This document shows, piece by piece, positions 1 to 64,000 of a DNA stretch of 64,000 nt. The DNA lies in contig NZ_CP011270.1 of assembly GCF_001610835.1 (NCBI RefSeq), positions 3,924,001-3,988,000 on the forward strand, in the 5' to 3' direction. The notes beneath the pieces were generated by a model. The model made no database searches, was not told the origin of the DNA, and saw only the letters and a list, made by a program, of their open reading frames with translations. The first letter of the stretch is position 1. Each line of letters begins with the position of its first letter. The DNA is from Planctomyces sp. SH-PL14. Lineage in GTDB: Bacteria; Planctomycetota; Planctomycetia; Planctomycetales; Planctomycetaceae. The position numbers and the translations under genes were made by a program.

Positions 1-206
1 GAGCACATGCCCAGGCGCAGACAACGTGTCGGATGCCAGGCCGAGCGGTGAGTCCTCAACGCCGGTACCACAAAGGGCTCGTCCGTTGCCTACCACGGTT
101 CCTCACAGGAGTGCCTCCGGCGGCAAGGGGTTACCCCCCTTGACCCCGGCGGCCGTAGCACGTTGGGTTTGAGGTGGCACAGCCGTGCCGGCAGGCGCAC
201 GGTTTG
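1..206 (+). repeat. Dispersed structured repeat, copy 1 (cut by window edge)
   Basis: This is the right-hand part of the repeat family seen nine times in the window. It has the GCGCAGACAACGTGTC hairpin region, the GCCTCCGGCGGCAAGGGG/CCCCCCTTGACC hairpin, CACGTTGGGTTTGAG and the terminal GTGCCGGCA block. The left module lies before position 1. The copy sits just upstream of the MoxR gene, and bases 207-273 are the remaining leader of that gene. The forward open frames inside it are not conserved between copies, so it is not treated as coding. Confidence 0.85.
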
Positions 207-273
207 ATTTGACCCACCGACCGACCACAATCGCACGGACACCCCCATCCGCCCTCCCCGGCTGACACGGTTC

Positions 274-1293
274 ATGGCTGAGAAACGCGACTTCGACGAC
301 TTCCTCGAAAAGTTCCACCGCCACCGCGAGGTCATGGTCGAGGAACTCGGCAAGGTCGTCGTCGGCCAGGAAGCGGTCGTCGAACAGATCTTCGCCGCCA
401 TCTTCACCGGCGGACACTGCCTCCTCGTCGGCGTCCCCGGACTCGCCAAAACCCTCGTCGTCAGCACGATCGCCAAGATCCTCGACGTCCAGTTTCGACG
501 CATTCAGTTCACCCCCGATCTGATGCCCTCCGACATCACCGGGACGAACGTCCTCGAAGAGTCCGACACCGGCAAACGGGAATTCCGCTTCGTCAACGGC
601 CCGGTCTTCACCAACATCCTCCTGGCCGACGAAATCAACCGGACCCCGCCCAAGACCCAGGCCGCACTCCTCCAGTCCATGCAGGAACGCGAAGTCACCG
701 TCGGCGGCGTCACCTACGCCCTCCCGGAACCGTTCTTCGTCATCGCCACCCAGAACCCCATCGAGCAGGAAGGGACCTACCCCCTCCCGGAAGCCCAGCT
801 CGACCGGTTCATGTTCAACATCAAGGTTGACTACCCCAAGCTCGAAGAAGAGGAACGCATCCTCGCCTCGACGACGAGCGGCGAGCGACCCGAAGTCCGC
901 AAGGTCCTCTCATCCAAAGCGATCCTGTACCTGCAGAAGCAGATCAACCAGATCGAGGTCGGCCCGCTGACCATCAACTACATCGCCCGGCTGGTCCGCG
1001 CCACCCGCCCCGGCGACGGAACGGCTCCCGCCTTCGTGAAAGAACTGATCGACTGGGGAGCGGGCCCCCGAGCCGGACAATACCTCATCCACGGAGCCCG
1101 GGCCTTCGCCGCGATGGATGGCCGGGCCGCGGTGTCGTTCGAGGACGTCCGCCGCGTGGCGATCCCGGTCCTCCGGCACCGCATCGCCCCGAACTTCCAG
1201 GCCCAGGCCGAAGGGAACTCGAGCGACGACATCATCCGCCGCCTCCTCGAAGCGGTCCCCGAACCCTCCGTCCCGAAGTACGAACGCCGGTAG
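274..1293 (+). CDS. MoxR-family AAA+ ATPase
   Basis: A 339-residue MoxR-type AAA+ ATPase, a cytoplasmic chaperone-like ATPase that usually helps insert metals or mature partner proteins with von Willebrand A domains. Walker A is GVPGLAKT at residues 53-60 and Walker B/DEINR is at 119-123. An ATP-sensor stretch (ATQNPIEQEGTYPLPEAQLD) and the C-terminal MoxR lid domain follow. Length is normal for the family. The start is the first ATG after the repeat copy. MoxR genes normally head operons with DUF58 and VWA-domain genes; here a long hairpin follows and the next gene is an acyl-CoA ligase, so the usual partners are not downstream. Family assignment is firm; the client protein is unknown. Confidence 0.93.
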   Translation: MAEKRDFDDFLEKFHRHREVMVEELGKVVVGQEAVVEQIFAAIFTGGHCLLVGVPGLAKTLVVSTIAKILDVQFRRIQFTPDLMPSDITGTNVLEESDTGKREFRFVNGPVFTNILLADEINRTPPKTQAALLQSMQEREVTVGGVTYALPEPFFVIATQNPIEQEGTYPLPEAQLDRFMFNIKVDYPKLEEEERILASTTSGERPEVRKVLSSKAILYLQKQINQIEVGPLTINYIARLVRATRPGDGTAPAFVKELIDWGAGPRAGQYLIHGARAFAAMDGRAAVSFEDVRRVAIPVLRHRIAPNFQAQAEGNSSDDIIRRLLEAVPEPSVPKYERR

Positions 1294-1304
1294 ACCAAAA
1301 AAGA

Positions 1305-1409
1305 GTTAAACACCAAGACACCAAGGCGGCACCAAGGACACAAAGGGGTTTTATCCGCGTGATCAGGCCTTGGTGCTCTTTGTGACTTCTTGGTGCCTTG
1401 GTGTTTAAC
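1305..1409. repeat. Long inverted repeat of short ACACCAAG-type units
   Basis: An imperfect hairpin about 105 bp long. The left arm begins GTTAAACACCAAGACACCAA and the right arm ends CTTGGTGCCTTGGTGTTTAA, and each arm is itself built of direct CACCAAG units. It is AT-richer than the flanking genes. It lies between the stop of the MoxR gene and the leader of the next gene, where it could act as a terminator. It resembles the simple inverted repeats at 3237-3285, 25741-25910 and 52043-52121. Confidence 0.75.
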
Positions 1410-1484
1410 GAATGGCCCCCAACTGGAGAGGGGACCGGCGTAGAATGAGGCAGAGGTTGTCCTGACGCGCCCCGAGGGACCGCC

Positions 1485-3206
1485 ATGAGCGACCCGTCGT
1501 CCGTTTCCACTCTCTCCCCGGCCGAGGCTCCCTGGGTGGAGGGGCTCACGATCGATCTGGTCCTGCGACGGACCGCCGCGGACCATCCGGATCACGATGC
1601 CGTGGTCTTTGTTCACTCGGGAGAACGATGGACGTGGCGGGCCTTCGAACGAGTGGTCGATGAGGCGGCGCGGGGGCTCGTTTCCCTGGGACTGCAGCGG
1701 GGCGACCACTTCGGCGTGTGGGCTTCGAACGTTCCCGAGTGGGTCATTCTCCAGTTCGCTGCGGCGCGGGCCGGGGTGGTGCTTGTCACGGTCAATCCCG
1801 CTTATCGGACGCGCGAGTTGGAGTTCGCACTGGCTCAGTCGGAGGTCCGGGGGCTGGCACTCATCGGCCGGTTCAAGACGTCGGACTTCGTGGCGATGCT
1901 CGATGAGATCGACCCGGCGCTGCGTGGTTCGCCCGCCGCGGGGATTCGGAGCGCGAAGCTGCCTCGGCTGTCGTGGCTGATCGGGCTCCGCGGGGCGGAG
2001 GTTCCCGGGTTGCTGCCGTGGCGGGAGCTTCTGGCGGCGGGACAAAGTGTCACGGATGAGCAGATGGCCGAGCGGGCGGACTCGCTCGCACCCGGCGATC
2101 CGATCAACCTGCAGTACACCTCCGGGACGACCGGGAACCCCAAGGGGGTCCTGCTCACACACCGCAACCTGCTCCTCAACGCCTTCTATGCCGGGGAGCG
2201 CCAGCGGCTGACGGCGGCGGACCGGATCTGCATTCCGGTTCCGCTGTATCACTGCTTCGGCTGTGTCCTGGGAACGCTTGTCGCCATGGTCCGCGGGGCG
2301 GCGATGATCTTTCCTTCGGAGAGTTTTCATACGCGGGAAACGCTCCATGCGGTCTCGGCCGAGCGGTGCACGGCGCTCTACGGCGTCCCGACGATGTTCA
2401 TCGCGCAGCTGGAAAGTCCGGACTTCATCGTTGCGGACACGTCGTCGCTCCGGACCGGGATCATGGCCGGGAGTCCCTGCCCGATCGAGCTCATGAAGCG
2501 GGTCACGAGCGAGATGGGGATCCGGGAGATCACGATCGGCTATGGGCAGACTGAGGCCTCGCCGCTGATCACGATGACCCGCGCGGACGATCCGCTGGAG
2601 CTCCGCGTCAGTACGGTCGGGCGGACGCTGCCGGGAGTTGAGGTCCGGATCGTCGATCCCGCGACCGGTGACGAGGTGCCGGACGGGACGTCGGGTGAGC
2701 TCTGCTGCCGCGGGCACAACGTCATGACCGGTTACTACAACATGCCGGAGCAGACGGAGCAGGCGATCGATCCCGAGGGGTGGCTGCACACGGGCGACAT
2801 GGCGCTGCGGCGGCCCGACGGGTACCTGCGGATCACGGGGCGGCTCAAGGACATGATTATCCGCGGGGGCGAGAACATTTCGCCGCGGGAGATCGAGGAG
2901 GTGCTGCATCAGCATCCCGGGATCGAGGACGCCTATGTCGTCGGCGTGCCGGATCACCGCTGGGGGGAGGAGGTGCTGGCTTGTATCCGGCTGCGGAGCG
3001 CCGTGAACGGTGCCGCGGCCACGACGGCGGAGGAGATCCGGCAGTTCTGCGGACAGCGGCTGGCGCACTTCAAGGTGCCGCATTACGTGCGGTTCGTGGA
3101 TGGCTTTCCGACGACGGTTACGGGGAAGATCCAGAAGTTCCGGCTGCGGGAGGAGGCGATCCGCGAGCTGGGATTGGAGGAGGAGGCCGGCGAGGAAACG
3201 GCGTGA
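1485..3206 (+). CDS. Fatty-acyl-CoA ligase (FadD/ACSF2-like AMP-binding enzyme)
   Basis: A 573-residue adenylate-forming enzyme that activates a fatty acid to acyl-CoA with ATP. The P-loop-like A3 motif YTSGTTGNPKG is at 211-221, GYGQTEASP is the A5 motif, WLHTGDMA the A7 region, and the C-terminal catalytic lysine lies in TVTGKIQKFR at about residue 548. The PLYHCFGCVLG region and overall pattern resemble medium-chain ACSF2-type ligases rather than acetyl-CoA synthetase. The ATG follows a GAGGGA Shine-Dalgarno. It faces the reverse-strand acyl-CoA operon, so the two units probably serve the same fatty-acid degradation. Chain-length preference cannot be read from sequence. Confidence 0.9.
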   Translation: MSDPSSVSTLSPAEAPWVEGLTIDLVLRRTAADHPDHDAVVFVHSGERWTWRAFERVVDEAARGLVSLGLQRGDHFGVWASNVPEWVILQFAAARAGVVLVTVNPAYRTRELEFALAQSEVRGLALIGRFKTSDFVAMLDEIDPALRGSPAAGIRSAKLPRLSWLIGLRGAEVPGLLPWRELLAAGQSVTDEQMAERADSLAPGDPINLQYTSGTTGNPKGVLLTHRNLLLNAFYAGERQRLTAADRICIPVPLYHCFGCVLGTLVAMVRGAAMIFPSESFHTRETLHAVSAERCTALYGVPTMFIAQLESPDFIVADTSSLRTGIMAGSPCPIELMKRVTSEMGIREITIGYGQTEASPLITMTRADDPLELRVSTVGRTLPGVEVRIVDPATGDEVPDGTSGELCCRGHNVMTGYYNMPEQTEQAIDPEGWLHTGDMALRRPDGYLRITGRLKDMIIRGGENISPREIEEVLHQHPGIEDAYVVGVPDHRWGEEVLACIRLRSAVNGAAATTAEEIRQFCGQRLAHFKVPHYVRFVDGFPTTVTGKIQKFRLREEAIRELGLEEEAGEETA

Positions 3207-3236
3207 GGCCTCCTCAGGAATCTCCTATCCGTGTTC

Positions 3237-3285
3237 ATCTGTTTTTATCTGTGGCTAATTCTTTCTGCCACAGATAAACACAGAT
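3237..3285. terminator. Bidirectional hairpin between convergent genes
   Basis: ATCTGTTTTTATCTGTGGC (3237-3255) pairs almost perfectly with GCCACAGATAAACACAGAT (3267-3285) around an 11-nt loop. It lies between two convergent genes and is AT-rich, so it is a plausible terminator in both directions. The arms are repeated ATCTGTG units, and sequences of this type recur in many environmental bacterial genomes. Confidence 0.65.
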
Positions 3286-3329
3286 TAAGGCAGTGCGTCT
3301 TCGCTGCGTCTTGAAGGCGCTGATGCAAC

Positions 3330-5147
3330 TCAAGAAGTGGGCAGGTCCAACAGGCTTTTCGCGACCTCGCGGATCGCGGCGTAGTCGTTGTCGCGGCGTT
3401 CGCTGAGCAGTTCGCCCACACGCCGGGCCGAGTGCGACAGGAAGAGGAACGCGGCGCGGCGGCCGGACTCTCCCGCCGTGGAACCGTTTCCACTGTGCCC
3501 CAGCTCGTGGTCGAGACGGCTCAGGACACAGGCCTGCGCGAAAAGCTCCATCGCGGCGGCGGCGATCGGCTCCTGGGCAAGCTGCCGGTCGACGATCTCC
3601 TCCCGGTGATCCATCAGGGCCTTCTGCGCCGCGAGGCCGAACTGCCGGATGAGCCGGCTCAGCGTCCGGGCGTGCGGTACGAGGGCCGGAGCGTGGACCG
3701 CCACGTCGGGCGACTCCATCCGGCGGGCGAGCTCGTGCCAGGTGAAGCGGCTCAGGGTCCCCATCTCGCGGAGCGGGTGATGGAGGGCGTCCCACACCGA
3801 CTTCAGCTCGACGCCCGGGGCCCGAAGACCGACGAGGGCGATGAACGATGTCAGGACTTCGTTGGCCCCCTCGCCGATCTGGTTGATCCGCGCGTCGCGG
3901 AGCATCCGTTCGAGCGGCCGGTCCGTGAAGTAGGCGGCCCCGCCGTGGATCTGGAAGGCGTCGTTGACGATCGTCCAGAGCCGCTCCGTGCTCCAGACCT
4001 TGAGCATCGCCGTTTCGAGCATGTACTCGATCGGCTCGCCGCCCGCGGCCCGGTCGATGAGGCCGGCCGTGACGGTCGTCATCGCCTCCATGGCATAGGT
4101 CCAGGCCGCCATCCGGGCCAGCTTCTCCTGAACGAGCTCGAACTCGCCGAGCTTCTGGCCGAACTGCTCGCGGGTCCGGGCATGCTCGACGGCCAGCCGC
4201 AGACAGGTCTTGGCCGCGCCGGTGCAGCAGGCTCCGAAGGTCGTCCGTCCGAAGTCGAGGACGGTCAGCGCAATCTTGAGCCCCTTCCCTTCGGGGCCGA
4301 GGATCTGGCTCCGGGGGACCCGCATGTTCTCGAAGGCAAGCTTCGCCGTCGCGGTCCCGCGGATGCCGACCTTGCTCATGCGGGGCTCGATCACGCGGAA
4401 GCCGGGCATGTCGGGAGTGACCAGGAACGCCGTCACCGGCTTCGACTTCCCTTTGCCCTGGCCGGGGGTCCGGGCCATCACCGTCAGGACGTCGGCGATC
4501 GCGCCGTTGGTGATGTACCGCTTGTCGCCGTTGAGCGTGAAGAACTCGCCCGACTCATCCGGAACCGCGGTCGTCTGCACATTGGCGGCATCGGAGCCCG
4601 CCTGAGTTTCGGTGAGGGCGAAGGCGGCGAGCTTCCGGCCGCTCACGAGATCCGGGAGCCACCGCCGCTGCTGGTCGGGGGTGCCGAACAGGAGGAGCGA
4701 CCGCATTCCGATCGAGTGGTGCGCGTTGACGAGGATTGACGTGGCGCTACACCGGCCGCCGAGCTCTTCGAGGACGCGGCAGTAGGCCCGCTGCGTGAAG
4801 CCGCGGCCGCCGAGCGATTCCGGCGCGGTCATTCCCAGGACGCCGAGGCGGCCCAGGCCGTCGATGACGTCGCGGGGGATGTCGGCCTCGCGGTCGATGG
4901 CGGCCGGGTCGAGGTGGGCGTCGCAGAACGCTTTCAGTTCCGTGAGGGCCTGGCCGATCCGCGACTGCTCCTCGGCGGAGGAGCGCGGGTAGGGGAGGAA
5001 CAGGTCCCCGGCGAAGCGGCCGTGAAACAGCTCCTGGGCGGCGCTCCGCCGCGGGGTCTCGGAGAAGAGGAGGTTTTCGGCCTCCCGCATCTGCTCCTCC
5101 CGCCGCTCCGCCTGCTGGGCGTCCTTGTCGCTCGTCGTGCCGCTCAT
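3330..5147 (-). CDS. Acyl-CoA dehydrogenase (VLCAD/ACAD9-like, with C-terminal extension)
   Basis: A 605-residue FAD-dependent acyl-CoA dehydrogenase that introduces the alpha-beta double bond into acyl-CoA. The N-terminal helical domain, the FAD-binding FALTETQAGSDAANVQT stretch, the middle beta domain (IRGTATAKLAFENMRVP) and the C-terminal helical domain with RMLRDARINQIGEGANEVL are all present. The glutamate of IGEGANEVL is at the place of the usual VLCAD-type catalytic base. About 150 extra residues follow, as in VLCAD/ACAD9. Start: the frame is open further upstream, but the ATG at 5147 has GAGG six bases before it and removes an odd leader. Last gene of a four-gene reverse operon. Substrate length is inferred only from architecture. 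Confidence 0.9.
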   Translation of the reverse strand: MSGTTSDKDAQQAERREEQMREAENLLFSETPRRSAAQELFHGRFAGDLFLPYPRSSAEEQSRIGQALTELKAFCDAHLDPAAIDREADIPRDVIDGLGRLGVLGMTAPESLGGRGFTQRAYCRVLEELGGRCSATSILVNAHHSIGMRSLLLFGTPDQQRRWLPDLVSGRKLAAFALTETQAGSDAANVQTTAVPDESGEFFTLNGDKRYITNGAIADVLTVMARTPGQGKGKSKPVTAFLVTPDMPGFRVIEPRMSKVGIRGTATAKLAFENMRVPRSQILGPEGKGLKIALTVLDFGRTTFGACCTGAAKTCLRLAVEHARTREQFGQKLGEFELVQEKLARMAAWTYAMEAMTTVTAGLIDRAAGGEPIEYMLETAMLKVWSTERLWTIVNDAFQIHGGAAYFTDRPLERMLRDARINQIGEGANEVLTSFIALVGLRAPGVELKSVWDALHHPLREMGTLSRFTWHELARRMESPDVAVHAPALVPHARTLSRLIRQFGLAAQKALMDHREEIVDRQLAQEPIAAAAMELFAQACVLSRLDHELGHSGNGSTAGESGRRAAFLFLSHSARRVGELLSERRDNDYAAIREVAKSLLDLPTS

Positions 5148-5212
5148 GATGACCTCGTGGAGTGTCGCCTTCGGAGCCGCCAGCCTCATCGGAATTGTAC
5201 GCCGCCGGCCGC

Positions 5213-6952
5213 TCAGGAGGTGGGTCCCGCAACCACCGGATCGGCCGCGGTTCCGACCAGCGGACCTTCCTCGAAGTCAGCCGCCCGTCGTTCCTGCTCC
5301 CGGAGGAGCCGCCGCCGGGTCTTGCCGGAGGTGGTCTTCGGGAGGGCTTCGATGAACTCCAGCTCGCGGGGACACTTGTAGGGCGCGATCCGGTTCCGGA
5401 CGAACTCGCGGATCTCCGTGGCGAGCGGATCGTTCGCCTCGATCCCCGCCCTCAGGACGACAAACGCCTTCACGACCATGCCGCGGGTCGCGTCGGGGCA
5501 TTCGACCGCGGCCGCTTCGAGGACCGCCGGGTGGCAGCAGAGGCAGCTTTCGACTTCGAACGGCGAGATCCGATAGCCGCTCGCCTTGATGACGTCGTCC
5601 GCGCGGCCGCGGAACCAGAAGTTCCCTTCGTCGTCGGTCCGGACCACGTCGCCGCTGACGTACCACTCGCCGCGGAAGATCTCCGCCGTCAGCTCGGGCT
5701 TCCGCCAGTACTCCTTCATCATCCCGGGGTGTGAGTCGCGACGGACGCAGAGGATCCCTTCCGCTCCGGGGGGGACCGGCTGGAGGTCTTCGTCGAGGAG
5801 CTCGATGACGGTCCCCGGACCGGGACGGCCGCAGCTCCCGGGGTGGACCGGGCGGTCGATCCGGTTAAAGCAGTAGACCATGCACTCGCTCATCCCGATC
5901 CCGTCGAGCGGCGTGACGCCGAAGGTCCGCCGGATGGCGTGGAACGTGTCGGCGGGAAGCGGCTCGCCGGCCGAGGCGGCGTGGCGCCAGCGGGAGAGGT
6001 CGAATTCCTCCGCGGCTTCGTCGGCCGCCGCGGCCATCATCATCCGGTAGACGGTCGGCGGGGCGGTGAAGTTCGTGATCCGGTAGCGGTCGAACAGGCC
6101 GAACCAGACCGCCGGGTCGAACCGCCGGGCCATGGCGTCGTAGAGGACGATCGTCACGCCGCTGCGGAGGGCGTAGAGGAACGTCGAGGCGACCGGCAGG
6201 AGCCAGCCGAGCTCCGACGGGCAGGCGACAATGTCCCGTTCGCGGTAGTCGTGCCAGTAGCGGATCAGCGAATCGTACGAGAGGGGATAGCGGTGGCGGT
6301 GGACCACCCCTTTGGGGTCCCCCGTCGTTCCGGAGGTGTAGGCGAGGAACGCGGGATCGCTCGAGTGCGTGTCGACCGGTTTCCATTCACCAGCCGAGTG
6401 TTGCGGCGCGAAGTCCTCGCGGCAGAGCTCGTGAAAGTTTTCGTAGGCGGGCACCCGGAGGTCGGTTTCGGGGTAGGGGATGACGATGACCCGTTTGAGG
6501 TCGGGGCAGCGGTCCGCGACCTCTTCGACCGCGGCGAGCAGGTCGGTCGTGACGATGGCGGCGAAGGCGCCCGAGTCCCGCAGCCGGTACTCGACCTCGG
6601 GGGCCCGGAACTGCGTGCTGGAAGGGATGAAGATCCCGCCCGCTTTCGCCACCGCGAGGGCCGCGACGTAGAACTCGGGGAGGTTAGGGAGCCGCAGGAA
6701 GACGCGGTCGCCGGGCTGCAGGCCGACGTGCTGGAGCGACCGGGCCAGGTTCGTGCTCAGGCGGTCGAGCTCTCCGTAGGTCACGGACCGCTTCGCTCCT
6801 TCGGCGTTCTCCCACAGCAGGGCGGGCTTGTCCCCCCGGCCGCCGCGGACGTTGCCCCCTGTCAGGGCTTCGCCGAGGTTGTACCGCTCGGGAATCGACT
6901 GCCAGGGATCCCATTCGGTCTCGTTCGCCGCGACTCCGCCGGTCGGATGCAT
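5213..6952 (-). CDS. AMP-dependent acyl-CoA synthetase (ACSM/acetate-CoA-ligase-like)
   Basis: A 579-residue adenylate-forming acyl-CoA ligase. It has YTSGTTGDPKG at 205-215, GMSECMVYC as the A5 region, WYVSGDVVRTDDEGNFWFRG as the A7/A8 region, and PKTTSGKTRRRLLR with the catalytic lysine near residue 544. The SELGWLLP stretch and general layout resemble medium-chain ACSM enzymes. The start codon lies only three bases past the stop of the upstream B12/MeaB gene and is preceded by GGAGGA inside that gene's last codons, so the two are probably translationally coupled. It likely activates a short or branched acid feeding the mutase or dehydrogenase of the same operon; the acid itself is unknown. 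Confidence 0.88.
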   Translation of the reverse strand: MHPTGGVAANETEWDPWQSIPERYNLGEALTGGNVRGGRGDKPALLWENAEGAKRSVTYGELDRLSTNLARSLQHVGLQPGDRVFLRLPNLPEFYVAALAVAKAGGIFIPSSTQFRAPEVEYRLRDSGAFAAIVTTDLLAAVEEVADRCPDLKRVIVIPYPETDLRVPAYENFHELCREDFAPQHSAGEWKPVDTHSSDPAFLAYTSGTTGDPKGVVHRHRYPLSYDSLIRYWHDYRERDIVACPSELGWLLPVASTFLYALRSGVTIVLYDAMARRFDPAVWFGLFDRYRITNFTAPPTVYRMMMAAAADEAAEEFDLSRWRHAASAGEPLPADTFHAIRRTFGVTPLDGIGMSECMVYCFNRIDRPVHPGSCGRPGPGTVIELLDEDLQPVPPGAEGILCVRRDSHPGMMKEYWRKPELTAEIFRGEWYVSGDVVRTDDEGNFWFRGRADDVIKASGYRISPFEVESCLCCHPAVLEAAAVECPDATRGMVVKAFVVLRAGIEANDPLATEIREFVRNRIAPYKCPRELEFIEALPKTTSGKTRRRLLREQERRAADFEEGPLVGTAADPVVAGPTS

Positions 6953-6955
6953 GGC

Positions 6956-8176
6956 TCATTCCTCCAAGGAGTGTTCGTCCGGTTCGCTGGCCGGGCCACT
7001 GTCCATCGATGTCTCGAAGACCCAATCCCGCAGGGCATCAAACCCTTCGTTGCGGGACGCGCTGACTTGCAGGACCGGCACCTCCCGGTGTCCGGGCCGG
7101 TGTCGGGACAGGTTCACGGCCTCGTGGACCTCGGCGGCGAGGCGGTCGCTCCCCGGGAGGTCCGACTTCTGGATCACGACGAGGTCGGCGACTTCCAGCA
7201 GCCCCGCTTTCTCCCACTGGACCGAGTCCCCGGTCTCGGGCTGCAGGACGACGACGACCTTGTTGGCGAGCCGGCGGACCGCGACGTCCCCCTGGCCGAT
7301 CCCGACCGTCTCGACGAGGGTCAGGTCGAAGCCCGCTTCGCCCAGTGCAGTCCGCATTTCGCCGAGTTCCGGCGTCACCCCCTGCGAGCCGCTCGGCACC
7401 GCGAGGCTGCGGACGAAGAGGTCGCGGTCGGGGAGGAGCTCTGCCATCCGGATCCGGTCCCCCAGCAGCGCTCCGCCGGTGATGGGACTCTCGGGATCGC
7501 ACGCCAAGACCGCGACCCGCTTGCCGGCGGGGCGTCCCTTGAGAAGCCGGCAGAGGAGGGAGCTCTTTCCCGCTCCGGGGCTGCCGGTGATGGCGATGCA
7601 CCGCGAGGGCTGTCCGTTCCCGTTTGTCGCCGAGGGCGCGTCGCCGGCCGCGATTGCGCTCAGCCGCCGCGACATCTCGACGCGGGCCCGTACCTCCGCG
7701 GGCGCTTCGTCGGTCGATAGGTCGGCGAGCGGGACCTGAGCCTTGAGGGCTTCGGCGATGGCGGTCACGGAGGTTCCGGGACCGAAGACGCCACGGACGC
7801 CGTGTTCTTCGAGCGCGGCCACGTCCCGTTCCGGAATGATCCCTCCGACGACGATCCCGACGTCGCCGCAGCCCCACTCCCGGAGCGCCGCCGCGACGCG
7901 GGGGACGATCGTCAGATGGGCTCCGTTGAGGAGGCTCAGGCCCAGCCAGTCGGCGTCTTCGTCGCAGACCGCCTGGGCGACCGCCTCTGGACGCTGCCAG
8001 AGGCCGCCGTAGATGACGTGGAAGCCGGCGTCGCGGAGGCCGCGGGCGACGACCCGGATCCCCCGGTCATGCCCGTCGAGGCCGACCTTGGCGAGGACGA
8101 TCCGCGGCGGAACGCTCCGGCCGGTCGACGTGCGGGGAAGATGTTTCTCGAGAGGAACGGCTGTCGCGGGCGCCAC
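6956..8176 (-). CDS. Fused B12-binding domain and MeaB/ArgK-type GTPase
   Basis: A 406-residue two-domain protein. Residues about 24-147 form the cobalamin-binding Rossmann domain of acyl-CoA mutases, with the DxHxxG motif (D34, H36, G39), GLSLLNGAH and VVGGIIPERD. Residues about 190-406 form a MeaB/ArgK G-protein, the chaperone that protects and reloads the mutase: P-loop GSPGAGKS at 198-205 and G3 region ETVGIGQGD. The G4 motif reads QKSD where NKxD is usual. The start is GTG, preceded by GAGGAG. It begins 45 bp after the mutase catalytic gene. The order resembles IcmF (B12 domain, G-protein, catalytic part) with the catalytic part split off. Function inferred: cofactor subunit plus chaperone of the neighbouring mutase. 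Confidence 0.88.
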   Translation of the reverse strand: MAPATAVPLEKHLPRTSTGRSVPPRIVLAKVGLDGHDRGIRVVARGLRDAGFHVIYGGLWQRPEAVAQAVCDEDADWLGLSLLNGAHLTIVPRVAAALREWGCGDVGIVVGGIIPERDVAALEEHGVRGVFGPGTSVTAIAEALKAQVPLADLSTDEAPAEVRARVEMSRRLSAIAAGDAPSATNGNGQPSRCIAITGSPGAGKSSLLCRLLKGRPAGKRVAVLACDPESPITGGALLGDRIRMAELLPDRDLFVRSLAVPSGSQGVTPELGEMRTALGEAGFDLTLVETVGIGQGDVAVRRLANKVVVVLQPETGDSVQWEKAGLLEVADLVVIQKSDLPGSDRLAAEVHEAVNLSRHRPGHREVPVLQVSASRNEGFDALRDWVFETSMDSGPASEPDEHSLEE

Positions 8177-8221
8177 GATCTTGCTCCTCGTCCGTTGTGG
8201 GAAGGGTCCGGGTGGCTCGCG

Positions 8222-9829
8222 TCACTCCCGATCGAGCGCGTACCGGGTGAACTCGTCGGCCAGTGCGTCCATGATCTCCCCGACCGTCGCGCGGGCCGCG
8301 GCCGCTTCGAGGAGCGCGGGGAAGACGTTTTCGCCCGGCGACCGCGCGGACCGGCGAACGCGGTCGAGGGCTCGCTCGACGTCCGCTCCGCTGCGGTCCC
8401 GCCTGATCCGTCGTAACGATTCGACCTGTTCGGACTCGACGGCAGGGTCGATCCGGAGAAGTTCGATCGGCGGCTCCTCGGGCTCTTCGAAGCGGTTCAC
8501 TCCGACAATCACCCGCTCTCCGTGCTCGAAGAGCCGCTGCTCCGCGTAGGCCGCCTCGGCGATTTCGCGGCGGAAGAATCCGGAGTCGACCGCCGCCAGC
8601 ATCCCGCCGCGGTCTTCGATCTGCCGGAAATACTGGCGGGCCTGGTCGTGCATCGCGTTCGTGAGCGATTCGACGAGGAAGCTTCCGCCGACGGGGTCGA
8701 CCGATTCGGCGACGCCGGTCTCGTGCGCGAGGACCTGCTGGGTCCGGAGGGCGAGCGTGACGGCGTGTTCCGACGGGAGGGCGAGGGTCTCGTCCATGCT
8801 GTTCGTGTGGAGCGACTGGCAGCCTCCCAGGACCGCGGCGAGTGCCTGGTAGGCGACGCGGACCAGGTTGACCTCGGGCTGGCGGTCCTGGAGGGTGCAG
8901 CCGGCGGTCTGGGCGTGGAAGCGGAGTTTCCAGGAGGCGGGATCGCGGGCGCCGAACTCGTCGCGCATCATCTCGGCCCACAGTCGCCGGGCCGCGCGGT
9001 ACTTGGCGATCTCTTCGAACAGGTTGTTGTGGGCGTTGAAGAAGAAGCTGAGGCGGGGGGCGAAGGTGTCGATCGCGCAGCCGCGGCGGAGGGTTTCCTC
9101 GACGTAATGCCGTCCGTCGGCGAGCGTGAAGGCGAGTTCCTGGAGGGCGGTCGAGCCCGCTTCGCGGATGTGGTAGCCGCTGATCGAGACGGTGTTCCAC
9201 TGCGGGACCTGGGCGGTGCAGAACTCGATGAGGTCGACGACGAGGCGGACGCTCGGTTCCGGGGGGAAGACGATCTCGTTCTGGGCGTGGAACTCTTTGA
9301 GGATGTCGTTCTGGATGGTTCCGCGGAGCCGTGTCCAGTCGCAGCCGGACTCGCGGGCGGCGGCGAGGAAGAAGGCCATGAGGATGGCGGCGGGGGCGTT
9401 GATGGTCATGGAGACCGAGACCTCTTCGAGGGGGATGCCTTCGAAGAGGCGTTGCATGTCGTCGATGGTGTCGACGGCGACTCCGAGCTGGCCGACTTCG
9501 CCGCAGGAGCGGGGGTCGTCGCTGTCGAGGCCCATGAGGGTGGGGAGGTCGAAGGCGGTGCTGAGGCCGGTCTGTCCTTTGGAGAGGAGGAAGCGAAAGC
9601 GTTCGTTGGTTTGTCGGGGTGTTCCGAAGCCGGCGAACTGCCGCATGGTCCAGAGGCGGTCGCGGTACATGCCGGGGTGGATGCCGCGGGTGAAGGGGAA
9701 TGTCCCGGGCTGGCCGATGGCTTCGGCGAAGGGGATGGCGAGTGTATCGGCCGGGGTGGAGAGGCCGGGTAGGGTCGTGGGGGGAAGCGTTGGGCCGGTT
9801 CGCCGGTTGTCGAGGGTCGCGGGTGTCAT
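8222..9829 (-). CDS. icmA: Acyl-CoA mutase catalytic subunit, isobutyryl-CoA mutase type
   Basis: A 535-residue coenzyme-B12-dependent acyl-CoA mutase catalytic domain (TIM barrel) with no B12 domain of its own. TRGIHPGMYRDRLWTMRQFA and the TIQNDILKEF core are clear. By alignment from memory with methylmalonyl-CoA mutase, Tyr89 is replaced by Phe65 (RQFAG) and Arg207 by Gln183 (HAQNE), the Phe/Gln pair known from isobutyryl-CoA mutase. H220 matches the conserved active-site His. It would interconvert isobutyryl-CoA and n-butyryl-CoA, using the adjacent fused protein for cobalamin. GGAGGT precedes the ATG at 9829. First gene of the operon; a structured repeat copy lies in its upstream region, and I see no cobalamin riboswitch. 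Family is firm, substrate moderately sure. Confidence 0.85.
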   Translation of the reverse strand: MTPATLDNRRTGPTLPPTTLPGLSTPADTLAIPFAEAIGQPGTFPFTRGIHPGMYRDRLWTMRQFAGFGTPRQTNERFRFLLSKGQTGLSTAFDLPTLMGLDSDDPRSCGEVGQLGVAVDTIDDMQRLFEGIPLEEVSVSMTINAPAAILMAFFLAAARESGCDWTRLRGTIQNDILKEFHAQNEIVFPPEPSVRLVVDLIEFCTAQVPQWNTVSISGYHIREAGSTALQELAFTLADGRHYVEETLRRGCAIDTFAPRLSFFFNAHNNLFEEIAKYRAARRLWAEMMRDEFGARDPASWKLRFHAQTAGCTLQDRQPEVNLVRVAYQALAAVLGGCQSLHTNSMDETLALPSEHAVTLALRTQQVLAHETGVAESVDPVGGSFLVESLTNAMHDQARQYFRQIEDRGGMLAAVDSGFFRREIAEAAYAEQRLFEHGERVIVGVNRFEEPEEPPIELLRIDPAVESEQVESLRRIRRDRSGADVERALDRVRRSARSPGENVFPALLEAAAARATVGEIMDALADEFTRYALDRE

Positions 9830-9954
9830 GGGGGACCTCCGCCGCTTCGGAGCGAGATGGCTGTTGCATTCAATCGAGAGTTGCCATCGCGCGAAGCGTC
9901 ACCGGCATTTTACGCGGCGAGGGGGGTGGCGGGTGAGCATTTTCCGGCAGGAGC

Positions 9955-10276
9955 ACCGGGTCCAGGGGGTACCCCTGGTGGGGAGTGCAGAGGGGCAACG
10001 CCCCTTTGCCCGCCGGAGGCCTGGCCGTCGGGAGATGTCTGAAGGAGTGAGTATCCAAACGCGGACACCGTGCCGTATGCCCCCTCACCAACCTGCGGGG
10101 ACTCAGACCGCGCGTGGAGTTCTCAACGCCGGTGCCACAAATCGGACGTCCGTTGCATACCACGGTTCCTCATGGAAGCGCCTCCGGCGGCAAGGGGGTG
10201 AGACCCCCTTGACCCCGGCTGCCGTCGCACGTTGGGTTTGAGCGATCGCAGCCGCGCCGGCAAGGACGGTGTTCGT
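9955..10276 (+). repeat. Dispersed structured repeat, copy 2 (full length, forward)
   Basis: A full copy running from ACCGGGTCC to GCCGGCAAGGACGGTGTTCG. Hairpin 1 is CCAGGGG-gta-CCCCTGG, one pair longer than in other copies. Hairpin 2 is GGGGC-aac-GCCCC, the next is GTATCCAAACGCGGACAC, and the right-module hairpin is AAGGGGGTgagACCCCCTT. It fills most of the gap between the start of icmA and the end of the gene at 10374. Confidence 0.9.
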
Positions 10277-10282
10277 AACGCA

Positions 10283-10311
10283 ACAAGGCCCGGGGTTGGC
10301 CCGGGCCTTGT
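10283..10311 (-). terminator. Terminator-like hairpin
   Basis: ACAAGGCCCGG (10283-10293) pairs perfectly with CCGGGCCTTGT (10301-10311). It lies just beyond the stop of the reverse gene at 10374. The reverse-strand tail is only weakly T-rich (TTGTTGCG), so termination is plausible but not certain. Confidence 0.5.
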
Positions 10312-10373
10312 CGTGATGGATGGTGATGGAGCGCAATCAGCGTGTATCGACTCGAACGGAGAACCGCCTTCCC

Positions 10374-11243
10374 TCATCGCGGCGGAAGTGCCGGACCCCC
10401 GCCCCCCTGCATGTAACGGATCAACTCCAGCTTCTGAGCCGCCGGAGCGGTCGCATTCGTCTCGATCGGATAGTTCGGCGTGACGTACAGCGGACCCAGC
10501 GCCTGCGGAGGAACCGTCTGCTGATAAACCGTCGGCACCGCTTCACTCACAAAGACCGGCTCGTTGTAAGAAGCCGCCCCGAACTGCCGCTGCTGATCCA
10601 TCGGCACACCGCCCAGCGTACTACCGGCATTCAGACGCTTCTGAGCGTTGAGCTGCGACTGGATCTCCACCAGCTGCCGCTGGATCCGCTCGTTCTCCGC
10701 CTGCGAGTTCATGTTCCGGTAATAGCTGTCCGGCGGAACGACATTCTGCGGGAACTGGTTCGAACGGTTCAGATTCGCCTGCTGGGCATAACGGTGCCAC
10801 CACTGCTGCGAATAAGGCATCGTCGACGGCATCCCCGCCGCCGCGGCCGTCTGCGACTGGCCGAACACGTGGTGGTAATTGTACGGACGGAAAGAGTGAT
10901 AGCCGTGGTAGTACGGCATCTCCTGAATCCAGCCGTGCTTCCACTTCTCCTGGTCGTCGTACGGATAGAGCGGCTCGGTGCTGCCGATCGACGCCCCGCC
11001 GACATATTCGTTCGGAGCGCCACCACCGTAACCGTTCTGCGCCGCGTCGACGTATCCGTTCGGCATTCCACCGACGTATCCGTTGCCGCCCGGATAGACC
11101 TGGGCGCCGGCGTAGTTCTGAGCGGGAATCGGTGCTCCGGAGAAACCCTGGGCCGGGATCGGAGCGCCTGTGAAATCCTGAGCGAAGACCGCCGAGCCCG
11201 ACAGGCAGGCCAGACAGATCGCGATCGTTGCCTTCTTGGCCAT
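10374..11243 (-). CDS. Exported Gly/Tyr/Gln-rich protein of unknown function
   Basis: A 289-residue protein with a clear signal peptide (MAKKATIAICLACLSGSAVFA, cut before QD). After it come imperfect repeats of the type GAPIPAQ (FTGAPIPAQ, FSGAPIPAQ, YAGAQ), then a GNGYVGG/PNGYVD/QNGYGGG/PNEYVGG series. Next is a Tyr/His-rich stretch (YYHGYHSFRPYNYHHVFG) and a Gln/Asn-rich probable coiled segment (ENERIQRQLVEIQSQLNAQK). No catalytic motif is visible. GAAGGAG precedes the ATG. Low-complexity exported proteins like this are common in planctomycetes. It is divergent from another exported protein at 11565. I do not recognise a family. Confidence 0.8.
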   Translation of the reverse strand: MAKKATIAICLACLSGSAVFAQDFTGAPIPAQGFSGAPIPAQNYAGAQVYPGGNGYVGGMPNGYVDAAQNGYGGGAPNEYVGGASIGSTEPLYPYDDQEKWKHGWIQEMPYYHGYHSFRPYNYHHVFGQSQTAAAAGMPSTMPYSQQWWHRYAQQANLNRSNQFPQNVVPPDSYYRNMNSQAENERIQRQLVEIQSQLNAQKRLNAGSTLGGVPMDQQRQFGAASYNEPVFVSEAVPTVYQQTVPPQALGPLYVTPNYPIETNATAPAAQKLELIRYMQGGGGPALPPR

Positions 11244-11564
11244 CCTGCGGTCTCCTTCGACGGGAGGTACAGATCAATGTACCTCACCGGGTTGGTCGGG
11301 GCCGGCCTCACCTGCCGCACCCCAGAAAGTCCTGCCTCTTGAATCGGCGGGCGACTTTGGTGAAGCAAATGAACTCGTGCGAGAATCCCGCAAAACCGAC
11401 ACGGCAGGTCCGGAATGTCGCATGGTGCGGGTTTTTCCGAGGAAGGCCGTACACAACGATCGGCCCGGCTGAATAGACTCTTCGGGAGGTGGGGCGACAC
11501 GCAGCGATCGCCGGGCGGTGCGCCCAACGTCTGTCCGCCCCAGGAGTTCGATCTCAGGAGCCCG
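11244..11564. promoter_or_regulatory. Divergent intergenic region
   Basis: 321 bp between two divergent exported-protein genes, so it should hold both promoters. I see no confident -35/-10 or -24/-12 pair, riboswitch or repeat. The CAGGAG at 11551-11560 is the ribosome-binding site for the forward gene. Confidence 0.4.
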
Positions 11565-12422
11565 ATGATGGTCCGGTCTGTTCGCCCCTTTGCCGCAGCC
11601 CTGCTGCTCACTTTCGCGGGGACCTCCGCCTGGGCTCAGCGTCCGCTGATCCTGACGACGCCCGCCCCCGGGATCCCCGTCGCCCCTGCCACGTTTGCCG
11701 GCCCCGAGCCGACGCCGGCCGGGCTCCCCGCCGCTCCGCAACCGGGCTTCGCCCCCATGCCGACCATCAGCCCCGCGCCGACGGTCAGCGAAGAGATTCC
11801 GATGCCGGCCGCCTCCTCTTCGGTGCCGGTTCCCATGGTCGCTCCGGCTCCGGTCCCCGCCGGAATGCCGACCCCGCAGGCCGCCTGCTGCGGCGCCACC
11901 GCCGCCGTCGCCGCCTGCTGCCCCGCTTCGCCGGCCCCCTGTGCCGCCGCAGCTCCTGTGGCAACCTGCGGATGCGCCGTCGGCGGGGCGGCCAGCTTTG
12001 CGGCCCTCGCCCCCACGGCCCTCTATCCCGGCGGCCCGAACTCGTCCTGCTGCGGCGGAGCGGCGGGCGGCGGATCCATGGGGCTGATCGACAACACCCG
12101 CTTCTACGGCGTCGGCAGCTACGGCCCGACGTCTTATGCCAGCCCGTACGGGATTCCCGGACAGGTCGTCTCCTTCCCGAACCTCTCGCCCAACGCTCTC
12201 TACGCAGGCGGCTACGCCAACGGTGGATACGGCGCGGCGGTCTCCGGGGCCTGGCCGACGCACTACGGAGACTTTGCCGGAGCGTCCGCCGCCGCCGGAT
12301 TCCCGATGGGGATCGGCTACGGAGGGACGGCGGGCGAACACATCCGCAACCCCTATTACAGCGACCGCCGGCCGTGGTACTCCCCCGGTCCGGGAGCCCG
12401 GACGGTCTCGATCGTCTGGTAG
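11565..12422 (+). CDS. Exported Ala/Pro/Cys-rich protein of unknown function
   Basis: A 285-residue exported protein. The start is the first of two adjacent ATGs after CAGGAG and gives a clean signal peptide (MMVRSVRPFAAALLLTFAGTSAWA). Residues about 25-120 are Pro/Ala-rich. The middle holds clustered cysteines (AACCGATAAVAACCPASPAP, then TCGCAVGG and SSCCGGAAGGG). The C-terminal half is Gly/Tyr-rich (YAGGYANGGYGAA). Low-complexity Cys and Pro content suggests a cross-linked surface component, which is inference only. A strong terminator follows at 12546. No family recognised. Confidence 0.8.
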   Translation: MMVRSVRPFAAALLLTFAGTSAWAQRPLILTTPAPGIPVAPATFAGPEPTPAGLPAAPQPGFAPMPTISPAPTVSEEIPMPAASSSVPVPMVAPAPVPAGMPTPQAACCGATAAVAACCPASPAPCAAAAPVATCGCAVGGAASFAALAPTALYPGGPNSSCCGGAAGGGSMGLIDNTRFYGVGSYGPTSYASPYGIPGQVVSFPNLSPNALYAGGYANGGYGAAVSGAWPTHYGDFAGASAAAGFPMGIGYGGTAGEHIRNPYYSDRRPWYSPGPGARTVSIVW

Positions 12423-12545
12423 GCCCGGCGCCGCGCGTCGACGAGCGGAGGTGGAAAAACTCGCCGTCGTCCGGACGGCCTGTAGCGGACGTGCATGATT
12501 TTGCGTCATGCCCCATTCCGCGTCTCGACATCACGATTCCCCAGA

Positions 12546-12589
12546 AGTGGCCGTGCACAAATCACTTGTGTCACGGCCACTTTTCTTTT
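12546..12589 (+). terminator. Rho-independent terminator
   Basis: AGTGGCCGTG (12546-12555) pairs with CACGGCCACT (12572-12581), followed by TTTTCTTTT. It ends the transcript of the exported protein at 11565. The remaining bases to 12861 hold the leader of the secretin gene and nothing else that I can identify. Confidence 0.85.
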
Positions 12590-12861
12590 GGGGCTTTGCG
12601 TCGTCTGCGGGAACCCTGCCGACTGTAACGCCGGAGACGGGTCGGGGATCACCCGTGGTCAACTTCGCACACAGCGGGGAGTGAAGACCCGAAAGCGGGG
12701 ACTTGAGGGCCGACGATACGAACACACGACTGTGTGTCATGGAATGACGGGCAGTCGGGCATTTGCCACAAGAAATGCCGTACCCGCGGACCCGTTTCCG
12801 TCGCGTACGAGCTTGTTGCTTGTGCGGCGAGTTCGGGTCACGGATGACAGGAGGCGACAGG

Positions 12862-15075
12862 ATGTCGGCCAGAAACTCAGGTGTCGGAACGGACGCGACT
12901 CCCCCAGCCTCGTCGGGATGTCGCACGCGACGTCACACTTGGCGGGTCTTTGTCGCGACGTTCATCACGGCCTTGCCGCTGACCGGCTTGGCCCAGCCGC
13001 TGCCGGATCCCGTTCTCGCTCCCGGCCAGCCGATGCCGACCCTCTCCCCCGCTCCGATCCAGGCGATCCCTGGTCCGGGGGGACAGATGGTCCCCATGTC
13101 GCCGGTGCCGACCCCCGCTCATCTTCCCGCGACAAACGGCGGACCGCTCACGCCGGTGCCGACGCCTTCGTCCGACCTGGGCCTCTCGAACGGCAATCAG
13201 TCGGTCCCGATCCGGCCGTTCGCTCCCGTCGGCCCGTTCGAGCCCCGGCCGCCGATGGACCGCCGCATCGCCGGCATGCCGACCAATACACAGAAGCTGG
13301 AAGTCATCCACCACCGCAGCCAGCTGGTCATCACCAAGGACGCCGTCGTCCGGATGGCCTGGTCCGATCCGACGATCATCGACATCGTCCAGTTCAGCGA
13401 GAAGGAGTTCTCGATCCTCGGCTCCCGGATGGGGACGACCGACCTCTGGCTGTGGTTCAAGGACCAGCCCGAGCCGCTGATGTACACCGTGACGGTCATC
13501 CGCGACCCGAGTCTCGAAGACCGGCGGCGGATCGACTACGGCCGCATCGAGCGGAAGCTGGCCCTGCTGTATCCCAACAGCAAGGTCTACCTGATCCCGC
13601 TCTCCTACAAGATCATTGTCCGCGGCCAGGCCAAGGACCCGCAGGAAGCGTCCAACATCATGAGCGTGGTCCGCGGTGAAGTCATCGCGGAAGAAGGCCG
13701 GATGGGGATGGGCTTCGCCGGGTTCTCCCAGGGCGACGTGGGGGCCGGCGGAGGATTCGGTGCCGGCGACCTCAACGGCGGAGCCCGGACCGGGGGAGAC
13801 TTCTACTCCGGCTACATCGTCAACGAAATGCAGGTTCCGGGCGAATACACCGTCCAGGTCCGCGTCCGGATCGCGGAAGTCCGCCGCTCGATGCTCCGCC
13901 GCTGGGGCATGAACATCAACGTGTTCTTCAACGATGCCCGGCACGTCATCACGTCTGGCCTGGGCGCGGTCCCGATCCTCTCGGGCGTGTTCGAGAACGG
14001 CGAGATCTCGGTCCTGGTCGACGCCCTCAACCAGAACGGCTCGGCCCGCGTCCTGGAAGACGCCACGGTCGTGACGATGAGCGGCGAGGCGGCCGCGTTC
14101 CTCTCCGGGGGTGAGTTCGCGGTTCCGACCACGATCCTCGGCGGTGGAGCGGTCGGAGCGGCGACGACCAGCTTCCGCGGCTTCGGGACCTCGGTCATCG
14201 CGACGCCGACCGTCATCGACGACGACCTGATCCGGATGCAGATCATCCCCGAACTGAGCTCGATCAACAGCGGCAACTCGGTCAACGGAATCTTCGGCCT
14301 GAACGTCCGCCGCGTGCAGACACGCGTCGAGCTCCGCGAAGGGCAGTCGATCGTCATCGGCGGCTTGTTCAGCCGGGCCGAACGGGGTGAGAACAACCAC
14401 ATCCCGCTCCTGGGAGAAATCCCGGCGGTCGGTTCGCTGCTCTTCAACCAGAAGCGGGTCACGGAAGACGAGGTCGAGCTCCTCATCATCGTGACGCCGG
14501 AGATCGTCCGGCCGATGGACGCCGACCAGGTCCCGCCGCTCCCCGGCTTCTACATCACCCATCCGGACGACATCGACTTCTGCTACTTCAACCGCATCGA
14601 AGGGCAGCCCGACCTGTCGAACTACCAGCTCCTGCCGTTCGGCAACGGCAACGGCGTGGGACAGAACGTGGGTTACAACTTCTATCAGCCGAATCCGCAG
14701 AACGGTGCCCTGTCGCCGCCGGCTCCGGGGAACATGAATCCCGCCGGCACTCCGAGCGGCTACCCGGCCCAGGGCGGCTACCCCGCTCAGGGCGGATATC
14801 CGGCCCAGGGTGGTTATCCCGCTCCGAACGGCTATCCCGCGGCAGGCGGCTACCCGGCACCCGGCGGCTATGCCCCGCCCCCCGCGCCGGCCGCCTACGG
14901 CCCGATGGTTCCCGAGTACGGACCGACTCCGGCTTACCCGCAGCCGACTCCGGCCTCGCCGATCTCGAGCAACGCCGCCCGGTCCGCGAACACGGCGGTC
15001 CAGCCCGGTCACTCCGCGTACCGGCAGCCGACGGTCCAGCAGGCGTCCGGAACCTACCGGCCGACGGTCCGGTAG
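12862..15075 (+). CDS. CpaC/RcpA-like secretin
   Basis: A 737-residue outer-membrane secretin of the CpaC/type II-III family. A long 27-residue positively charged leader and hydrophobic segment (about 28-43) precede cleavage near AQ45. A Pro-rich linker leads to the T2SS/T3SS pilus N-terminal domain at about 143-212, then a BON-like portion (IERKLALLYPNSKVYLIPLS), then the secretin domain at about 325-552 (VPGEYTVQVRVRIAEV, GQSIVIGGLF, PLLGEIPAVGSLLF). The tail from 553 is Pro/Tyr/Gly-rich with six GGYPA-like repeats. GGAGG lies eight bases before the ATG at 12862. No inner-membrane ATPase, platform or prepilin gene is adjacent, so it is an isolated secretin paired with the following lipoprotein. 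Confidence 0.9.
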   Translation: MSARNSGVGTDATPPASSGCRTRRHTWRVFVATFITALPLTGLAQPLPDPVLAPGQPMPTLSPAPIQAIPGPGGQMVPMSPVPTPAHLPATNGGPLTPVPTPSSDLGLSNGNQSVPIRPFAPVGPFEPRPPMDRRIAGMPTNTQKLEVIHHRSQLVITKDAVVRMAWSDPTIIDIVQFSEKEFSILGSRMGTTDLWLWFKDQPEPLMYTVTVIRDPSLEDRRRIDYGRIERKLALLYPNSKVYLIPLSYKIIVRGQAKDPQEASNIMSVVRGEVIAEEGRMGMGFAGFSQGDVGAGGGFGAGDLNGGARTGGDFYSGYIVNEMQVPGEYTVQVRVRIAEVRRSMLRRWGMNINVFFNDARHVITSGLGAVPILSGVFENGEISVLVDALNQNGSARVLEDATVVTMSGEAAAFLSGGEFAVPTTILGGGAVGAATTSFRGFGTSVIATPTVIDDDLIRMQIIPELSSINSGNSVNGIFGLNVRRVQTRVELREGQSIVIGGLFSRAERGENNHIPLLGEIPAVGSLLFNQKRVTEDEVELLIIVTPEIVRPMDADQVPPLPGFYITHPDDIDFCYFNRIEGQPDLSNYQLLPFGNGNGVGQNVGYNFYQPNPQNGALSPPAPGNMNPAGTPSGYPAQGGYPAQGGYPAQGGYPAPNGYPAAGGYPAPGGYAPPPAPAAYGPMVPEYGPTPAYPQPTPASPISSNAARSANTAVQPGHSAYRQPTVQQASGTYRPTVR

Positions 15076-15210
15076 TCCGACGCGGGGCCGCCACGGCGGT
15101 CCGAATAAGAACAGTCCAAACGAGAACGTCCCGCACGCCGTCCCCCGACACGATCCACTGCGAATCGCGAGCCCGGCTCCTGATCCGCCTGTCCTGATTC
15201 GAGGCCATTG

Positions 15211-15957
15211 ATGTCCATGACCTGGAAAACCGCCACGCTCGGAGCGCTGGTCGTCACCGCGGTTGGGGTCCCCGGCTGTCATCATCACCGGGCCTGGAAG
15301 TCCCCGGGCTCGTGCAACAGCTGCCAGACGAGCGGTGCGCAATGCGAGCCGTGCGGGAACAGCTGCGAACCGTGCGGAAACGGCTGCAAGCCGGGCTGCA
15401 ACGACGGTTGCAAGACGGGCTGCTGTCACGGCGGGTGCATCGACAACTTCTTCCTGCACATCAGCGCCAAGCTGCATCACCGCCGGTCGGGCGCGATTCC
15501 CGACACGCTCCCGCTGGGGAGCACGGTCCGGTCGCACTACCAGGTGATGGAGACCAACGCGGAAGCGGCGGACTTCATCTTCCACCAGCACGACTTCATC
15601 GGGGAGACGGCTGAGCTGACGTCCGACGGCAAGGACAAGCTGATGGAGATTCACGCCCGGATGAACGCCCAGCCGTTCCCCGTGCTGGTCGAGCGGACGA
15701 CGAACAATGCCGATCCGGAACTCGACGCGCTCCGCCGCAATCTCGTCGCCCAGATCCTGACCGACTTCGGCCACATGGACGCGCAGCACCGGACCGTCGT
15801 GGCGACGCCGTACAGCAAGGGTTACATCACGCCGGAGGCGGAGAACACCTACCGCCGCTATCTGAACGGGTCCAACGGGTTCAACAACAACAACTTCGGC
15901 AACAACACCGGCGGCGGTGGATTCGGAGGAGGGGGAGGATTCGGGGGAGGATTCTGA
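15211..15957 (+). CDS. Cys-rich probable lipoprotein downstream of secretin
   Basis: A 248-residue protein with a lipoprotein-like leader ending VGVPGC (C23; Pro at -2 is unusual for a lipobox). The next 50 residues hold about twelve cysteines in repeats such as CEPCGNSC and CEPCGNGC. The middle portion (about 85-210) has alternating strands and helices ending with LVAQILTDFGHMDAQHRTVV, reminiscent of OmpA-like or secretin-associated domains; this is only a resemblance. The C-terminus is Asn- then Gly-rich (NNTGGGGFGGGG). GAGG precedes the ATG at 15211. It lies 135 bp after the secretin gene in the same direction, probably one operon, suggesting a secretin-associated envelope role. Confidence 0.8.
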   Translation: MSMTWKTATLGALVVTAVGVPGCHHHRAWKSPGSCNSCQTSGAQCEPCGNSCEPCGNGCKPGCNDGCKTGCCHGGCIDNFFLHISAKLHHRRSGAIPDTLPLGSTVRSHYQVMETNAEAADFIFHQHDFIGETAELTSDGKDKLMEIHARMNAQPFPVLVERTTNNADPELDALRRNLVAQILTDFGHMDAQHRTVVATPYSKGYITPEAENTYRRYLNGSNGFNNNNFGNNTGGGGFGGGGGFGGGF

Positions 15958-16031
15958 TCTCCCGGATCGCGGTCTCCTGGCCGCAGCCTCTTCGCCATTG
16001 CACAGGGCTCTCCTAAAGAGGGCCGTCGCAC

Positions 16032-16083
16032 AAGGGCGGATTCACGAAGGACCGAGTCACTCCGGCCTTCGTGATCCGCCCTT
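16032..16083. terminator. Bidirectional terminator hairpin
   Basis: AAGGGCGGATTCACGAAGG (16032-16050) pairs with CCTTCGTGATCCGCCCTT (16066-16083) apart from one T/A bulge. The hairpin lies between convergent genes and its right arm overlaps the TAA of the reverse acetyltransferase gene (16082-16084). Confidence 0.7.
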
Positions 16084-16519
16084 ACGTGTTTCCGGGCCGC
16101 GGTTCGTCCTGGACGAGCCGCTTGCCGAGGCTGAGGACCGGGTCCTGCTGAAAGCCGATGCGGGCGTAGAAGGCGAGGGCCTCCTCATTGTCGGACCGGA
16201 CCTGGAGGTTGATCTTGGGGCAGCCGAGGGCCCGGAGCCGCCGTTCGGCCTCGTCCATGAGGGCCCGGGCGATGCCGGACTTCTGCCGCTCGGGGAGGAC
16301 GCCGAGGTAGTTGATCCAGCCGCGGTGTCCTTCGTAGCCGGCCATGACGGTGCCGACGATCGTTCCTTCGTCCTCGGCGACGAGGAACAGGTCCGGCTGC
16401 ACCTGCTTCTTGCGGGCGATGTCGCGGGACGGATCGTTCCACGGGCGGGTGAGGCCGCAGGCCCGCCAGACGTCGATGACCTGGGCTTCGTCCGCGTCTT
16501 GAAACTCCCGCACCCGCAT
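16082..16519 (-). CDS. GNAT acetyltransferase, YpeA-like
   Basis: A 145-residue single-domain GCN5-related N-acetyltransferase. The acetyl-CoA-binding motif A is seen as LGVLPERQKSGIARALM, followed by INLQVRSDNEEALAFYARIG, the usual NxxAxxFYxxxGF closing region. Length and pattern match the YpeA branch (about 141 residues). The start at 16519 (MRVREFQDADE) follows AGAAGGAA and drops an unlikely Arg-rich leader. It is convergent with the lipoprotein gene and its stop lies in their shared hairpin. The acceptor substrate is unknown. Confidence 0.88.
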   Translation of the reverse strand: MRVREFQDADEAQVIDVWRACGLTRPWNDPSRDIARKKQVQPDLFLVAEDEGTIVGTVMAGYEGHRGWINYLGVLPERQKSGIARALMDEAERRLRALGCPKINLQVRSDNEEALAFYARIGFQQDPVLSLGKRLVQDEPRPGNT

Positions 16520-16718
16520 GATGTTCCTTCTGCTGAAAGCGCGCCTCGCGGCGCGGCGACCCGTTCCGGCCTCAAACCGGCACTGTAACGCCCGCGCGAG
16601 GCTTTGCTGCGGCAAGCCGGTTGTGCCGATCGGCCGCGGATCGTCTCTGGACTTGCGAATGCCGTTGCGGTTCGCGTTTGATTGCGGGTCGGGACCATTT
16701 TCTCAGCCGGAGATGTCG

Positions 16719-17327
16719 ATGCCGAACATTCAGTGGATCGAGGAGAAGGACGCCGAAGGGGCTGCGGCCGCGGGGTATGCGGCTTACTTCCGCAAGCGGA
16801 CGGACCGGACGACGGTGGCGCCGATCATCAAGTGTTTCAGTCACCGGCCGGACTTCATGCAGCAGGTGATGGAGTTCAGCTGGGGGCTGCATTTCTGTGA
16901 CGGGCATCTCACCGAGAAGGTGAAGGAGATGATTGCGACCGTGGTCTCGGGGCAGAACCGGTGTCCGTATTGCATGCACTCGCACGCCTATTTCCTGAAC
17001 GAGCATGGCGCCCCGGATGAGGCGGTGGCTTGCCTGGGGCGGGGGGAGATTGATGCCGCGCCGATTACAGACGCGGAGAAGGTGCTGATGCGGTATGTGA
17101 AGAAGCTGACGAACGAGTCGTACCGGTCGACGCCGGCGGATGCTCAGGGTTTGCGGGACGCAGGCTGGGCGGAGCCGCAGATTGCGGAGGCGGTGTATAT
17201 CGCGGCGCTGTTTGCGTTCTTCAATCGTGTGGCGAATGCGTTTGGGTTGGCGGATCCGCAGTATTACCAGATGGAGAATCGAACCGATCCGTTGGCGGGG
17301 TTCTTGAAGCCGGTCGGCGCCGAGTGA
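16719..17327 (+). CDS. AhpD/carboxymuconolactone-decarboxylase-fold peroxidase-related protein
   Basis: A 202-residue all-helical protein of the peroxidase-related AhpD/CMD superfamily. The catalytic CxxCxxxH motif is present (C82, C85, H89 in CPYCMHSH), preceded by the usual LTEKVKEMIATVVS helix. Such proteins reduce peroxides through a redox-active cysteine pair, or are uncharacterised relatives. Two in-frame ATGs lie close together; the second (16719) has GGAG at the right distance, so it was chosen over 16713. A structured repeat copy begins four bases after the stop codon. Confidence 0.87.
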   Translation: MPNIQWIEEKDAEGAAAAGYAAYFRKRTDRTTVAPIIKCFSHRPDFMQQVMEFSWGLHFCDGHLTEKVKEMIATVVSGQNRCPYCMHSHAYFLNEHGAPDEAVACLGRGEIDAAPITDAEKVLMRYVKKLTNESYRSTPADAQGLRDAGWAEPQIAEAVYIAALFAFFNRVANAFGLADPQYYQMENRTDPLAGFLKPVGAE

Positions 17328-17330
17328 CCG

Positions 17331-17655
17331 CGCCCTTGCCGGCACAGCGATGCCACCTCAAACCCAACGTGCGACGGCAGCCTGGGGTCAAGGGGCCAAG
17401 AAACAACACAGGCCCCCTTGCCGCCGGAGGCACTTCTATGAGGAACCGTGGGACGCAACGGATGTCCCCTTTGTGTCACCGGCGTGGAGGACTCACCGCT
17501 CGCTTTGTAATCCTCGCGGGTTGATGTGGGGGCATACGGCACGGTGTCCGCGCTTGGACACGCACTCCTTCAGACATCTCTCGACGGCGAGGCCTCCGGC
17601 GGGCAAAGGGGCCTTGCCCCTCTGCACTCCCCACCAGGGTGCCCCTGGACCCGGT
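17331..17655 (-). repeat. Dispersed structured repeat, copy 3 (full length, reverse)
   Basis: A full-length copy in reverse orientation, starting four bases after the preceding stop codon. Its right-module hairpin has the long loop form: the AAGGGGGCC/GGCCCCTT stem encloses TGTGTTGTTTCTT instead of a 3-nt loop. The middle segment carries the long spacer (GATTACAAAGCGAGCGGTGA on the reverse strand). Confidence 0.9.
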
Positions 17656-17730
17656 ATGGGGTGCGGCGCTTCGCATCGACGGGAATTGATGCCTCTCTTA
17701 GACTGAACGGAACCTCCTGGAGCGAGCGCT

Positions 17731-19161
17731 ATGCCTCCTTTGTCACGCCGCGACTTCTTCCACTGGGCCACCTCCGGACTCGGCGGAGCCGCACTCGCCT
17801 CCCTCCTCAACACACCCTCCCTCCAAGCCGCCGGCTCGCCCCCCGAAGCCCGAGATCCCTGGCCACACCACCCAGGCAAAGCCCGCCGCGCCATCCACAT
17901 CTGCCTCTGCGGCGGACTCAGCCAGGTCGACTCCTTCGACTACAAACCGACCCTCGAGACCTACCACGGCAAAAAGTTCGGCGGCATCGAGTCCGCCGAC
18001 GTCTTCTTCGGACAGATCGGCCTCCTCCGCCAGAGCGACTGGGCCTTCCGACAACGCGGCGAAGCCGGACTCTGGGTCTCCGAACTCTTCCCCCACCTCG
18101 GCGACGTCGCCGACGAACTGACCATCATCCACTCGATGTTCGCCGAGACATCGAACCACACCCCCGCCACCTTCCAGGAAAACACCGGCTTCCGACTCAA
18201 CGGCTTTCCCACCGCCGGAGCCTGGCTCTCCTACGGTATGGGGGCCGAGACCGAAGACCTCCCCGCCTATGTCGTCATCCCCGACAACCGCGGCATCCCG
18301 GCCGGAGGATCGATCAACTGGAGCAACGGCTTCCTCCCCGCCCGGCATCAGGGAGTCATCCTCCGCAGCCAGGGGAAGGCGGTCGAAGACCTGTTCCCCG
18401 CCCGCGACATCCCCAAAGAGACCGAAGCCGCCTCCCGCGATCTGCTGGCGGCCATGAACCGCGACCACCTCGACCGCCACGACGGAGACGACGCCCTCGC
18501 CGCCCGCATGCGGAGCTACGAACTGGCCGCGCGGATGCAGCTCGCCGTCCCCGAAGTGACCGACCTCGACGGCGAAACCGCCGCGACGCACGCGCTCTAC
18601 GGCCTCGACCGGGACGAAACGCGCGACTTCGGACGGACCTGCCTCCTGACGCGGCGGCTGCTGGAGAAAGGGGTCCGGTTCGTCCAGATGTACTCCGGCG
18701 GCGCGTTCGGCTCGCCGCGGATCAACTGGGACGGACACGAGGACATGAAGCAGAACCACGGCCAGGAGGCGCTACGGATCGACCGGCCGATCGCGGGACT
18801 CCTCCGCGACCTCCGTCAGCGGGGAATGCTCGAAGACACGCTCGTCCTGTTCACGAGCGAGTTCGGACGGACCCCCTTCACGCAGTCCGCCTCAGACGTC
18901 CTGGGCAAAGGCCGCGACCACAACCAGTACGGGTTCACGACCTGGATGGCGGGCGCGGGACTCAAGCACGGAATCGCGTACGGCGCCACCGACGAGATCG
19001 GCTGGAAGGCGGTCGAAAACCAGGTCCACTGGCACGACTTCCACGCGACGGTGCTGCACCTGCTGGGACTCGACCACACGCGGCTGACGTTCTACCACAA
19101 CGGAATCGAACGGCGGCTGACGAACGTGCACGGGGAAGTCGTTCACGGACTGCTGGCGTGA
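17731..19161 (+). CDS. DUF1501 protein with twin-arginine-type leader
   Basis: A 476-residue DUF1501 protein of the sulfatase/alkaline-phosphatase fold superfamily abundant in planctomycetes. The leader has SRRDFFHWATSGLGGAALAS, a twin-arginine export signal with two adjacent arginines. Typical family stretches are seen: ICLCGGLSQVDSFDYKP, VRFVQMYSGGAFG, NWDGHEDMKQNHGQ and LFTSEFGRTPFTQ. Cofactor and substrate are not established for the family. DUF1501 genes normally pair with DUF1549/DUF1553 cytochrome genes; this one stands alone, whereas the second copy at 43144 is in such a cluster. GGAG lies nine bases before the ATG. Confidence 0.92.
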   Translation: MPPLSRRDFFHWATSGLGGAALASLLNTPSLQAAGSPPEARDPWPHHPGKARRAIHICLCGGLSQVDSFDYKPTLETYHGKKFGGIESADVFFGQIGLLRQSDWAFRQRGEAGLWVSELFPHLGDVADELTIIHSMFAETSNHTPATFQENTGFRLNGFPTAGAWLSYGMGAETEDLPAYVVIPDNRGIPAGGSINWSNGFLPARHQGVILRSQGKAVEDLFPARDIPKETEAASRDLLAAMNRDHLDRHDGDDALAARMRSYELAARMQLAVPEVTDLDGETAATHALYGLDRDETRDFGRTCLLTRRLLEKGVRFVQMYSGGAFGSPRINWDGHEDMKQNHGQEALRIDRPIAGLLRDLRQRGMLEDTLVLFTSEFGRTPFTQSASDVLGKGRDHNQYGFTTWMAGAGLKHGIAYGATDEIGWKAVENQVHWHDFHATVLHLLGLDHTRLTFYHNGIERRLTNVHGEVVHGLLA

Positions 19162-19196
19162 CATGACATCAGGCCAAATTCCAAAGGAGCGTCTAC

Positions 19197-20849
19197 TTAG
19201 AACTTCGTCAGCAACGCTCCACCAGTTACGAACGAACCGGCTTCTTCAATGTGATGCGGTTCGATCTGCTCACGATCCTCTAGGTCCGCAATGGTTCGGG
19301 CGACTTTGGCGAGCCGGTCCATCGAGCGTGTCGACAGGCTCGTACTCTCGATGAACCGCTTGTAGCTGGACAATCCATCCGACGTCAGGTCGCAGTACTC
19401 CAAGACATGACCGCCGGGGATCGCTGCGTTACACGGAATCGATGTTCCATTGAAACGCTGATGCTGACGTTGCCGGGCCTTCTCGGTCTGCGCGCGCATG
19501 CGAGCAGAAACACCTTCTTCCGTCGGAGCGAAGCGCTCATCAACGCTGAGTCGATCCATGTCCACTTTCAGATCGATTCGATCAAGGATGGGGCCACTTA
19601 GCTTCTTCTGATACTTGTCAACCTCACCCTTTCGACAAGTGCACTGTGGGGTGCCGAAATAACCGCATGGGCACGGGTTCATCGCGGCGACAAGCGAGAA
19701 TCGACATGGGTAGCTGACCGTGGCGTTGACTCTTGAGATAGTCACTTCACCGGACTCCAGAGGCTGGCGAAGTGCCTCCAGCGTTGAGCCGCTGAATTCC
19801 GCTAACTCATCAAGAAAGAGCACTCCCAAATGAGCCAACGTGATTTCGCCCGGTCTCGCAACACCGCTGCCCCCTCCGACGAGAGACTGCTTCGAAGCGG
19901 AGTGATGTACTGTCCGCATAGGACGACGAGTCACGGCCAGGCCGTCTCGCGACAGGGCGTCGCAGGCGGAGTAGATCTTGGTGAGAAGAACCTTTTCGTC
20001 ATCCTTGAGCCGCGGCAAGATGCCGGCAATAGCACCTGCGATCAGCGACTTGCCCTCACCTGGAGGACCAATCATGAGGAGATTGTGCCCTCCCGATGCG
20101 GCGATCATCGCCGCACGTTTAGCACGGGCCTGTCCGCGGACCTTACCGAAATCCACGGCTCGATCGATTGCATTCTCGAACTCAATTGGCTTCGAGAGAG
20201 CATTCTCCAGCCCCTTCCGTCCTCCAAAAAACTCCACCACCTCTTCCAGCAAAGAAACGGGAAACACGCCGCAACCTTCGTGTCCCGGCTTGGCGAGAAT
20301 CAGAGCGCATTCTTTCTCATTCCCCGTAGGCACAATTAGCTTCTGACCGGGTTTCGCCTCGTAGGCAAGGGACAGCGCGCCAGGCACACGTCGCACCTCG
20401 CCATGGAGGCCCAGTTCCCCCATCAAGAGGTAGTCCCCCTATTTGTGTTCAGCAAGATCCGGTAACAAGCCGGCGGCCTGAAGCATGATGATCGCGAGAG
20501 GAAGATCGAGCCATGTGCCGTCCTTAGGCAGGTCTGCGGGCGCAAGATTGATCAGGATCTCAACCTGCGGCTCGGGAACTCGGAGTTTCGCAAAGGCGCC
20601 GGAGATTCGAGACAGAGCTTCGCGCACGACGCTGCCGGCCATCCCGGAGATCTCTACAGCATTTCTCCAAGGACAAGGCTCGTCGAAAACGGAAACAGCT
20701 CGGGCCTGCAGCTCAATCACTCGTCCTTCGATTCCGAAGACGACTCCGCCATTCAAAGAGTGATCGCGATTCAGTAACTCAAGAAGTTCTCGCTTCGAAA
20801 GAAACGGTCGAAACAAAGTCTTGTTGACTGCCATGGCCCTTGCTCGCAT
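19197..20849 (-). pseudogene. comM: comM (YifB-family AAA+ ATPase) interrupted by an in-frame amber codon
   Basis: A Mg-chelatase-like ComM/YifB protein, the branch-migration helicase of natural transformation. The first 137 codons end AEHK, then TAG (20439-20441), and the same frame continues GDYLLMGELGLHGEV to the normal end at 19197, so one nonsense codon splits it. The downstream part keeps Walker A GPPGEGKS, Walker B LFLDELAEF, the family hallmark NPCPCGYFG and the C-terminal helical domain. An N-terminal extension of about 38 residues precedes the usual GIEGRVIELQ start region. GC content is visibly lower (about 52-58% in sampled lines) than the neighbours, suggesting transfer. ATG at 20834 is an alternative start. 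Readthrough or a sequencing error cannot be excluded. Confidence 0.8.
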
Positions 20850-20945
20850 CAGAAGAGAGTCAGCACCATTGAGAATGGTAAACCAGCGGACTGACCTGTC
20901 TCAAACTGAGCCCGTGGAGGTCGAGACGCCGGTGAACGGAGTTCT

Positions 20946-22247
20946 TCACTCGGTCAGGTTCGGAAGCCCGAGCGTGCGGCCGTAGAGCCGCGTCAGGTCC
21001 GCGCGGTTCATTCCGTAGGCTCGCGTCAGGCTGTCTTCCCACTCGAGACCTTCCTTGATCCCGTTGAAGAAGAGCTTGAACTGCTCCGGGTTGATCTTGA
21101 GCAGGAGCTCCACCATCGAGCTGGCGATCCCGTACTGGTCGCGGTTCAGCCCTTCCAGGTCGTAGAACGGTCCCAGCCGGCCCGCGTTCGTGACCACTTC
21201 CGCCCCCGCCCGCTGGCGGCGGCCGATCTCTCCCGCTTTCCCTTCCTTCGGGACGATCGCCGCCGCGACCCACTCCGCGATCCCCTCATTGACCCAGGTG
21301 GTGACGAAGGTCGAGGTCTTGACCCGATGGATGTAGCCGTGGGCGGTCTCATGGACGAGGACCGCGGCAAAGAAGTCCGGATTCTCTCCCCGATAGCAGG
21401 AGATCGTCACCGCCCCGAGCGTGTTGGCGTGGCAGATCCCCTGGGCGCCGACGGCGTTGGGGTTGTCCATGAACCGCGTCTCGTATTCGTAGAAGTCCCC
21501 CCGGTTCGTGAAACAGACGACCGGACACTTTCCCTGCCAGACATTCGTCCCGGGCTTGATCCCGAACGCCTGCCCCAGGAATTCGTACATCTTGTCGAGG
21601 TGTGCGGTGAACGGAGCGGCCTGGCCGGCCGGCATATCGGTGAAGAAGAGGAAGTACTTCGTTTCGTGAAGCTGCATCGGCAGGCGGCCGAAGTGCTGCC
21701 CCACCTTCTGCAGCTCCTCCTTCTGCTTCGTCGTCTCCTTGCCGATCTCCTCCTGCGAGAGTTCCCCCCAGAACTTGTGATACTGCGTCTTGGCCAGCCG
21801 GCTGCTGATTTCTTCTGTCCGGGCCGCGAGGTCGTCGAGGACGTACATCTTCTGCGTCGGCAGGTAGCTCAGCGGATAGACGACCGACTCCGCCTCGATC
21901 TGAAACACTTTCTCGGCGTTGATCTTCCGCGACGTCTTGCCGTTCAGCAGGACGTCGATCGACCGGAACCGGTCCGCCTGCTTCCCCGTCACGAACTTCT
22001 TGATGACGACGTTCTCTTCCTCGTCGCCGTTTCTCATGAGCAGCTTGACCGTCTGGCCCTGGAGAGCCTTCAGCTGCTCCTCATCGAGGGCGTGCTCGAA
22101 CGCCGCCCGCTCGACCGGGTCCTTCCCGGCCGTGGCGGACGAGAGCGCCAGCGAATTCTGCGCGGACTTCTGCTGACCCTGCGCCCAGAGGGGTGTTCCT
22201 GAGAGACATCCGCACAGCACGAGAGAACCAAGCCAGAAGCGCCGCAT
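20946..22247 (-). CDS. Exported HExxH metallopeptidase-like protein
   Basis: A 433-residue protein with signal peptide MRRFWLGSLVLCGCLSGTPLWA. An N-terminal SH3-like region (about 55-125) with QGQTVKLLMRNGDEEENVV precedes a charged helical linker. The C-terminal half holds HETAH (H299-E300-T-A-H303) followed by NEGIAEW (E321/E325), the arrangement of gluzincin or peptidase-MA-like zinc peptidases and of DUF1570-type planctomycete proteins. The site appears intact, so activity is plausible but unproven. The frame is open 15 codons further upstream; 22247 was chosen because the signal peptide starts there. It is read in the same direction as the broken comM, 96 bp upstream of it. Confidence 0.82.
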   Translation of the reverse strand: MRRFWLGSLVLCGCLSGTPLWAQGQQKSAQNSLALSSATAGKDPVERAAFEHALDEEQLKALQGQTVKLLMRNGDEEENVVIKKFVTGKQADRFRSIDVLLNGKTSRKINAEKVFQIEAESVVYPLSYLPTQKMYVLDDLAARTEEISSRLAKTQYHKFWGELSQEEIGKETTKQKEELQKVGQHFGRLPMQLHETKYFLFFTDMPAGQAAPFTAHLDKMYEFLGQAFGIKPGTNVWQGKCPVVCFTNRGDFYEYETRFMDNPNAVGAQGICHANTLGAVTISCYRGENPDFFAAVLVHETAHGYIHRVKTSTFVTTWVNEGIAEWVAAAIVPKEGKAGEIGRRQRAGAEVVTNAGRLGPFYDLEGLNRDQYGIASSMVELLLKINPEQFKLFFNGIKEGLEWEDSLTRAYGMNRADLTRLYGRTLGLPNLTE

Positions 22248-22497
22248 GAGACCAATCCTAACCGGGCCCGGAAATCGACCGCCCTTCCTCAAACAGCCTA
22301 CCCGCCCTCCGCTGACAATTCGATGTTGCGCGGCTCGGACGGAAGCCCGGAAGAGGCCGGACAGTGATCGTTCGACGGGCGACGTGGCGTTCCGGAGACC
22401 TCAATCGTGGGGCTTTGGACCATAATTCCTTGCCGACAGCCTCTCCGGATCACCGGCATAGCACTTGCCAACGCTGCTTGGGCCGAGGAGGAGTGCA

Positions 22498-24741
22498 ATG
22501 CGTGCCGGACTGGGAGTGACGTGGCTGATGCTGGCGGCGATGACCGCCTGGGGGGCGGAGAAAGCGACGCCCAAGCTGCCGGACCGCTTTCAGCCGACCG
22601 ATACGTCCCGACTCATGGGATCCCCCGATCCGCTGCCACTGGAAGCGGTCCGGGCGTTCCCCAACCTGACCTTCGAGCGGCCGGTCGAGCTGACCGCGCC
22701 GAACGATGGCTCGCACCGCAACTTCGTGCTGGAGCAGAAGGGGCGGATTCTCGTCTTCGATGATCGCGACGACGCCAAGGGGGCGGCGACGTTCCTCGAC
22801 CTGCGCGATGTCGTGCTCTCCAAAGGAAACGAAGAGGGGCTGCTCGGTCTGGCCTTTCATCCGCAGTACCGGGAGAACGGCCAGTTCTTCGTCTACTACT
22901 CGACGAAGCCCAGGGCGTCGGTGATTGCGCGGTTCCGCGTCCAGAAGGACGATCCGAACAAGGCCGACCGGGACTCCGAAGAAAGACTGCTCGTCATTCC
23001 GCAGCCGTACGAGAACCACAACGGCGGCAGCATGCGGTTTGGCCACGACGGATTCCTGTACATCGGCCTGGGGGACGGCGGCCTCCGCGACGATCCGCAC
23101 AGCAATGCTCAGAACCGGGGGACGCTGCTCGGCAAGATCCTGCGGATCGATGTCGATCATCCGTCCGACGATCGTCCCTACGGGATCCCGAAGGACAACC
23201 CGTTCGTCGGCAAGGCGGGAGCGAAGGAAGAGATCTGGGCCTATGGCTTCCGGAACCCGTGGCGGATCGCCGTCGACCGCCGCTCCGGGGAGCTCTGGAC
23301 CGGAGATGTCGGGCAGGACCGGTTTGAAGAGATCGACCTTGTCCGCCGCGGCGGCAACTACGGATGGAACATCCGCGAAGGGTTCCATGACTTCGAGCCG
23401 AGCGATCCCGAGAAGCCGGCGGACCTGATTGAGCCCCTGGTCGAATACTTCCGGACGGACGGTCAGTCGGTGACCGGAGGAGTGGCTTATCGCGGCCCGT
23501 CGCTCCGGGAGTACGACGGGGCGTACTTCTACGGCGACTACCTCACCGGCAAGGTCTGGGTGATCCGCCGTGAAGGAGAGCGAGTTTCCGAGAATCCGCA
23601 GGTGGCGGAGACGAATCTGCAGATCGCCGCTTTTGGCGAGGACGCCCAGGGGGAGATGTACCTGTGCGCGTTCGACGGTGGCCTGTACCGGCTCGCGCCG
23701 TCGGGCAAGGATCGGAAGGCGATCGCTGCCGCGTTTCCGCGGAAGCTGTCGGAGACGGGGCTGTTCCGGTCGGTAGCCGGGAATGAGCCGGTGGAGAGTC
23801 TGATCCCGTACGAGGTGAACGTTCCGTTCTGGTCCGACTTCGCCGTGAAGGAGCGGTTTGTTGCCCTGCCGAAGGCGGGGTCCATCACGTTCCATGAGCG
23901 GGACAAGTGGGAGTTCCCGGTTGGGACTGTCTTTGTGAAAACGTTCTGGATGCACCAGGACCGGGTCCGCATGGAGAAACCGCGACGGCTGGAGACCCGG
24001 CTCTTCGTTCACTCGCCGGAGGGGTGGAAGGGGTACACCTACGTCTACAACGACGACGAGACGGAGGCGACCCTACTGGAGGAAGGCGAGACGCGGCCAA
24101 TTGAGATCGAGACGGCGAAGGGGACGATTTCTCAGCCGTACTACTTCCCCGACCGGGCCGACTGCATGGCCTGTCATACGAAGGGGGAGGGGTTTGTGCT
24201 GGGTCTGAACACGCGGCAGATGAACCGGACGCTGACGTGCGGTGAGGGGTCGGCCAATCAGATCGATCTGTTTTCGAAGCTGGGTTTATTCAAGAGCGTT
24301 CCGGACAAGCCCGCGAAGGAGCAGGACGCTTTTCCGGAGTGGGGATTTGGGAACTGGGATCGGAGTCCACAACACGGCTCCGGTTCGGCCCCGAAATCCT
24401 CCCCCCTGGGGGACACGGACGTCCTCGCGCGGGCCTGGTTGGAGGTGAATTGTGTTGTGTGTCACCGGCCGTCGGGGATTGCGCCGGGGAACCGGGACTT
24501 CCGGTTTCATTCGCCGCTGGAGTCGGTGAATGTGGTGGACAAGCCGCCGGGTCAGAGGCGGCGGTTGCCGGAGTCGTGGCGGCTGGTGAAGCCGGGGGAG
24601 CCGGCGGAGTCGGATTTGTTCCAGCGGATTGCGCATCGTGGTGAGCGGCAGATGCCACCGCTGGCGACGCGAGTGGTGGATGAAGATGCGCTGCGGATCA
24701 TCGAGAAGTGGATCCGCGAGTTACCACAGAAGGCCCCATAG
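22498..24741 (+). CDS. Glucose/sorbosone-dehydrogenase-like propeller fused to cytochrome c-like domain
   Basis: A 747-residue exported protein (signal MRAGLGVTWLMLAAMTAWGA). Residues about 55-420 form a six-bladed propeller of the PQQ-dependent soluble glucose/sorbosone dehydrogenase type: EEGLLGLAFHPQYRENGQFF, GGSMRFGHDGFLYIGLGDGG and WAYGFRNPWR are typical. The C-terminal part has two CxxCH heme sites, CMACH at residue 556 and CVVCH at about 652, so electrons from an oxidised sugar or aldehyde could pass to bound heme. GAGGAGG precedes the ATG. Substrate and PQQ dependence are inferred from the family. A structured repeat begins three bases after the stop. Confidence 0.88.
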   Translation: MRAGLGVTWLMLAAMTAWGAEKATPKLPDRFQPTDTSRLMGSPDPLPLEAVRAFPNLTFERPVELTAPNDGSHRNFVLEQKGRILVFDDRDDAKGAATFLDLRDVVLSKGNEEGLLGLAFHPQYRENGQFFVYYSTKPRASVIARFRVQKDDPNKADRDSEERLLVIPQPYENHNGGSMRFGHDGFLYIGLGDGGLRDDPHSNAQNRGTLLGKILRIDVDHPSDDRPYGIPKDNPFVGKAGAKEEIWAYGFRNPWRIAVDRRSGELWTGDVGQDRFEEIDLVRRGGNYGWNIREGFHDFEPSDPEKPADLIEPLVEYFRTDGQSVTGGVAYRGPSLREYDGAYFYGDYLTGKVWVIRREGERVSENPQVAETNLQIAAFGEDAQGEMYLCAFDGGLYRLAPSGKDRKAIAAAFPRKLSETGLFRSVAGNEPVESLIPYEVNVPFWSDFAVKERFVALPKAGSITFHERDKWEFPVGTVFVKTFWMHQDRVRMEKPRRLETRLFVHSPEGWKGYTYVYNDDETEATLLEEGETRPIEIETAKGTISQPYYFPDRADCMACHTKGEGFVLGLNTRQMNRTLTCGEGSANQIDLFSKLGLFKSVPDKPAKEQDAFPEWGFGNWDRSPQHGSGSAPKSSPLGDTDVLARAWLEVNCVVCHRPSGIAPGNRDFRFHSPLESVNVVDKPPGQRRRLPESWRLVKPGEPAESDLFQRIAHRGERQMPPLATRVVDEDALRIIEKWIRELPQKAP

Positions 24742-24743
24742 AG

Positions 24744-25020
24744 CCGGGTCCAGGGGCACCCTGGTGGGGGATGCAAGGGGGTCACACCCCCTTGCCCGCC
24801 GGAGGCTTTGGCCGTCGAGAGATGCCTGAAGAAGATCGTGTCCAAACGCGGACAGCGTGCCGTATATCCCCACACCAACCCGCTGGGAGCACAAAGCGGA
24901 CGCCCGTTGTGTTCCACGGTTCCTCATGGAAGCGCCTCCGGCGGCAAGGGGTGAGACCCCCTTGACCCCGGCTGCCGTCGCACGTTGGGTTTGAGCTATA
25001 CAGCGGTGCCGGCAAGAGCG
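24744..25020 (+). repeat. Dispersed structured repeat, copy 4 (short form, forward)
   Basis: A 277-bp copy that occupies practically the whole gap between two convergent genes: two bases after one stop and two bases before the other. Hairpin 2 is AAGGGGGT-cac-ACCCCCTT. The middle spacer is the short version, lacking about 40 bp found in copies 2, 3, 5, 8 and 9. Confidence 0.9.
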
Positions 25021-25022
25021 GT

Positions 25023-25583
25023 TTAGAGATCGTCGGCCAGTGACTTCGCTTCCGCCGTCTTCGTCCGCTCCAGATACAGCTTCTTGTGCGACAAAGCGAA
25101 CGTCGCGTAGCTGTCCGTCCCATAAACCTCAAGCTGGGACGCCTTGTTCTCCCACGTCAGCGTCCGCTTGGCGTCATCGCTTCGCGTCGGCGGCCCATAC
25201 TTCTCCGTGAAAGCCCGCTTGATCAGGCTCTCGGCCCCCGGACCGCGAACGGTCCCGTAGATCCGGACCAGCTTGTCGTCTGCAAACCCGTAAGCCAGCT
25301 GCTCGATCGGCAGTCCCGCCGCGGTCAGCTTCTTGTACTCGGGACGCTCAAACTCACCGACGATCGCGCACGCCTTCATGTCGCCGACCATCTCGACGAC
25401 CGGAATTGTCCGCCGGTTGCCATACCGGTCGATCGTGTCCCGCTTGTGCCGGGTCAGAACCTCCTCCAGCGTGGTCTTGCCGATCACGTCCCCTTTGAAC
25501 GCGTATCCAGCGGAGCTCCCCCAGCAGCCGCTCATCCCGAGCGCTGTGGCGAGAATTCCAATGACCACCGCTGTCTGCCGCAT
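25023..25583 (-). CDS. Putative lipoprotein of unknown function
   Basis: A 186-residue protein with a lipoprotein signal (LATALGMSGC, lipidated cysteine at about residue 20). The mature part is a mixed alpha/beta domain with GKTTLEEVLTRH near its start and a repeated strand-helix pattern (KLVRIYGTVRG, LIKRAFTEKYGPP, SQLEVYGTDSYATF), similar in style to SmpA/BamE-like folds; this is not certain. The start at 25583 was chosen over the GTG three codons upstream because that GTG lies directly against the AAGGGG ribosome-binding site. Convergent with the sugar dehydrogenase fusion across repeat copy 4. Confidence 0.78.
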   Translation of the reverse strand: MRQTAVVIGILATALGMSGCWGSSAGYAFKGDVIGKTTLEEVLTRHKRDTIDRYGNRRTIPVVEMVGDMKACAIVGEFERPEYKKLTAAGLPIEQLAYGFADDKLVRIYGTVRGPGAESLIKRAFTEKYGPPTRSDDAKRTLTWENKASQLEVYGTDSYATFALSHKKLYLERTKTAEAKSLADDL

Positions 25584-25740
25584 GGGCGACACCCCTTCCG
25601 TGCGACTTTTTCCTTTCTGTCATATCGGCGTCCGCCCGCCCCGAGACGCCGCCCAATTCCGCGGGAACAACCACCCATTCGCGAACCGCTCACACAACCG
25701 AGACAGCTTTTCGCTCTTGCCCAGCCGGCAAAGTTTGACA

Positions 25741-25910
25741 GGGGAGGCGGAAGGCTTAAGGCCGAAGGGGGAAGGAAGAGGTTTTTCGCAAGGTTTTTGG
25801 AGGGACTGTGAGGATGTCGGTACGGCGGAAATCGCACGGAATGCCCCTCCGGTCTCTCTACCTTCAGCCTTCCGCCTTCCGCCTCAAGCCTCCCCCTCTC
25901 CCCCCGCTTG
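25741..25910. repeat. Imperfect inverted repeat of GGCGGAAGGC-type units
   Basis: The left arm, GGGGAGGCGGAAGGCTTAAG at 25741, is complementary in pattern to the right arm CTTCCGCCTCAAGCCTCCCC ending near 25897. The arms are direct repeats of CTTCCGCC/AAGGCGG units. A segment CTACCTTCAGCCTTCCGCCT is repeated exactly at 37685-37704. The repeat fills the gap between a lipoprotein start and the acetyl-CoA synthetase gene (25584-25988); no other feature is visible there. Confidence 0.65.
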
Positions 25911-25988
25911 AATCCCCTTCCGCTCAGCCGTAGCATCGGCGACCTTTGATTTTCCGTGCCTTTGCGTTTGCGGGGAGCCTCGCCACTC

Positions 25989-27950
25989 ATGTCCCAGCCT
26001 GGTTCAAGCGAAAGTATCAAGAGCGTCCTCCACGAGACGCGCCGGTTCCCCCCGCCTGCCGATTTCACCGCCCAGGCCAACATCTCCTCCGAAGAGCAGT
26101 ACCAGGAGATGTGGAACCGGGCCAAGGACGACCCCGCCGGCTTCTGGGGGGAGATCGCCACCGAGACCCTGAGCTGGTCCAAGCCCTTCGACAAGGCGTG
26201 CGAAGGGACGATGCCGAACACGAAGTGGTTCGGCGGCGGCCAGATCAATGCCTGCTACAACTGCGTCGACCGCCATGCCCTGACGTGGCGGAAGAACAAG
26301 GCCGCGATCATCTGGGAAGGGGAACCGGGCGATACCCGCGTCCTGACCTACGGCGACCTCCAGCGCGAAGTCTCGAAGTTCGCCAACGTCCTCAAGCAGC
26401 TCGGCGTCGAGACCGGTGACCGCGTCACCCTCTACATGCCGATGATCCCCGAGCTGGCGATCGCCATGCTGGCCTGCGCCCGGATCGGCGCGACGCACTC
26501 GATCATCTTCGGCGGCTTCTCCGCCGACGCGGTCGCCGACCGCAACAACGACGCCCAGTCCAAGGTGGTCGTCACCGCCGACGCCGGCTGGCGGCGCGGT
26601 AAGGAAGTCCCCCTCAAGTCCGCCGTCGACGAGAGCCTCAAGAAGTCGACCACCGTCGAAAAGGTGGTCGTCGTCCGCCGCACCGGCTCGCCGGTCAACA
26701 TGGTCCCGGACCGGGACTACTGGTGGCACGACCTGATGGCCAAGGCCTCCGCCGACTGCGAGGCGGTTGCGGTCGACGCCGAGCATCCGCTCTTCATCCT
26801 CTATACGTCCGGCTCGACCGGAAAGCCCAAGGGGGTCCTGCACACGACCGCCGGGTACCTGCTGGGCGCCCAGATGTCGACCCGCTGGGTCTTCGACCTC
26901 CGCGAAGAGGACACCTACTGGTGCACCGCCGATATCGGCTGGATCACCGGCCACAGCTACATCTGCTACGGCCCGCTCGCGAACGGCGCCAGCGTCGTCA
27001 TGTACGAAGGGGCGCCCAACTGGCCGGACAACGGCCGGTTCTGGGAGATCATCGAGAAGTACAAGGTCAGCATCTTCTACACCGCCCCGACCGCGATCCG
27101 CGCGTTCATCAAGTGGGGGGACGAGTGGCCGAACAAGCATGATCTGTCGTCGCTGCGGCTCCTGGGCTCGGTCGGCGAGCCGATCAATCCCGAAGCCTGG
27201 ATGTGGTACCACAAGGTCATCGGCGCGGAGCGGTGCCCGATTGTCGATACGTGGTGGCAGACCGAGACCGGCGCGATCATGATCAGCCCGCTTCCGGGGA
27301 TCACCAGCACCAAGCCCGGCTCCTGCACGCGTCCGCTGCCGGGGGTCGTTCCGGACATCGTGACCAAGAGCGGCAAGTCGCTTGGCCCGAACGAAGGGGG
27401 TCTGCTGGTCATGAAGCAGAGCTGGCCGAGCATGCTCCGCACGCTCTACGGCGACCACGACCGGTATCTCAAGACCTATTTCAGCGACATCGAAGGCTGC
27501 TACTTCGCCGGGGACGGAGCCCGCCGCGATGAAGACGGGTTCTACTGGGTCATGGGCCGCGTCGACGACGTGCTGAACGTCTCGGGTCACCGGCTCTCGA
27601 CGATGGAGGTCGAAAGCGCTCTTGTCTCGCATCCGCTCGTCGCCGAGGCGGCGGTCGTCGGCTTCCCGCACGAGATCAAGGGGGAAGGGATCTGCTGCTT
27701 CGTGATCCCGAAGGGGCAGACGCCGGAAGACGCCGCCAAGCAGGACCTCATCAACCACGTCCGCAAGCAGATCGGCGCCCTGGCGACGCCGGATCAGATC
27801 CGCTTCACGAGCGCCCTGCCCAAGACCCGCAGCGGCAAGATCATGCGGCGCCTGCTCCGCGACATCGCGGCGGGCAAGGAATCTCAGGGCGATACGACGA
27901 CGCTCGAGGACTACACGGTCCTGGCGAAGCTGCGGGAAGAGGACGAATAG
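25989..27950 (+). CDS. acsA: Acetyl-CoA synthetase
   Basis: A 653-residue AMP-forming acetyl-CoA synthetase: acetate + ATP + CoA to acetyl-CoA + AMP + PPi. The N-terminal ACAS cap ([20 protein letters not shown]), [11 protein letters not shown] from residue 272, WTADIGW-type region ([20 protein letters not shown]), DTWWQTETG and [15 protein letters not shown] are all present. The catalytic, acetylation-controlled lysine is K617 in [11 protein letters not shown]. Length is as expected for Acs. Start chosen at ATG 25989 because the family N-terminus begins there. It stands alone as a single gene. Assignment is firm. Confidence 0.96.
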
Positions 27951-27977
27951 TCCTTCCGGCGCGGCGTCAGAGACGCG

Positions 27978-28658
27978 CTAGAGGCGCTCGACGAGCTCGT
28001 ATTCCCACAGCCCTCCCGGTCCCGTGGCCCGCTCGAAGCGGTAGCGGGCCGCGAGGACGCGGGATGCCTGGAAGCCTTCGCCATCGACCGGGGCGGCGAC
28101 GAACTCCGCTTCGCTGCGGGTGAGGATTTCGAACCGCAGCTCCGTCCCCCGCGCGTCCGCCAGCCAGTACTCCTCGACCCCGGCGTCGAAATACGCCTTG
28201 CGAAGACGCCGGGTGTCCTTGGCGACGGAACTGGGACTGACGACCTCGACGACGAGGTCGGGCGGGCCTTCGATCTCCAGATAGCTCCCGGGCTTTCCGG
28301 CCGCCGCGGGGATGAGCCGTACCCGTCCCGACTCGATGGCCGTGTGGGACACGACCACGACATCCGGCTCGACGCTGAGGTCGATATCGGGGCAGCTTAC
28401 GCGAGTGTTGTCGATGAAGACGTGGCCGACGCGAGTCGCCTTGAGGCGAAACCGGATCACGGCCCCCAGTTCGGTGTTCGGGGCGGAGTGGTAGAACAGG
28501 TTGTCGGGACTGCTGTCCACCTCGATCGATCCGTCGACGTAGTCGATCCGGCCCGATTCCGGAAACTCCTCAGAGAACGCCCACTGGCGAAACGCCGCGA
28601 GCGAGTCGATCCCGTACGGGATGCGAAGCTCGTCTTCGAAGAGAATGCTCGCAGTCAT
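27978..28658 (-). CDS. Uma2-family (DUF820) restriction-endonuclease-like protein
   Basis: A 226-residue Uma2/DUF820 protein with a PD-(D/E)xK nuclease-like fold. Typical stretches: GRIDYVDGSIEVDSSP, the SVEPDVVVVSH strand with the acidic residue, PDLVVEVVSPSS (the E-V-S of the core) and KDTRRLRKAYFDAGVEEYWLAD. The family is expanded in cyanobacteria and planctomycetes and its role is not settled. The ATG at 28658 is preferred over an in-frame GTG three codons upstream. It follows the Nif3 gene in the same direction after 108 bp. Confidence 0.88.
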   Translation of the reverse strand: MTASILFEDELRIPYGIDSLAAFRQWAFSEEFPESGRIDYVDGSIEVDSSPDNLFYHSAPNTELGAVIRFRLKATRVGHVFIDNTRVSCPDIDLSVEPDVVVVSHTAIESGRVRLIPAAAGKPGSYLEIEGPPDLVVEVVSPSSVAKDTRRLRKAYFDAGVEEYWLADARGTELRFEILTRSEAEFVAAPVDGEGFQASRVLAARYRFERATGPGGLWEYELVERL

Positions 28659-28766
28659 GGGCGTCACGCGAAATGGCGGTCTGTTGTCCCCTCGGGATTC
28701 TATCCCGCGCGGAGGACGTGAGCCTACCCGGGAAGCTGGGGTGGCTCCCCCTGGACGTCCGGCTCC

Positions 28767-29636
28767 TTAACCGACCCAGCGAACCGGGTCGGTCTCTTTG
28801 CGGCTGGGCCAGCAGGTGATCTTCGCGAACTTCTCCGCGATCTGGACCGCCAGCCGCTCGACGCCGGGACGCTCGGTGGCGTAGTGGCCGAGCAGGACGA
28901 GCGCCGTCGGACCGGAGCGGGCCTCCAGGCACGCGTGGAACCGGGCTTCTCCCGTGATCAGGACGTCGCATCCCGCCCGGACCGCGTCCGGCAGGAACTC
29001 CGCCCCGCTCCCGCAGGCGATGGCGACCGACTGGACCGGGTAGTTGAGATCCCCCACGACTTTCGCGGCGGGCGCGGAGAGGAGCTTTTTGGCCCGCGCG
29101 ATCAGCTCGCGAAGGGCGATCGGCATGGCCAGCCGGCCGCAGCGTCCCCCGCCGACCGCCCCTTCCGGGTCGATCGCGTGCGGTCGGAGCGGACGGACCT
29201 CTTCCAGCTTGAGACCGGCGGCGATGCTGGCGTTGATCCCCTCCGCCGCGCTGTCGAAGGCGGTGTGCGGCGAATAGACGGCGATCCGCGACTCCATCAG
29301 TTGGAGCAGCATCCGTCCCTCGTCGGTGTCGGAGGTGAGCCGCTTGACCGCGCGGAAGAGGATCGGATGGTGGCAGATGATGAGCTGGGCCTTGTCGTCA
29401 ACCGCCTCCTCGGCCACGTCGGGTGTCAGCGTCAGGCAGGTCATGACGCGGCTGACGGTTCGCTCTCGATCGCCTAGCAGCAGACCCACGTTGTCCCATG
29501 ACTCCGCCAGCTGCAGGGGAGCGAACTGTTCAAGGAAGGTCATGATGTCTTGAACGCGACGCATGCGAGACCGCCCGATTCGAGTCGCCAGGAGAGCAAC
29601 GCCTTCCTGATTGTAATCGGCCTCGCGCAATGACAT
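28767..29636 (-). CDS. Nif3-like dinuclear metal-centre protein
   Basis: A 289-residue Nif3/YbgI-family protein, a cytoplasmic dinuclear-metal toroid protein often annotated as a putative GTP cyclohydrolase 1 type 2 homologue. Visible: ESWDNVGLLLGD near the start, the metal-binding ICHHPILF, YSPHTAFDSAAEGIN, IACGSGAEF and LITGEARFHACLEA, GHYATERPGVE. The far start at 29636 has GAGGAT at good spacing but adds 24 residues before the family N-terminus; ATG 29564 is the alternative. Precise function unknown. Confidence 0.9.
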   Translation of the reverse strand: MSLREADYNQEGVALLATRIGRSRMRRVQDIMTFLEQFAPLQLAESWDNVGLLLGDRERTVSRVMTCLTLTPDVAEEAVDDKAQLIICHHPILFRAVKRLTSDTDEGRMLLQLMESRIAVYSPHTAFDSAAEGINASIAAGLKLEEVRPLRPHAIDPEGAVGGGRCGRLAMPIALRELIARAKKLLSAPAAKVVGDLNYPVQSVAIACGSGAEFLPDAVRAGCDVLITGEARFHACLEARSGPTALVLLGHYATERPGVERLAVQIAEKFAKITCWPSRKETDPVRWVG

Positions 29637-29696
29637 CTATCCTCGGCGCTGGTGCCGGGTGCATTCGCTGGATGGGAGTCGGTCCATGAGGCACGC

Positions 29697-30009
29697 GTCC
29701 TTGCCGGCACAGCGTCCATAGCTCAAACCCAATGTGCCACGGCAGCCTGGGGTCAAGGGGGCCACGCCCCCTTGCCGCCGGAGGCGCTTCTACGAGGAAC
29801 CGTGGTAAGCAACGGACGATCCCTTTGTGGGATCGGCGTTGAGGACTTCCCCGCTCGCTTTGCAATCCCCGCGGGTTGGTGAGGGGCATACGGCACGGTG
29901 TCCGCGTTCGGGCACACACTCCTTCAGACATCTCTCGACGGCCAGGCCTCCGGCGGGCAAGAGGGCGTTGCCCCCTTGCATCCCCCACCAGGGTGCCCCT
30001 GGACCCGGT
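29697..30009 (-). repeat. Dispersed structured repeat, copy 5 (full length, reverse)
   Basis: A full-length reverse copy between the Nif3 gene start and the end of the lipoprotein gene. The right-module hairpin on its sense strand is AAGGGGGCgtgGCCCCCTT, while hairpin 2 is AAGGGGGCaacGCCCTCTT. The middle spacer is the long form. Confidence 0.9.
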
Positions 30010-30026
30010 ATTGGGCGCTCGCCCTA

Positions 30027-30401
30027 CTACTTGCCGGAGGACGACGGCTGCACCGCCTCCTTGACCGCTCCGGCCGCCTTCTCCGTCGCACCCGCGGCCG
30101 CGTCAACGGCCTTCTCAGTCACCTCGCCCGCCTTCTCGCCAAGTTTCTCCGCTTCGGCCCCCACGTTCTTCGCCGCCTCCTGAGTCTTGTCGGCCACGTT
30201 CTCCAGCGTCTTGGCCGCGCTGTCGACTCCCTTCTCCACTTTCTCCGCCGCCTTCTCACCGGCCGCCTGCAGGGCATCCCCCGCTTCCTTGGCCCCCTGT
30301 CCCGCGGCCTTCACGGCATCACCCGCGGACTTGGACGGAGCCTGTTCACACCCGGTACTGCAGAGGGTCAAGGCTATCAGGAACATGGCGAATCGAATCA
30401 T
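30027..30401 (-). CDS. Ala/Lys/Glu-rich amphipathic lipoprotein
   Basis: A 124-residue small lipoprotein. The leader MIRFAMFLIALTLCSTGC gives a good lipobox (STGC, lipidated C18). The mature part is a continuous charged alanine-rich helix built of 11-residue-like units (DAVKAAGQGAKEAGDALQAA, ETVEKAVDAAAGATEKAAGA-style), similar in character to LEA/apolipoprotein-type repeats. No catalytic residues. The frame stays open upstream but the lipoprotein leader fixes the start at 30401. A membrane- or envelope-stress role is possible, but this is inference. Confidence 0.78.
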   Translation of the reverse strand: MIRFAMFLIALTLCSTGCEQAPSKSAGDAVKAAGQGAKEAGDALQAAGEKAAEKVEKGVDSAAKTLENVADKTQEAAKNVGAEAEKLGEKAGEVTEKAVDAAAGATEKAAGAVKEAVQPSSSGK

Positions 30402-30797
30402 GATCGCACTCTCCGGCAGGAAGTTGGCCGCGTGAACGCTGTGCGGCACCATCTCGGTAGACCTCGATGCGGCAAGGAATATTCCGCATCGACCCTCTGT
30501 GATGGAAACCGCCCCGCCATCCCCCACCCGGATGCCCGGTCTGTCGTCACAACCGGCCCTGGGTGTGACATCGAATTGGGAGAGCACGAATCACAATGAA
30601 GACGATTCTCGCGACGCACATCGGCGCCAGAAAAGCGGGCCCTCAGTTACAAACAGCTCTGAAAGAATGACTTAGGATGAAACCCGGCAAGGCCTGCCGG
30701 TGTTGGCACCGGCCCTGCGTTTCTCTCCGCTATCCCTGCCACGAGGCAGACCAACGGATGTCTCAATGACGAGGCATCCCCACTCAGGAGAGAAACC
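30402..30797. other. Divergent intergenic region
   Basis: 396 bp between the divergent lipoprotein and PDZ genes. It contains the sigma-54-like site at 30703-30718, overlapping a small hairpin (GCCGGTG-ttgg-CACCGGC, 30696-30713). On the reverse strand, CGGAATATTCCTTGCC near 30470-30486 has the GG/GC spacing of a -24/-12 promoter but a poor -24 box. No gene is visible. Confidence 0.5.
30703..30718 (+). promoter_or_regulatory. Candidate sigma-54 (-24/-12) promoter of PDZ gene
   Basis: TTGGCAC (30703-30709), then CGGCC and CTGC (30715-30718): the invariant GG and GC dinucleotides start exactly 12 bp apart, as required for RpoN promoters. The predicted start is near 30730, giving a 68-nt leader to the PDZ gene at 30798 with GGAG before its ATG. 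A small hairpin overlaps the -24 box. Confidence 0.5.
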
Positions 30798-31355
30798 ATG
30801 CCCCGCCTTGCACTGACTTCGATCGTGACGGCCATGGCCCTCGCACTCGGTGCGACGGCGTTCGCCAAGCCTCCTTACCTTCAGATCCCTCCCGCACCGC
30901 AGCCGCTCCCGCCGCAGGCTCAGGTCAAACCGTACTGGCCCGCTCCGTCGCCGCCGAAGACGCTCCCCTATGTCCCGCCGGTCGCGACGCCGCAACCGAC
31001 GCTCGTTCCCCCCGGACAATTCCCGGGACACGATGACCGGGTCACGCTCGGATTCCTCGGCCACTTCCACGACGGCGAAGGGATGTTCGTCGATCGGGTG
31101 TTCCCGGGGTCGATCGCCCAGCGCCTCGGCCTGGAAGCCGGAGACGTAATCGTGCGGGTCAACAACCGTCGTCTCGACTGCGAGCACGACTATCACGACG
31201 CCCTGAACGGCACGTCCCGCATCCGGCTGGTCGTGCGGGACGTCCGGACCGGCCGGACCCGTCCGACGCAGACGGTCTTCCTCGATGACCACGGGCATGG
31301 CCACGGCCCGGTCCGACTCTACTCACAACAACAGTCGTTGTCCCGACCGTTCTGA
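30798..31355 (+). CDS. Exported PDZ-domain protein
   Basis: A 185-residue protein with signal peptide MPRLALTSIVTAMALALGATAFA. A Pro-rich linker (LQIPPAPQPLPPQ, KTLPYVPPVATPQP) leads to a single PDZ domain: VTLGFLGHFHDGEGMFVDRV is the carboxylate-binding-loop region and GSIAQRLGLEAGDVIVRVNN the classic C-terminal PDZ half. No protease domain is attached, so it is probably a peptide-binding adaptor outside the cytoplasm. CAGGAGAG precedes the ATG, and an intrinsic terminator follows, making it monocistronic. A -24/-12-like promoter lies upstream. Confidence 0.85.
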   Translation: MPRLALTSIVTAMALALGATAFAKPPYLQIPPAPQPLPPQAQVKPYWPAPSPPKTLPYVPPVATPQPTLVPPGQFPGHDDRVTLGFLGHFHDGEGMFVDRVFPGSIAQRLGLEAGDVIVRVNNRRLDCEHDYHDALNGTSRIRLVVRDVRTGRTRPTQTVFLDDHGHGHGPVRLYSQQQSLSRPF

Positions 31356-31385
31356 TTACGCGACCTCGAACGGCCGCGATACCGA

Positions 31386-31421
31386 GGGCTTTCCCGAGCA
31401 GACACGGGGAAGCCCTTTTTT
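31386..31421 (+). terminator. Rho-independent terminator
   Basis: GGGCTTTCCC (31386-31395) pairs with GGGGAAGCCC (31406-31415), followed by six T residues. It ends the PDZ gene transcript. Confidence 0.9.
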
Positions 31422-31612
31422 CGTGCGCCGAGGGGTGGCCGATCGACGGGCAGGAATCGGCCGGTCGCCGTCCAGAATCCCGGTGAAACCTCGTCGTTAT
31501 TGGCGTTTTTATCGACAGACGTGGTGTCGACAGCCCGGGGTGGGGGAAGAACTTGACCGACCGCAATCCAGAACCGTGAACGATCCGGTCGCCGATCGAC
31601 CATCGGCACCCC

Positions 31613-31626
31613 GGCACGGTGTTTGC
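31613..31626 (+). promoter_or_regulatory. Candidate sigma-54 (-24/-12) promoter of DUF1571 gene
   Basis: CGGCACGGTGTTTGC: GG at 31613-31614 and GC at 31625-31626, 12 bp apart, with GGCAC and TTGC boxes. The first base of the -24 box is C instead of the consensus T. The predicted start is near 31637, 58 bp before the ATG at 31695. Confidence 0.4.
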
Positions 31627-31694
31627 CTTCATGCATGCTCGTCCAGTTGAAAGATTTGCCAGCGCACTTGGCAAGGATTTCCAGGGAGCATGCC

Positions 31695-32756
31695 ATGTTC
31701 AATCCAGGCACAACATCGCGAACAGGATTCGACCCGATCCTGGTCACGCCTCGTCCTCAGATGTCACGAGCCCATACTTCGCGAGACGGAGCGGTGCCCA
31801 AGAGATCCTGGAAGCGACCGGCGGTCTTTGCGGAGCTGAGCGGTGCGGCGGTCGTCGCGATCGCCCTCGGCGGGTTCATGTTCGTCAAGACTCCGCGGGT
31901 CGCGGAGGGGGAGACGAATACGCGTGAGACAGCCGTCGCGGCGGCGACCGCCTATCGGCCGGCCGCATCGAACACGCCAGACATCGTCCCGGACGATGCT
32001 CGCGACGTGGTTCAGGATCAGGCGGATCGGCCCGGGCGGCTCACCGGCAAGGCCGCGGTCAAACGGGTCGTGGAGACCCTGGCCAACGGCATCGACCAGT
32101 TCGAGCAGGTGCCGGGATATCAGGCGAAGTTCTTCAAGCAGGAGCGGATCGACGGCGCCTTGAGTGACGACGAAGAGATTGACCTCAAGCTCGCCCACAC
32201 GCCGTTTCGGGTCTACATGAAGTGGCGTTCGGGGGAAGTCGGTCAGCAGGCTCTCTACATCGATGGGGAGTACGACAATCAGGTCCTCGTTCAGCCGGGT
32301 GGTCTGAAGGGACGGCTCGCCGGGACGCTCAAGATGGATCCGCGGGATGAGCGGGCGATGGCCTGCTCCCGTTACCCGATCACGAACCTGGGGATGGTCG
32401 AACTCGCCAGGCTCATCCAGGCGGTCCTGGTGAAGGACCTGGAAACGAACGCGGCGATGACCTGCCAGCTCGTTGACGAGGGGACGTATGAAGGCCGCCC
32501 CTGCAGCCACTTCACCGCGACCTACCAGACGCCGCAACCGGGACATCCGTACCGCAAGGTCGAGCTCTGCCTCGACAAGGAATTTGAGATGCCGGTCCTC
32601 GCCCGGACTCACGGCTGGGACGAGAACGGGAGCCCGGCTCCCGACGAGGACACGCTCCTCGAGTGCTACCGGTATCATGAGATCGCCGTGTATGACGAAG
32701 TTCCCGAGAAGGACTTCGACCCCAAGAACCGGAAGTATGCCCTGCGGCTGAAGTAA
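31695..32756 (+). CDS. DUF1571-domain protein with N-terminal membrane anchor
   Basis: A 353-residue protein. A single hydrophobic helix (FAELSGAAVVAIALGGFMFV, about residues 46-65) follows a basic N-terminus, so most of the chain is outside the membrane. Residues about 150-345 form the DUF1571 domain: GYQAKFFKQERIDG, PFRVYMKWRSGEVGQQALYI, EYDNQVLV, then a beta-rich end with KVELCLDKEFEMP. The fold is LolA-like in appearance; lipid or polymer carriage is inference. GGGAG precedes the ATG. A possible -24/-12 promoter lies upstream. Confidence 0.85.
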   Translation: MFNPGTTSRTGFDPILVTPRPQMSRAHTSRDGAVPKRSWKRPAVFAELSGAAVVAIALGGFMFVKTPRVAEGETNTRETAVAAATAYRPAASNTPDIVPDDARDVVQDQADRPGRLTGKAAVKRVVETLANGIDQFEQVPGYQAKFFKQERIDGALSDDEEIDLKLAHTPFRVYMKWRSGEVGQQALYIDGEYDNQVLVQPGGLKGRLAGTLKMDPRDERAMACSRYPITNLGMVELARLIQAVLVKDLETNAAMTCQLVDEGTYEGRPCSHFTATYQTPQPGHPYRKVELCLDKEFEMPVLARTHGWDENGSPAPDEDTLLECYRYHEIAVYDEVPEKDFDPKNRKYALRLK

Positions 32757-33020
32757 CGACGTCCAGACAGCGGACGTCTCCTCGCCCCGGACTGTTTGCC
32801 TTCACGGCAGGCTTTCCGGGGTGATTTCTTTTCCGGATTCGTCTCACGGTTCGGCCTCCGCGGACGTACTTTGCGGAAAGCCATTGCCGATCTCGAACCT
32901 CCTGGCCGGCATCACCGGGGCCTCCGGACCTCCTGAGTGGACAGCCGGCGCTTCGCGGCCAGGAGACGATCGGGCAGAATGGCCTCCTTCCACACGGACC
33001 AAACGCTCGCCGAGGTTGTC

Positions 33021-34667
33021 ATGGGACTGCTGTCCGCGTCTTCGCTTCGCTCCCGCCGGTCATTCCGCCTGTCGACCGCCTCCCGTTGCCTCCTCTCCGC
33101 CGCAGTCGCCTTCGGCGGAATGGTCTCCAGCGGCCTTGCCGCCGAGAAGGTCGAGCGGCTGCCGGCGGCGGACATCGGTCTGCAGCTCGGTCCCGAGACC
33201 ACGATCATCACCCAGCCGTTGACGGCGGACGGCTATCCGGACTTCATCGCCTACATCAATCAGCGGAACGGAGCCGGGGTCGAAGCGAGTCAGAACTTCT
33301 GGGCGGGGGCGTGGGTCGCCATGGGGAACGGCGAACAGTCGTCTCCGGAGTTCATCCATGAGGTCGAGCGGATCCTGGGAGTCCAGATCGGGATGGAGCC
33401 GAAGATCCGGGACCTGGCGGTTGTGGCCGGGGTCACGGGAGAAGCGGCCAACGCGCTCTATGAGCTGCAGTCGAAGACGATGTCGGAGCCGTGGAAGCGG
33501 GCCGACTACCCGCAGGTCCAGGCCTGGCTCGAAGCCAACGAAGCGGTGATGGCCGGCGTGACCGCTGCGGCGAAGCGGCCGAAGGCGTTCTCCCCCGCAA
33601 TCAGCAGTACGAACCCCGCACTGATCGGCGTCCTGCTGCCGCACATTCAGAAGAGCCGGGAGTTCGCCCGGCTGCTCACCGCCCGCGCGATGCGGAGCCT
33701 GGGTGAAGGGGATTCGGAGGCGGCCTGGAACGACCTGATGACGGTCCACCGGATCGCGCGGCACGTCGAGAAGGGCTGGACCCTCATTGAGCAGCTTGTC
33801 GCCGTGGCGATCCGCTCGATCGGGCAGGAGGGGGTCGCGCAGTGGCTGGTCCACTCCGGCGCGACCGCCGATCAGCTCCAGGCGAAATGGCAGGAGCTCG
33901 CTCCGCTCAGCAGTCCCCGGTCATTCGGCGACATGATGCAGACGGAGCGGCTGATGTACGCCGACACCGTCATGGCGATGGTTTCGGGGTCGGTCAAGAT
34001 GCAGGAGCTGACCGGCATGGTCGGCAACGGAGCGATCCAGCAGGAGCTCTCCTGGAGCCAGTCGGTCTCCGACCGGATCGCGAAGGGGGCCGAGGATACG
34101 TTCTCAAAGCTCGTTGCCGCCGCGACCGACGTGAACGTCACGCTCCGCTACGGCAACCGGATGTACGACGAACTCTCGGCCACCATGACCCCAGCGACGC
34201 ATCAGGAGCGGCTGCAGCGGATCAAGGCGTTCGAAAAGCACATCGAGAAGGAGATCGGCCCGATCCGCGGCGGAGCAGGGAGCGTTCTGGCCGAATACTT
34301 CTTCTCGTCTCGTGAAGAGGCGGCGGAAGTCCCCGCGAAGGTCCTGATCTCGCTGCTGATTCCCGCTGTGACGGGATGCGAAAAGGCCCAGACCTCGGGG
34401 GAAGCCCGGGCGGCGGTCCTTGAGACCGCGTTCCGGATCCAGCAGCACCTGCTCAAGACCGACAAGCTCCCCGCCTCGCTCGACGAGCTGGCGGATGGCA
34501 AGCCGGTGCCGGCCGATCCGTTCACCGGAGCTCCGCTGAAGCTGAAGTCCGACGAGCGGGGGCTGGTGGTCTACAGCGTCGGCCGGAACGAGAAGGACGA
34601 CGCGGGCAAGACCTTCAGCGATGGGCAGGACCTCGACGACCACCGCGTCGTGATCATTGTCCCGTAG
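33021..34667 (+). CDS. Exported planctomycete protein with pseudopilin-like C-terminus, paralogue 1
   Basis: A 548-residue exported protein (basic N-region, hydrophobic CLLSAAVAFGGMVSSGLAA). The mature part is largely helical with no catalytic motif. The last 60 residues (DKLPASLDELADGKPVPADPFTGAPL and GLVVYSVGRNEKDDAGK) look like the C-terminal region of planctomycete pseudopilin-type proteins. It is the first of two adjacent genes encoding proteins of identical length and about half-identical sequence. Start chosen at 33021 (MGLLSASSL), preceded by GAGG and matching the MGLL start of the second copy. Function not recognised. Confidence 0.82.
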   Translation: MGLLSASSLRSRRSFRLSTASRCLLSAAVAFGGMVSSGLAAEKVERLPAADIGLQLGPETTIITQPLTADGYPDFIAYINQRNGAGVEASQNFWAGAWVAMGNGEQSSPEFIHEVERILGVQIGMEPKIRDLAVVAGVTGEAANALYELQSKTMSEPWKRADYPQVQAWLEANEAVMAGVTAAAKRPKAFSPAISSTNPALIGVLLPHIQKSREFARLLTARAMRSLGEGDSEAAWNDLMTVHRIARHVEKGWTLIEQLVAVAIRSIGQEGVAQWLVHSGATADQLQAKWQELAPLSSPRSFGDMMQTERLMYADTVMAMVSGSVKMQELTGMVGNGAIQQELSWSQSVSDRIAKGAEDTFSKLVAAATDVNVTLRYGNRMYDELSATMTPATHQERLQRIKAFEKHIEKEIGPIRGGAGSVLAEYFFSSREEAAEVPAKVLISLLIPAVTGCEKAQTSGEARAAVLETAFRIQQHLLKTDKLPASLDELADGKPVPADPFTGAPLKLKSDERGLVVYSVGRNEKDDAGKTFSDGQDLDDHRVVIIVP

Positions 34668-34805
34668 TCTTCGTGTCTGTAGGCCATCCCGAGGGACGGA
34701 TCACGAGGATCGCGTTGTGGTCCCGTCCGCGGATACAGACTCGGCGCTGCGGTTCCACGGAATCGGGTCCGGACCAGGACTCGCCTCCCACCTCAAGAGT
34801 TTGCG

Positions 34806-36452
34806 ATGGGCCTCCTCTGTTCTTCGATGCCGCTGCGCACTCGTCGGTTCGCAGCTCTCATCCCTCACGTGACGCGCTGCTCCCTGGCGATCGTTGCCAT
34901 CGGAGGATTCGCCTCTGTCGGAGAAGCGGGGGAGACGCTCCGCCGTCGATCCGCGGCGGAGATCGGGCTGCAGTTCGGTCGCGATACGACGGTCATCAGC
35001 GAGCCCCGGACGGCGGACGGCTATCCCGACTACGTCACCGCTCTCAACCGGCGGATGGGAGCGGGCGTCACTCTCGACGAGAACTTCTGGGCGGCCATGT
35101 GGGTGGCGATGGGGAACGCCGATCAGTCCCCCCCGGAATACATCCATGCGATGGAGCGGGCTCTGGGGGTGCCGATTGGACTGCAGCCGAAGTTCACCAG
35201 CCGAGCACGGCTGGCGGGGGGCTCGGGCGAGGCTGCGAACCAGTTTTACGAGTCAGTCCATCGGGCGGCGGCCGCTCCCTGGAAACGAGAGGACTTTCCG
35301 CGCGTTCAGGCCTGGCTGGAAAGAAACAAGGAGGCTCTGGCCGCCGGCACCGCAGCGGCGAAGCGGCCCAAGGCGTTCGCTCCCGTCGTCGACTGGCCTA
35401 AGCCGGAGGTCGCGGGAGCTCTGCTTCCACACGTGCAGGCGTGTCGTGAATTCGCCTGGCTGCTGACGGTTCGCGCCATGCAAAGCGTCGGCGAAGGGGA
35501 CTCGGACGCCGCCTGGGCGGACCTGATGACGGTCTACCGCATGGCCGGACATGTCGAGCAGGGCTGGACGATGGTGGAGCTGTTTACGGCGATCGCGCTG
35601 CGGACCATCGCGCAGCCGGCCGTTGTCCAGTATCTGTCCCACACGAATGCGTCCGCCGAGGAGCTGCAGGCGAAGTGGGACGAGCTGGCTCCCCTGGCCA
35701 GGAGCCGCCCGTTCTTCACCGTGCTTGAAACCGACCGGCTCGCCTACGCCGATGCCGTGACCGCGTTTTGCTCCGGGTCGTGTTCGATGCGAGACATCGT
35801 CGGTCTGTACTACGACCTGTCCGCCGGGCGCGATCCGTCCTGGGCGGACATCGTCTCGAATCGGCTGGCCCAGGGAACGGCCGATGCCGTCGCCAAAGCG
35901 GTGTCCGCGACGGCAGATGTGAATGTGACGCTCCGGTACGGAAACCGGATCTATGATGAACTCGCCGCCGCGATGGAACCAGGAGACCACCGGGAACGAA
36001 CGCGGCGGATCGCCGCCTTCGAACAGCGGCTGGAAGACGAGATTGGTCCGATCACGGGAGGAACCGGTCCGCTCCTGACCGAATACCTCCTGTCGTCCCG
36101 AGAGGAAGCGGCGGAACTTCCCGCCAAGGTGATGATCTCGCTGCTCGTCGCGGGAGTGAGCCGATGCGAGAAGACGCAGACGGCCAGCGAGGCTCGGGCC
36201 ATCGTCCTGGAGACCGCCTTTCGCGTCCGGATCCAGTCCGAGCGGAGCGACTCGAGCCTCATGTCGCCCGAAGCTCTGGCAGGGGAGCCCTTACCGATCG
36301 ATCCCTTTACGGGGGGCCCGATTCGCATCCGCGCGAACGAGCGCGGGATGACCGTCTACAGCGTCGGGCTGAACGAGAAGGATGATGGAGGAAAGACGCA
36401 CGAGGACGGAACCGGGTTTGACGACGAGCGAGTCGTCCTGCTCATCCCGTAG
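34806..36452 (+). CDS. Exported planctomycete protein with pseudopilin-like C-terminus, paralogue 2
   Basis: A 548-residue tandem paralogue of the preceding gene. Shared blocks include TADGYPD, MWVAMGN, QAWLE, AAKRPKAF, VNVTLRYGNR, SSREEAAE and DPFTG-P followed by VYSVG-NEKDD. The signal region is CSLAIVAIGGFASVGEAG. It contains two cysteines (FCSGSCSMRD) absent from copy 1 at that place. The spacing of 138 bp and same direction suggest an operon. The Shine-Dalgarno before the ATG is weak, which may mean coupling or a different start. Function not recognised. Confidence 0.82.
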   Translation: MGLLCSSMPLRTRRFAALIPHVTRCSLAIVAIGGFASVGEAGETLRRRSAAEIGLQFGRDTTVISEPRTADGYPDYVTALNRRMGAGVTLDENFWAAMWVAMGNADQSPPEYIHAMERALGVPIGLQPKFTSRARLAGGSGEAANQFYESVHRAAAAPWKREDFPRVQAWLERNKEALAAGTAAAKRPKAFAPVVDWPKPEVAGALLPHVQACREFAWLLTVRAMQSVGEGDSDAAWADLMTVYRMAGHVEQGWTMVELFTAIALRTIAQPAVVQYLSHTNASAEELQAKWDELAPLARSRPFFTVLETDRLAYADAVTAFCSGSCSMRDIVGLYYDLSAGRDPSWADIVSNRLAQGTADAVAKAVSATADVNVTLRYGNRIYDELAAAMEPGDHRERTRRIAAFEQRLEDEIGPITGGTGPLLTEYLLSSREEAAELPAKVMISLLVAGVSRCEKTQTASEARAIVLETAFRVRIQSERSDSSLMSPEALAGEPLPIDPFTGGPIRIRANERGMTVYSVGLNEKDDGGKTHEDGTGFDDERVVLLIP

Positions 36453-36480
36453 CCGTTCCCGAATCAGCCAAAGGGAGGGC

Positions 36481-37281
36481 TCAGCCGAAGTAGGCGACGG
36501 CGTTGCGGAAGAGCTTGATCCCTTCGCCTTCGCCGCGGAGTTTGCGGCGGGTCCACTGCGGATGCTGGGTGGCGAAGAGGAAGCGTTCCGGGTGGGGCAT
36601 GAGGCCGAGGATGCGGCCGGTCGGGTCGCTGAGGCCGGCGATGTTTGCCAGGGAGCCGTTCGGGTTGACGGGGTAGGGGAGGAGCTCGTCTTCGCCGGAG
36701 GTGGGGTCGCCGCTGCAGTAGCGGAGGGCGACCTGGTCTTCGCGCTTCCAGCCGCTGAGGACTTCGGGGGAGCGGGTGACGATGCGGCCTTCGGCGTGGG
36801 CGATCGGGAGCTCGATGCTTTCGATCCCCTTGAGGAAGACGCTTTTGGAGGAGGCGGTCCGGAGGCGGACCCAGAGGGCGGTGTATTTGCCGTTCTGGTT
36901 CCAGGTGAGGGTGGCGTCCGGTTGTTCTTTGGGGGGCCAGGTGGCGGCGCCGCCGGGGAGGATGCCGGACTTCATCAGGACCTGGAAGCCGTTGCAGATG
37001 CCGAGGGCGAGGGTGTCGCGCGAGAGGAATTCGCGGATGGTGTCGCCGAGGCGGTTCTGGAGTTCGGCTCCGAAGACGACGCCGGCGCCGAGGTCGTCGC
37101 CGTAGCTGAATCCGCCGGGGATGCAGAGGGCCTGGAAGTCTTTGAGGAGTCCGGGGTTTTCGAGCAGCCGGAAGAGGTGGATCCGTTCGGCCGTGCCGCC
37201 GCAAGTGTCGAAGGCGTGGGCGGTTTCGACGTCGCAGTTGGTTCCGGGGGCTCGAAGGACGCAGATGCGCGGGCTGGCCAT
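36481..37281 (-). CDS. purQ: Phosphoribosylformylglycinamidine synthase, glutaminase subunit
   Basis: A 266-residue class I glutamine amidotransferase, the PurQ subunit that supplies ammonia to PurL for FGAM synthesis in purine biosynthesis. It starts with ICVLRAPGTNCDVETAHAF, and has CIPGGFSYGDDLGAG, the nucleophile cysteine in ALGICNGFQVL and the catalytic His in GLMPHPERFL. Length fits the PurQ of the small-PurL system. The start at 37281 (MASPRICVL) is chosen because the family N-terminus begins there, although a longer frame extends into repeat copy 6. No purS or purL is adjacent. Confidence 0.93.
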   Translation of the reverse strand: MASPRICVLRAPGTNCDVETAHAFDTCGGTAERIHLFRLLENPGLLKDFQALCIPGGFSYGDDLGAGVVFGAELQNRLGDTIREFLSRDTLALGICNGFQVLMKSGILPGGAATWPPKEQPDATLTWNQNGKYTALWVRLRTASSKSVFLKGIESIELPIAHAEGRIVTRSPEVLSGWKREDQVALRYCSGDPTSGEDELLPYPVNPNGSLANIAGLSDPTGRILGLMPHPERFLFATQHPQWTRRKLRGEGEGIKLFRNAVAYFG

Positions 37282-37360
37282 GATTGGCGGGGATCCTGGG
37301 CAATTTCGGACGGGGCGGGCCATTATAGGTGTCTGGGCCGCAGCGTCGACGGTGTGGAAC

Positions 37361-37651
37361 CGTCCCTGCCGGCGCGGCTCCGGTAGCTCCAACCCAACGT
37401 GCCACGGCAGCCGGGGTCAAGGGGCCAAAGAAACAACACAGGCCCCCTTGCCGCCGGAGGCGCTTCCATGAGGAACCGTGGTGAGCAACGGACGCCCGCT
37501 TTGTGAGGCCAGCGGGTTGGTGTGGGGGCATACGGCGCGATGTCCGCGTTTGGACACGTTCTCCTTCAGGCATCTCTCGACGGCCAGGCCTCCGGCGGGC
37601 AAAGGGGCGTTGCCCCTCTGCACTCCCCACCAGGGTGCCCCTGGACCCGGT
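37361..37651 (-). repeat. Dispersed structured repeat, copy 6 (short form, reverse)
   Basis: A 291-bp reverse copy upstream of purQ. It combines the short middle spacer (as copy 4) with the long-loop right-module hairpin: AAGGGGGCC-tgtgttgtttcttt-GGCCCCTT. The exact 20-mer shared with 25857-25876 lies just beyond it at 37685-37704. Confidence 0.9.
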
Positions 37652-37731
37652 GCATTGGCCCAGCACCAGATCGCCCGTCCCCCTCTACCTTCAGCCTTCC
37701 GCCTTAAGTCTTCCCCCTCCGCGCAGCGCCA

Positions 37732-39690
37732 TCACTCCGCCTGCTGAAACTGAACCGGAGCCGCCGCCGGACGCGGATAATGCAACACCGCACCCGGATT
37801 CCGCTGCAACGTCGCCTCCCGATACACATCCACCCGACCACCCTCCGGCAACAGGTCCCCGGGAGGAATCGGGAACACACCCAGACTCACATGACTCTTC
37901 AAATCGAAACTCGGCACAGCCCCCTTCGGCTTCTCCTTCCGCCGATCGATGTACTGATACGTCACCTTGTTCGACCAGGCCACAATCGTGTACCGCGGCT
38001 GCGGCGGAATCGGAAACCGCTCCACCTGCTCCACCAAAGTCCCCAACGGACCCGGCGCTAAATACACCTCCTCCAACGTCCCCCCCGAATCCCGCTCAAA
38101 CGCCACCGGAGACGACGCACCCGCAGGAATCCGAACCTCCGGCGGCGCCATCGGCACCGCCTGATCGACCACCTGCACAATCAGCTCGTCCGGCCCCGAG
38201 TTGTCCAGCGAGACCCGCGCCGGCGGCAGCGGCGGATTCGGGATCACCCGCCGGCTGACCAGCTGCGGCGTAAAGGCCAACCCCGGGACGAGGAAATAAC
38301 TCGTCCACTTCCCGGCCGCCAAGGCGCTCGCGATGAGATGCCCGTGAATGTCAGTCGTAAAGAACGTCATCGAGGCCGGATCAAACAACACCGGAGCCCC
38401 CGAGACGAACCCCGCACTGATCACCGTCGGCACCCACATCCCCGCCGGCGTGTAGTTCCAGACATACCAGTTGCCATCCGTCCCGATCGCCGACGCCAGC
38501 GGCCCCTCCGGAGCCATCCCGACCGCGACCGGCGCCCCCGGAGACAGCCGCGTCGAAGTCACCGCGTCACTGCTCCAGCCCCGGACATCCTTCTTCCAGA
38601 TCGCCAGCTTTCCGGTCCAGTCGACCGCCGCCACCACCACGCCGTTCCCGCCGAGCGCCGGAATCGCCGCGGCCGAGACCGAGGAGCCCGGGACAAACCC
38701 CGAACCAACCGGCGTCGCCGGACTCCACCCGCCGGCCCGCACGTACTCGACCAGCGTCCCCTGCTTGTCGACGACGTAGGCGGACGCCCGCGGCCCATCG
38801 ACGAGCGTCGCGATCGGGGCCCCCGCCGGATACACCCCTTCGTGCGGCTCCACCATCGAGGCCCGGCCACGAAGGACGTCGATCTCCCACACCTTCCCCC
38901 GCGCATCGCAGAGCAGCACCCACGTCCCCGCGTCCGTGCGGATCGTGCCGAGGTTGGCCCCCGGCGGGAACTGGACCGTCGCGGCCAGCGTCCGCACCGT
39001 CGACCCTCCGGCGATGTCGATCAGGTGGCCATTCGGATCGACGGTCAGGAACCGGGGAGTCGCCCCCGCCGGATCCTCCACGATCGTCAGCGGCGCTCCG
39101 GGAACGAGCGGCACTGGAACCTCGAGCTGGTGGTGGGTCCACTTGTCGCGATGGCCGTCGAAGAACAGAAGCTTGCCCGCCGGCGAGATGTGGGCGGTCC
39201 AGGTCGCGGTCGGACCGTGAGAGAGCCAAGCGAGCGAACCCGATCCGAGCATGCCGGGGCCGACGACTCCCGCGCCTCCCGGCGCCGCGGCCGGTCCCAG
39301 GACCCCGGGCCCTCGCCCCGGCATCGGTCCGGCGGGACGGACCGCCGCGATCTGCTGCCGCCCCGGCCGCCACGCCTTCCCGGCTGCGTCGCCAATGAGC
39401 ATCGTTCCGGTCCCGCTGATCGGCCAGCGGACCGCCTGCCCCGCGACCGCGGAGAAGAATCCGAGATACCGGCCGTCCGCGGAGTCGAGACGCTGCGCCC
39501 GCTCGTAGTCGAAGCGCGTCCCCGCGGCGTCGACGATGACCAGCGTGTCGCGGTCGAGGGTCGCCTGCGAAGCGAGGTCCGGACGCCCCGCGACACTCAG
39601 CTCGAACTGCTCCTGGGCCAGAGCATTTCCGCCGCCAAGGAGCAGGCACAGACCCAGGAAAAGCGGAACGCAGCATCGACGCGCGAGCAT
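37732..39690 (-). CDS. Large exported protein with probable beta-propeller, unknown function
   Basis: A 652-residue protein with signal peptide MLARRCCVPLFLGLCLLLGG ending near NALAQ. Residues about 150-480 are a series of beta-strand repeats, each with a W or F and a short GxxxxxPG turn (AWLSHGPTATWTAHISPAG, GVYPAGAPIATLVDGPR, GSGFVPGSSVSAAAIPALGG, TRLSPGAPVAVGM), as in a fucolectin/PLL-like or YncE-like propeller. A separate C-terminal beta domain (about 490-652) follows. No catalytic residue stands out. The start is set by the signal peptide. It is divergent from the TPR gene at 39854. Confidence 0.8.
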   Translation of the reverse strand: MLARRCCVPLFLGLCLLLGGGNALAQEQFELSVAGRPDLASQATLDRDTLVIVDAAGTRFDYERAQRLDSADGRYLGFFSAVAGQAVRWPISGTGTMLIGDAAGKAWRPGRQQIAAVRPAGPMPGRGPGVLGPAAAPGGAGVVGPGMLGSGSLAWLSHGPTATWTAHISPAGKLLFFDGHRDKWTHHQLEVPVPLVPGAPLTIVEDPAGATPRFLTVDPNGHLIDIAGGSTVRTLAATVQFPPGANLGTIRTDAGTWVLLCDARGKVWEIDVLRGRASMVEPHEGVYPAGAPIATLVDGPRASAYVVDKQGTLVEYVRAGGWSPATPVGSGFVPGSSVSAAAIPALGGNGVVVAAVDWTGKLAIWKKDVRGWSSDAVTSTRLSPGAPVAVGMAPEGPLASAIGTDGNWYVWNYTPAGMWVPTVISAGFVSGAPVLFDPASMTFFTTDIHGHLIASALAAGKWTSYFLVPGLAFTPQLVSRRVIPNPPLPPARVSLDNSGPDELIVQVVDQAVPMAPPEVRIPAGASSPVAFERDSGGTLEEVYLAPGPLGTLVEQVERFPIPPQPRYTIVAWSNKVTYQYIDRRKEKPKGAVPSFDLKSHVSLGVFPIPPGDLLPEGGRVDVYREATLQRNPGAVLHYPRPAAAPVQFQQAE

Positions 39691-39853
39691 GACCGACTCC
39701 CCAACAGTGGCAACCGCGCCGCGATTATCCCCCCGGCCCAAGACGGCGTAAATGGGAATCGGCGGGCCGAGATTCCGGCCGCGGACCGGATTCGACGGTT
39801 TACGCAACCGGGGCGCGAGCGGTAGTCTCCCGGGAACACTTCATCATTACTTC

Positions 39854-41191
39854 ATGTCCGCATCGCCCGTACCCACTCCTCCGCCGAGTCCGGCCACGGC
39901 CCAATCCTCCCGCCCGCGGCGGAAACGGATCTGGATCGCCTTGTTGGTCCTGATCGCCCTCGGCGTGACGGCCGTGCTCGCCGGCGTTCCCTGGTGCCAG
40001 TCGCGGGCGCTGCAGTCAATGCGACTCGGGAGATTCGACACCGCCGAGCGATGGCTGAATCGCGCCGGCTGGCTCGGACCGCGCGACAGCCGCACCGAGC
40101 TGCTGCGGGCCCGGCTCGACCGCAAGCGGGGACAGTTCGAGGCGATGCACAAGCACCTGCGGGACGCGGCGGCGCTTGGGTATCCGCCGTCGCTCGTGGC
40201 GGCGGAGCAGCTCCTGGCGGAACTGCAGAGCGGAGGGCTCCCTTCGGTCGATCCCCGTGTCGCGAACCTGTTCGTCCGCGCGGAGATCGAAGGGGACACG
40301 CTGGCGGAAGCGTACGTCCTGGGATGCCTGCGGAAGTATGAGTTCCCTCCCGCACTGACCCTCTTGGACAGCTGGGAGACCGACTTCCCCAAGGACCCCC
40401 GGCCCAATTTCCTGCGGGGACGAATCCTCGAGCATACGAGCGCGGAGTCGCAGGCCAAGGAAGAGTATCGACGCGCCTCGGTCAAGGCGGGCGGAGTCTT
40501 TGCCCCCGCGGAGTACTCGCTGGCGCGGATCGCGTTCGACGGCGGGGATGCGGAGACGGCGCTCGTCCACTCCCGCCGCTGCGCGGAGGGGCTCGACGTT
40601 TCCGCCGCGGCCCGGCTGGGGGAAGCGGCCGCGCTGCGGCATCTCGAGCGCTTCGCTGAAGCGGATCAGATCCTCGCGCCGCTGGAGTCGCAGGACCGGG
40701 ATGCTCTGGCCCAGCAACTCGTCCAGTTGGGCCAGACTGCCGAGGCGGCGGCCGTGGCCTATGAGGCGGAGCGGGGCCGGGTGGCGGCCGGGCTTGAGCG
40801 GAACGAAGAGGCGGAACGCTGGCTGAAGACGGCGCTCGACGGCAATCCGCACGACTGGAAGCTCCGCTACGTCTACGCCCGGACGTTGTCGCGGCTGGGC
40901 CGAACCGCCGAGGCGAAGGCGGACTTCGAGCGGGTGGAGGAGACGGAGAAGGCGGTCGCTGACTGCGATCACTATCTCGAACGGATCCGCAAGAACCCGG
41001 CGGACGTGGAAGCGCGATACGAGTTGGGGCGGATCTTTGCGCAGTACATCTCGGAGCGGCAGGCGGAAGCGTGGCTGACTGGCGTCCTTCAGTACGATCC
41101 GCAGCATGCGGGGGCTCAGGCGCTTCTGAAGTCGCTGCGGGCGCCGGATGCGAAGGGTCCCGAGCGGAAGTCCGGTGATACGGACCGCTGA
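39854..41191 (+). CDS. Membrane-anchored TPR protein
   Basis: A 445-residue protein. A Pro-rich cytoplasmic N-terminus and RPRRKR cluster precede one transmembrane helix (IWIALLVLIALGVTAVLAGV, about 25-44). The rest is helical tetratricopeptide-like repeats: MRLGRFDTAERWLNRAGWLG, RGQFEAMHKHLRDAAALGYP, ERNEEAERWLKTALDGNPHD and RLGRTAEAKADFERVEE are clear units. TPR arrays mediate protein contacts; the partner is unknown. The long upstream frame is ignored because the hydrophobic anchor is best placed from ATG 39854. Confidence 0.85.
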   Translation: MSASPVPTPPPSPATAQSSRPRRKRIWIALLVLIALGVTAVLAGVPWCQSRALQSMRLGRFDTAERWLNRAGWLGPRDSRTELLRARLDRKRGQFEAMHKHLRDAAALGYPPSLVAAEQLLAELQSGGLPSVDPRVANLFVRAEIEGDTLAEAYVLGCLRKYEFPPALTLLDSWETDFPKDPRPNFLRGRILEHTSAESQAKEEYRRASVKAGGVFAPAEYSLARIAFDGGDAETALVHSRRCAEGLDVSAAARLGEAAALRHLERFAEADQILAPLESQDRDALAQQLVQLGQTAEAAAVAYEAERGRVAAGLERNEEAERWLKTALDGNPHDWKLRYVYARTLSRLGRTAEAKADFERVEETEKAVADCDHYLERIRKNPADVEARYELGRIFAQYISERQAEAWLTGVLQYDPQHAGAQALLKSLRAPDAKGPERKSGDTDR

Positions 41192-41227
41192 GCGACGGGG
41201 CAAAAGCGGTCTCGGCGCCCATTTTCA

Positions 41228-41413
41228 CCGGGTCCAGGGGCACCCTGGTGGGGGATGCAAGGGGGCAACGCCCTCTTGCCCGCCGGAGGCCCTCTCGTCG
41301 AGAGATGTCTGAAGAAGTTTGTGTCCAGGCGCGGACAGCGTGCCGAATGCCCCCTCACCAACACGCGGGGATTCCGTACTGGGTGCCGGCACGAACGCCG
41401 TTCGAGCCAACGG
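41228..41413 (+). repeat. Dispersed structured repeat, copy 7 (internally deleted, forward)
   Basis: It keeps the whole left module (hairpins 1, 2 and the GTGTCC-type hairpin) up to CACGCGGGGATT, then jumps directly to the right terminus GTGCCGGCACGAACGCCGTT. The right-module hairpin and GCCTCCGGCGG block are absent. The terminal TTCGAGCCAACGG matches copy 8 and helps define the true end of the element. Confidence 0.85.
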
Positions 41414-41778
41414 AATGCATTCCCGCTCCCCAACATCCGGCGAATGCACCCCCGTGACATCAACATGCTTTTGATCCGAAGTCGTTGATGGGATTGGATT
41501 CCGGTCAGAAAGAAAACCGCCGTTTCTGCCCGATCCTGACCAGTTCTTCACAGACCGCCGCTACAGTTCCCGTGTCCGTTGGAGATGATCCATCCCATCG
41601 GATCCCACCTTGTTGGAGCGGTCCGGCGGAAAGGAATCGGCCCGGCTGCCTCCCCCTCCTGAAAGTTGCCCCGTACGCCGCACCGGCTGGCCTCTGGCCG
41701 CCACCCCACCTCGGCGTCCCGGGCGTGTTGAATTCCTCCCAGTAGAACTGGCGAGCGAGTTCCCATTTTGGAATTTCG
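41414..41778. other. Intergenic region without recognised genes
   Basis: 365 bp between repeat copy 7 and a small membrane-protein gene. It contains an imperfect inverted repeat (GGTCAGAAAG at 41504-41513 and CCTGACC near 41540) that may be a terminator or leader structure. Nothing else is visible. Confidence 0.4.
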
Positions 41779-42111
41779 ATGTTTCTCCCGTTTCGAGAAG
41801 TCGCCCTGATGGGCGGGCTCCTCGCCGTCGCGGTCTACTCCGCCTTTGGTTTTGCTGCACTCGTTGATCAGACGGACCGCGCGAACGCGGCCGCACGACT
41901 CAACCCCTCCTGCGTGACGAAGGCCGAACTGCCGACCTGCGCCCAGGACTTCGTGATCCGCTGGGACGAGCAGTTCAAGTGCTCTCACATGCAGGAACGC
42001 CAGTCGCCAAGCGGACCGTGGGACCGGATGTCGGGCACCGCTCCGGCCGAAAGCCCGCTGGCTCGAAGCGCCATGGGCAGCCCCGCGGCACGCTGGTGGT
42101 CTGTTCACTGA
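41779..42111 (+). CDS. Small membrane protein of unknown function
   Basis: A 110-residue reading frame with one hydrophobic helix near the start (LMGGLLAVAVYSAFGFAALV, about residues 10-29). The short soluble tail contains three cysteines (PSCVTKAELPTCAQDF and FKCSHMQE). GGAA lies before the ATG. Codon choice is like the neighbours and the frame is not a mirror of another gene, but no family is recognised, so it remains a moderate-confidence call. Confidence 0.5.
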   Translation: MFLPFREVALMGGLLAVAVYSAFGFAALVDQTDRANAAARLNPSCVTKAELPTCAQDFVIRWDEQFKCSHMQERQSPSGPWDRMSGTAPAESPLARSAMGSPAARWWSVH

Positions 42112-42279
42112 GTTCCCGTCCGCATCGGTCGGTCCCCGAAGGACCACGGCGCGGATGAACTCGGCGGTCGAAAGACACACCGCAAACCTCCCGCCCCTCC
42201 CATTGTGCCGGGCCGAAGCTTTACATCGCTCGGCGTGATGGTACGTTGGAGGCCCCCGGAACTGCACGAGGTGCCGACG

Positions 42280-42840
42280 ATGCGACGAGTCTCCTTTGCC
42301 CTGGTTCTGCTCGGACTGGCTTCGGTCGGATGGGCTCAGGGCCCGGCCCTCCCGGCCGCGCCGCAGCCGCTGATCGTTCCCCAGACGGAGGTCATTCCGG
42401 TTGTGCCGGAGGCTCCGCGGCCCCAGCCGACGCGCTACGAGACCTTGCGGCCCATCGTTCCGCAAGTCGCTCCGTCGCCGTCCTTTCCGCAGCAGTTCGA
42501 TCCTCCGGGTGGCGTCTCGCTGACGCCGGTCCCGGATGGGACGGTGATTCCTTACGAGCAGGTGTTCGTCTCCCCGCTCCCGGCCCTGCCGCTGTACGAC
42601 AAGGTCCGGGTCCGCCAGACGCGGAACATGCACCCCCAGGCCGTTCCGAAACTGGTGGCGATCAAGGATCCGTGCTTTGGCGGAGGGTGCGTCTACGTCG
42701 AGGTTTGCGTTCCGCCGTGCGGCCGCGAGGAAGTCTGCTGCCTGCGTTGGCGCGACGGAATCCGCCTCGACTACGGCAAGTATTCGGTCGACATCGTCAC
42801 CACCCGCCGCGGACTGGTCATCGTCGATTACAACGACTGA
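42280..42840 (+). CDS. Exported Pro/Cys-rich small protein
   Basis: A 186-residue exported protein (signal MRRVSFALVLLGLASVGWA). A Pro/Gln-rich stretch (ALPAAPQPLIVPQTEVIPVV, RPQPTRYETLRPIVPQ) is followed by a C-terminal domain with a cysteine cluster: DPCFGGGCVYVEVCVPPCGR, then EVCCLRWRDG. It ends with short beta strands (YSVDIVTTRRGLVIVDYND). Cysteine pairs of this kind suggest disulfide bonding outside the cytoplasm. The start is chosen by the signal peptide; GAGG lies ten bases upstream. A terminator follows. Confidence 0.8.
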   Translation: MRRVSFALVLLGLASVGWAQGPALPAAPQPLIVPQTEVIPVVPEAPRPQPTRYETLRPIVPQVAPSPSFPQQFDPPGGVSLTPVPDGTVIPYEQVFVSPLPALPLYDKVRVRQTRNMHPQAVPKLVAIKDPCFGGGCVYVEVCVPPCGREEVCCLRWRDGIRLDYGKYSVDIVTTRRGLVIVDYND

Positions 42841-42876
42841 ACGCCATCCAGCAAAAACATCCGATTCGTCACGAAC

Positions 42877-42905
42877 ACCCGGGACCCGTCCCGGGTTATT
42901 TTTTT
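42877..42905 (+). terminator. Rho-independent terminator
   Basis: ACCCGGGA (42877-42884) pairs with TCCCGGGT (42889-42896) around CCCG, followed by TATTTTTTT. It ends the preceding gene. The remaining bases to 43143 hold only the leader of the DUF1501 cluster. Confidence 0.9.
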
Positions 42906-43143
42906 GCCCGTGCGAAGCCGGCGCCCCCGCCCTCACCCCCCCGCCTGGCCCGTTCGAGCCGTTCGTCGTGAAGTTCACCGGCAACATCTGCCGACACTTG
43001 ACGATGACGAACTGGACAGATAAGGTGATCCCGATTCGTCCGGGGAAACCCCTGCGCGCACAACTTTCCCCCCACCCCGCGCTCAGCCCTCCACCCAGGT
43101 CCGCCCCTGCGGGCCACCCTCCTGAATTGATTGAGGCCACTCC

Positions 43144-44475
43144 ATGTTGAAGTCTCATGAATTGGGTTGTACGCCGCAGCATTTCAAGCGGCTCTCCCGC
43201 CGCGGGTTCCTCCAGATCGGCATGCTCGCCGGGACCACGCTGACGCTGCCGCGGCTCCTCGAAATGGAAGCGCGGGCGGACCTCAAGAAGTATTCGAACT
43301 TCGAGGGGAAGGCGAAGTCGATCATCCACATCTATCTCCCGGGCGGGATGGCCCACCAGGAGTCGTTCGATCCGAAGCCCTACGCTCCGATCGAATACCG
43401 CGGGGAGATGAAGCAGGTCCAGACGAACGTCGACGGCGTCCTCTTCGGTGAGACGCTGGCCAAGACCGCCCAGATCGCCAACCGGATGACGATCGTCCGG
43501 TCTATGACGCACGGCGAAGCGGCCCACGAGCGCGGCACGCACAACATGTTCACGGGCTACCGCCCCAGCCCCGCCCTGCAATTCCCGAGCATCGGCTCGG
43601 TGATCTCGCACGAGTTCGGCTCGCGGAACAACCTGCCGCCGTACGTCTGCATCCCGAACATGCCGAACATTTACGCCGGCAGCGGCTACCTGAGCTCGGC
43701 CTTCGCGCCGTTCAGCCTCGGCAGCGACCCGGCCGACGGCGGCTTCAAGGTCCGCGACCTGAACCTCCCCGGCGGCGTCGATGACAGCCGGTTCGCCACC
43801 CGCCGTTCGGCGCTGGAAGCGGTCAACGCCCACTTCGTCCAGAAGGAGAAGTCGGACAAGATCAGCGCCATGAACAGCTTCTACGACAGCGCCTACAGCC
43901 TCATCAGCTCGCCGCAGGCCCGCGAAGCGTTCAACCTGGAAGCCGAGCCCGCCGCTCTCCGCGACGAATACGGCCGCAACACCGCCGGCGCCCGGATGCT
44001 CCTCTCCCGCCGTCTCGTCGAAGCGGGTGTCCGCCTGGTCAACCTGACCTACGGCGGCTGGGACATGCACGACAACATCGTCGCCGGCTTCCGCAACCAG
44101 ATGCCGCAGTTCGATCAGGCCTTCACCCGCCTGATCCTCGACCTGGAGCAGCGGGGCCTGCTCGACAGCACGCTCGTCATGGTCTCGTCCGAGTTCGGCC
44201 GGACGCCGAAGATCAACGGGACCGCCGGCCGCGACCACTGGCCGAAGGTCTTCAGCGTCGCCCTCGCCGGGGGCGGGATCAAGAAGGGCTTCGTGTACGG
44301 CACGTCGAACCCGACCGCCAGCGAGCCGGATGAAAACCCGCTCGGCATCGAGGACCTGTTCACGACCGTTTACCACTGCCTGGGGGTCGTTGCCGACAAG
44401 GAGCTCATGGCTCCCGGCGACCGCCCGATCGAGATCGTCGACGGCGGCAAGGTCGTCAACGAACTCCTGGCCTGA
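43144..44475 (+). CDS. DUF1501 protein, first gene of a cytochrome/DUF1549 cluster
   Basis: A 443-residue DUF1501 protein with a twin-arginine leader (LSRRGFLQIGMLAGTTLTLP). Family stretches are IIHIYLPGGMAHQESFDPKP, MTIVRSMTHGEAAHERGTHN, VRLVNLTYGGWDMHDN, LVMVSSEFGRTPKIN and AGRDHWPKVFSVALAGGG. The conserved His, Asp and Glu residues suggest an alkaline-phosphatase-like metal site, but biochemical function is not established. GAGG precedes the ATG. Followed by three genes in the same direction that encode a pre-peptidase-domain protein, a DUF1549/DUF1553 protein and a cytochrome-WD40 protein, the usual company of this family. Confidence 0.94.
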   Translation: MLKSHELGCTPQHFKRLSRRGFLQIGMLAGTTLTLPRLLEMEARADLKKYSNFEGKAKSIIHIYLPGGMAHQESFDPKPYAPIEYRGEMKQVQTNVDGVLFGETLAKTAQIANRMTIVRSMTHGEAAHERGTHNMFTGYRPSPALQFPSIGSVISHEFGSRNNLPPYVCIPNMPNIYAGSGYLSSAFAPFSLGSDPADGGFKVRDLNLPGGVDDSRFATRRSALEAVNAHFVQKEKSDKISAMNSFYDSAYSLISSPQAREAFNLEAEPAALRDEYGRNTAGARMLLSRRLVEAGVRLVNLTYGGWDMHDNIVAGFRNQMPQFDQAFTRLILDLEQRGLLDSTLVMVSSEFGRTPKINGTAGRDHWPKVFSVALAGGGIKKGFVYGTSNPTASEPDENPLGIEDLFTTVYHCLGVVADKELMAPGDRPIEIVDGGKVVNELLA

Positions 44476-44488
44476 GAGATCGATCGAC

Positions 44489-44537
44489 TCTCCAAGTCCC
44501 AAAGGATGCCCGGCGTCTCTTTGGGATTTGGAGTTTT
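44489..44537 (+). terminator. Terminator-like hairpin inside cluster
   Basis: CTCCAAGTCCCAAAG (44490-44504) pairs with CTTTGGGATTTGGAG (44519-44533) with one G-T, followed by TTTT. It lies between the DUF1501 gene and the next gene, so the four-gene cluster may have an internal end or attenuator here. Confidence 0.7.
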
Positions 44538-44761
44538 CGCCTGTCTGGCGTTTAGACTGACTGTTCGGCATCGCCATCTCAGGACGAGGTGAGACGAAAC
44601 GCTCCAGGGAGGGACCGGTCCGGCACGCGCCGGCTCGGATGCGTTTCTGTCCAGGCTTCCTCGTTTGCTGAGCCGCCAAGGCGGCTCCGCGAAATTCCCA
44701 CCTTGCGACGGGGCGTCTGCCTGCCTGCTCCGTCTCGACAATCAGTTTTCAGGGGGATCGG

Positions 44762-47401
44762 ATGCTCTCATTCGTCCGTCGCTGCCTGTTCCTCGCCGGA
44801 ACCTCGCTTGCTCTCGTTTCGGCCTTCTCGGCTTCGGCCCACGCCGTGACCCCCCGGCTCGAAAACCTGATGCCGCACGGCGTCCAGCGGGGAGTCGAGA
44901 CCGAAGTGACTCTCTTCGGCAGCAACTTCGACGATGCCCAGGAACTGCTGATCTACGACCAGGGGATCCAGGTCACCGCCTTCGAGCCGACTCAGGACGA
45001 GAAGCAGAAGGGGAAGCAGATCAAGGTCAAGCTCAAGGTCGATCCGAGCGCCCCGCTGGGCTCGCACCGCGTCCGCGTCCGAACGGCGACCGGCCTGTCG
45101 AACCTCGAGAACATCTACGTCGGCCCGCTGCCGGTCGTCGAGGAGAAGGAGCCGAACTCCGAGTTCGCCACCCCGCAGGCGATCAGCAACGACGTCTGCC
45201 TCCACGGCCGCGTCGACAGTGAAGACGTCGACTACTACGTGGTCGAAGCCAAAAAAGGGGAGCGGCTCACCGCCGAAGTCTACGGCATCCGCCTCGGCTA
45301 TTCCTCGCGGGGGAATTTCTTCGATCCCTACGTGGCGATCCTGAACGCCGAGCGGTTCGAGCTCTCGGCCAATGACGACGATGCCCTCGTCTACAACGAC
45401 AGCATCGCTTCGATCATCGTCCCCGAGGATGGCAAGTACATCATCCAGATCCGGGACGCCGCCTACACGGGCGACGGCCGGGCCTACTACCTGCTGAACG
45501 TCGGAAAGTTCCCGCGGCCGCGGGGGATTGTCCCCAGCGGCGGCAAGCCGGGCGAAAAGTTGGCGGTCAAGTTTCTGGGCGATGTCGCCGGGGAATTCGT
45601 GCAGGAGTTCCAGCTCCCCGCCGCGCCGAGCGATCGCTACGAGCTCAATGTCCAGGACGGCGCCGGGCTCGCTCCCTCCGCGCACCTCTTCCGCGTCTCG
45701 GAGCTGACGAACATCATCGAGCAGGAGCCGAATGAGGCGACCGCCCAGATCACGACCGCGTCCGTTCCGGCGCCGGTCGCCTTCAACGGCTGTCTCGACA
45801 AGCCGGGGGACCAGGACTACTTCAAGTTCACCGCCACCAAGGGGCAGGTCTTCGACGTCGAGCTCTACGGCCGGCGCCTCCGGTCGGCGATCGACGGCGT
45901 CCTGTACGTCTGCAACAAGGACGGCGGCGGGATGGCGAGCAACGACGACAGCCGCGGGCCGGATAGCTACATCCGCTGGACCTGCCCGAACGATGGCGAG
46001 TATTCGATCCTCGTCCACGACCACCTCCGCGGCGGCGGCCCCTCCTACACCTATCGCGTTGAGATGACTCCGGTCGCTCCGCAGGTGATCGCGTCGACCG
46101 TTGACTTCGAGCGGTATGTCCAGCCGCAGCTCATCGTCCCCCAGGGGGGCGGGGTCGGCGTCCAGGTGACCGTGACCCGCCAGGACGTCGGCGGACCGAT
46201 CGCCTTCCGCAGCGAAGACCTCCCGGCCGGCGTGAGCATCGAGTGCCCCGAGATGTGGCGCGGCGGCGGCACGATGCCGGTCGTCCTGTATGCCGCGCCC
46301 GACGCGCCGGTCGCGGGCAAGTTCTCGAAGATCCTGGCCCACACGGCCGATCCCGCCAAGCCCGACCTGAAGGTCGAAGGGCCGCTCATGCAGCAGGTCC
46401 TGATGGTCCTCGGCCAGAACCAGCAGAACGTGTGGCGGGAAGAGCAGCTCCGGCTGCCGGTCGTCGTGACTGAGCCGCTGCCGTTCAAGATCACGGTCGA
46501 GGCTCCCAAGACACCGATCGTCCGGGGGGGCTCGCTGAACCTCAAGGTCAAGGCGGAACGGCTGGCGGAGTTCAAAGGTCCGATCCGCATCCTGCTCCTT
46601 CAGAACCCTCCGGGGATCAGCTCGAGCGGCTCGGTCGACATCAAGGAGAACGAGACCGAGGCAGTCATTCCGCTGAACTGCAACGGCAACGGAGCGGTCG
46701 GCGTCTGGCCGATCGCGATCCGGGCCCAGGCCGACATCTCGGAGAACCCGGAGATGAACCGCCGCCGCCGCGGACAGGGGCGGGTCGAGACCTGCACGCC
46801 GTTCGTCCCGCTGGCGATCGAAGAGGAGTATGTGAAATTCGAGCTCTCCCAGGCGGCGGTCGAGCAGGGTAAGGAAGCGGCCATGCTGGCCAAGGTCACG
46901 AAGCGGAAGGACTTCGAAGGGGAAGCGGTCGCGACGCTCGTCGGACTGCCGGCCAACTCGACCGCCGAACCGCTCAAGATGACCAAGGAGACGACCGAGC
47001 TGACCTTCACGATCAAGGCGGCTGCCAATACCCCTCCCGGCAACAACCAGAACCTGTTCTGCCAGCTCCTGATCCCGGAGGCGGGCGAGCAGGTGGTCCA
47101 CAACATCGGCAAGGGACGGCTGCGGGTCGATACGCCGCCGCCCCCCAAGCCGAACGCCCCCCCGCCGATGCCGATGGCGGCGGCCCCTCCCCCGATGCCC
47201 ATGCCGCAGGCGGCTCCGCCGAAGCCGCTTTCCCGACTGGAACAGCTCCGGCTGGAGCAGAAGCAGAAGGAAGAGGCCGAGAAGGCGGCGGCAGCAGCTC
47301 CAGCCGCGCCTCCGGCACCCGCCGCAGCGCCCGCGGCTCCGGCTGCTCCCCCAGCGGCCCCGGCCGCACCTCCGGCCGCGCCTCCCGCCCCTGGAACATA
47401 A
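44762..47401 (+). CDS. Exported protein with IPT-like and pre-peptidase (PPC) domains
   Basis: An 879-residue exported protein (signal MLSFVRRCLFLAGTSLALVS, cut near AHA). Residues about 29-120 look like an IPT/TIG Ig-like domain (PRLENLMPHGVQRGVETEV). Two pre-peptidase C-terminal domains follow (EKEPNSEFATPQAISNDVCL with VDYYVVEAKKGERL; EQEPNEATAQI with DQDYFKFTATKGQVF). Then come several beta-sandwich segments. The C-terminal 100 residues are Pro/Met- then Ala/Pro-rich with a short charged coil (LEQLRLEQKQKEEAEK). No protease domain is present. A GGGGGAT ribosome-binding site precedes the ATG. Probably a surface-binding partner of the cluster. Confidence 0.88.
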   Translation: MLSFVRRCLFLAGTSLALVSAFSASAHAVTPRLENLMPHGVQRGVETEVTLFGSNFDDAQELLIYDQGIQVTAFEPTQDEKQKGKQIKVKLKVDPSAPLGSHRVRVRTATGLSNLENIYVGPLPVVEEKEPNSEFATPQAISNDVCLHGRVDSEDVDYYVVEAKKGERLTAEVYGIRLGYSSRGNFFDPYVAILNAERFELSANDDDALVYNDSIASIIVPEDGKYIIQIRDAAYTGDGRAYYLLNVGKFPRPRGIVPSGGKPGEKLAVKFLGDVAGEFVQEFQLPAAPSDRYELNVQDGAGLAPSAHLFRVSELTNIIEQEPNEATAQITTASVPAPVAFNGCLDKPGDQDYFKFTATKGQVFDVELYGRRLRSAIDGVLYVCNKDGGGMASNDDSRGPDSYIRWTCPNDGEYSILVHDHLRGGGPSYTYRVEMTPVAPQVIASTVDFERYVQPQLIVPQGGGVGVQVTVTRQDVGGPIAFRSEDLPAGVSIECPEMWRGGGTMPVVLYAAPDAPVAGKFSKILAHTADPAKPDLKVEGPLMQQVLMVLGQNQQNVWREEQLRLPVVVTEPLPFKITVEAPKTPIVRGGSLNLKVKAERLAEFKGPIRILLLQNPPGISSSGSVDIKENETEAVIPLNCNGNGAVGVWPIAIRAQADISENPEMNRRRRGQGRVETCTPFVPLAIEEEYVKFELSQAAVEQGKEAAMLAKVTKRKDFEGEAVATLVGLPANSTAEPLKMTKETTELTFTIKAAANTPPGNNQNLFCQLLIPEAGEQVVHNIGKGRLRVDTPPPPKPNAPPPMPMAAAPPPMPMPQAAPPKPLSRLEQLRLEQKQKEEAEKAAAAAPAAPPAPAAAPAAPAAPPAAPAAPPAAPPAPGT

Positions 47402-47494
47402 CGTCGCTCAGGTTTCCGGCCGGAGGATCGTTCCTCCCGGATCACGCCGAACCTCAGAACACGTCCCGATCGGTCGATTCAGTCCGAGAACGAT

Positions 47495-49930
47495 ATGAGC
47501 ACACGTCTGTCCTTCCCGTTCGTCACCGCCTGCTCGCTGCTGGCGTCCGCCGCCTCCGTTGCGTTCGGCGCGGACCTGGCCGAGCTGCGGGTCAGCCCCA
47601 CGACCGTCAACCTGACGACGTCGCATGACCGCCAGGGGGTGGTCGTCCAGGCGGTCTTCACCGACGGGATCACCCGCGACGTCACGGCGACCTCGAACTG
47701 GGCCATCGCGCAGGACGGCGTCGTCCGCCGCGACGGCAACATGCTGTTCCCGGTGACGGACGGCGCGACCGAGCTCAAAGTCGAGTTCAGCGGCAAGACG
47801 CTCAGCGTTCCGATCAAGGTCGAGCGGGCGGCCGAAGTGAAGCCGGTCAGCTTCAAGCTCGACGTCATGCCGGTCTTCATGAAGGCGGGCTGCAACACCG
47901 GAAGCTGCCACGGCGCGGCCCGCGGCAAGGACGGGTTCCGCCTCTCGTTGTTCGGCTACGATCCCGACGGGGACCAGCACCGCATCACCCGGGAGCTCCC
48001 CGGCCGCCGCGTCGACCTCGCCATTCCGGAGTCGAGCCTCCTGATCGAGAAAGCGGTCGGGGACGTCCCCCACACCGGCGGCAAGCGGTATGAGAAGACG
48101 AGCGAGCTGAACCAGCTCATGGTGAAGTGGATCGCCTCCGGCACCCCGCAGGATCCGGCCGACATCCCGACCTGCACGGGCCTGGAGCTTTATCCCCCGA
48201 ACGCCGTCCTCGACGGCGAAGGGGAGACGCAGAAGGTGACGGTCCGCGCGACCTACTCCGACGGGACGGACCGCGACGTCACCCACCTGGCCCTGTTCCT
48301 CACGAACAACGAGACTTCCGCCGCCATCTCGCCCGAAGGGGTCGTCACCGCGGGGGCCCGAGGCGAGGCCTTCGTCATGGCCCGCTTCTCGACCTTTACG
48401 GTCGGGAGCCAGTACATCGTCCTTCCGAAGGGGCTGCAGTACCAGGAGCAGCCGTTCGAGCCGGCGAACTACGTGGACCAGTTCGTCTCGGCCAAGCTCA
48501 AGAAGCTTCGCATCCATCCGTCGGGACAGTGCACCGACGAAGAGTTCATCCGCCGGATCTACATCGACCTCGTCGGCGTCCTGCCGACGAAGGACGAGTA
48601 CGCCGGGTTCATGAACGACGGCGACGCGAACAAGCGGGCCAAGAAGATCGAGGAGCTGCTCGGCCGCAAGGAGTTCACGGAGCTGTGGGTCTCCAAGTGG
48701 GCCGAGATCCTGATGATGCGGTCCTCGAACGAGGTCTCGTACAAGTCGATCGTCCTGTACTACCAGTGGCTGAGCGACCAGATCGCCAACAACGTGCCGC
48801 TGGACAAGATGGTCCAGAACCTCCTCTCGTCGAGCGGGGGGACGTTCAAGGTCCCGCAGACGAACTTCTACCAGATCGAGCGGGACCGGCTGAAGCTGGC
48901 CGAGAACGTCGCCCAGATGTTCATGGGGATGCGGATCCAGTGCGCCCAGTGTCACAACCATCCGTTCGACCGCTGGACCCAGGACGACTACTACAACTTC
49001 GCCTCCTTCTTCTCGCAGGTCGGCCGCAAGGCGGGTGAAGACAGCCGCGAGCAGATCATCTTCAACGCCGGCGGCGGCGAAGTCCCCCATCCGGTGACCG
49101 GCAAGAACGCGGTCCCGCACTTCCTGGGGGGCGGCAAGGCGGAGATCAAGCCGGGTGAAGACCGGCGGGTGATCCTGGCCAAATGGCTCGCCTCGCCGCA
49201 GAACCCGTACTTCGCCAAGAACTTCGCGAACCGCGTCTGGCAGCACTTCTTCGGCATCGGGATCGTCGAGGAGATCGACGACGTCCGGATCTCGAACCCG
49301 GAATCGAATCCGGAACTGCTCGAGGCGATGGCCAGGAAGCTCACCGAGACCAATTACGACTTCAAGGGGCTGGTCCGCGACATCTGCAACTCGAAGACCT
49401 ACCAGCGGTCGACGCAGCGGAATGAAAGCAACCTGACCGACGAGCGGAACTTCGCCCACCAGACGATCCGCCGGATCAAGGCGGAGTCGATGCTCGACAT
49501 CATCAGCCAGGTGACGAACACGAAGGACAAGTTCCGCGGTCTCCCCCGCGGCGCCCGGGCGGTCCAGATCGCCGACGGCGCGACGAGCGACTACTTCCTG
49601 ACGACCTTCGGCCGCGCCACCCGCGAGACCGCCTGCTCCTGCGAGGTCAAGATGGAGCCGACCCTCTCGCAGGCCCTGCACCTCATGAACGGCGACCTCG
49701 TGAACGCCAAGATGCAGCAGGGGGGGATCGTGAAGTCGGTCATTGACCAGAAGCTGACGCCGGAGCAGACGATCGAACAGCTCTACGTCACCTGCCTCGT
49801 CCGCAAGCCGACCGATGCGGAGATGAACGCCCTCAAGCCGCTGCTCGCGGAGGGGACCGACAAGAACAAGGGGGTCGAAGACATCTTCTGGGCCCTCCTG
49901 AACTGCCGCGAGTTCCTGTTCAACCACTGA
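47495..49930 (+). CDS. DUF1549/DUF1553 protein with Ig-like and cytochrome-type motifs
   Basis: An 811-residue exported protein (signal ending AAS-VAFGA). An Ig-like Big_2 type domain (LRVSPTTVNLTTSHDRQGVV) is followed by KAGCNTGSCHGAARGKDGFR, a conserved Cys/CH site of planctomycete proteins spaced C-x4-CH rather than CxxCH. A second Ig-like domain, then DUF1549 (VDQFVSAKLKKLRIHPSGQC, FIRRIYIDLVGVLPT, and heme-like CAQCHNHPFDRW) and DUF1553 (RVILAKWLASPQNPYFAKNF, NRVWQHFFG, ETACSCEVKMEPTLSQALHL) complete it. The family is typically paired with DUF1501 and is implicated, without proof, in degradation of complex polymers. Confidence 0.93.
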   Translation: MSTRLSFPFVTACSLLASAASVAFGADLAELRVSPTTVNLTTSHDRQGVVVQAVFTDGITRDVTATSNWAIAQDGVVRRDGNMLFPVTDGATELKVEFSGKTLSVPIKVERAAEVKPVSFKLDVMPVFMKAGCNTGSCHGAARGKDGFRLSLFGYDPDGDQHRITRELPGRRVDLAIPESSLLIEKAVGDVPHTGGKRYEKTSELNQLMVKWIASGTPQDPADIPTCTGLELYPPNAVLDGEGETQKVTVRATYSDGTDRDVTHLALFLTNNETSAAISPEGVVTAGARGEAFVMARFSTFTVGSQYIVLPKGLQYQEQPFEPANYVDQFVSAKLKKLRIHPSGQCTDEEFIRRIYIDLVGVLPTKDEYAGFMNDGDANKRAKKIEELLGRKEFTELWVSKWAEILMMRSSNEVSYKSIVLYYQWLSDQIANNVPLDKMVQNLLSSSGGTFKVPQTNFYQIERDRLKLAENVAQMFMGMRIQCAQCHNHPFDRWTQDDYYNFASFFSQVGRKAGEDSREQIIFNAGGGEVPHPVTGKNAVPHFLGGGKAEIKPGEDRRVILAKWLASPQNPYFAKNFANRVWQHFFGIGIVEEIDDVRISNPESNPELLEAMARKLTETNYDFKGLVRDICNSKTYQRSTQRNESNLTDERNFAHQTIRRIKAESMLDIISQVTNTKDKFRGLPRGARAVQIADGATSDYFLTTFGRATRETACSCEVKMEPTLSQALHLMNGDLVNAKMQQGGIVKSVIDQKLTPEQTIEQLYVTCLVRKPTDAEMNALKPLLAEGTDKNKGVEDIFWALLNCREFLFNH

Positions 49931-50048
49931 TGAGGCGGAAGGATTCCGGAGAGGGGATTCAGGCCGAACGCCCATCCTTTCTCCTGGATCCCGAATCCTC
50001 GTCCCCCCTCCCCTCCCGCCTGCCGCACTGGTCTTTCTGAGACTTCCG

Positions 50049-52037
50049 ATGCTTCGCACCGCGACCATGGCCTTCCTCACGCTCGCGCTTCCCGCCGCTT
50101 CGCTGCTGGCCCAGGACAAGCCGGCGGAGAAGGTGACGTTCAACGACCACGTCCTGCCGATCTTCCGCGCCCGCTGCGGCTCCTGCCACAACGGGAACGA
50201 CAAGAAGGGTGGGCTGGTGGTCGACAACTACCAGGCGCTCATGACGGGCGGGAGCTCGGGGACGGTCGTCGAAGGGGGAGACGCCGGCTCCAGCTATCTG
50301 TGGAGCCTGATCAATCACGAGTCCGAACCGAAGATGCCGCCGAACGCGGCGAAGCTCCCGGACAACGAGCTGGCGACGATCAAGAAGTGGATCGACGGCG
50401 GGATCCTGGAGACGAGCGGCAGCACCGCCACGATCAAGAAGACGATGTCGGTCGCCAAGATCGAGGTCACCGGGCAGCGGCCGGCGGTCGTCGCCATGCC
50501 GCAGCGGTACCTCGGTGACCCGCAGGTCCAGAGCCCGACCGTCAATGCCGTGACGGCTCTCGCCTGCAGCCCGTGGGCCTCGCTGGGCGCGGTCTCCGGA
50601 CACAAGCAGGTGACCCTCTTCAATACGCAGACGGCGGAAGTCCTCGGCGTCCTTCCCTACCCGGAAGGGCAGCCCCACATCCTCAAGTTCAGCCGCACCG
50701 GAGACCTGCTGCTGGTCGGCGGGGGTCGCGGCGGAGCGGCCGGGAAAGTGGTCGTCTACGACGTCAAGACGGGCGAGCGGAAGATCGAGGTCGGCGACGA
50801 GTACGACGCCGTCCTGGGAGCGGACATCAGCCCCAACCAGCAGCTCATCGCGCTCGGCGGCCCCAAGAAGATCCTCCGCGTCTATTCGACGGCGACCGGG
50901 GAGCTCCTCTTTGAGCAGAAGAAGCACACCGACTGGGTCACGGCGATCGAGTTCAGCCCGGACGGCGTCCTCCTGGCCTCGGGGGACCGGGCCAACGGCT
51001 TGCTCGTGTGGGAGTCCGACACCGGCAAGGAGTTCTACAACCTCGTCGGCCACCAGGGATCGGTCAACGACGTCAGCTGGCGTCCGGACAGCAATGCCCT
51101 GGCCTCGGCTAGCGAAGACAACACGATCCGCCTGTGGGAGATGAACAACGGGACCGAGATCAAGAAGTGGAACGCCCACGGGGGCTGCGCGGCGGTCGAC
51201 TACACCCGCGACGGCCGGCTTGTCTCGACCGGCCGCGACCGGGTCGTCCGGCTGTGGAACGGCGACGGGGGCCAGCTCAAGGAGTTCGGCGGGATGACCG
51301 ACCTGGGGCTCGAGGTCGCCTATGACAACGAGACGAACTTCGTCCTCGGCGGCGATTGGAGCGGGATGGTCCGGATCTGGAACACCGCAGACGGGGCGCT
51401 CCTGCACCAGATCAACACGAACCCGCCGACTCTTGACTCGCAGATCGCGGCCGTCACGCAGGCGATGAACGCGGCCAACGGTCAGGCTGAGCAGCAGGCG
51501 GCGCAGCTGGCGGGCCTCCAGAAGGTGCTGACCGATCGCAAGACGGTCGCCGACCAGGCGACGGCGCAGATGAACGCCGCCAACGAGGCGACGAAGAAGG
51601 CGACGGACGGCAAGACCGCGGCCGAGAAGGCGCTGGCGGAGAAGACCGTTGCGCTCCAGCAGGCCGAGGCGGCCCTGAAGCAGGCGGAGCAGACTCTGGC
51701 GGCGGCTAAGGCGGCCTATGAGAAGGCGATGACCGATCAGCAGACGGTGGCCGTCGCGAAGGATGGCGTCGCCAAGATGACCGCCGACGCCACGACCGTC
51801 ACGCAGCAGGCCCAGGCGGCGGAGAAGCTGGCCCAGGAGAACGCCGCCAAGGCGAAGGCCGCAGCGGACAAGGCGGTCGCCGAAGCGCCCGCGAAGCCGG
51901 AGGAGACGAAGGCGATGCAGGACATCACCGCCGCCCTCCAGACGACCCAGCAGAAGGCGGCGGCGGTCAAGGCCCAGCTCGAACGCCTCAACGCCGCGAA
52001 GGCCCAGGTCGGTGCCCAGGCCTCCGCACAGAAGTAG
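50049..52037 (+). CDS. Cytochrome c (PSCyt1) fused to WD40 propeller and coiled coil
   Basis: A 662-residue exported protein (signal MLRTATMAFLTLALPAASLLA). Residues about 28-120 are a planctomycete cytochrome c domain with the heme motif CGSCH. Residues about 160-460 form WD40 repeats (VTAIEFSPDGVLLASGDRAN, VNDVSWRPDSNALASASEDN, NTIRLWEM, RVVRLWNG). The last 190 residues are a long Ala/Gln/Lys-rich coiled coil. Last gene of the DUF1501 cluster; 118 bp separate it from the DUF1549 gene. Probably a periplasmic electron-transfer or scaffold component. Confidence 0.93.
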   Translation: MLRTATMAFLTLALPAASLLAQDKPAEKVTFNDHVLPIFRARCGSCHNGNDKKGGLVVDNYQALMTGGSSGTVVEGGDAGSSYLWSLINHESEPKMPPNAAKLPDNELATIKKWIDGGILETSGSTATIKKTMSVAKIEVTGQRPAVVAMPQRYLGDPQVQSPTVNAVTALACSPWASLGAVSGHKQVTLFNTQTAEVLGVLPYPEGQPHILKFSRTGDLLLVGGGRGGAAGKVVVYDVKTGERKIEVGDEYDAVLGADISPNQQLIALGGPKKILRVYSTATGELLFEQKKHTDWVTAIEFSPDGVLLASGDRANGLLVWESDTGKEFYNLVGHQGSVNDVSWRPDSNALASASEDNTIRLWEMNNGTEIKKWNAHGGCAAVDYTRDGRLVSTGRDRVVRLWNGDGGQLKEFGGMTDLGLEVAYDNETNFVLGGDWSGMVRIWNTADGALLHQINTNPPTLDSQIAAVTQAMNAANGQAEQQAAQLAGLQKVLTDRKTVADQATAQMNAANEATKKATDGKTAAEKALAEKTVALQQAEAALKQAEQTLAAAKAAYEKAMTDQQTVAVAKDGVAKMTADATTVTQQAQAAEKLAQENAAKAKAAADKAVAEAPAKPEETKAMQDITAALQTTQQKAAAVKAQLERLNAAKAQVGAQASAQK

Positions 52038-52042
52038 GGGAA

Positions 52043-52121
52043 GTTGTCAGGTTTGAGTTGTCAGTTTTCAGTCAGAGAGAACGAATGCATCCTCTGACTG
52101 AAAACGGATGACTGACGACTT
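52043..52121. terminator. Bidirectional inverted repeat between convergent genes
   Basis: GTTTTCAGTCAGAG (52064-52077) pairs perfectly with CTCTGACTGAAAAC (52092-52105), within a longer imperfect TTGTCAG/CTGACGA frame. It separates the convergent cytochrome-WD40 and outer-membrane-barrel genes. Confidence 0.75.
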
Positions 52122-52135
52122 CTTTACTCTCCGCG

Positions 52136-53485
52136 TTACTTGAAGTGCATTTCCATTCCGACGGTCAGCCCCTGGATCAGCAGGTTGTCGCTGCTGCCTG
52201 TGGCGGTGATGCCGGGCGGGTTCGCCGGGCCGGTGTCGTTGTAGTACGCCACCTGCGTCGCCCGGGCGATGTTGTCCACCAGGACGAGGTTGTATCCCAC
52301 CGTCAGGTTGACGTACTCCGTCAGCCGGATCTTGGCATTCACCCCGAGGTCCATACCGGGCAGGAACTTGTGCCGGTCATACCGGGAGAAGGTCTCGCCG
52401 TCGTCGATGACCGGAGTGAAGCTCGAGTCCCGCAGGTTGTTGGTGTAGACCCCGGCGGAGTAGTTGTTGACCCCCAGGATCGCCTTGGGTTCCACGCCGA
52501 ACGTGACCCACGGCGACTGCCACTGGAACCGGAAGCCGAACTGCGTCGCGTAGATGTGGTTCACGACCGACGAGTTGATGTTGCTGATGATCGGCGTCGC
52601 GAAGCGTCCCGCCAGCCCGTCGATGTCGTAGCGGTTGTCGAACAGGCCGGTCTGGTTGAAGTACTCGTTGTAGTTGATGTACCGGAAGCCGATCGTCGGC
52701 TCGACCGACCACGGATACGGGGTCGACATCACCTTGTAGTAGTAGTTGACGTCGCCCGACCAGACGCGGTTCTTGTAGGTTGCCCGGTATTCGTCGTAGA
52801 GGATCACGAGGTTGCCGGGGATCCCGTCGGACAGCAGGCTGGTGGCGATGAACGCCGGCCGCGGATCGGCAAAAGGAACCCCGAGCGCCGGGTCAGGCCG
52901 GACGAGATTGGCGGCGTCGAACTTGATGTTGCTGTCTTCGAGGATCCAGAAGGTCGACTCGATCGACCCGCCGTAGAACGGCAGGCTGACGTTCCCCTTC
53001 AGGCCGTCCTGGCGGTTCCAGTCACCGAGGTTCGAGGTGTCCGGAACGAAGGCCGAGTCGATCCGCGGCGGGAGCGGGACGGTGAAGTCCGGCAGAAAGA
53101 CGTCGAACGGCTGGTTCGGATCGGGAACGTTGGCCAGCGGAGCTCCAAAGAGGGCCCGGCTCGGTCCGCTCACCGTCCAGTTGATGTATTCCAGCGAGAA
53201 CCGGATTCCGCGGATCTCCTCGCGGATCGTCAGGTCGAGCGCGGAGTCAAAGTCGTAGAAGAAGCCCCGGTCGCGGACCGGCGGGAGCAGCTCCGGATCG
53301 TACTGGAGGCCCGGCTCCTCCCAGCCGCGATGGGTATGGTGCGGTGGGACCTGCCAGCCGTTGGGAGGAATATACGACGGATCTCCGTAAACCCCGTACG
53401 GGGGCGCCATCTGCTGAGCGGATCCCGTCGTGGCGACAAGGAAACAGCTCAGGAAGCTTCCCCAGATCATTGAGCAACGGATCAT
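52136..53485 (-). CDS. BBP7-like outer-membrane beta-barrel protein
   Basis: A 449-residue exported protein (signal MIRCSMIWGSFLSCFLVATT, cut near GSA-QQ). The rest alternates short amphipathic strands rich in aromatic residues (GIRFSLEYINWTVSG, VEPTIGFRYINYNEYF, YATQFGFRFQWQSPWVTFG, VNLTVGYNLVLVDNIAR) and ends ...MEMHFK with Phe near the C-terminus, as outer-membrane barrels do. The pattern and the Asp/Tyr loops fit the BBP7 family of planctomycete porin-like proteins. The frame has in-frame starts up to 53509; AAGGA five bases before ATG 53485 favours the latter. Confidence 0.8.
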   Translation of the reverse strand: MIRCSMIWGSFLSCFLVATTGSAQQMAPPYGVYGDPSYIPPNGWQVPPHHTHRGWEEPGLQYDPELLPPVRDRGFFYDFDSALDLTIREEIRGIRFSLEYINWTVSGPSRALFGAPLANVPDPNQPFDVFLPDFTVPLPPRIDSAFVPDTSNLGDWNRQDGLKGNVSLPFYGGSIESTFWILEDSNIKFDAANLVRPDPALGVPFADPRPAFIATSLLSDGIPGNLVILYDEYRATYKNRVWSGDVNYYYKVMSTPYPWSVEPTIGFRYINYNEYFNQTGLFDNRYDIDGLAGRFATPIISNINSSVVNHIYATQFGFRFQWQSPWVTFGVEPKAILGVNNYSAGVYTNNLRDSSFTPVIDDGETFSRYDRHKFLPGMDLGVNAKIRLTEYVNLTVGYNLVLVDNIARATQVAYYNDTGPANPPGITATGSSDNLLIQGLTVGMEMHFK

Positions 53486-54141
53486 CGGAATCCTTCCCTT
53501 CATCCGCACGATCGCCGGTTCATCCCCGCCGGTCCGGTCCGTCCATGCGGAGGCCGAACGGGGGCGAGGGCGCCGGTCGTACGTCGTTTATCGGTCCTGC
53601 CGGCGGATGGGGTTGGGGAAAATATTCCGAAAAATCCGGTCGCACGACGGGTTCGGCGGGCAGTCCGGCCGGGACTGCCGATTGCCGCTGAGGCAATCCC
53701 CCGGAAATGCCGGGAATTCGGAGGACGACTTTGCTCGCCGGAGACCGTATGCTCATAGGACCGGACATCGGACCAGACCGGTTCCTCCTCCTGGCAGGCC
53801 AAGTTTTTCCGAGTCCCCGGACGTGGGGGAGGACGGAGAGGGACCGCCAGAGGGCCGTTTGGCGGGAGCGAAGGGGCGATCGAGCGGACACCATCAGAAA
53901 AGCGCAACGTACCGCTGGCGGGAAACGCTGCTTAAACTGATGATGCCCTCACGATCGTCCGCCGAGCGCCTCGGGAGCCGGGCGAACTTGAGACGTTGAC
54001 GGGAGATGCGAACGGAGATGGCCCCAGATCGCCGGCCGGGTGTGTCCCGGTCAGCACCTCCGGTCTCCCACCCCCGGTCGCAGCCCCCGTGCCAGCCTGA
54101 TTTTCCGGCCTTCGGAGCCCCGCCTCTCCCCCTTCAATGCG
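53486..54141. other. Long intergenic region without recognised genes
   Basis: 656 bp between the divergent barrel and kinase genes. No convincing small gene, repeat copy or terminator is visible; short frames here have no ribosome-binding site and no family resemblance. An AT-rich stretch GAAAATATTCCGAAAAATCC at about 53618-53637 may belong to a promoter of the barrel gene. Confidence 0.45.
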
Positions 54142-55851
54142 ATGAGCGAGCAACGCAAGATCGGTCCCTTTATCCTCGACAGCGAACTCGGCCGGGGAGG
54201 CATGGGGACGGTCTGGCTGGCGACCTACGTCAAGACCGGGCAGAAAGTCGCTCTCAAGGAGCTCGCGGACTCCTTCTCCGGCGACCATAAGGTCGCCAAG
54301 CGCTTTGAGCGGGAGATGGAGATCCTGCAGAAGCTCCGGCACCCGAACATCGTCCGGTACTACGGCGGGGTTTCGACCGGGACGCAGCAGTTCTACGCCA
54401 TGGAGCTGGTGACCGGCGGCACCGTCGACGACCAGCTCCGCAAGAAAAAGCAGCTCACCTGGCAGGAGGCGATCGACTACGGCATCCAGCTCGCCAAGGC
54501 CCTCGAGCATGCCCACGGCCACAACGTCGTCCACCGCGACCTGAAGCCGGGGAACCTCCTGCTCAACGAGAAGGGGGTCCTCAAGCTGAGCGACTTCGGG
54601 GTCGCCCGCGACGCCGACGCCACCCAGCTCACACAGGCAGGCAAGACGCTCGGCACGATGGCCTACATGGCCCCCGAGCAGATCACTGGCAAGTCGCCGA
54701 TCACGCGGAAGACCGACCTGTACGCCTTCGGCTGCGTCATGTTCCAGATGCTGGCCGGGCGGACTCCCTTTGAGTCGAAGTCGCAGAGCGAACTGCTCTT
54801 CAAACACCTCGACGAAGCGCCGCCTTCGGTCCGGGACTTCAACATCGGCTGCCCGCTGGTCCTCGACGAGTTCATCGACGAGCTCCTGGAGAAGGATCCG
54901 GACGACCGCCCGCACGACGCTCTCGCCGTCCAGACCCGTCTGGCCGACATCCGGGAGCAGATCGTCGCCGGAGAGGACAAGCTGGCCAAGAAGGCGACGC
55001 GGGTCGAGACGCCGGTCAAAGAGAAGACCGCGACGATTCCGATTTTGAATCGCCTGTTCTCCCGGGCCCCCAAGACCGAGGAGTCGGGGAACGCCGAGGG
55101 GGCGACGACCGTCTCCAAGAAGAAGAAGGGGAAGAAAGGGAAGAAGGGATCGCAGGACGCGGACGTTCCGTTCTGGGAGCGGACGTGGTTCCTCGCGCTG
55201 TGCATGGTGGTCTTCGTCGGCGTCGTCTCGCTGGCCCTTCTCCCCAAGAGCGCCGCGAAGCTGGCGGCGGAGATCGCGCCGGTGATGGCCACCAACGATC
55301 CCGCGCAGTGGCTGAACGTGGAGAGCGCGATCGAGATCCTCATCAAACGCTATCCCGATACGCCGGAGGGGAAGCAGGCGATGGAGTGGAGGGACCAGAT
55401 CGAGACGTACAAGGAGGAGCGGAAGATCGAGAACCGGATCCGCCGCGGCGTCGCGCCCGAGTCGGAAGCGGAACGGCTGTATGTCAGCGCCCTGCAGTAC
55501 GAGAAGTTCGGCGACCGTGCCTCGGCCCTCGAGAAGTTCGAGTCGATGCAGACCGTGCTCGAGGACAACAAGACGAACCGCCCGTTCCTGAACCTGTCCC
55601 GCCGCCAGATCCAGAAGATCAAGGAAACCGCCGGCAGCTCCTCCGACCGGGCGGCCTTCATCAACGAGCAGATCGCCAAGGGGGACGAGGAGTACACGAA
55701 GGGGGACACGTTTGCCGCCAAGGACCGGTGGCGGAGCATTGTCGAGCTGTACCGCAACAACGCGGAGCTCAAGCCCCTGGTCGACCGTGCCAGCGACCGG
55801 ATGTTTGATCCGGAGGAGACGATCAAGAAGGAACGCGACGCGATGAAGTGA
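54142..55851 (+). CDS. Transmembrane Ser/Thr protein kinase
   Basis: A 569-residue Hanks-type kinase. Gly-rich loop LGRGGMG (16-22), ATP lysine K39 (VALKEL), catalytic HRDLKPGN with H131-R132-D133, DFG at 151-153 and APEQ are intact, so it should be active. The kinase domain ends near 275. A Lys-rich juxtamembrane segment (KKKKGKKGKKG) precedes one transmembrane helix at about 349-366, and the C-terminal 200 residues are helical and TPR-like (ERLYVSALQYEKFGDRASAL). The start at 54142 (MSEQRKIGPF) matches the family N-terminus. Convergent with an ECF sigma factor, a frequent neighbour type in planctomycetes. Confidence 0.94.
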   Translation: MSEQRKIGPFILDSELGRGGMGTVWLATYVKTGQKVALKELADSFSGDHKVAKRFEREMEILQKLRHPNIVRYYGGVSTGTQQFYAMELVTGGTVDDQLRKKKQLTWQEAIDYGIQLAKALEHAHGHNVVHRDLKPGNLLLNEKGVLKLSDFGVARDADATQLTQAGKTLGTMAYMAPEQITGKSPITRKTDLYAFGCVMFQMLAGRTPFESKSQSELLFKHLDEAPPSVRDFNIGCPLVLDEFIDELLEKDPDDRPHDALAVQTRLADIREQIVAGEDKLAKKATRVETPVKEKTATIPILNRLFSRAPKTEESGNAEGATTVSKKKKGKKGKKGSQDADVPFWERTWFLALCMVVFVGVVSLALLPKSAAKLAAEIAPVMATNDPAQWLNVESAIEILIKRYPDTPEGKQAMEWRDQIETYKEERKIENRIRRGVAPESEAERLYVSALQYEKFGDRASALEKFESMQTVLEDNKTNRPFLNLSRRQIQKIKETAGSSSDRAAFINEQIAKGDEEYTKGDTFAAKDRWRSIVELYRNNAELKPLVDRASDRMFDPEETIKKERDAMK

Positions 55852-55893
55852 GCGGACTGTCCGCCCCTCCTCCTCTGCTTCCCGTGGTCGCCG

Positions 55894-56520
55894 CTATTCG
55901 CGCCCCGGTTCTCCTTCTCCCAGGACCTCTTTAAGCCGGCGGATCGCCCGCAGGTACCGCATTCCGGCCGCCGCCGGCGTGAGGTTCAGCGCCTGGGCGA
56001 CTTCGCCGTTGCCGAGGTGTTCGGCGTGCCGCATGAGGATGATTTCCCGGTCGTCCTCGTCGAGCAGCGTCAGGGCCTGGTGAAACCGCCGCTCCATTTC
56101 GCGGCGGAGCGTGGCCGCGGCGGGGGTCAGGTCCTGGTCCTGGATCTGGGCCATCAGGTCGAGCGACGACTGATCGGGAAAGGCGGCGGCCATGGACTGC
56201 TCGAGGTCGACGCTTCGACGCTGGGCATGATGCCGGCGGTGCAGGTCGATGATGCGGTCCTTGGCCATCTGGCGGAGCCAGAGGTGGAACGGCATGTCGG
56301 GCTTTTCGAGGTAGGTCCGCATTCGCTGGGCGGCCTCGATCAGGACGTCCTGGACGACGTCGCTGGCGTCGACCCGTCCCTGGATCTGGCGGTCGAGGCG
56401 CATTTCGATCATCCGCCGGAGTGCGGGCCGGTGGCGGTCCATGAGGTGGTTCAGCGCGTCGGGTTCGCCGTCCGAGATCTTCTGCAGCAGGGATCCGGTC
56501 TGGTGTTCTTCGGGCCACAC
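55894..56520 (-). CDS. ECF-type RNA polymerase sigma factor
   Basis: A 208-residue sigma-70 factor of the extracytoplasmic-function type. Region 2 is seen as ALNHLMDRHRPALRRMIEMR and VDASDVVQDVLIEAAQRM with WLRQMAKDRIIDLHRR. Region 4 is LLDEDDREIILMRHAEHLGN with GEVAQALNLTPAAAGMRYLR as helix-turn-helix. The start is GTG at 56520 with GAGGTGG upstream; the frame continues further into repeat copy 8, which is not coding. No anti-sigma gene is adjacent. The kinase gene convergent to it may be a functional partner, which is inference. Confidence 0.9.
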   Translation of the reverse strand: MWPEEHQTGSLLQKISDGEPDALNHLMDRHRPALRRMIEMRLDRQIQGRVDASDVVQDVLIEAAQRMRTYLEKPDMPFHLWLRQMAKDRIIDLHRRHHAQRRSVDLEQSMAAAFPDQSSLDLMAQIQDQDLTPAAATLRREMERRFHQALTLLDEDDREIILMRHAEHLGNGEVAQALNLTPAAAGMRYLRAIRRLKEVLGEGEPGRE

Positions 56521-56600
56521 GCTGCCACCTCGGGATGCGGGACGATGGTGTGAGTGTAGTCGACGCGGTGAGTTGCGAGCGATCTGCCCGTCGCGGGAAT

Positions 56601-56928
56601 GGCCGTTGGCTCGAACCGCGTTCTTGCCGGCACAGCTATGCCACCTCAAGCCCAACCTGCCACGGCAGCCGGGGTCAAGGGGGCAACCCCTTGCCGCCGG
56701 AGGCACTTCCATGAGGAACCGTGGGACACAACGAATGTCCGCTTTGTGTGACAGGCGTTGCGGGCTCACCGCTCGCCCTGGAGTCCGCGCGGGTTGGTGA
56801 GGGGGCATACGACACGTCGTCCGCGTCTGGACACTCACTCCTTCAGATATCTCTCGACGGCTAGGCCTCCGGCGGGCAAAGGGGCGTTGCCCCTCTGCAC
56901 TCCCCACCAGGGTGCCCCTGGACCCGGT
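56601..56928 (-). repeat. Dispersed structured repeat, copy 8 (full length, reverse)
   Basis: A 328-bp reverse copy between the divergent sigma-factor and dehydrogenase genes. Its right terminus on the sense strand extends to TTCGAGCCAACGGCC, the longest shared end (with copy 7). The right-module hairpin is AAGGGG-ttg-CCCCCTT. The rest of the gap (56521-56600 and 56929-57040) holds only gene leaders. Confidence 0.9.
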
Positions 56929-57040
56929 GAGACAGAGAGATCCTCCATTGCGGTCGGCTCAGCACCCCGCGTGTCCAAGCGGAATGGGACGCCTATAATC
57001 CACAGGCCTCGAACCTCCGGCCCGAAAGGATTCCGCCGCC

Positions 57041-57994
57041 ATGGCCCTCCGCGCCCTGTTCACAGATCGCCCCTGGGGAAACTCCGACCTCGAACGCGAG
57101 ATCCTCGCACCCATCGGAGTCGAGGTCATCGAGGCCCCCAATGGCGACGAGTCGACGTTGGTCGCACTCGCCAAGGAAGCGGACGCCATCGCCACCTGCT
57201 GGGCCAAGGTGACCGAGAACGTCATCGCCGCCGCGCCCCGCTGCCGAATCATCTGCCGCATGGGAATCGGCCTCGACAACATCGCCATCCCGGCCGCCAC
57301 CGCCCGCGGCATCCCGGTCACGAACGTCCCCGACTACTGCATTGAGGAAGTCGCCGATCACACGCTGGCACTGCTTCTCGCCCTCTCGCGCAATGTCGGC
57401 TTCTACCATCTCCGCACCAAGCGGGGCGAATACGATCTCCAGGCCGGACCTCCCATGCGGCGCCTCGCCGGGCAGACGCTCGGTCTCCTGGGACTCGGCC
57501 GGATCGGACGCCGCGTGGCGGAGAAGGCCCGCGGCCTCGGCCTGCGGGTCATCGCCCACACCCGCTCCGGCGACGACCACGGAACTGGCTGCCCGATGGT
57601 CCCGCTTGAGACGCTCTTCCGGGAAAGCGACTTCCTGTCGCTCCACGCGCCGCTCACTCCCGCCACGCGGCACATCCTCGATGAACAGGCCCTGCGGCAG
57701 ATGCGGCCGCATGCGGTCGTCCTCAACACCTCGCGCGGTCCGCTGATCGATCCCGAGGCCCTCGCGACTGCGCTGCGGGAGAACCGGATCGCCGGGGCGG
57801 GCCTCGACGTCTTTGAGCCCGAGCCGCCGGATCTCGCGCATCCGCTCTACCGCGACGAGCGGGTCATCGTGACCCCCCACGCGGCATTCGTCTCGGAGGA
57901 TTCGCTGACCGACCTCCGGCAGCGGGTCGCCCGGCAGATCGCCGCGCGGCTGACCGGCTCGGTCCCCGAGAATGTTGTGAATGGCGTGCCGTAG
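57041..57994 (+). CDS. D-isomer-specific 2-hydroxyacid dehydrogenase
   Basis: A 317-residue NAD-dependent 2-hydroxyacid dehydrogenase resembling phosphoglycerate dehydrogenase and CtBP-type enzymes. The NAD-binding loop is GLLGLGRIGRRVA (GxGxxG), followed by VVLNTSRGPLIDPEAL with the substrate arginine region, the EPEPPDLAHPL stretch with the catalytic glutamate region, and VIVTPHAAFVSE carrying the catalytic histidine. It lacks the C-terminal ACT regulatory domain of SerA. AAGGA precedes the ATG. The exact hydroxy acid is not evident. Confidence 0.9.
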   Translation: MALRALFTDRPWGNSDLEREILAPIGVEVIEAPNGDESTLVALAKEADAIATCWAKVTENVIAAAPRCRIICRMGIGLDNIAIPAATARGIPVTNVPDYCIEEVADHTLALLLALSRNVGFYHLRTKRGEYDLQAGPPMRRLAGQTLGLLGLGRIGRRVAEKARGLGLRVIAHTRSGDDHGTGCPMVPLETLFRESDFLSLHAPLTPATRHILDEQALRQMRPHAVVLNTSRGPLIDPEALATALRENRIAGAGLDVFEPEPPDLAHPLYRDERVIVTPHAAFVSEDSLTDLRQRVARQIAARLTGSVPENVVNGVP

Positions 57995-58013
57995 GGAAGC
58001 CGTTCGTTCTCCA

Positions 58014-58054
58014 TTGTCCGTCGCCGGGAAGTCCTGCTGGCTGATGACGGACAA
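58014..58054. repeat. Inverted repeat after dehydrogenase gene
   Basis: TTGTCCGTC (58014-58022) pairs with GACGGACAA (58046-58054). There is no T-tract, so termination is uncertain. It resembles the TTGTCAG-type inverted repeat at 52043. Confidence 0.5.
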
Positions 58055-58197
58055 CTGAGCACGCACACCCTGCGTCTCTGCCAAGTTCCCGTGAATTCCC
58101 GCGACTTCCAGTCGACGCTTGACCGCGGTGTAGCCGATGCTAAACTTCAGCGGAAATGTAATGCGTGCTACACTCGCCTAATCATTGCAGGTGAAAC

Positions 58198-59178
58198 GTG
58201 ACGTCGTTTTCACGCCGCCGGGCCGGCTTCACTCTCATCGAGCTGCTCGTCGTCATCGCCATCATCGGGGTGCTGGTCAGCATCCTCCTCCCGGCCGTCC
58301 AGCAGGCCCGCTCCGCGGCCCGCCGCGCGCAGTGTACGAACAACCTCAAGCAGCTCGGGATCGCGCTGCACAACTACCACGAGGCGTACTTCATGTTCCC
58401 GGCGTCCTACTTCGCGGACACGCGAAGCCCCGGGCGCGATGCGACGACGTATGACGGCCCCAACGGCTTCGGCTGGGGGGCTGCGCTCCTTCCGTATATC
58501 GACCAGGCTCCGCTGGCGAACCGGCTCCAGACCGACCGCCCCTGCTGGAATGCCGTCAACGCCGAGGCGGTCCGCACGGTGATCGCCGTCTTCCGCTGCC
58601 CCTCGGACACCGGGCAGCCCGGCCCCTTTAACGTGAAGAACGGAAGCGGGACGACGCTGGCGACCTTCGGCCCGTCGAGCTACGTCGCGAGCGTCGGACA
58701 GGAGGAGCCGTGGGGACGGACCGTCGACGACTATTCCTCGGTCGCCGACGGCCCGCTGTTCCGCAATTCCCGGACGCGCGCCGCCGACGTGTCGGACGGG
58801 CTGAGCCAGACCGTGTTCCTTGGCGAACACAGCTCCGTCCTCAGCAGCAAGACGTGGGTCGGAGCGGTCCCGGGGGCGGAAGTCTGCACGAACAACCCGG
58901 CCCGCTTCCCGCTGACGCAGTGCGACCGGGCCGCGACGCTCGTCAACGTCCACGCCGGCCCGTCATCCGCTGAGATCGATCCGCTGACCGGCTTCGCGCC
59001 GATCCATGCCCCCAACAGTCCGCTGTGCCACGTCTGCCAGATGTACTCGGAGCACGAAGGGGGGGCGAACGTCGTCATGGGAGACGGCAGCATCCACTTC
59101 ATCTCGCAGTACATCCACCAGCCGACATGGGCCTCCCTGAGCAGCCGCGGCAAGGGAGACCGCGTTCAGGACTGGTGA
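58198..59178 (+). CDS. DUF1559 pseudopilin-like protein
   Basis: A 326-residue DUF1559 protein, a family hugely expanded in planctomycetes. It has the type IV prepilin leader RRRAGFTLIELLVVIAIIGV (G/F cleavage with Glu at +5 and a long hydrophobic helix), then QQARSAARRAQCTNNLKQLG, and near the end the defining H-x9-DG motif (HEGGANVVMGDG). GTG start with AGGTGA upstream. It should be processed by prepilin peptidase and be membrane- or fibre-associated; no pilus machinery is adjacent. Confidence 0.95.
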   Translation: MTSFSRRRAGFTLIELLVVIAIIGVLVSILLPAVQQARSAARRAQCTNNLKQLGIALHNYHEAYFMFPASYFADTRSPGRDATTYDGPNGFGWGAALLPYIDQAPLANRLQTDRPCWNAVNAEAVRTVIAVFRCPSDTGQPGPFNVKNGSGTTLATFGPSSYVASVGQEEPWGRTVDDYSSVADGPLFRNSRTRAADVSDGLSQTVFLGEHSSVLSSKTWVGAVPGAEVCTNNPARFPLTQCDRAATLVNVHAGPSSAEIDPLTGFAPIHAPNSPLCHVCQMYSEHEGGANVVMGDGSIHFISQYIHQPTWASLSSRGKGDRVQDW

Positions 59179-59321
59179 GAGCCGAGTCGGCGGCCGCATG
59201 ACGCGCCGCGCTCGCCCGGTGGTTCACCTCTCAGACGCCCTGACCCCGCCCGCCTCCGTCCCTCGCAACGGGCCCCTTCCCACCTTCGCCAATCCCGCCG
59301 ATCATCGTCCCGGAGTCCGTC

Positions 59322-59690
59322 ATGTCCTCGAACGTCAAATGGATCGCGGGCGCCGTCCTGCTGGTCGCCATCGTCTGGCTGCGGGGGTGGTGGGTGACGC
59401 CGCCGGCCGTCGAGTTCGACAACCTGCGGTACATTCAGCTCCTCCGGACGGCGGTCTCGTCGCGGAATTCCGAGTGGCTGAACAAGGTCGCGTCGGCGGT
59501 CGACCAGCGACTCGCCGATGGGGCGATGTCGCAGTCCGAGCACGCGCACTTCGGCAAGCTCATCGCCCAGGCCCGGTCCGGCGCCTGGGAGGCGGCCGAC
59601 AAGGAGTGCTTCCGCTTCGAGGAAGCCCAGCTGAACCGCCGCCGGTCCCGGCCCGCTTCGGAACACCATGATCACGATCACGCCGGATAG
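59322..59690 (+). CDS. Small membrane-anchored protein of unknown function
   Basis: A 122-residue protein with one N-terminal transmembrane helix (VKWIAGAVLLVAIVWLRGWW) and a charged helical soluble part. It ends in a His/Asp-rich tail (EHHDHDHAG) that could bind metal. GGAG lies before the ATG. It follows the DUF1559 gene by 143 bp in the same direction, so the two may be co-transcribed. No family recognised. Confidence 0.75.
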   Translation: MSSNVKWIAGAVLLVAIVWLRGWWVTPPAVEFDNLRYIQLLRTAVSSRNSEWLNKVASAVDQRLADGAMSQSEHAHFGKLIAQARSGAWEAADKECFRFEEAQLNRRRSRPASEHHDHDHAG

Positions 59691-59712
59691 GCGGCGGGAC
59701 GGGCTCGCGCAA

Positions 59713-59743
59713 CAAAAAAGCCCGCGTCCCAGGGGACGCGGGC
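59713..59743 (-). terminator. Rho-independent terminator of sigma-54 activator gene
   Basis: On the reverse strand GCCCGCGTCCC pairs perfectly with GGGACGCGGGC, followed by TTTTTT. It lies 34 bp beyond the stop of the activator gene. Confidence 0.92.
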
Positions 59744-59777
59744 GATAGGCTGATGGCGGAAAGCCAACGGCGGGAAA

Positions 59778-61880
59778 TCAGTTCGTGTCTTCGCCGTCGT
59801 CTTCCGGGCCGCCCCCGGGACGACTCATGCGGTAGCGCTTCAGGCGGCGGTCGAGCGTGGTCCGCTCAATCCCGAGGATCCGGCTCGCCTGGGACTTGTT
59901 CCAGTCGCAGTGCTTCAGCACCGCCTCCATGTAGAGACGTTCGATGTCGTCCATCGTCAGTCCCTGTTGCACAAAGCTGCCCCACAGGTTGATCTGCGGG
60001 TCGTAGCAGGTCTCGGTCGGGTCCGATTCAGCAATCTCGGTCAACGGATCGGTCTCCGGGGAAAGGGAAGAGTTCGGTGGGGTCGGGGAGGACGGCGGGA
60101 CGGCGGGGGGTGAGAGGTCGAGGCGGGTCAGGACGAGGTCATCCGGCGTCAGGATCTCGCGATCACTGAGGATCACCGCCCGTTCGATCACGTTTCGCAG
60201 TTCGCGGACGTTGCCGGGCCACGAGTGCTTCATCAGTTTTTCGATCGCCAGCCGGCCCAGGCCTTTGACGCGGCTGCGGGACTTGGTGGTGAACCGCTCG
60301 ACGAAGTGTCCGGCGAGCTCGGCGATGTCTTCCGGATGTTCCCGCAGCGGGGGGACGTCGATCTCGATGACCTGCAGGCGGAAGAAGAGGTCGCTGCGGA
60401 ACTTGCCGTGGCGGACCGCCTCTTCCAGATTGCGGTTGGTGGCGGTGACGACGCGGACGTCGACGCTGATCTCCTTGTCCCCGCCGACGCGCTCGAAGCT
60501 CTGGCCTTCGAGGACCCGCAGGAACTTGGCCTGGATCTCCTGGCTCATCTCCCCGATCTCGTCGAGGAAGATCGTCCCTTCGTCCGCCTGCTCGAACTTG
60601 CCGGCCTTCTGTGCGGAGGCGCCGGTGAACGAGCCCTTCTCGTGTCCGAACAGTTCGCTCTCGAGGAGCGTTTCCGTCAGGGCGGCGCAGTTCACGCAGA
60701 CGAACGGGCCCCCCTTGCGATGGCTGTTGAAGTGCAGGGCGCGGGCGACGAGTTCCTTGCCGACGCCGCTCTCGCCGCGGATCAGGACGGTGGCGTCGGT
60801 CGGCGCAACGCGTCCGATGGCGCTCTTCACGCGGGAGAGCTTAGGGCTGGTTCCGACCAGCTCCGTTTCGATCTCCAGCTGGTCCCGGTAAGCCTTGCCC
60901 CGGCTTTGTTCGAGCGAAAGATTCCGCTCGAGCGTCTCCCGCTCACGGAGCGTCACCAGGAGTCCCGCCATCTGATCGGCGACCGCAAGCGTGAACTCGA
61001 GGTGCTCTGCCGTCAGGGGAGCGGCGTGGTCGGTGGAGTAAAGATGGATGACCCCCAGGACTTCGGCATCCGCGTCCGCCGAAATCCGGATCGGTGCGCA
61101 CACGGCGCTGTCCGCCTGAAGCCGCTCGATGCTCTCGCGGCCGCTCAGGAACTCGTGCTGGGCGATATCGTGGGCGAGGACGGCGTCCTTCTCTTTGAGG
61201 ACGAGTCCCGAAAGGTATTCCGAGTAGGCGCACGGCGCGTCCCCGGACCGGGAGTGCGCGGTGACGAGCGAGAGGTTTCGCGTGACGGCCGGGAGTTCCG
61301 GTGGAAGCAGCAGGATGGCGCCGACGCCGGCGGGCAGTGCTGTCATCAGCCGGTCGAGGACGATGCTGCACAGGCTGGCGATGTCGCCCGCCTCGTGCAT
61401 CGCCCGGCCGATCTGGAACAGTTCGGCCGCGTCGAGCCGCACCTGGCCGCGCCGCTCGATCCCCGAGGGGAAGTCGTACTGCGTGCCGCTGCGGCGCTCG
61501 ATGATCGCCACCCGGTCGGCGCGACCGTCCTGACCGTCGGTGGTCGGGTCCGTATTCGTAAAGAGGAGCGTGGTGTCGCCGACCGCCACGGAGTGGCCGA
61601 AGCGGAGCTCCACGTCGCCGGTGGCGGCGACGCCATCAACGGCGATGCCGTTACGGCTCGCCATGTCCCGCACGTACCACGAGTCATTCAGGCTGAAGAA
61701 CTCACAGTGGACCCGGCTGCACTTCTTGTCGGTGATGACAATGCGATTGGAGGGGGCGCGCCCCACCGTCAGCCGTCCGCCGAGGGTGAGCGGTACAACC
61801 TCGACACGTGCAGCCCCTCGATGCACGACAAGATAGGCCACATCCTGGGCCTGATCTGACCGCGTCGGCGGACAATCCAT
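59778..61880 (-). CDS. Sigma-54-dependent activator with FHA and GAF domains
   Basis: A 700-residue bacterial enhancer-binding protein. Order: FHA phosphothreonine-binding domain ([20 protein letters not shown] with SRNG), GAF domain (about 150-310), AAA+ sigma-54 interaction domain with Walker A GESGVGKE, the sigma-54-contacting loop GSFTGA (Ser for the usual Ala in GAFTGA), Walker [12 protein letters not shown] and R-finger region, then a Pro/Ser-rich linker and a Fis-type helix-turn-helix ([20 protein letters not shown]). ATG 61880 is chosen over 61964, which lacks a ribosome-binding site. Presumably phosphorylation by a kinase and a small ligand control it. Confidence 0.93.
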
Positions 61881-61996
61881 CACTTCAACTCCAGGACCAT
61901 TACAGCAGACTAGGAACCCGCTCGGTGACACTTCGAGCGGCGGCAATGTTCGAACCTGCCTCATCTGGTCATCTTACGGTGTTGAAGGCTCTGACG

Positions 61997-62030
61997 ATGC
62001 GGCCCGTCTGATCCAGCACACCCGGGCCGC
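61997..62030. repeat. Small inverted repeat upstream of activator gene
   Basis: GCGGCCCG and CGGGCCGC flank a 15-nt spacer. It lies in the leader region of the sigma-54 activator gene and could be part of its 5' untranslated RNA or an operator. Confidence 0.4.
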
Positions 62031-62044
62031 CTGACTCAAAACAG

Positions 62045-62245
62045 CAAGCGCCCCTAAGACCGGGGTCCCGGGGGCGCTTGCTACTGCAACAGGAAGCAAG
62101 TGCGGGCCAATCCTCGCTCGTGCAGCTGAAATGCAGGGTTGCATTTGGTGCGCCAAACAAGGATTTGAACCTCATCCACCCGGCCGTTCGGACGCAACCT
62201 ATTATGAGAAATGGACTTTCTCCACCACGTCATCGTACATGACGA
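62045..62245 (-). ncRNA. Candidate structured RNA with tRNA-like T-arm
   Basis: On the reverse strand this stretch forms successive hairpins: CGTCAT/ATGACG (62245-62229), GAGAAA-gtcca-TTTCTC, a tRNA-like T-arm GAGGTTCAAATCC with TTTGGCG-CACCA after it (62175-62146), and ATGCA-accc-TGCAT. It ends with a strong GCAAGCGCCCC hairpin (62085-62045) followed by TGTTTTG, a plausible terminator. I could not fold a proper acceptor or anticodon arm, so it is not called a tRNA. The frames through it use codons unlike the neighbouring genes. It may be a decayed tRNA or a distinct RNA; confidence is low. Confidence 0.3.
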
Positions 62246-62560
62246 TCCGATGGCGAACCCGCTGACGTCTGGCGAGGGTCTCTGTGACGCTGCATTGACG
62301 CAGACCGGAACGCTGCAAAACGACGCACCGCCGTCGCACTGAGAAATCCACCGGCTTCGATGCGGGCTTCTCATTCGCTCGGTTTTCGGGGGCGGCGCGA
62401 TCGAATCGGTTTCCAGACCCCCTTCGAACCGGATCGAAACGCCGGACTGCGAGACTGCTGTTGCAGGACGAAGCGCGTCAGAGTGCCCGCGTCCTGGTTC
62501 CCCGATTCAAAGTGGAACGGGGCACGCAATGAAATCGCAGGGAATCCGAGAATTCCAGGG

Positions 62561-62578
62561 TTGGCACGCGCCGTGCAA
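62561..62578 (+). promoter_or_regulatory. Near-consensus sigma-54 (-24/-12) promoter
   Basis: TTGGCACGCGCCGTGCAA: the -24 box TTGGCAC and -12 box GTGCAA have GG (62563-62564) and GC (62575-62576) exactly 12 bp apart; only one base of the -12 TTGC box differs. Transcription would begin near 62588. It lies about 680 bp from the divergent sigma-54 activator gene. Confidence 0.65.
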
Positions 62579-62587
62579 CCGCTACAA

Positions 62588-62714
62588 CACGTCCATTCAT
62601 TCACCCATTAATACCGTGTCGTTCACCTCGGGGACCTGTTCACATTCGGCCGAGGCTTTCATTCTCCCCAGGACACGGATTGCCCCGCGTTGCCCAAGGC
62701 AACGCGGGGTTTTT
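62588..62714 (+). ncRNA. Candidate sigma-54-dependent small RNA
   Basis: About 127 nt between the -24/-12 promoter and an intrinsic terminator, with no ATG and no protein-like frame. The RNA would start with a C/U-rich single strand (CCATTCATTCACCCATT), then form two nested stems: CCGTGTC (62614-62620) with GACACGG (62672-62678) outside, and CCTCGG (62626-62631) with CCGAGG (62650-62655) inside, followed by the terminator stem. No forward gene lies upstream for more than 2.8 kb, so the terminator must serve a local transcript. Transcription itself is unproven. Confidence 0.55.
62683..62714 (+). terminator. Rho-independent terminator of candidate small RNA
   Basis: CCCCGCGTTGCC (62683-62694) pairs perfectly with GGCAACGCGGGG (62698-62709) around a 3-nt loop, followed by TTTTT. 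It is very strong and has no coding gene in front of it on the same strand. Confidence 0.92.
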
Positions 62715-62736
62715 CATGCGCGGTGCTGGTTCTGAT

Positions 62737-63090
62737 CGGGTCCAGGAGGACCCTGGTTGGGAGTGCAGAGGGGCCTGTGTCGTTTTATTGGCCCTTTGCC
62801 CGCCGGAGGCTTGGCCCGTCGGGAGATGTCTGCAGGAGTACGTGTCCAGGCGCGGGCGACGTGCCGGATGCCCCTTCACCTGAGACGCGGGGATTGCAAA
62901 GCGAGCGGTATCGGGTGAGGGAGTCCTCAACACGGGTCCCACAAAGCGGACGTCCGTTGTGTCCCACGGTTCCTCATGGAAGCGCCTCCGGCGGCAAGGG
63001 TCTGTGTCATTTCTGTGGCCCTTGACCTCGGCTGCCGTCGCACGTTGGGTTTGAGCGAGCAGTGCTGTGCCGGCAAGGACGCTGTTCGAG
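62737..63090 (+). repeat. Dispersed structured repeat, copy 9 (longest, forward)
   Basis: The longest copy, 354 bp. Both hairpin loops are the expanded type: hairpin 2 is AGGGGCC-tgtgtcgttttatt-GGCCCTT and the right-module hairpin is AAGGG-tctgtgtcatttctgtg-GCCCTT. Hairpin 1 is CCAGG-agga-CCCTGG. It begins 23 bp after the small-RNA terminator and ends about 100 bp before the amidohydrolase gene. Confidence 0.9.
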
Positions 63091-63188
63091 GCGGCGGCGT
63101 TGACCGACGCACGGCGAACAGGCCACAGTGAGCATCGCTCACCTGCCCCAGCGCTCTCCCGTTCCCCAGCCGCGCCCTCTTCCCCGCT

Positions 63189-63977
63189 ATGTCCGTCATC
63201 TGGGATCTCCACTGCCACCTGTCCGGCATCGCCGGGCGGACCGTCGACGAACGGATGGCCAACCTCATCCGATACGCCGACCGGATGGGCGTCGCCCGCC
63301 TCGTCCTCTCGATGGGGACCTCCTTCCTCCAGGAGCCGACCCCGGAACAGTTTCGCCAGCAGAACGACGACGTCGTCCAGGCCCTCTCGCACTGGCATCA
63401 CCGGGCCTTCGGCCTCGCCTACATCAACCCGCACTTCCTCCCCGAATCGCTCGCCGAGATCGACCGACTCGTCGCGAACGGGCCGATGATCGGGATCAAG
63501 CTCTGGGTCGCCCGCCGCTGCTCCGACTCCTCGCTCGACGCTATCGTCACCCGCTGCGCCGAGCTCAAGGCCCTCATCTTCCAGCACACCTGGATCAAAA
63601 CGACCGGCAACCTCGCCGGAGAGTCGACGCCCCTCGACCTCGCCGAACTGGCCCGCCGGCACCCCAGGATCCCCATGATCCTGGGGCACTGCGGCGGAAC
63701 CTGGGAGCTGGGGATCCGGGCCGTCCGCGACCTGCCGAACGTTTCGGTCGAGACCGCCGGGTTCGATCCGACCGCCGGCATGGTCGAGATGGCGGTGAAG
63801 GAACTTGGAGCCGAACGGGTCCTGTACGGGAGCGACGCCCCCGGCCGCAGCTTCGCGTCGCAGATCGCCAAGGTCGCGGGAGCAAACGTGACTGATCCGC
63901 AGAAGGACCTGATCTACAGCCGGAACCTGCAGCGGATGCTCGATCCGATTCTGCGAGGGAAGGGAGGCCGGCCATGA
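63189..63977 (+). CDS. Amidohydrolase-family protein (subunit 1 of a pair)
   Basis: A 262-residue metal-dependent TIM-barrel hydrolase. DLHCHLSG at residues 6-13 provides the HxH metal ligands. FQHTWIKTTG supplies a barrel histidine, ILGHCGGTWE another, and VLYGSDAPG the catalytic aspartate region near the C-terminus. It resembles the Amidohydro_2 family (decarboxylases and lactonases). No clear Shine-Dalgarno is seen before the ATG. Its stop overlaps the start of the next gene by four bases (ATGA), so the two are translationally coupled. Substrate unknown. Confidence 0.87.
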   Translation: MSVIWDLHCHLSGIAGRTVDERMANLIRYADRMGVARLVLSMGTSFLQEPTPEQFRQQNDDVVQALSHWHHRAFGLAYINPHFLPESLAEIDRLVANGPMIGIKLWVARRCSDSSLDAIVTRCAELKALIFQHTWIKTTGNLAGESTPLDLAELARRHPRIPMILGHCGGTWELGIRAVRDLPNVSVETAGFDPTAGMVEMAVKELGAERVLYGSDAPGRSFASQIAKVAGANVTDPQKDLIYSRNLQRMLDPILRGKGGRP

Positions 63978-64000
63978 TCGATGTCAACACCGCCCTCGGC
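63974..64000 (+). CDS. Start of a second gene, probably a paired amidohydrolase (truncated by window)
   Basis: Only nine codons are inside the window (MIDVNTALG). The ATG overlaps the TGA of the preceding gene. The beginning DVNTALG resembles the first strand of amidohydrolase-family partners in which the HxH is modified; identification is tentative and rests mainly on coupling to the preceding gene. Confidence 0.45.

Follow-up and report, generated by a model that had tools for sequence, protein, structure and literature searches.

What is a comM-like gene with a stop codon inside its frame doing in this genome, and does the interruption matter to the cell? The locus lies in the window, the 64,000-nucleotide stretch of the Planctomyces sp. 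SH-PL14 genome that was analysed here. A first-pass annotation, made from the sequence alone, had described it as comM split by one amber codon in a low-GC island. We found that the gene is a second, divergent YifB/ComM paralog and not the ordinary (orthologous) comM, and the stop is best explained, with a probability of about 0.74, as a recent nonsense mutation in a second paralog that is dispensable and moves horizontally.

On the minus strand, positions 20849-19197 form one homologous reading frame that is open except for the TAG at 20439-20441, which reads CTA on the plus strand (Table 1). The residues before the TAG are ...LLPDLAEHK, those after it are GDYLLMGELGLHG..., and the frame closes at a TAA at 19199-19197. 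Counted from the ATG at 20849 the 5' part has 136 codons, and from an in-frame ATG at 20834 it has 131. The TAG is the sole stop or frame break across the approximately 550 codons of the gene and no second lesion was seen. A scan of the window for same-frame stops, the composition filter of which did not flag TAG 20439-20441, picked out five others, each resembling either the normal end of a gene or a non-coding frame.

Table 1. Features of the interrupted gene (window coordinates)
Feature	Position	Strand	Description
5' part of second YifB/ComM paralog	20439..20849	-	~30-residue N-terminal extension and first part of Lon-like (ChlI) domain; ends in TAG
In-frame TAG, codon 137	20439..20441	-	Glu in 14/14 full-length relatives
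3' part	19197..20438	-	Rest of Lon-like domain, AAA+ (PF01078) and Mg-chelatase C-terminal domain (PF13335); 413 codons + TAA
GPPGEGKS, intact	20046..20069	-	In 3' part, from sequence; taken to be the Walker A motif
LFLDE, intact	19806..19820	-	In 3' part, from sequence; taken to be the Walker B motif
AGGGGG, Shine-Dalgarno-like	20435..20440	-	Overlaps TAG; candidate for restart, judged from sequence
TTG (20426-20424) and ATG (20423-20421), in frame	20421..20426	-	12 and 15 bases past TAG; putative restart codons

The two pieces were compared with protein family profiles. The N piece matched positions 10-74 of PF13541 (51.2 bits, cut-off 27) and the C piece positions 81-121 of the same profile (23 bits, which alone is under the cut-off of 27), the domain being split by the TAG. 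The C piece also matched PF01078 (271.3 bits, cut-off 20.3) and PF13335 (85.3 bits, cut-off 26). TIGR00368 was covered from 25-88 by the N piece and from 98-495 by the C piece, which by itself passed the whole-protein cut-off (378.5, cut-off 362.4), while the narrower model PRK09862 was matched at 295.3, below its cut-off of 530. As PF13541 and TIGR00368 are each begun by the N piece and continued by the C piece, the two represent one gene with a stop inside it and not a chance adjacency. The translation and these matches bear out the earlier claim that the frame is unchanged on both sides of the TAG, and the sequence and the PF01078 score agree with the claim that the ATPase motifs downstream are intact.

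An intact copy in genome G001, 76-79% identical to the window copy, has Legionella pneumophila ComM (8rxd) as its best solved relative (E 1.3e-81). An AlphaFold2 model of this intact relative, made with 14 members in the alignment, had a mean pLDDT of 75.9 and a pTM of 0.72, with poorly predicted stretches between approximately residues 304 and 376. When this model was searched with Foldseek, 8rxd ranked first (E 1.1e-32, TM 0.69-0.79) and a Lon-domain entry of L. pneumophila ComM was also matched. The predicted fold of this intact G001 relative is thus that of ComM. In an alignment made with the G001 copy, the stop falls within the Lon-like domain, in a three-residue gap adjoining residue 103 of L. 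pneumophila ComM.

The genome, a single contig of 8.44 Mb that is rated 100% complete, has two genes that are YifB-type over most of their length, the window copy and an ordinary comM. The latter (G000:C1:4454554-4456089), found on running the proposed check for a second intact comM, contains no stops and is 41-43% identical to the window copy. The DprA and ComEC families are also present. In all 16 genomes carrying the paralog, the best match to ordinary comM has no internal stop. A gene tree of the 16 second copies and 15 ordinary copies separated them into two clades (support 100/100), and the window copy falls outside the clade that holds the ordinary comM of this genome and of its relatives. 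The tree lacks the ordinary copy of G580, which was not retrieved, and the second copy of G580 forms a long branch with a placement that is unsure according to a program warning. The label comM is therefore right as to the YifB/ComM family and wrong as to orthology, the ordinary comM being intact elsewhere and the window gene falling in the second-paralog clade. Since the ordinary comM is present without stops, the predicted effect of the loss on natural transformation does not follow, and the functional inference is corrected accordingly: the ordinary comM has not been lost from the genome.

The distribution of the second type was examined in three overlapping searches with strict E-value limits, which could miss more distant members. 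With the window 3' piece as the query (E-value 1e-100), it was found in 13 of the 397 genomes of the class, own genome included, at an identity of at least 59%. The intact G001 protein (1e-110) detected it in 7/170 genomes of the family, after five of the 12 rows, at 41-44% identity, had been set aside as ordinary copies. At the level of the phylum three of 392 genomes carried it, 18 of the 21 rows (41-45% identity) being set aside as ordinary copies by identity alone. In total, 16 distinct genomes have the second type. A scan of genome contigs using six patterns from the G001 protein led to one locus, encoding a protein that agrees with that of G286, a genome of the same family as that of the window. 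Among the papers searched for YifB in Planctomycetes and for second comM/YifB paralogs, there was no description of a planctomycete clade of second ComM copies.

The first-pass annotation had noted a GC content lower than that of the flanking genes, and this is the case. The GC content of the gene is 56.9% compared with 66.1% for the rest of the window, and its GC3 is 0.615 compared with 0.864 +/- 0.044 (sd; minimum 0.782) across 30 window ORFs, which were picked by a mechanical rule on length and codon-position GC. In 100-base steps, the low-GC stretch extends from approximately 19101 to 20900, with single-step dips also at 21001 (0.56) and 21501 (0.59), and the "island" is essentially one gene plus its immediate edges. 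Elsewhere in the window, positions 51001-52000 show a strong AT skew of 0.369 and by eye encode WD-like repeats followed by an alanine/lysine-rich part resembling a coiled coil. The GC content of the second copy is lower than that of its flanks in 12 of 15 members (window included, G091 left out), with the reverse seen in G378, G290 and G390. Paired with the ordinary comM of its own genome, the second copy has the lower GC3 in 12 of 14 cases (G091 and G580 left out), with the reverse in G043 and G378. In the gene trees, the window second copy groups with that of G286 (95/89) and then with that of G001 (100/100), and the window ordinary comM groups with those of G141 and G425 (95/95). This disagreement between the two gene trees, the single one that involves well-supported branches, has moderate support, and a large part of the second-copy tree keeps to family lines. 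The paralog is patchily distributed and is probably moving horizontally among planctomycetes. The suggestion of a horizontal acquisition is thus supported by the sporadic distribution, the low GC content in most members and the single gene-tree conflict.

The surroundings of the second copies were also compared. An all-against-all comparison of the flanking ORFs at the 16 loci, some of which are on short contigs, found no consistently conserved neighbour. Flanking ORFs that we take to be of the DUF1501 type occur in six loci, G290 and G390 have a stretch in common, and a few pairs of loci also share ORFs. An ORF that by eye resembles a response regulator flanks the second copy in G043, G290 and G390. 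DUF1501 genes are numerous in these bacteria, and for this reason a linked system or operon partner was rejected. An ORF resembling an IS4-type transposase by eye lies near the G001 second copy (L006 / L087). Carriage by a phage or plasmid was likewise rejected, as the protein matches in all 32 phage and 54 plasmid records were below 60% identity. In IMG/VR, nine of 11 loci matched at 36-48%, and there were two short matches, one of 63% over 71 residues at a contig edge (L192) and one of 62% over 34 residues. A search for repeats flanking the ends of the gene found only an 8-base inverted match. For the neighbouring gene at 20949-22292, homologs in eight others of 59 genomes show 28-48% identity and are too distant for an empty-site comparison.

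The position of the stop is an invariant column in the alignment of the 14 full-length relatives, the glutamate being encoded by GAA in eight and by GAG in six, and none of the 14 has the TAG. Among the genomes examined the TAG is private to the window copy, the other 58 listed genomes all being outside the genus of the window. A fifteenth relative, that of G091, is not included in the 14 and is broken by a one-base frameshift in a G/C run approximately 20 residues downstream of the TAG position; its residue at the window stop position reads as Glu. The second copy in G091 (L096 / L135) is on G091:C27, with the 3' piece at 28331-29500, and the shift could be an assembly error in the G/C run.

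How long the window copy has carried the stop was assessed from its rate of evolution. For the 3' part, pN was 0.136 between the window and G001, 0.169 between the window and G286 and 0.160 between G001 and G286. The dN values between the window copy and its relatives were similar to those among the relatives, and silent sites were saturated or nearly so. The window end branch (0.18) is the shortest of the trio, followed by G001 (0.22) and G286 (0.28). Under a codon model fitted to 540 codons from six taxa, omega was 0.029 overall and on the background and 0.028 on the window branch. The log-likelihood fell by 1.2, 3.0 or 8.8 units when neutral evolution of 0.05, 0.1 or 0.2 substitutions per codon, respectively, was added, and when the pieces were treated separately a neutral stretch of 0.2 cost 2.7 units for the N piece (127 codons) and 4.6 for the C piece (413 codons). 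In simulations, 0.1 was clearly seen in one of five runs, the test having little power at that level, and 0.3 was seen in five of five, estimated as 0.2. Put cautiously, any period in which the gene evolved without constraint amounts at most to roughly 0.1-0.3 neutral substitutions per codon. The absence of accelerated protein evolution means that the stop is recent, that the gene still works or that the codon is a sequencing error, and the evidence of constraint fits these three equally well. The lack of relaxed evolution on the window branch supports the earlier proposal of a recent inactivation.

The possible explanations for the stop must be weighed against these data. That the gene is a long-dead pseudogene, as an in-frame stop might imply, is extremely improbable given the shortest end branch among its closest kin, an omega of approximately 0.03, no second lesion and the codon-model fit. 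An error of one base in the assembly, leaving the paralog intact, would account for a lone stop with no relaxed selection on either side. It is unlikely in a complete single-contig genome, and a wrongly called base at precisely this kind of site would be rare a priori. Readthrough or suppression of the amber codon to give a full-length protein, an alternative raised by the first-pass annotation, agrees with a frame that continues past the TAG and is constrained before and after it. However, the proposed check for amber-suppressor tRNA genes gave it no support: in a search that was not exhaustive, ARAGORN having been run on selected stretches of the genome, none of the 62 tRNA-family hits (60 assigned by ARAGORN and two by eye from sequence and alignment) carried a CUA anticodon. 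ARAGORN identified four further tRNAs in those stretches (Met, Ser, Tyr, Ser), none with CUA. No PylS match was found in the genome, TAG terminates 9 of the 30 window ORFs, and the TAG is shared by none of the 14 full-length relatives, so readthrough appears highly improbable. The tRNAs include three clusters, L069 (G000:C1:3322272-3325855), L084 (G000:C1:7901239-7902299) and L080 (G000:C1:7884823-7885118), in which several score low against the tRNA model and have anticodons repeated elsewhere in the genome, and which may be tRNA arrays of mobile elements. A tRNA-like sequence at L070:51-121 (G000:C1:7921253-7921323) has a six-base anticodon loop and was left unassigned by ARAGORN.

The remaining explanation is that the gene now yields two polypeptides, one a Lon-domain stub that stops at the TAG and the other an AAA+ protein for which translation restarts at the TTG or ATG, with the split tolerated or used. 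The AGGGGG precedes the TTG by 8 bases and the ATG by 11, and a restart just past the TAG is possible from this spacing; its product would be without much of the Lon-like domain, because the stop adjoins residue 103 of L. pneumophila ComM. Both pieces are under constraint, and G091 is a second member broken nearby. However, the AGGGGG sits in codons for a Glu-Gly-Asp stretch that is seen in 8/14 relatives, and so can be explained without a separate role. Of the 15 relatives, 14 are unsplit, and in G091, a genome of approximately 110 contigs, the break changes the length of a G/C run, which would be a usual place for errors. The break is also inside the Lon-like domain and not at the Lon-ATPase linker, which the cryoEM study of L. 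pneumophila ComM places at residues 170-190 (PMC11612176). In that study the hexamer has two tiers, one of them formed by the Lon domains, and hexamerisation depends on both DNA and ATP, with no driving role for specific Lon contacts (PMC11612176), so a fragment with a truncated Lon domain could conceivably retain activity. Two polypeptides are, on balance, distinctly unlikely. The stronger proposal, that the paralog works as two separately translated chains, one an incomplete Lon scaffold and the other an AAA+ motor made by restart, and that the window stop and the G091 shift are parallel splits of the same stretch, is very unlikely.

A recent nonsense mutation remains the preferred explanation. 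A patchily distributed and probably horizontally moving ComM/YifB-type AAA+ helicase paralog would have been interrupted recently by a single nonsense codon in its Lon-like domain. The full-length protein would then not be made, and at most a truncated Lon-domain stub would be produced together with a weakly restarted AAA+ fragment from which much of the Lon-like domain is missing, with the normal function presumably covered by the ordinary comM. We infer that the codon is real, the allele null and the paralog dispensable. The broken copy looks like ordinary gene loss in progress and not a new mechanism. The clade of second copies is mildly interesting and a more useful lead than the broken copy, as a candidate mobile or specialised recombination helicase of planctomycetes.

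The window gene has the same three domains in the same order (PF13541, PF01078 and PF13335) as the ComM/YifB family, which includes the branch-migration helicase of natural transformation. The second copies differ from ordinary ComM/YifB in forming their own clade (100/100), in having an N-terminal extension and in always being found beside an ordinary comM (16/16 genomes), and the window copy differs further in its TAG. The nearest published example of a recently broken comM that we found is that of Acinetobacter baumannii, which is interrupted by inserted AbaR islands with transformation falling approximately 300- to 1000-fold (PMC7508600). In both cases a comM-type gene appears to have been broken recently with little decay since, but in A. 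baumannii the cause is an island inserted in comM, whereas the window gene is a spare paralog broken by a single nonsense codon.
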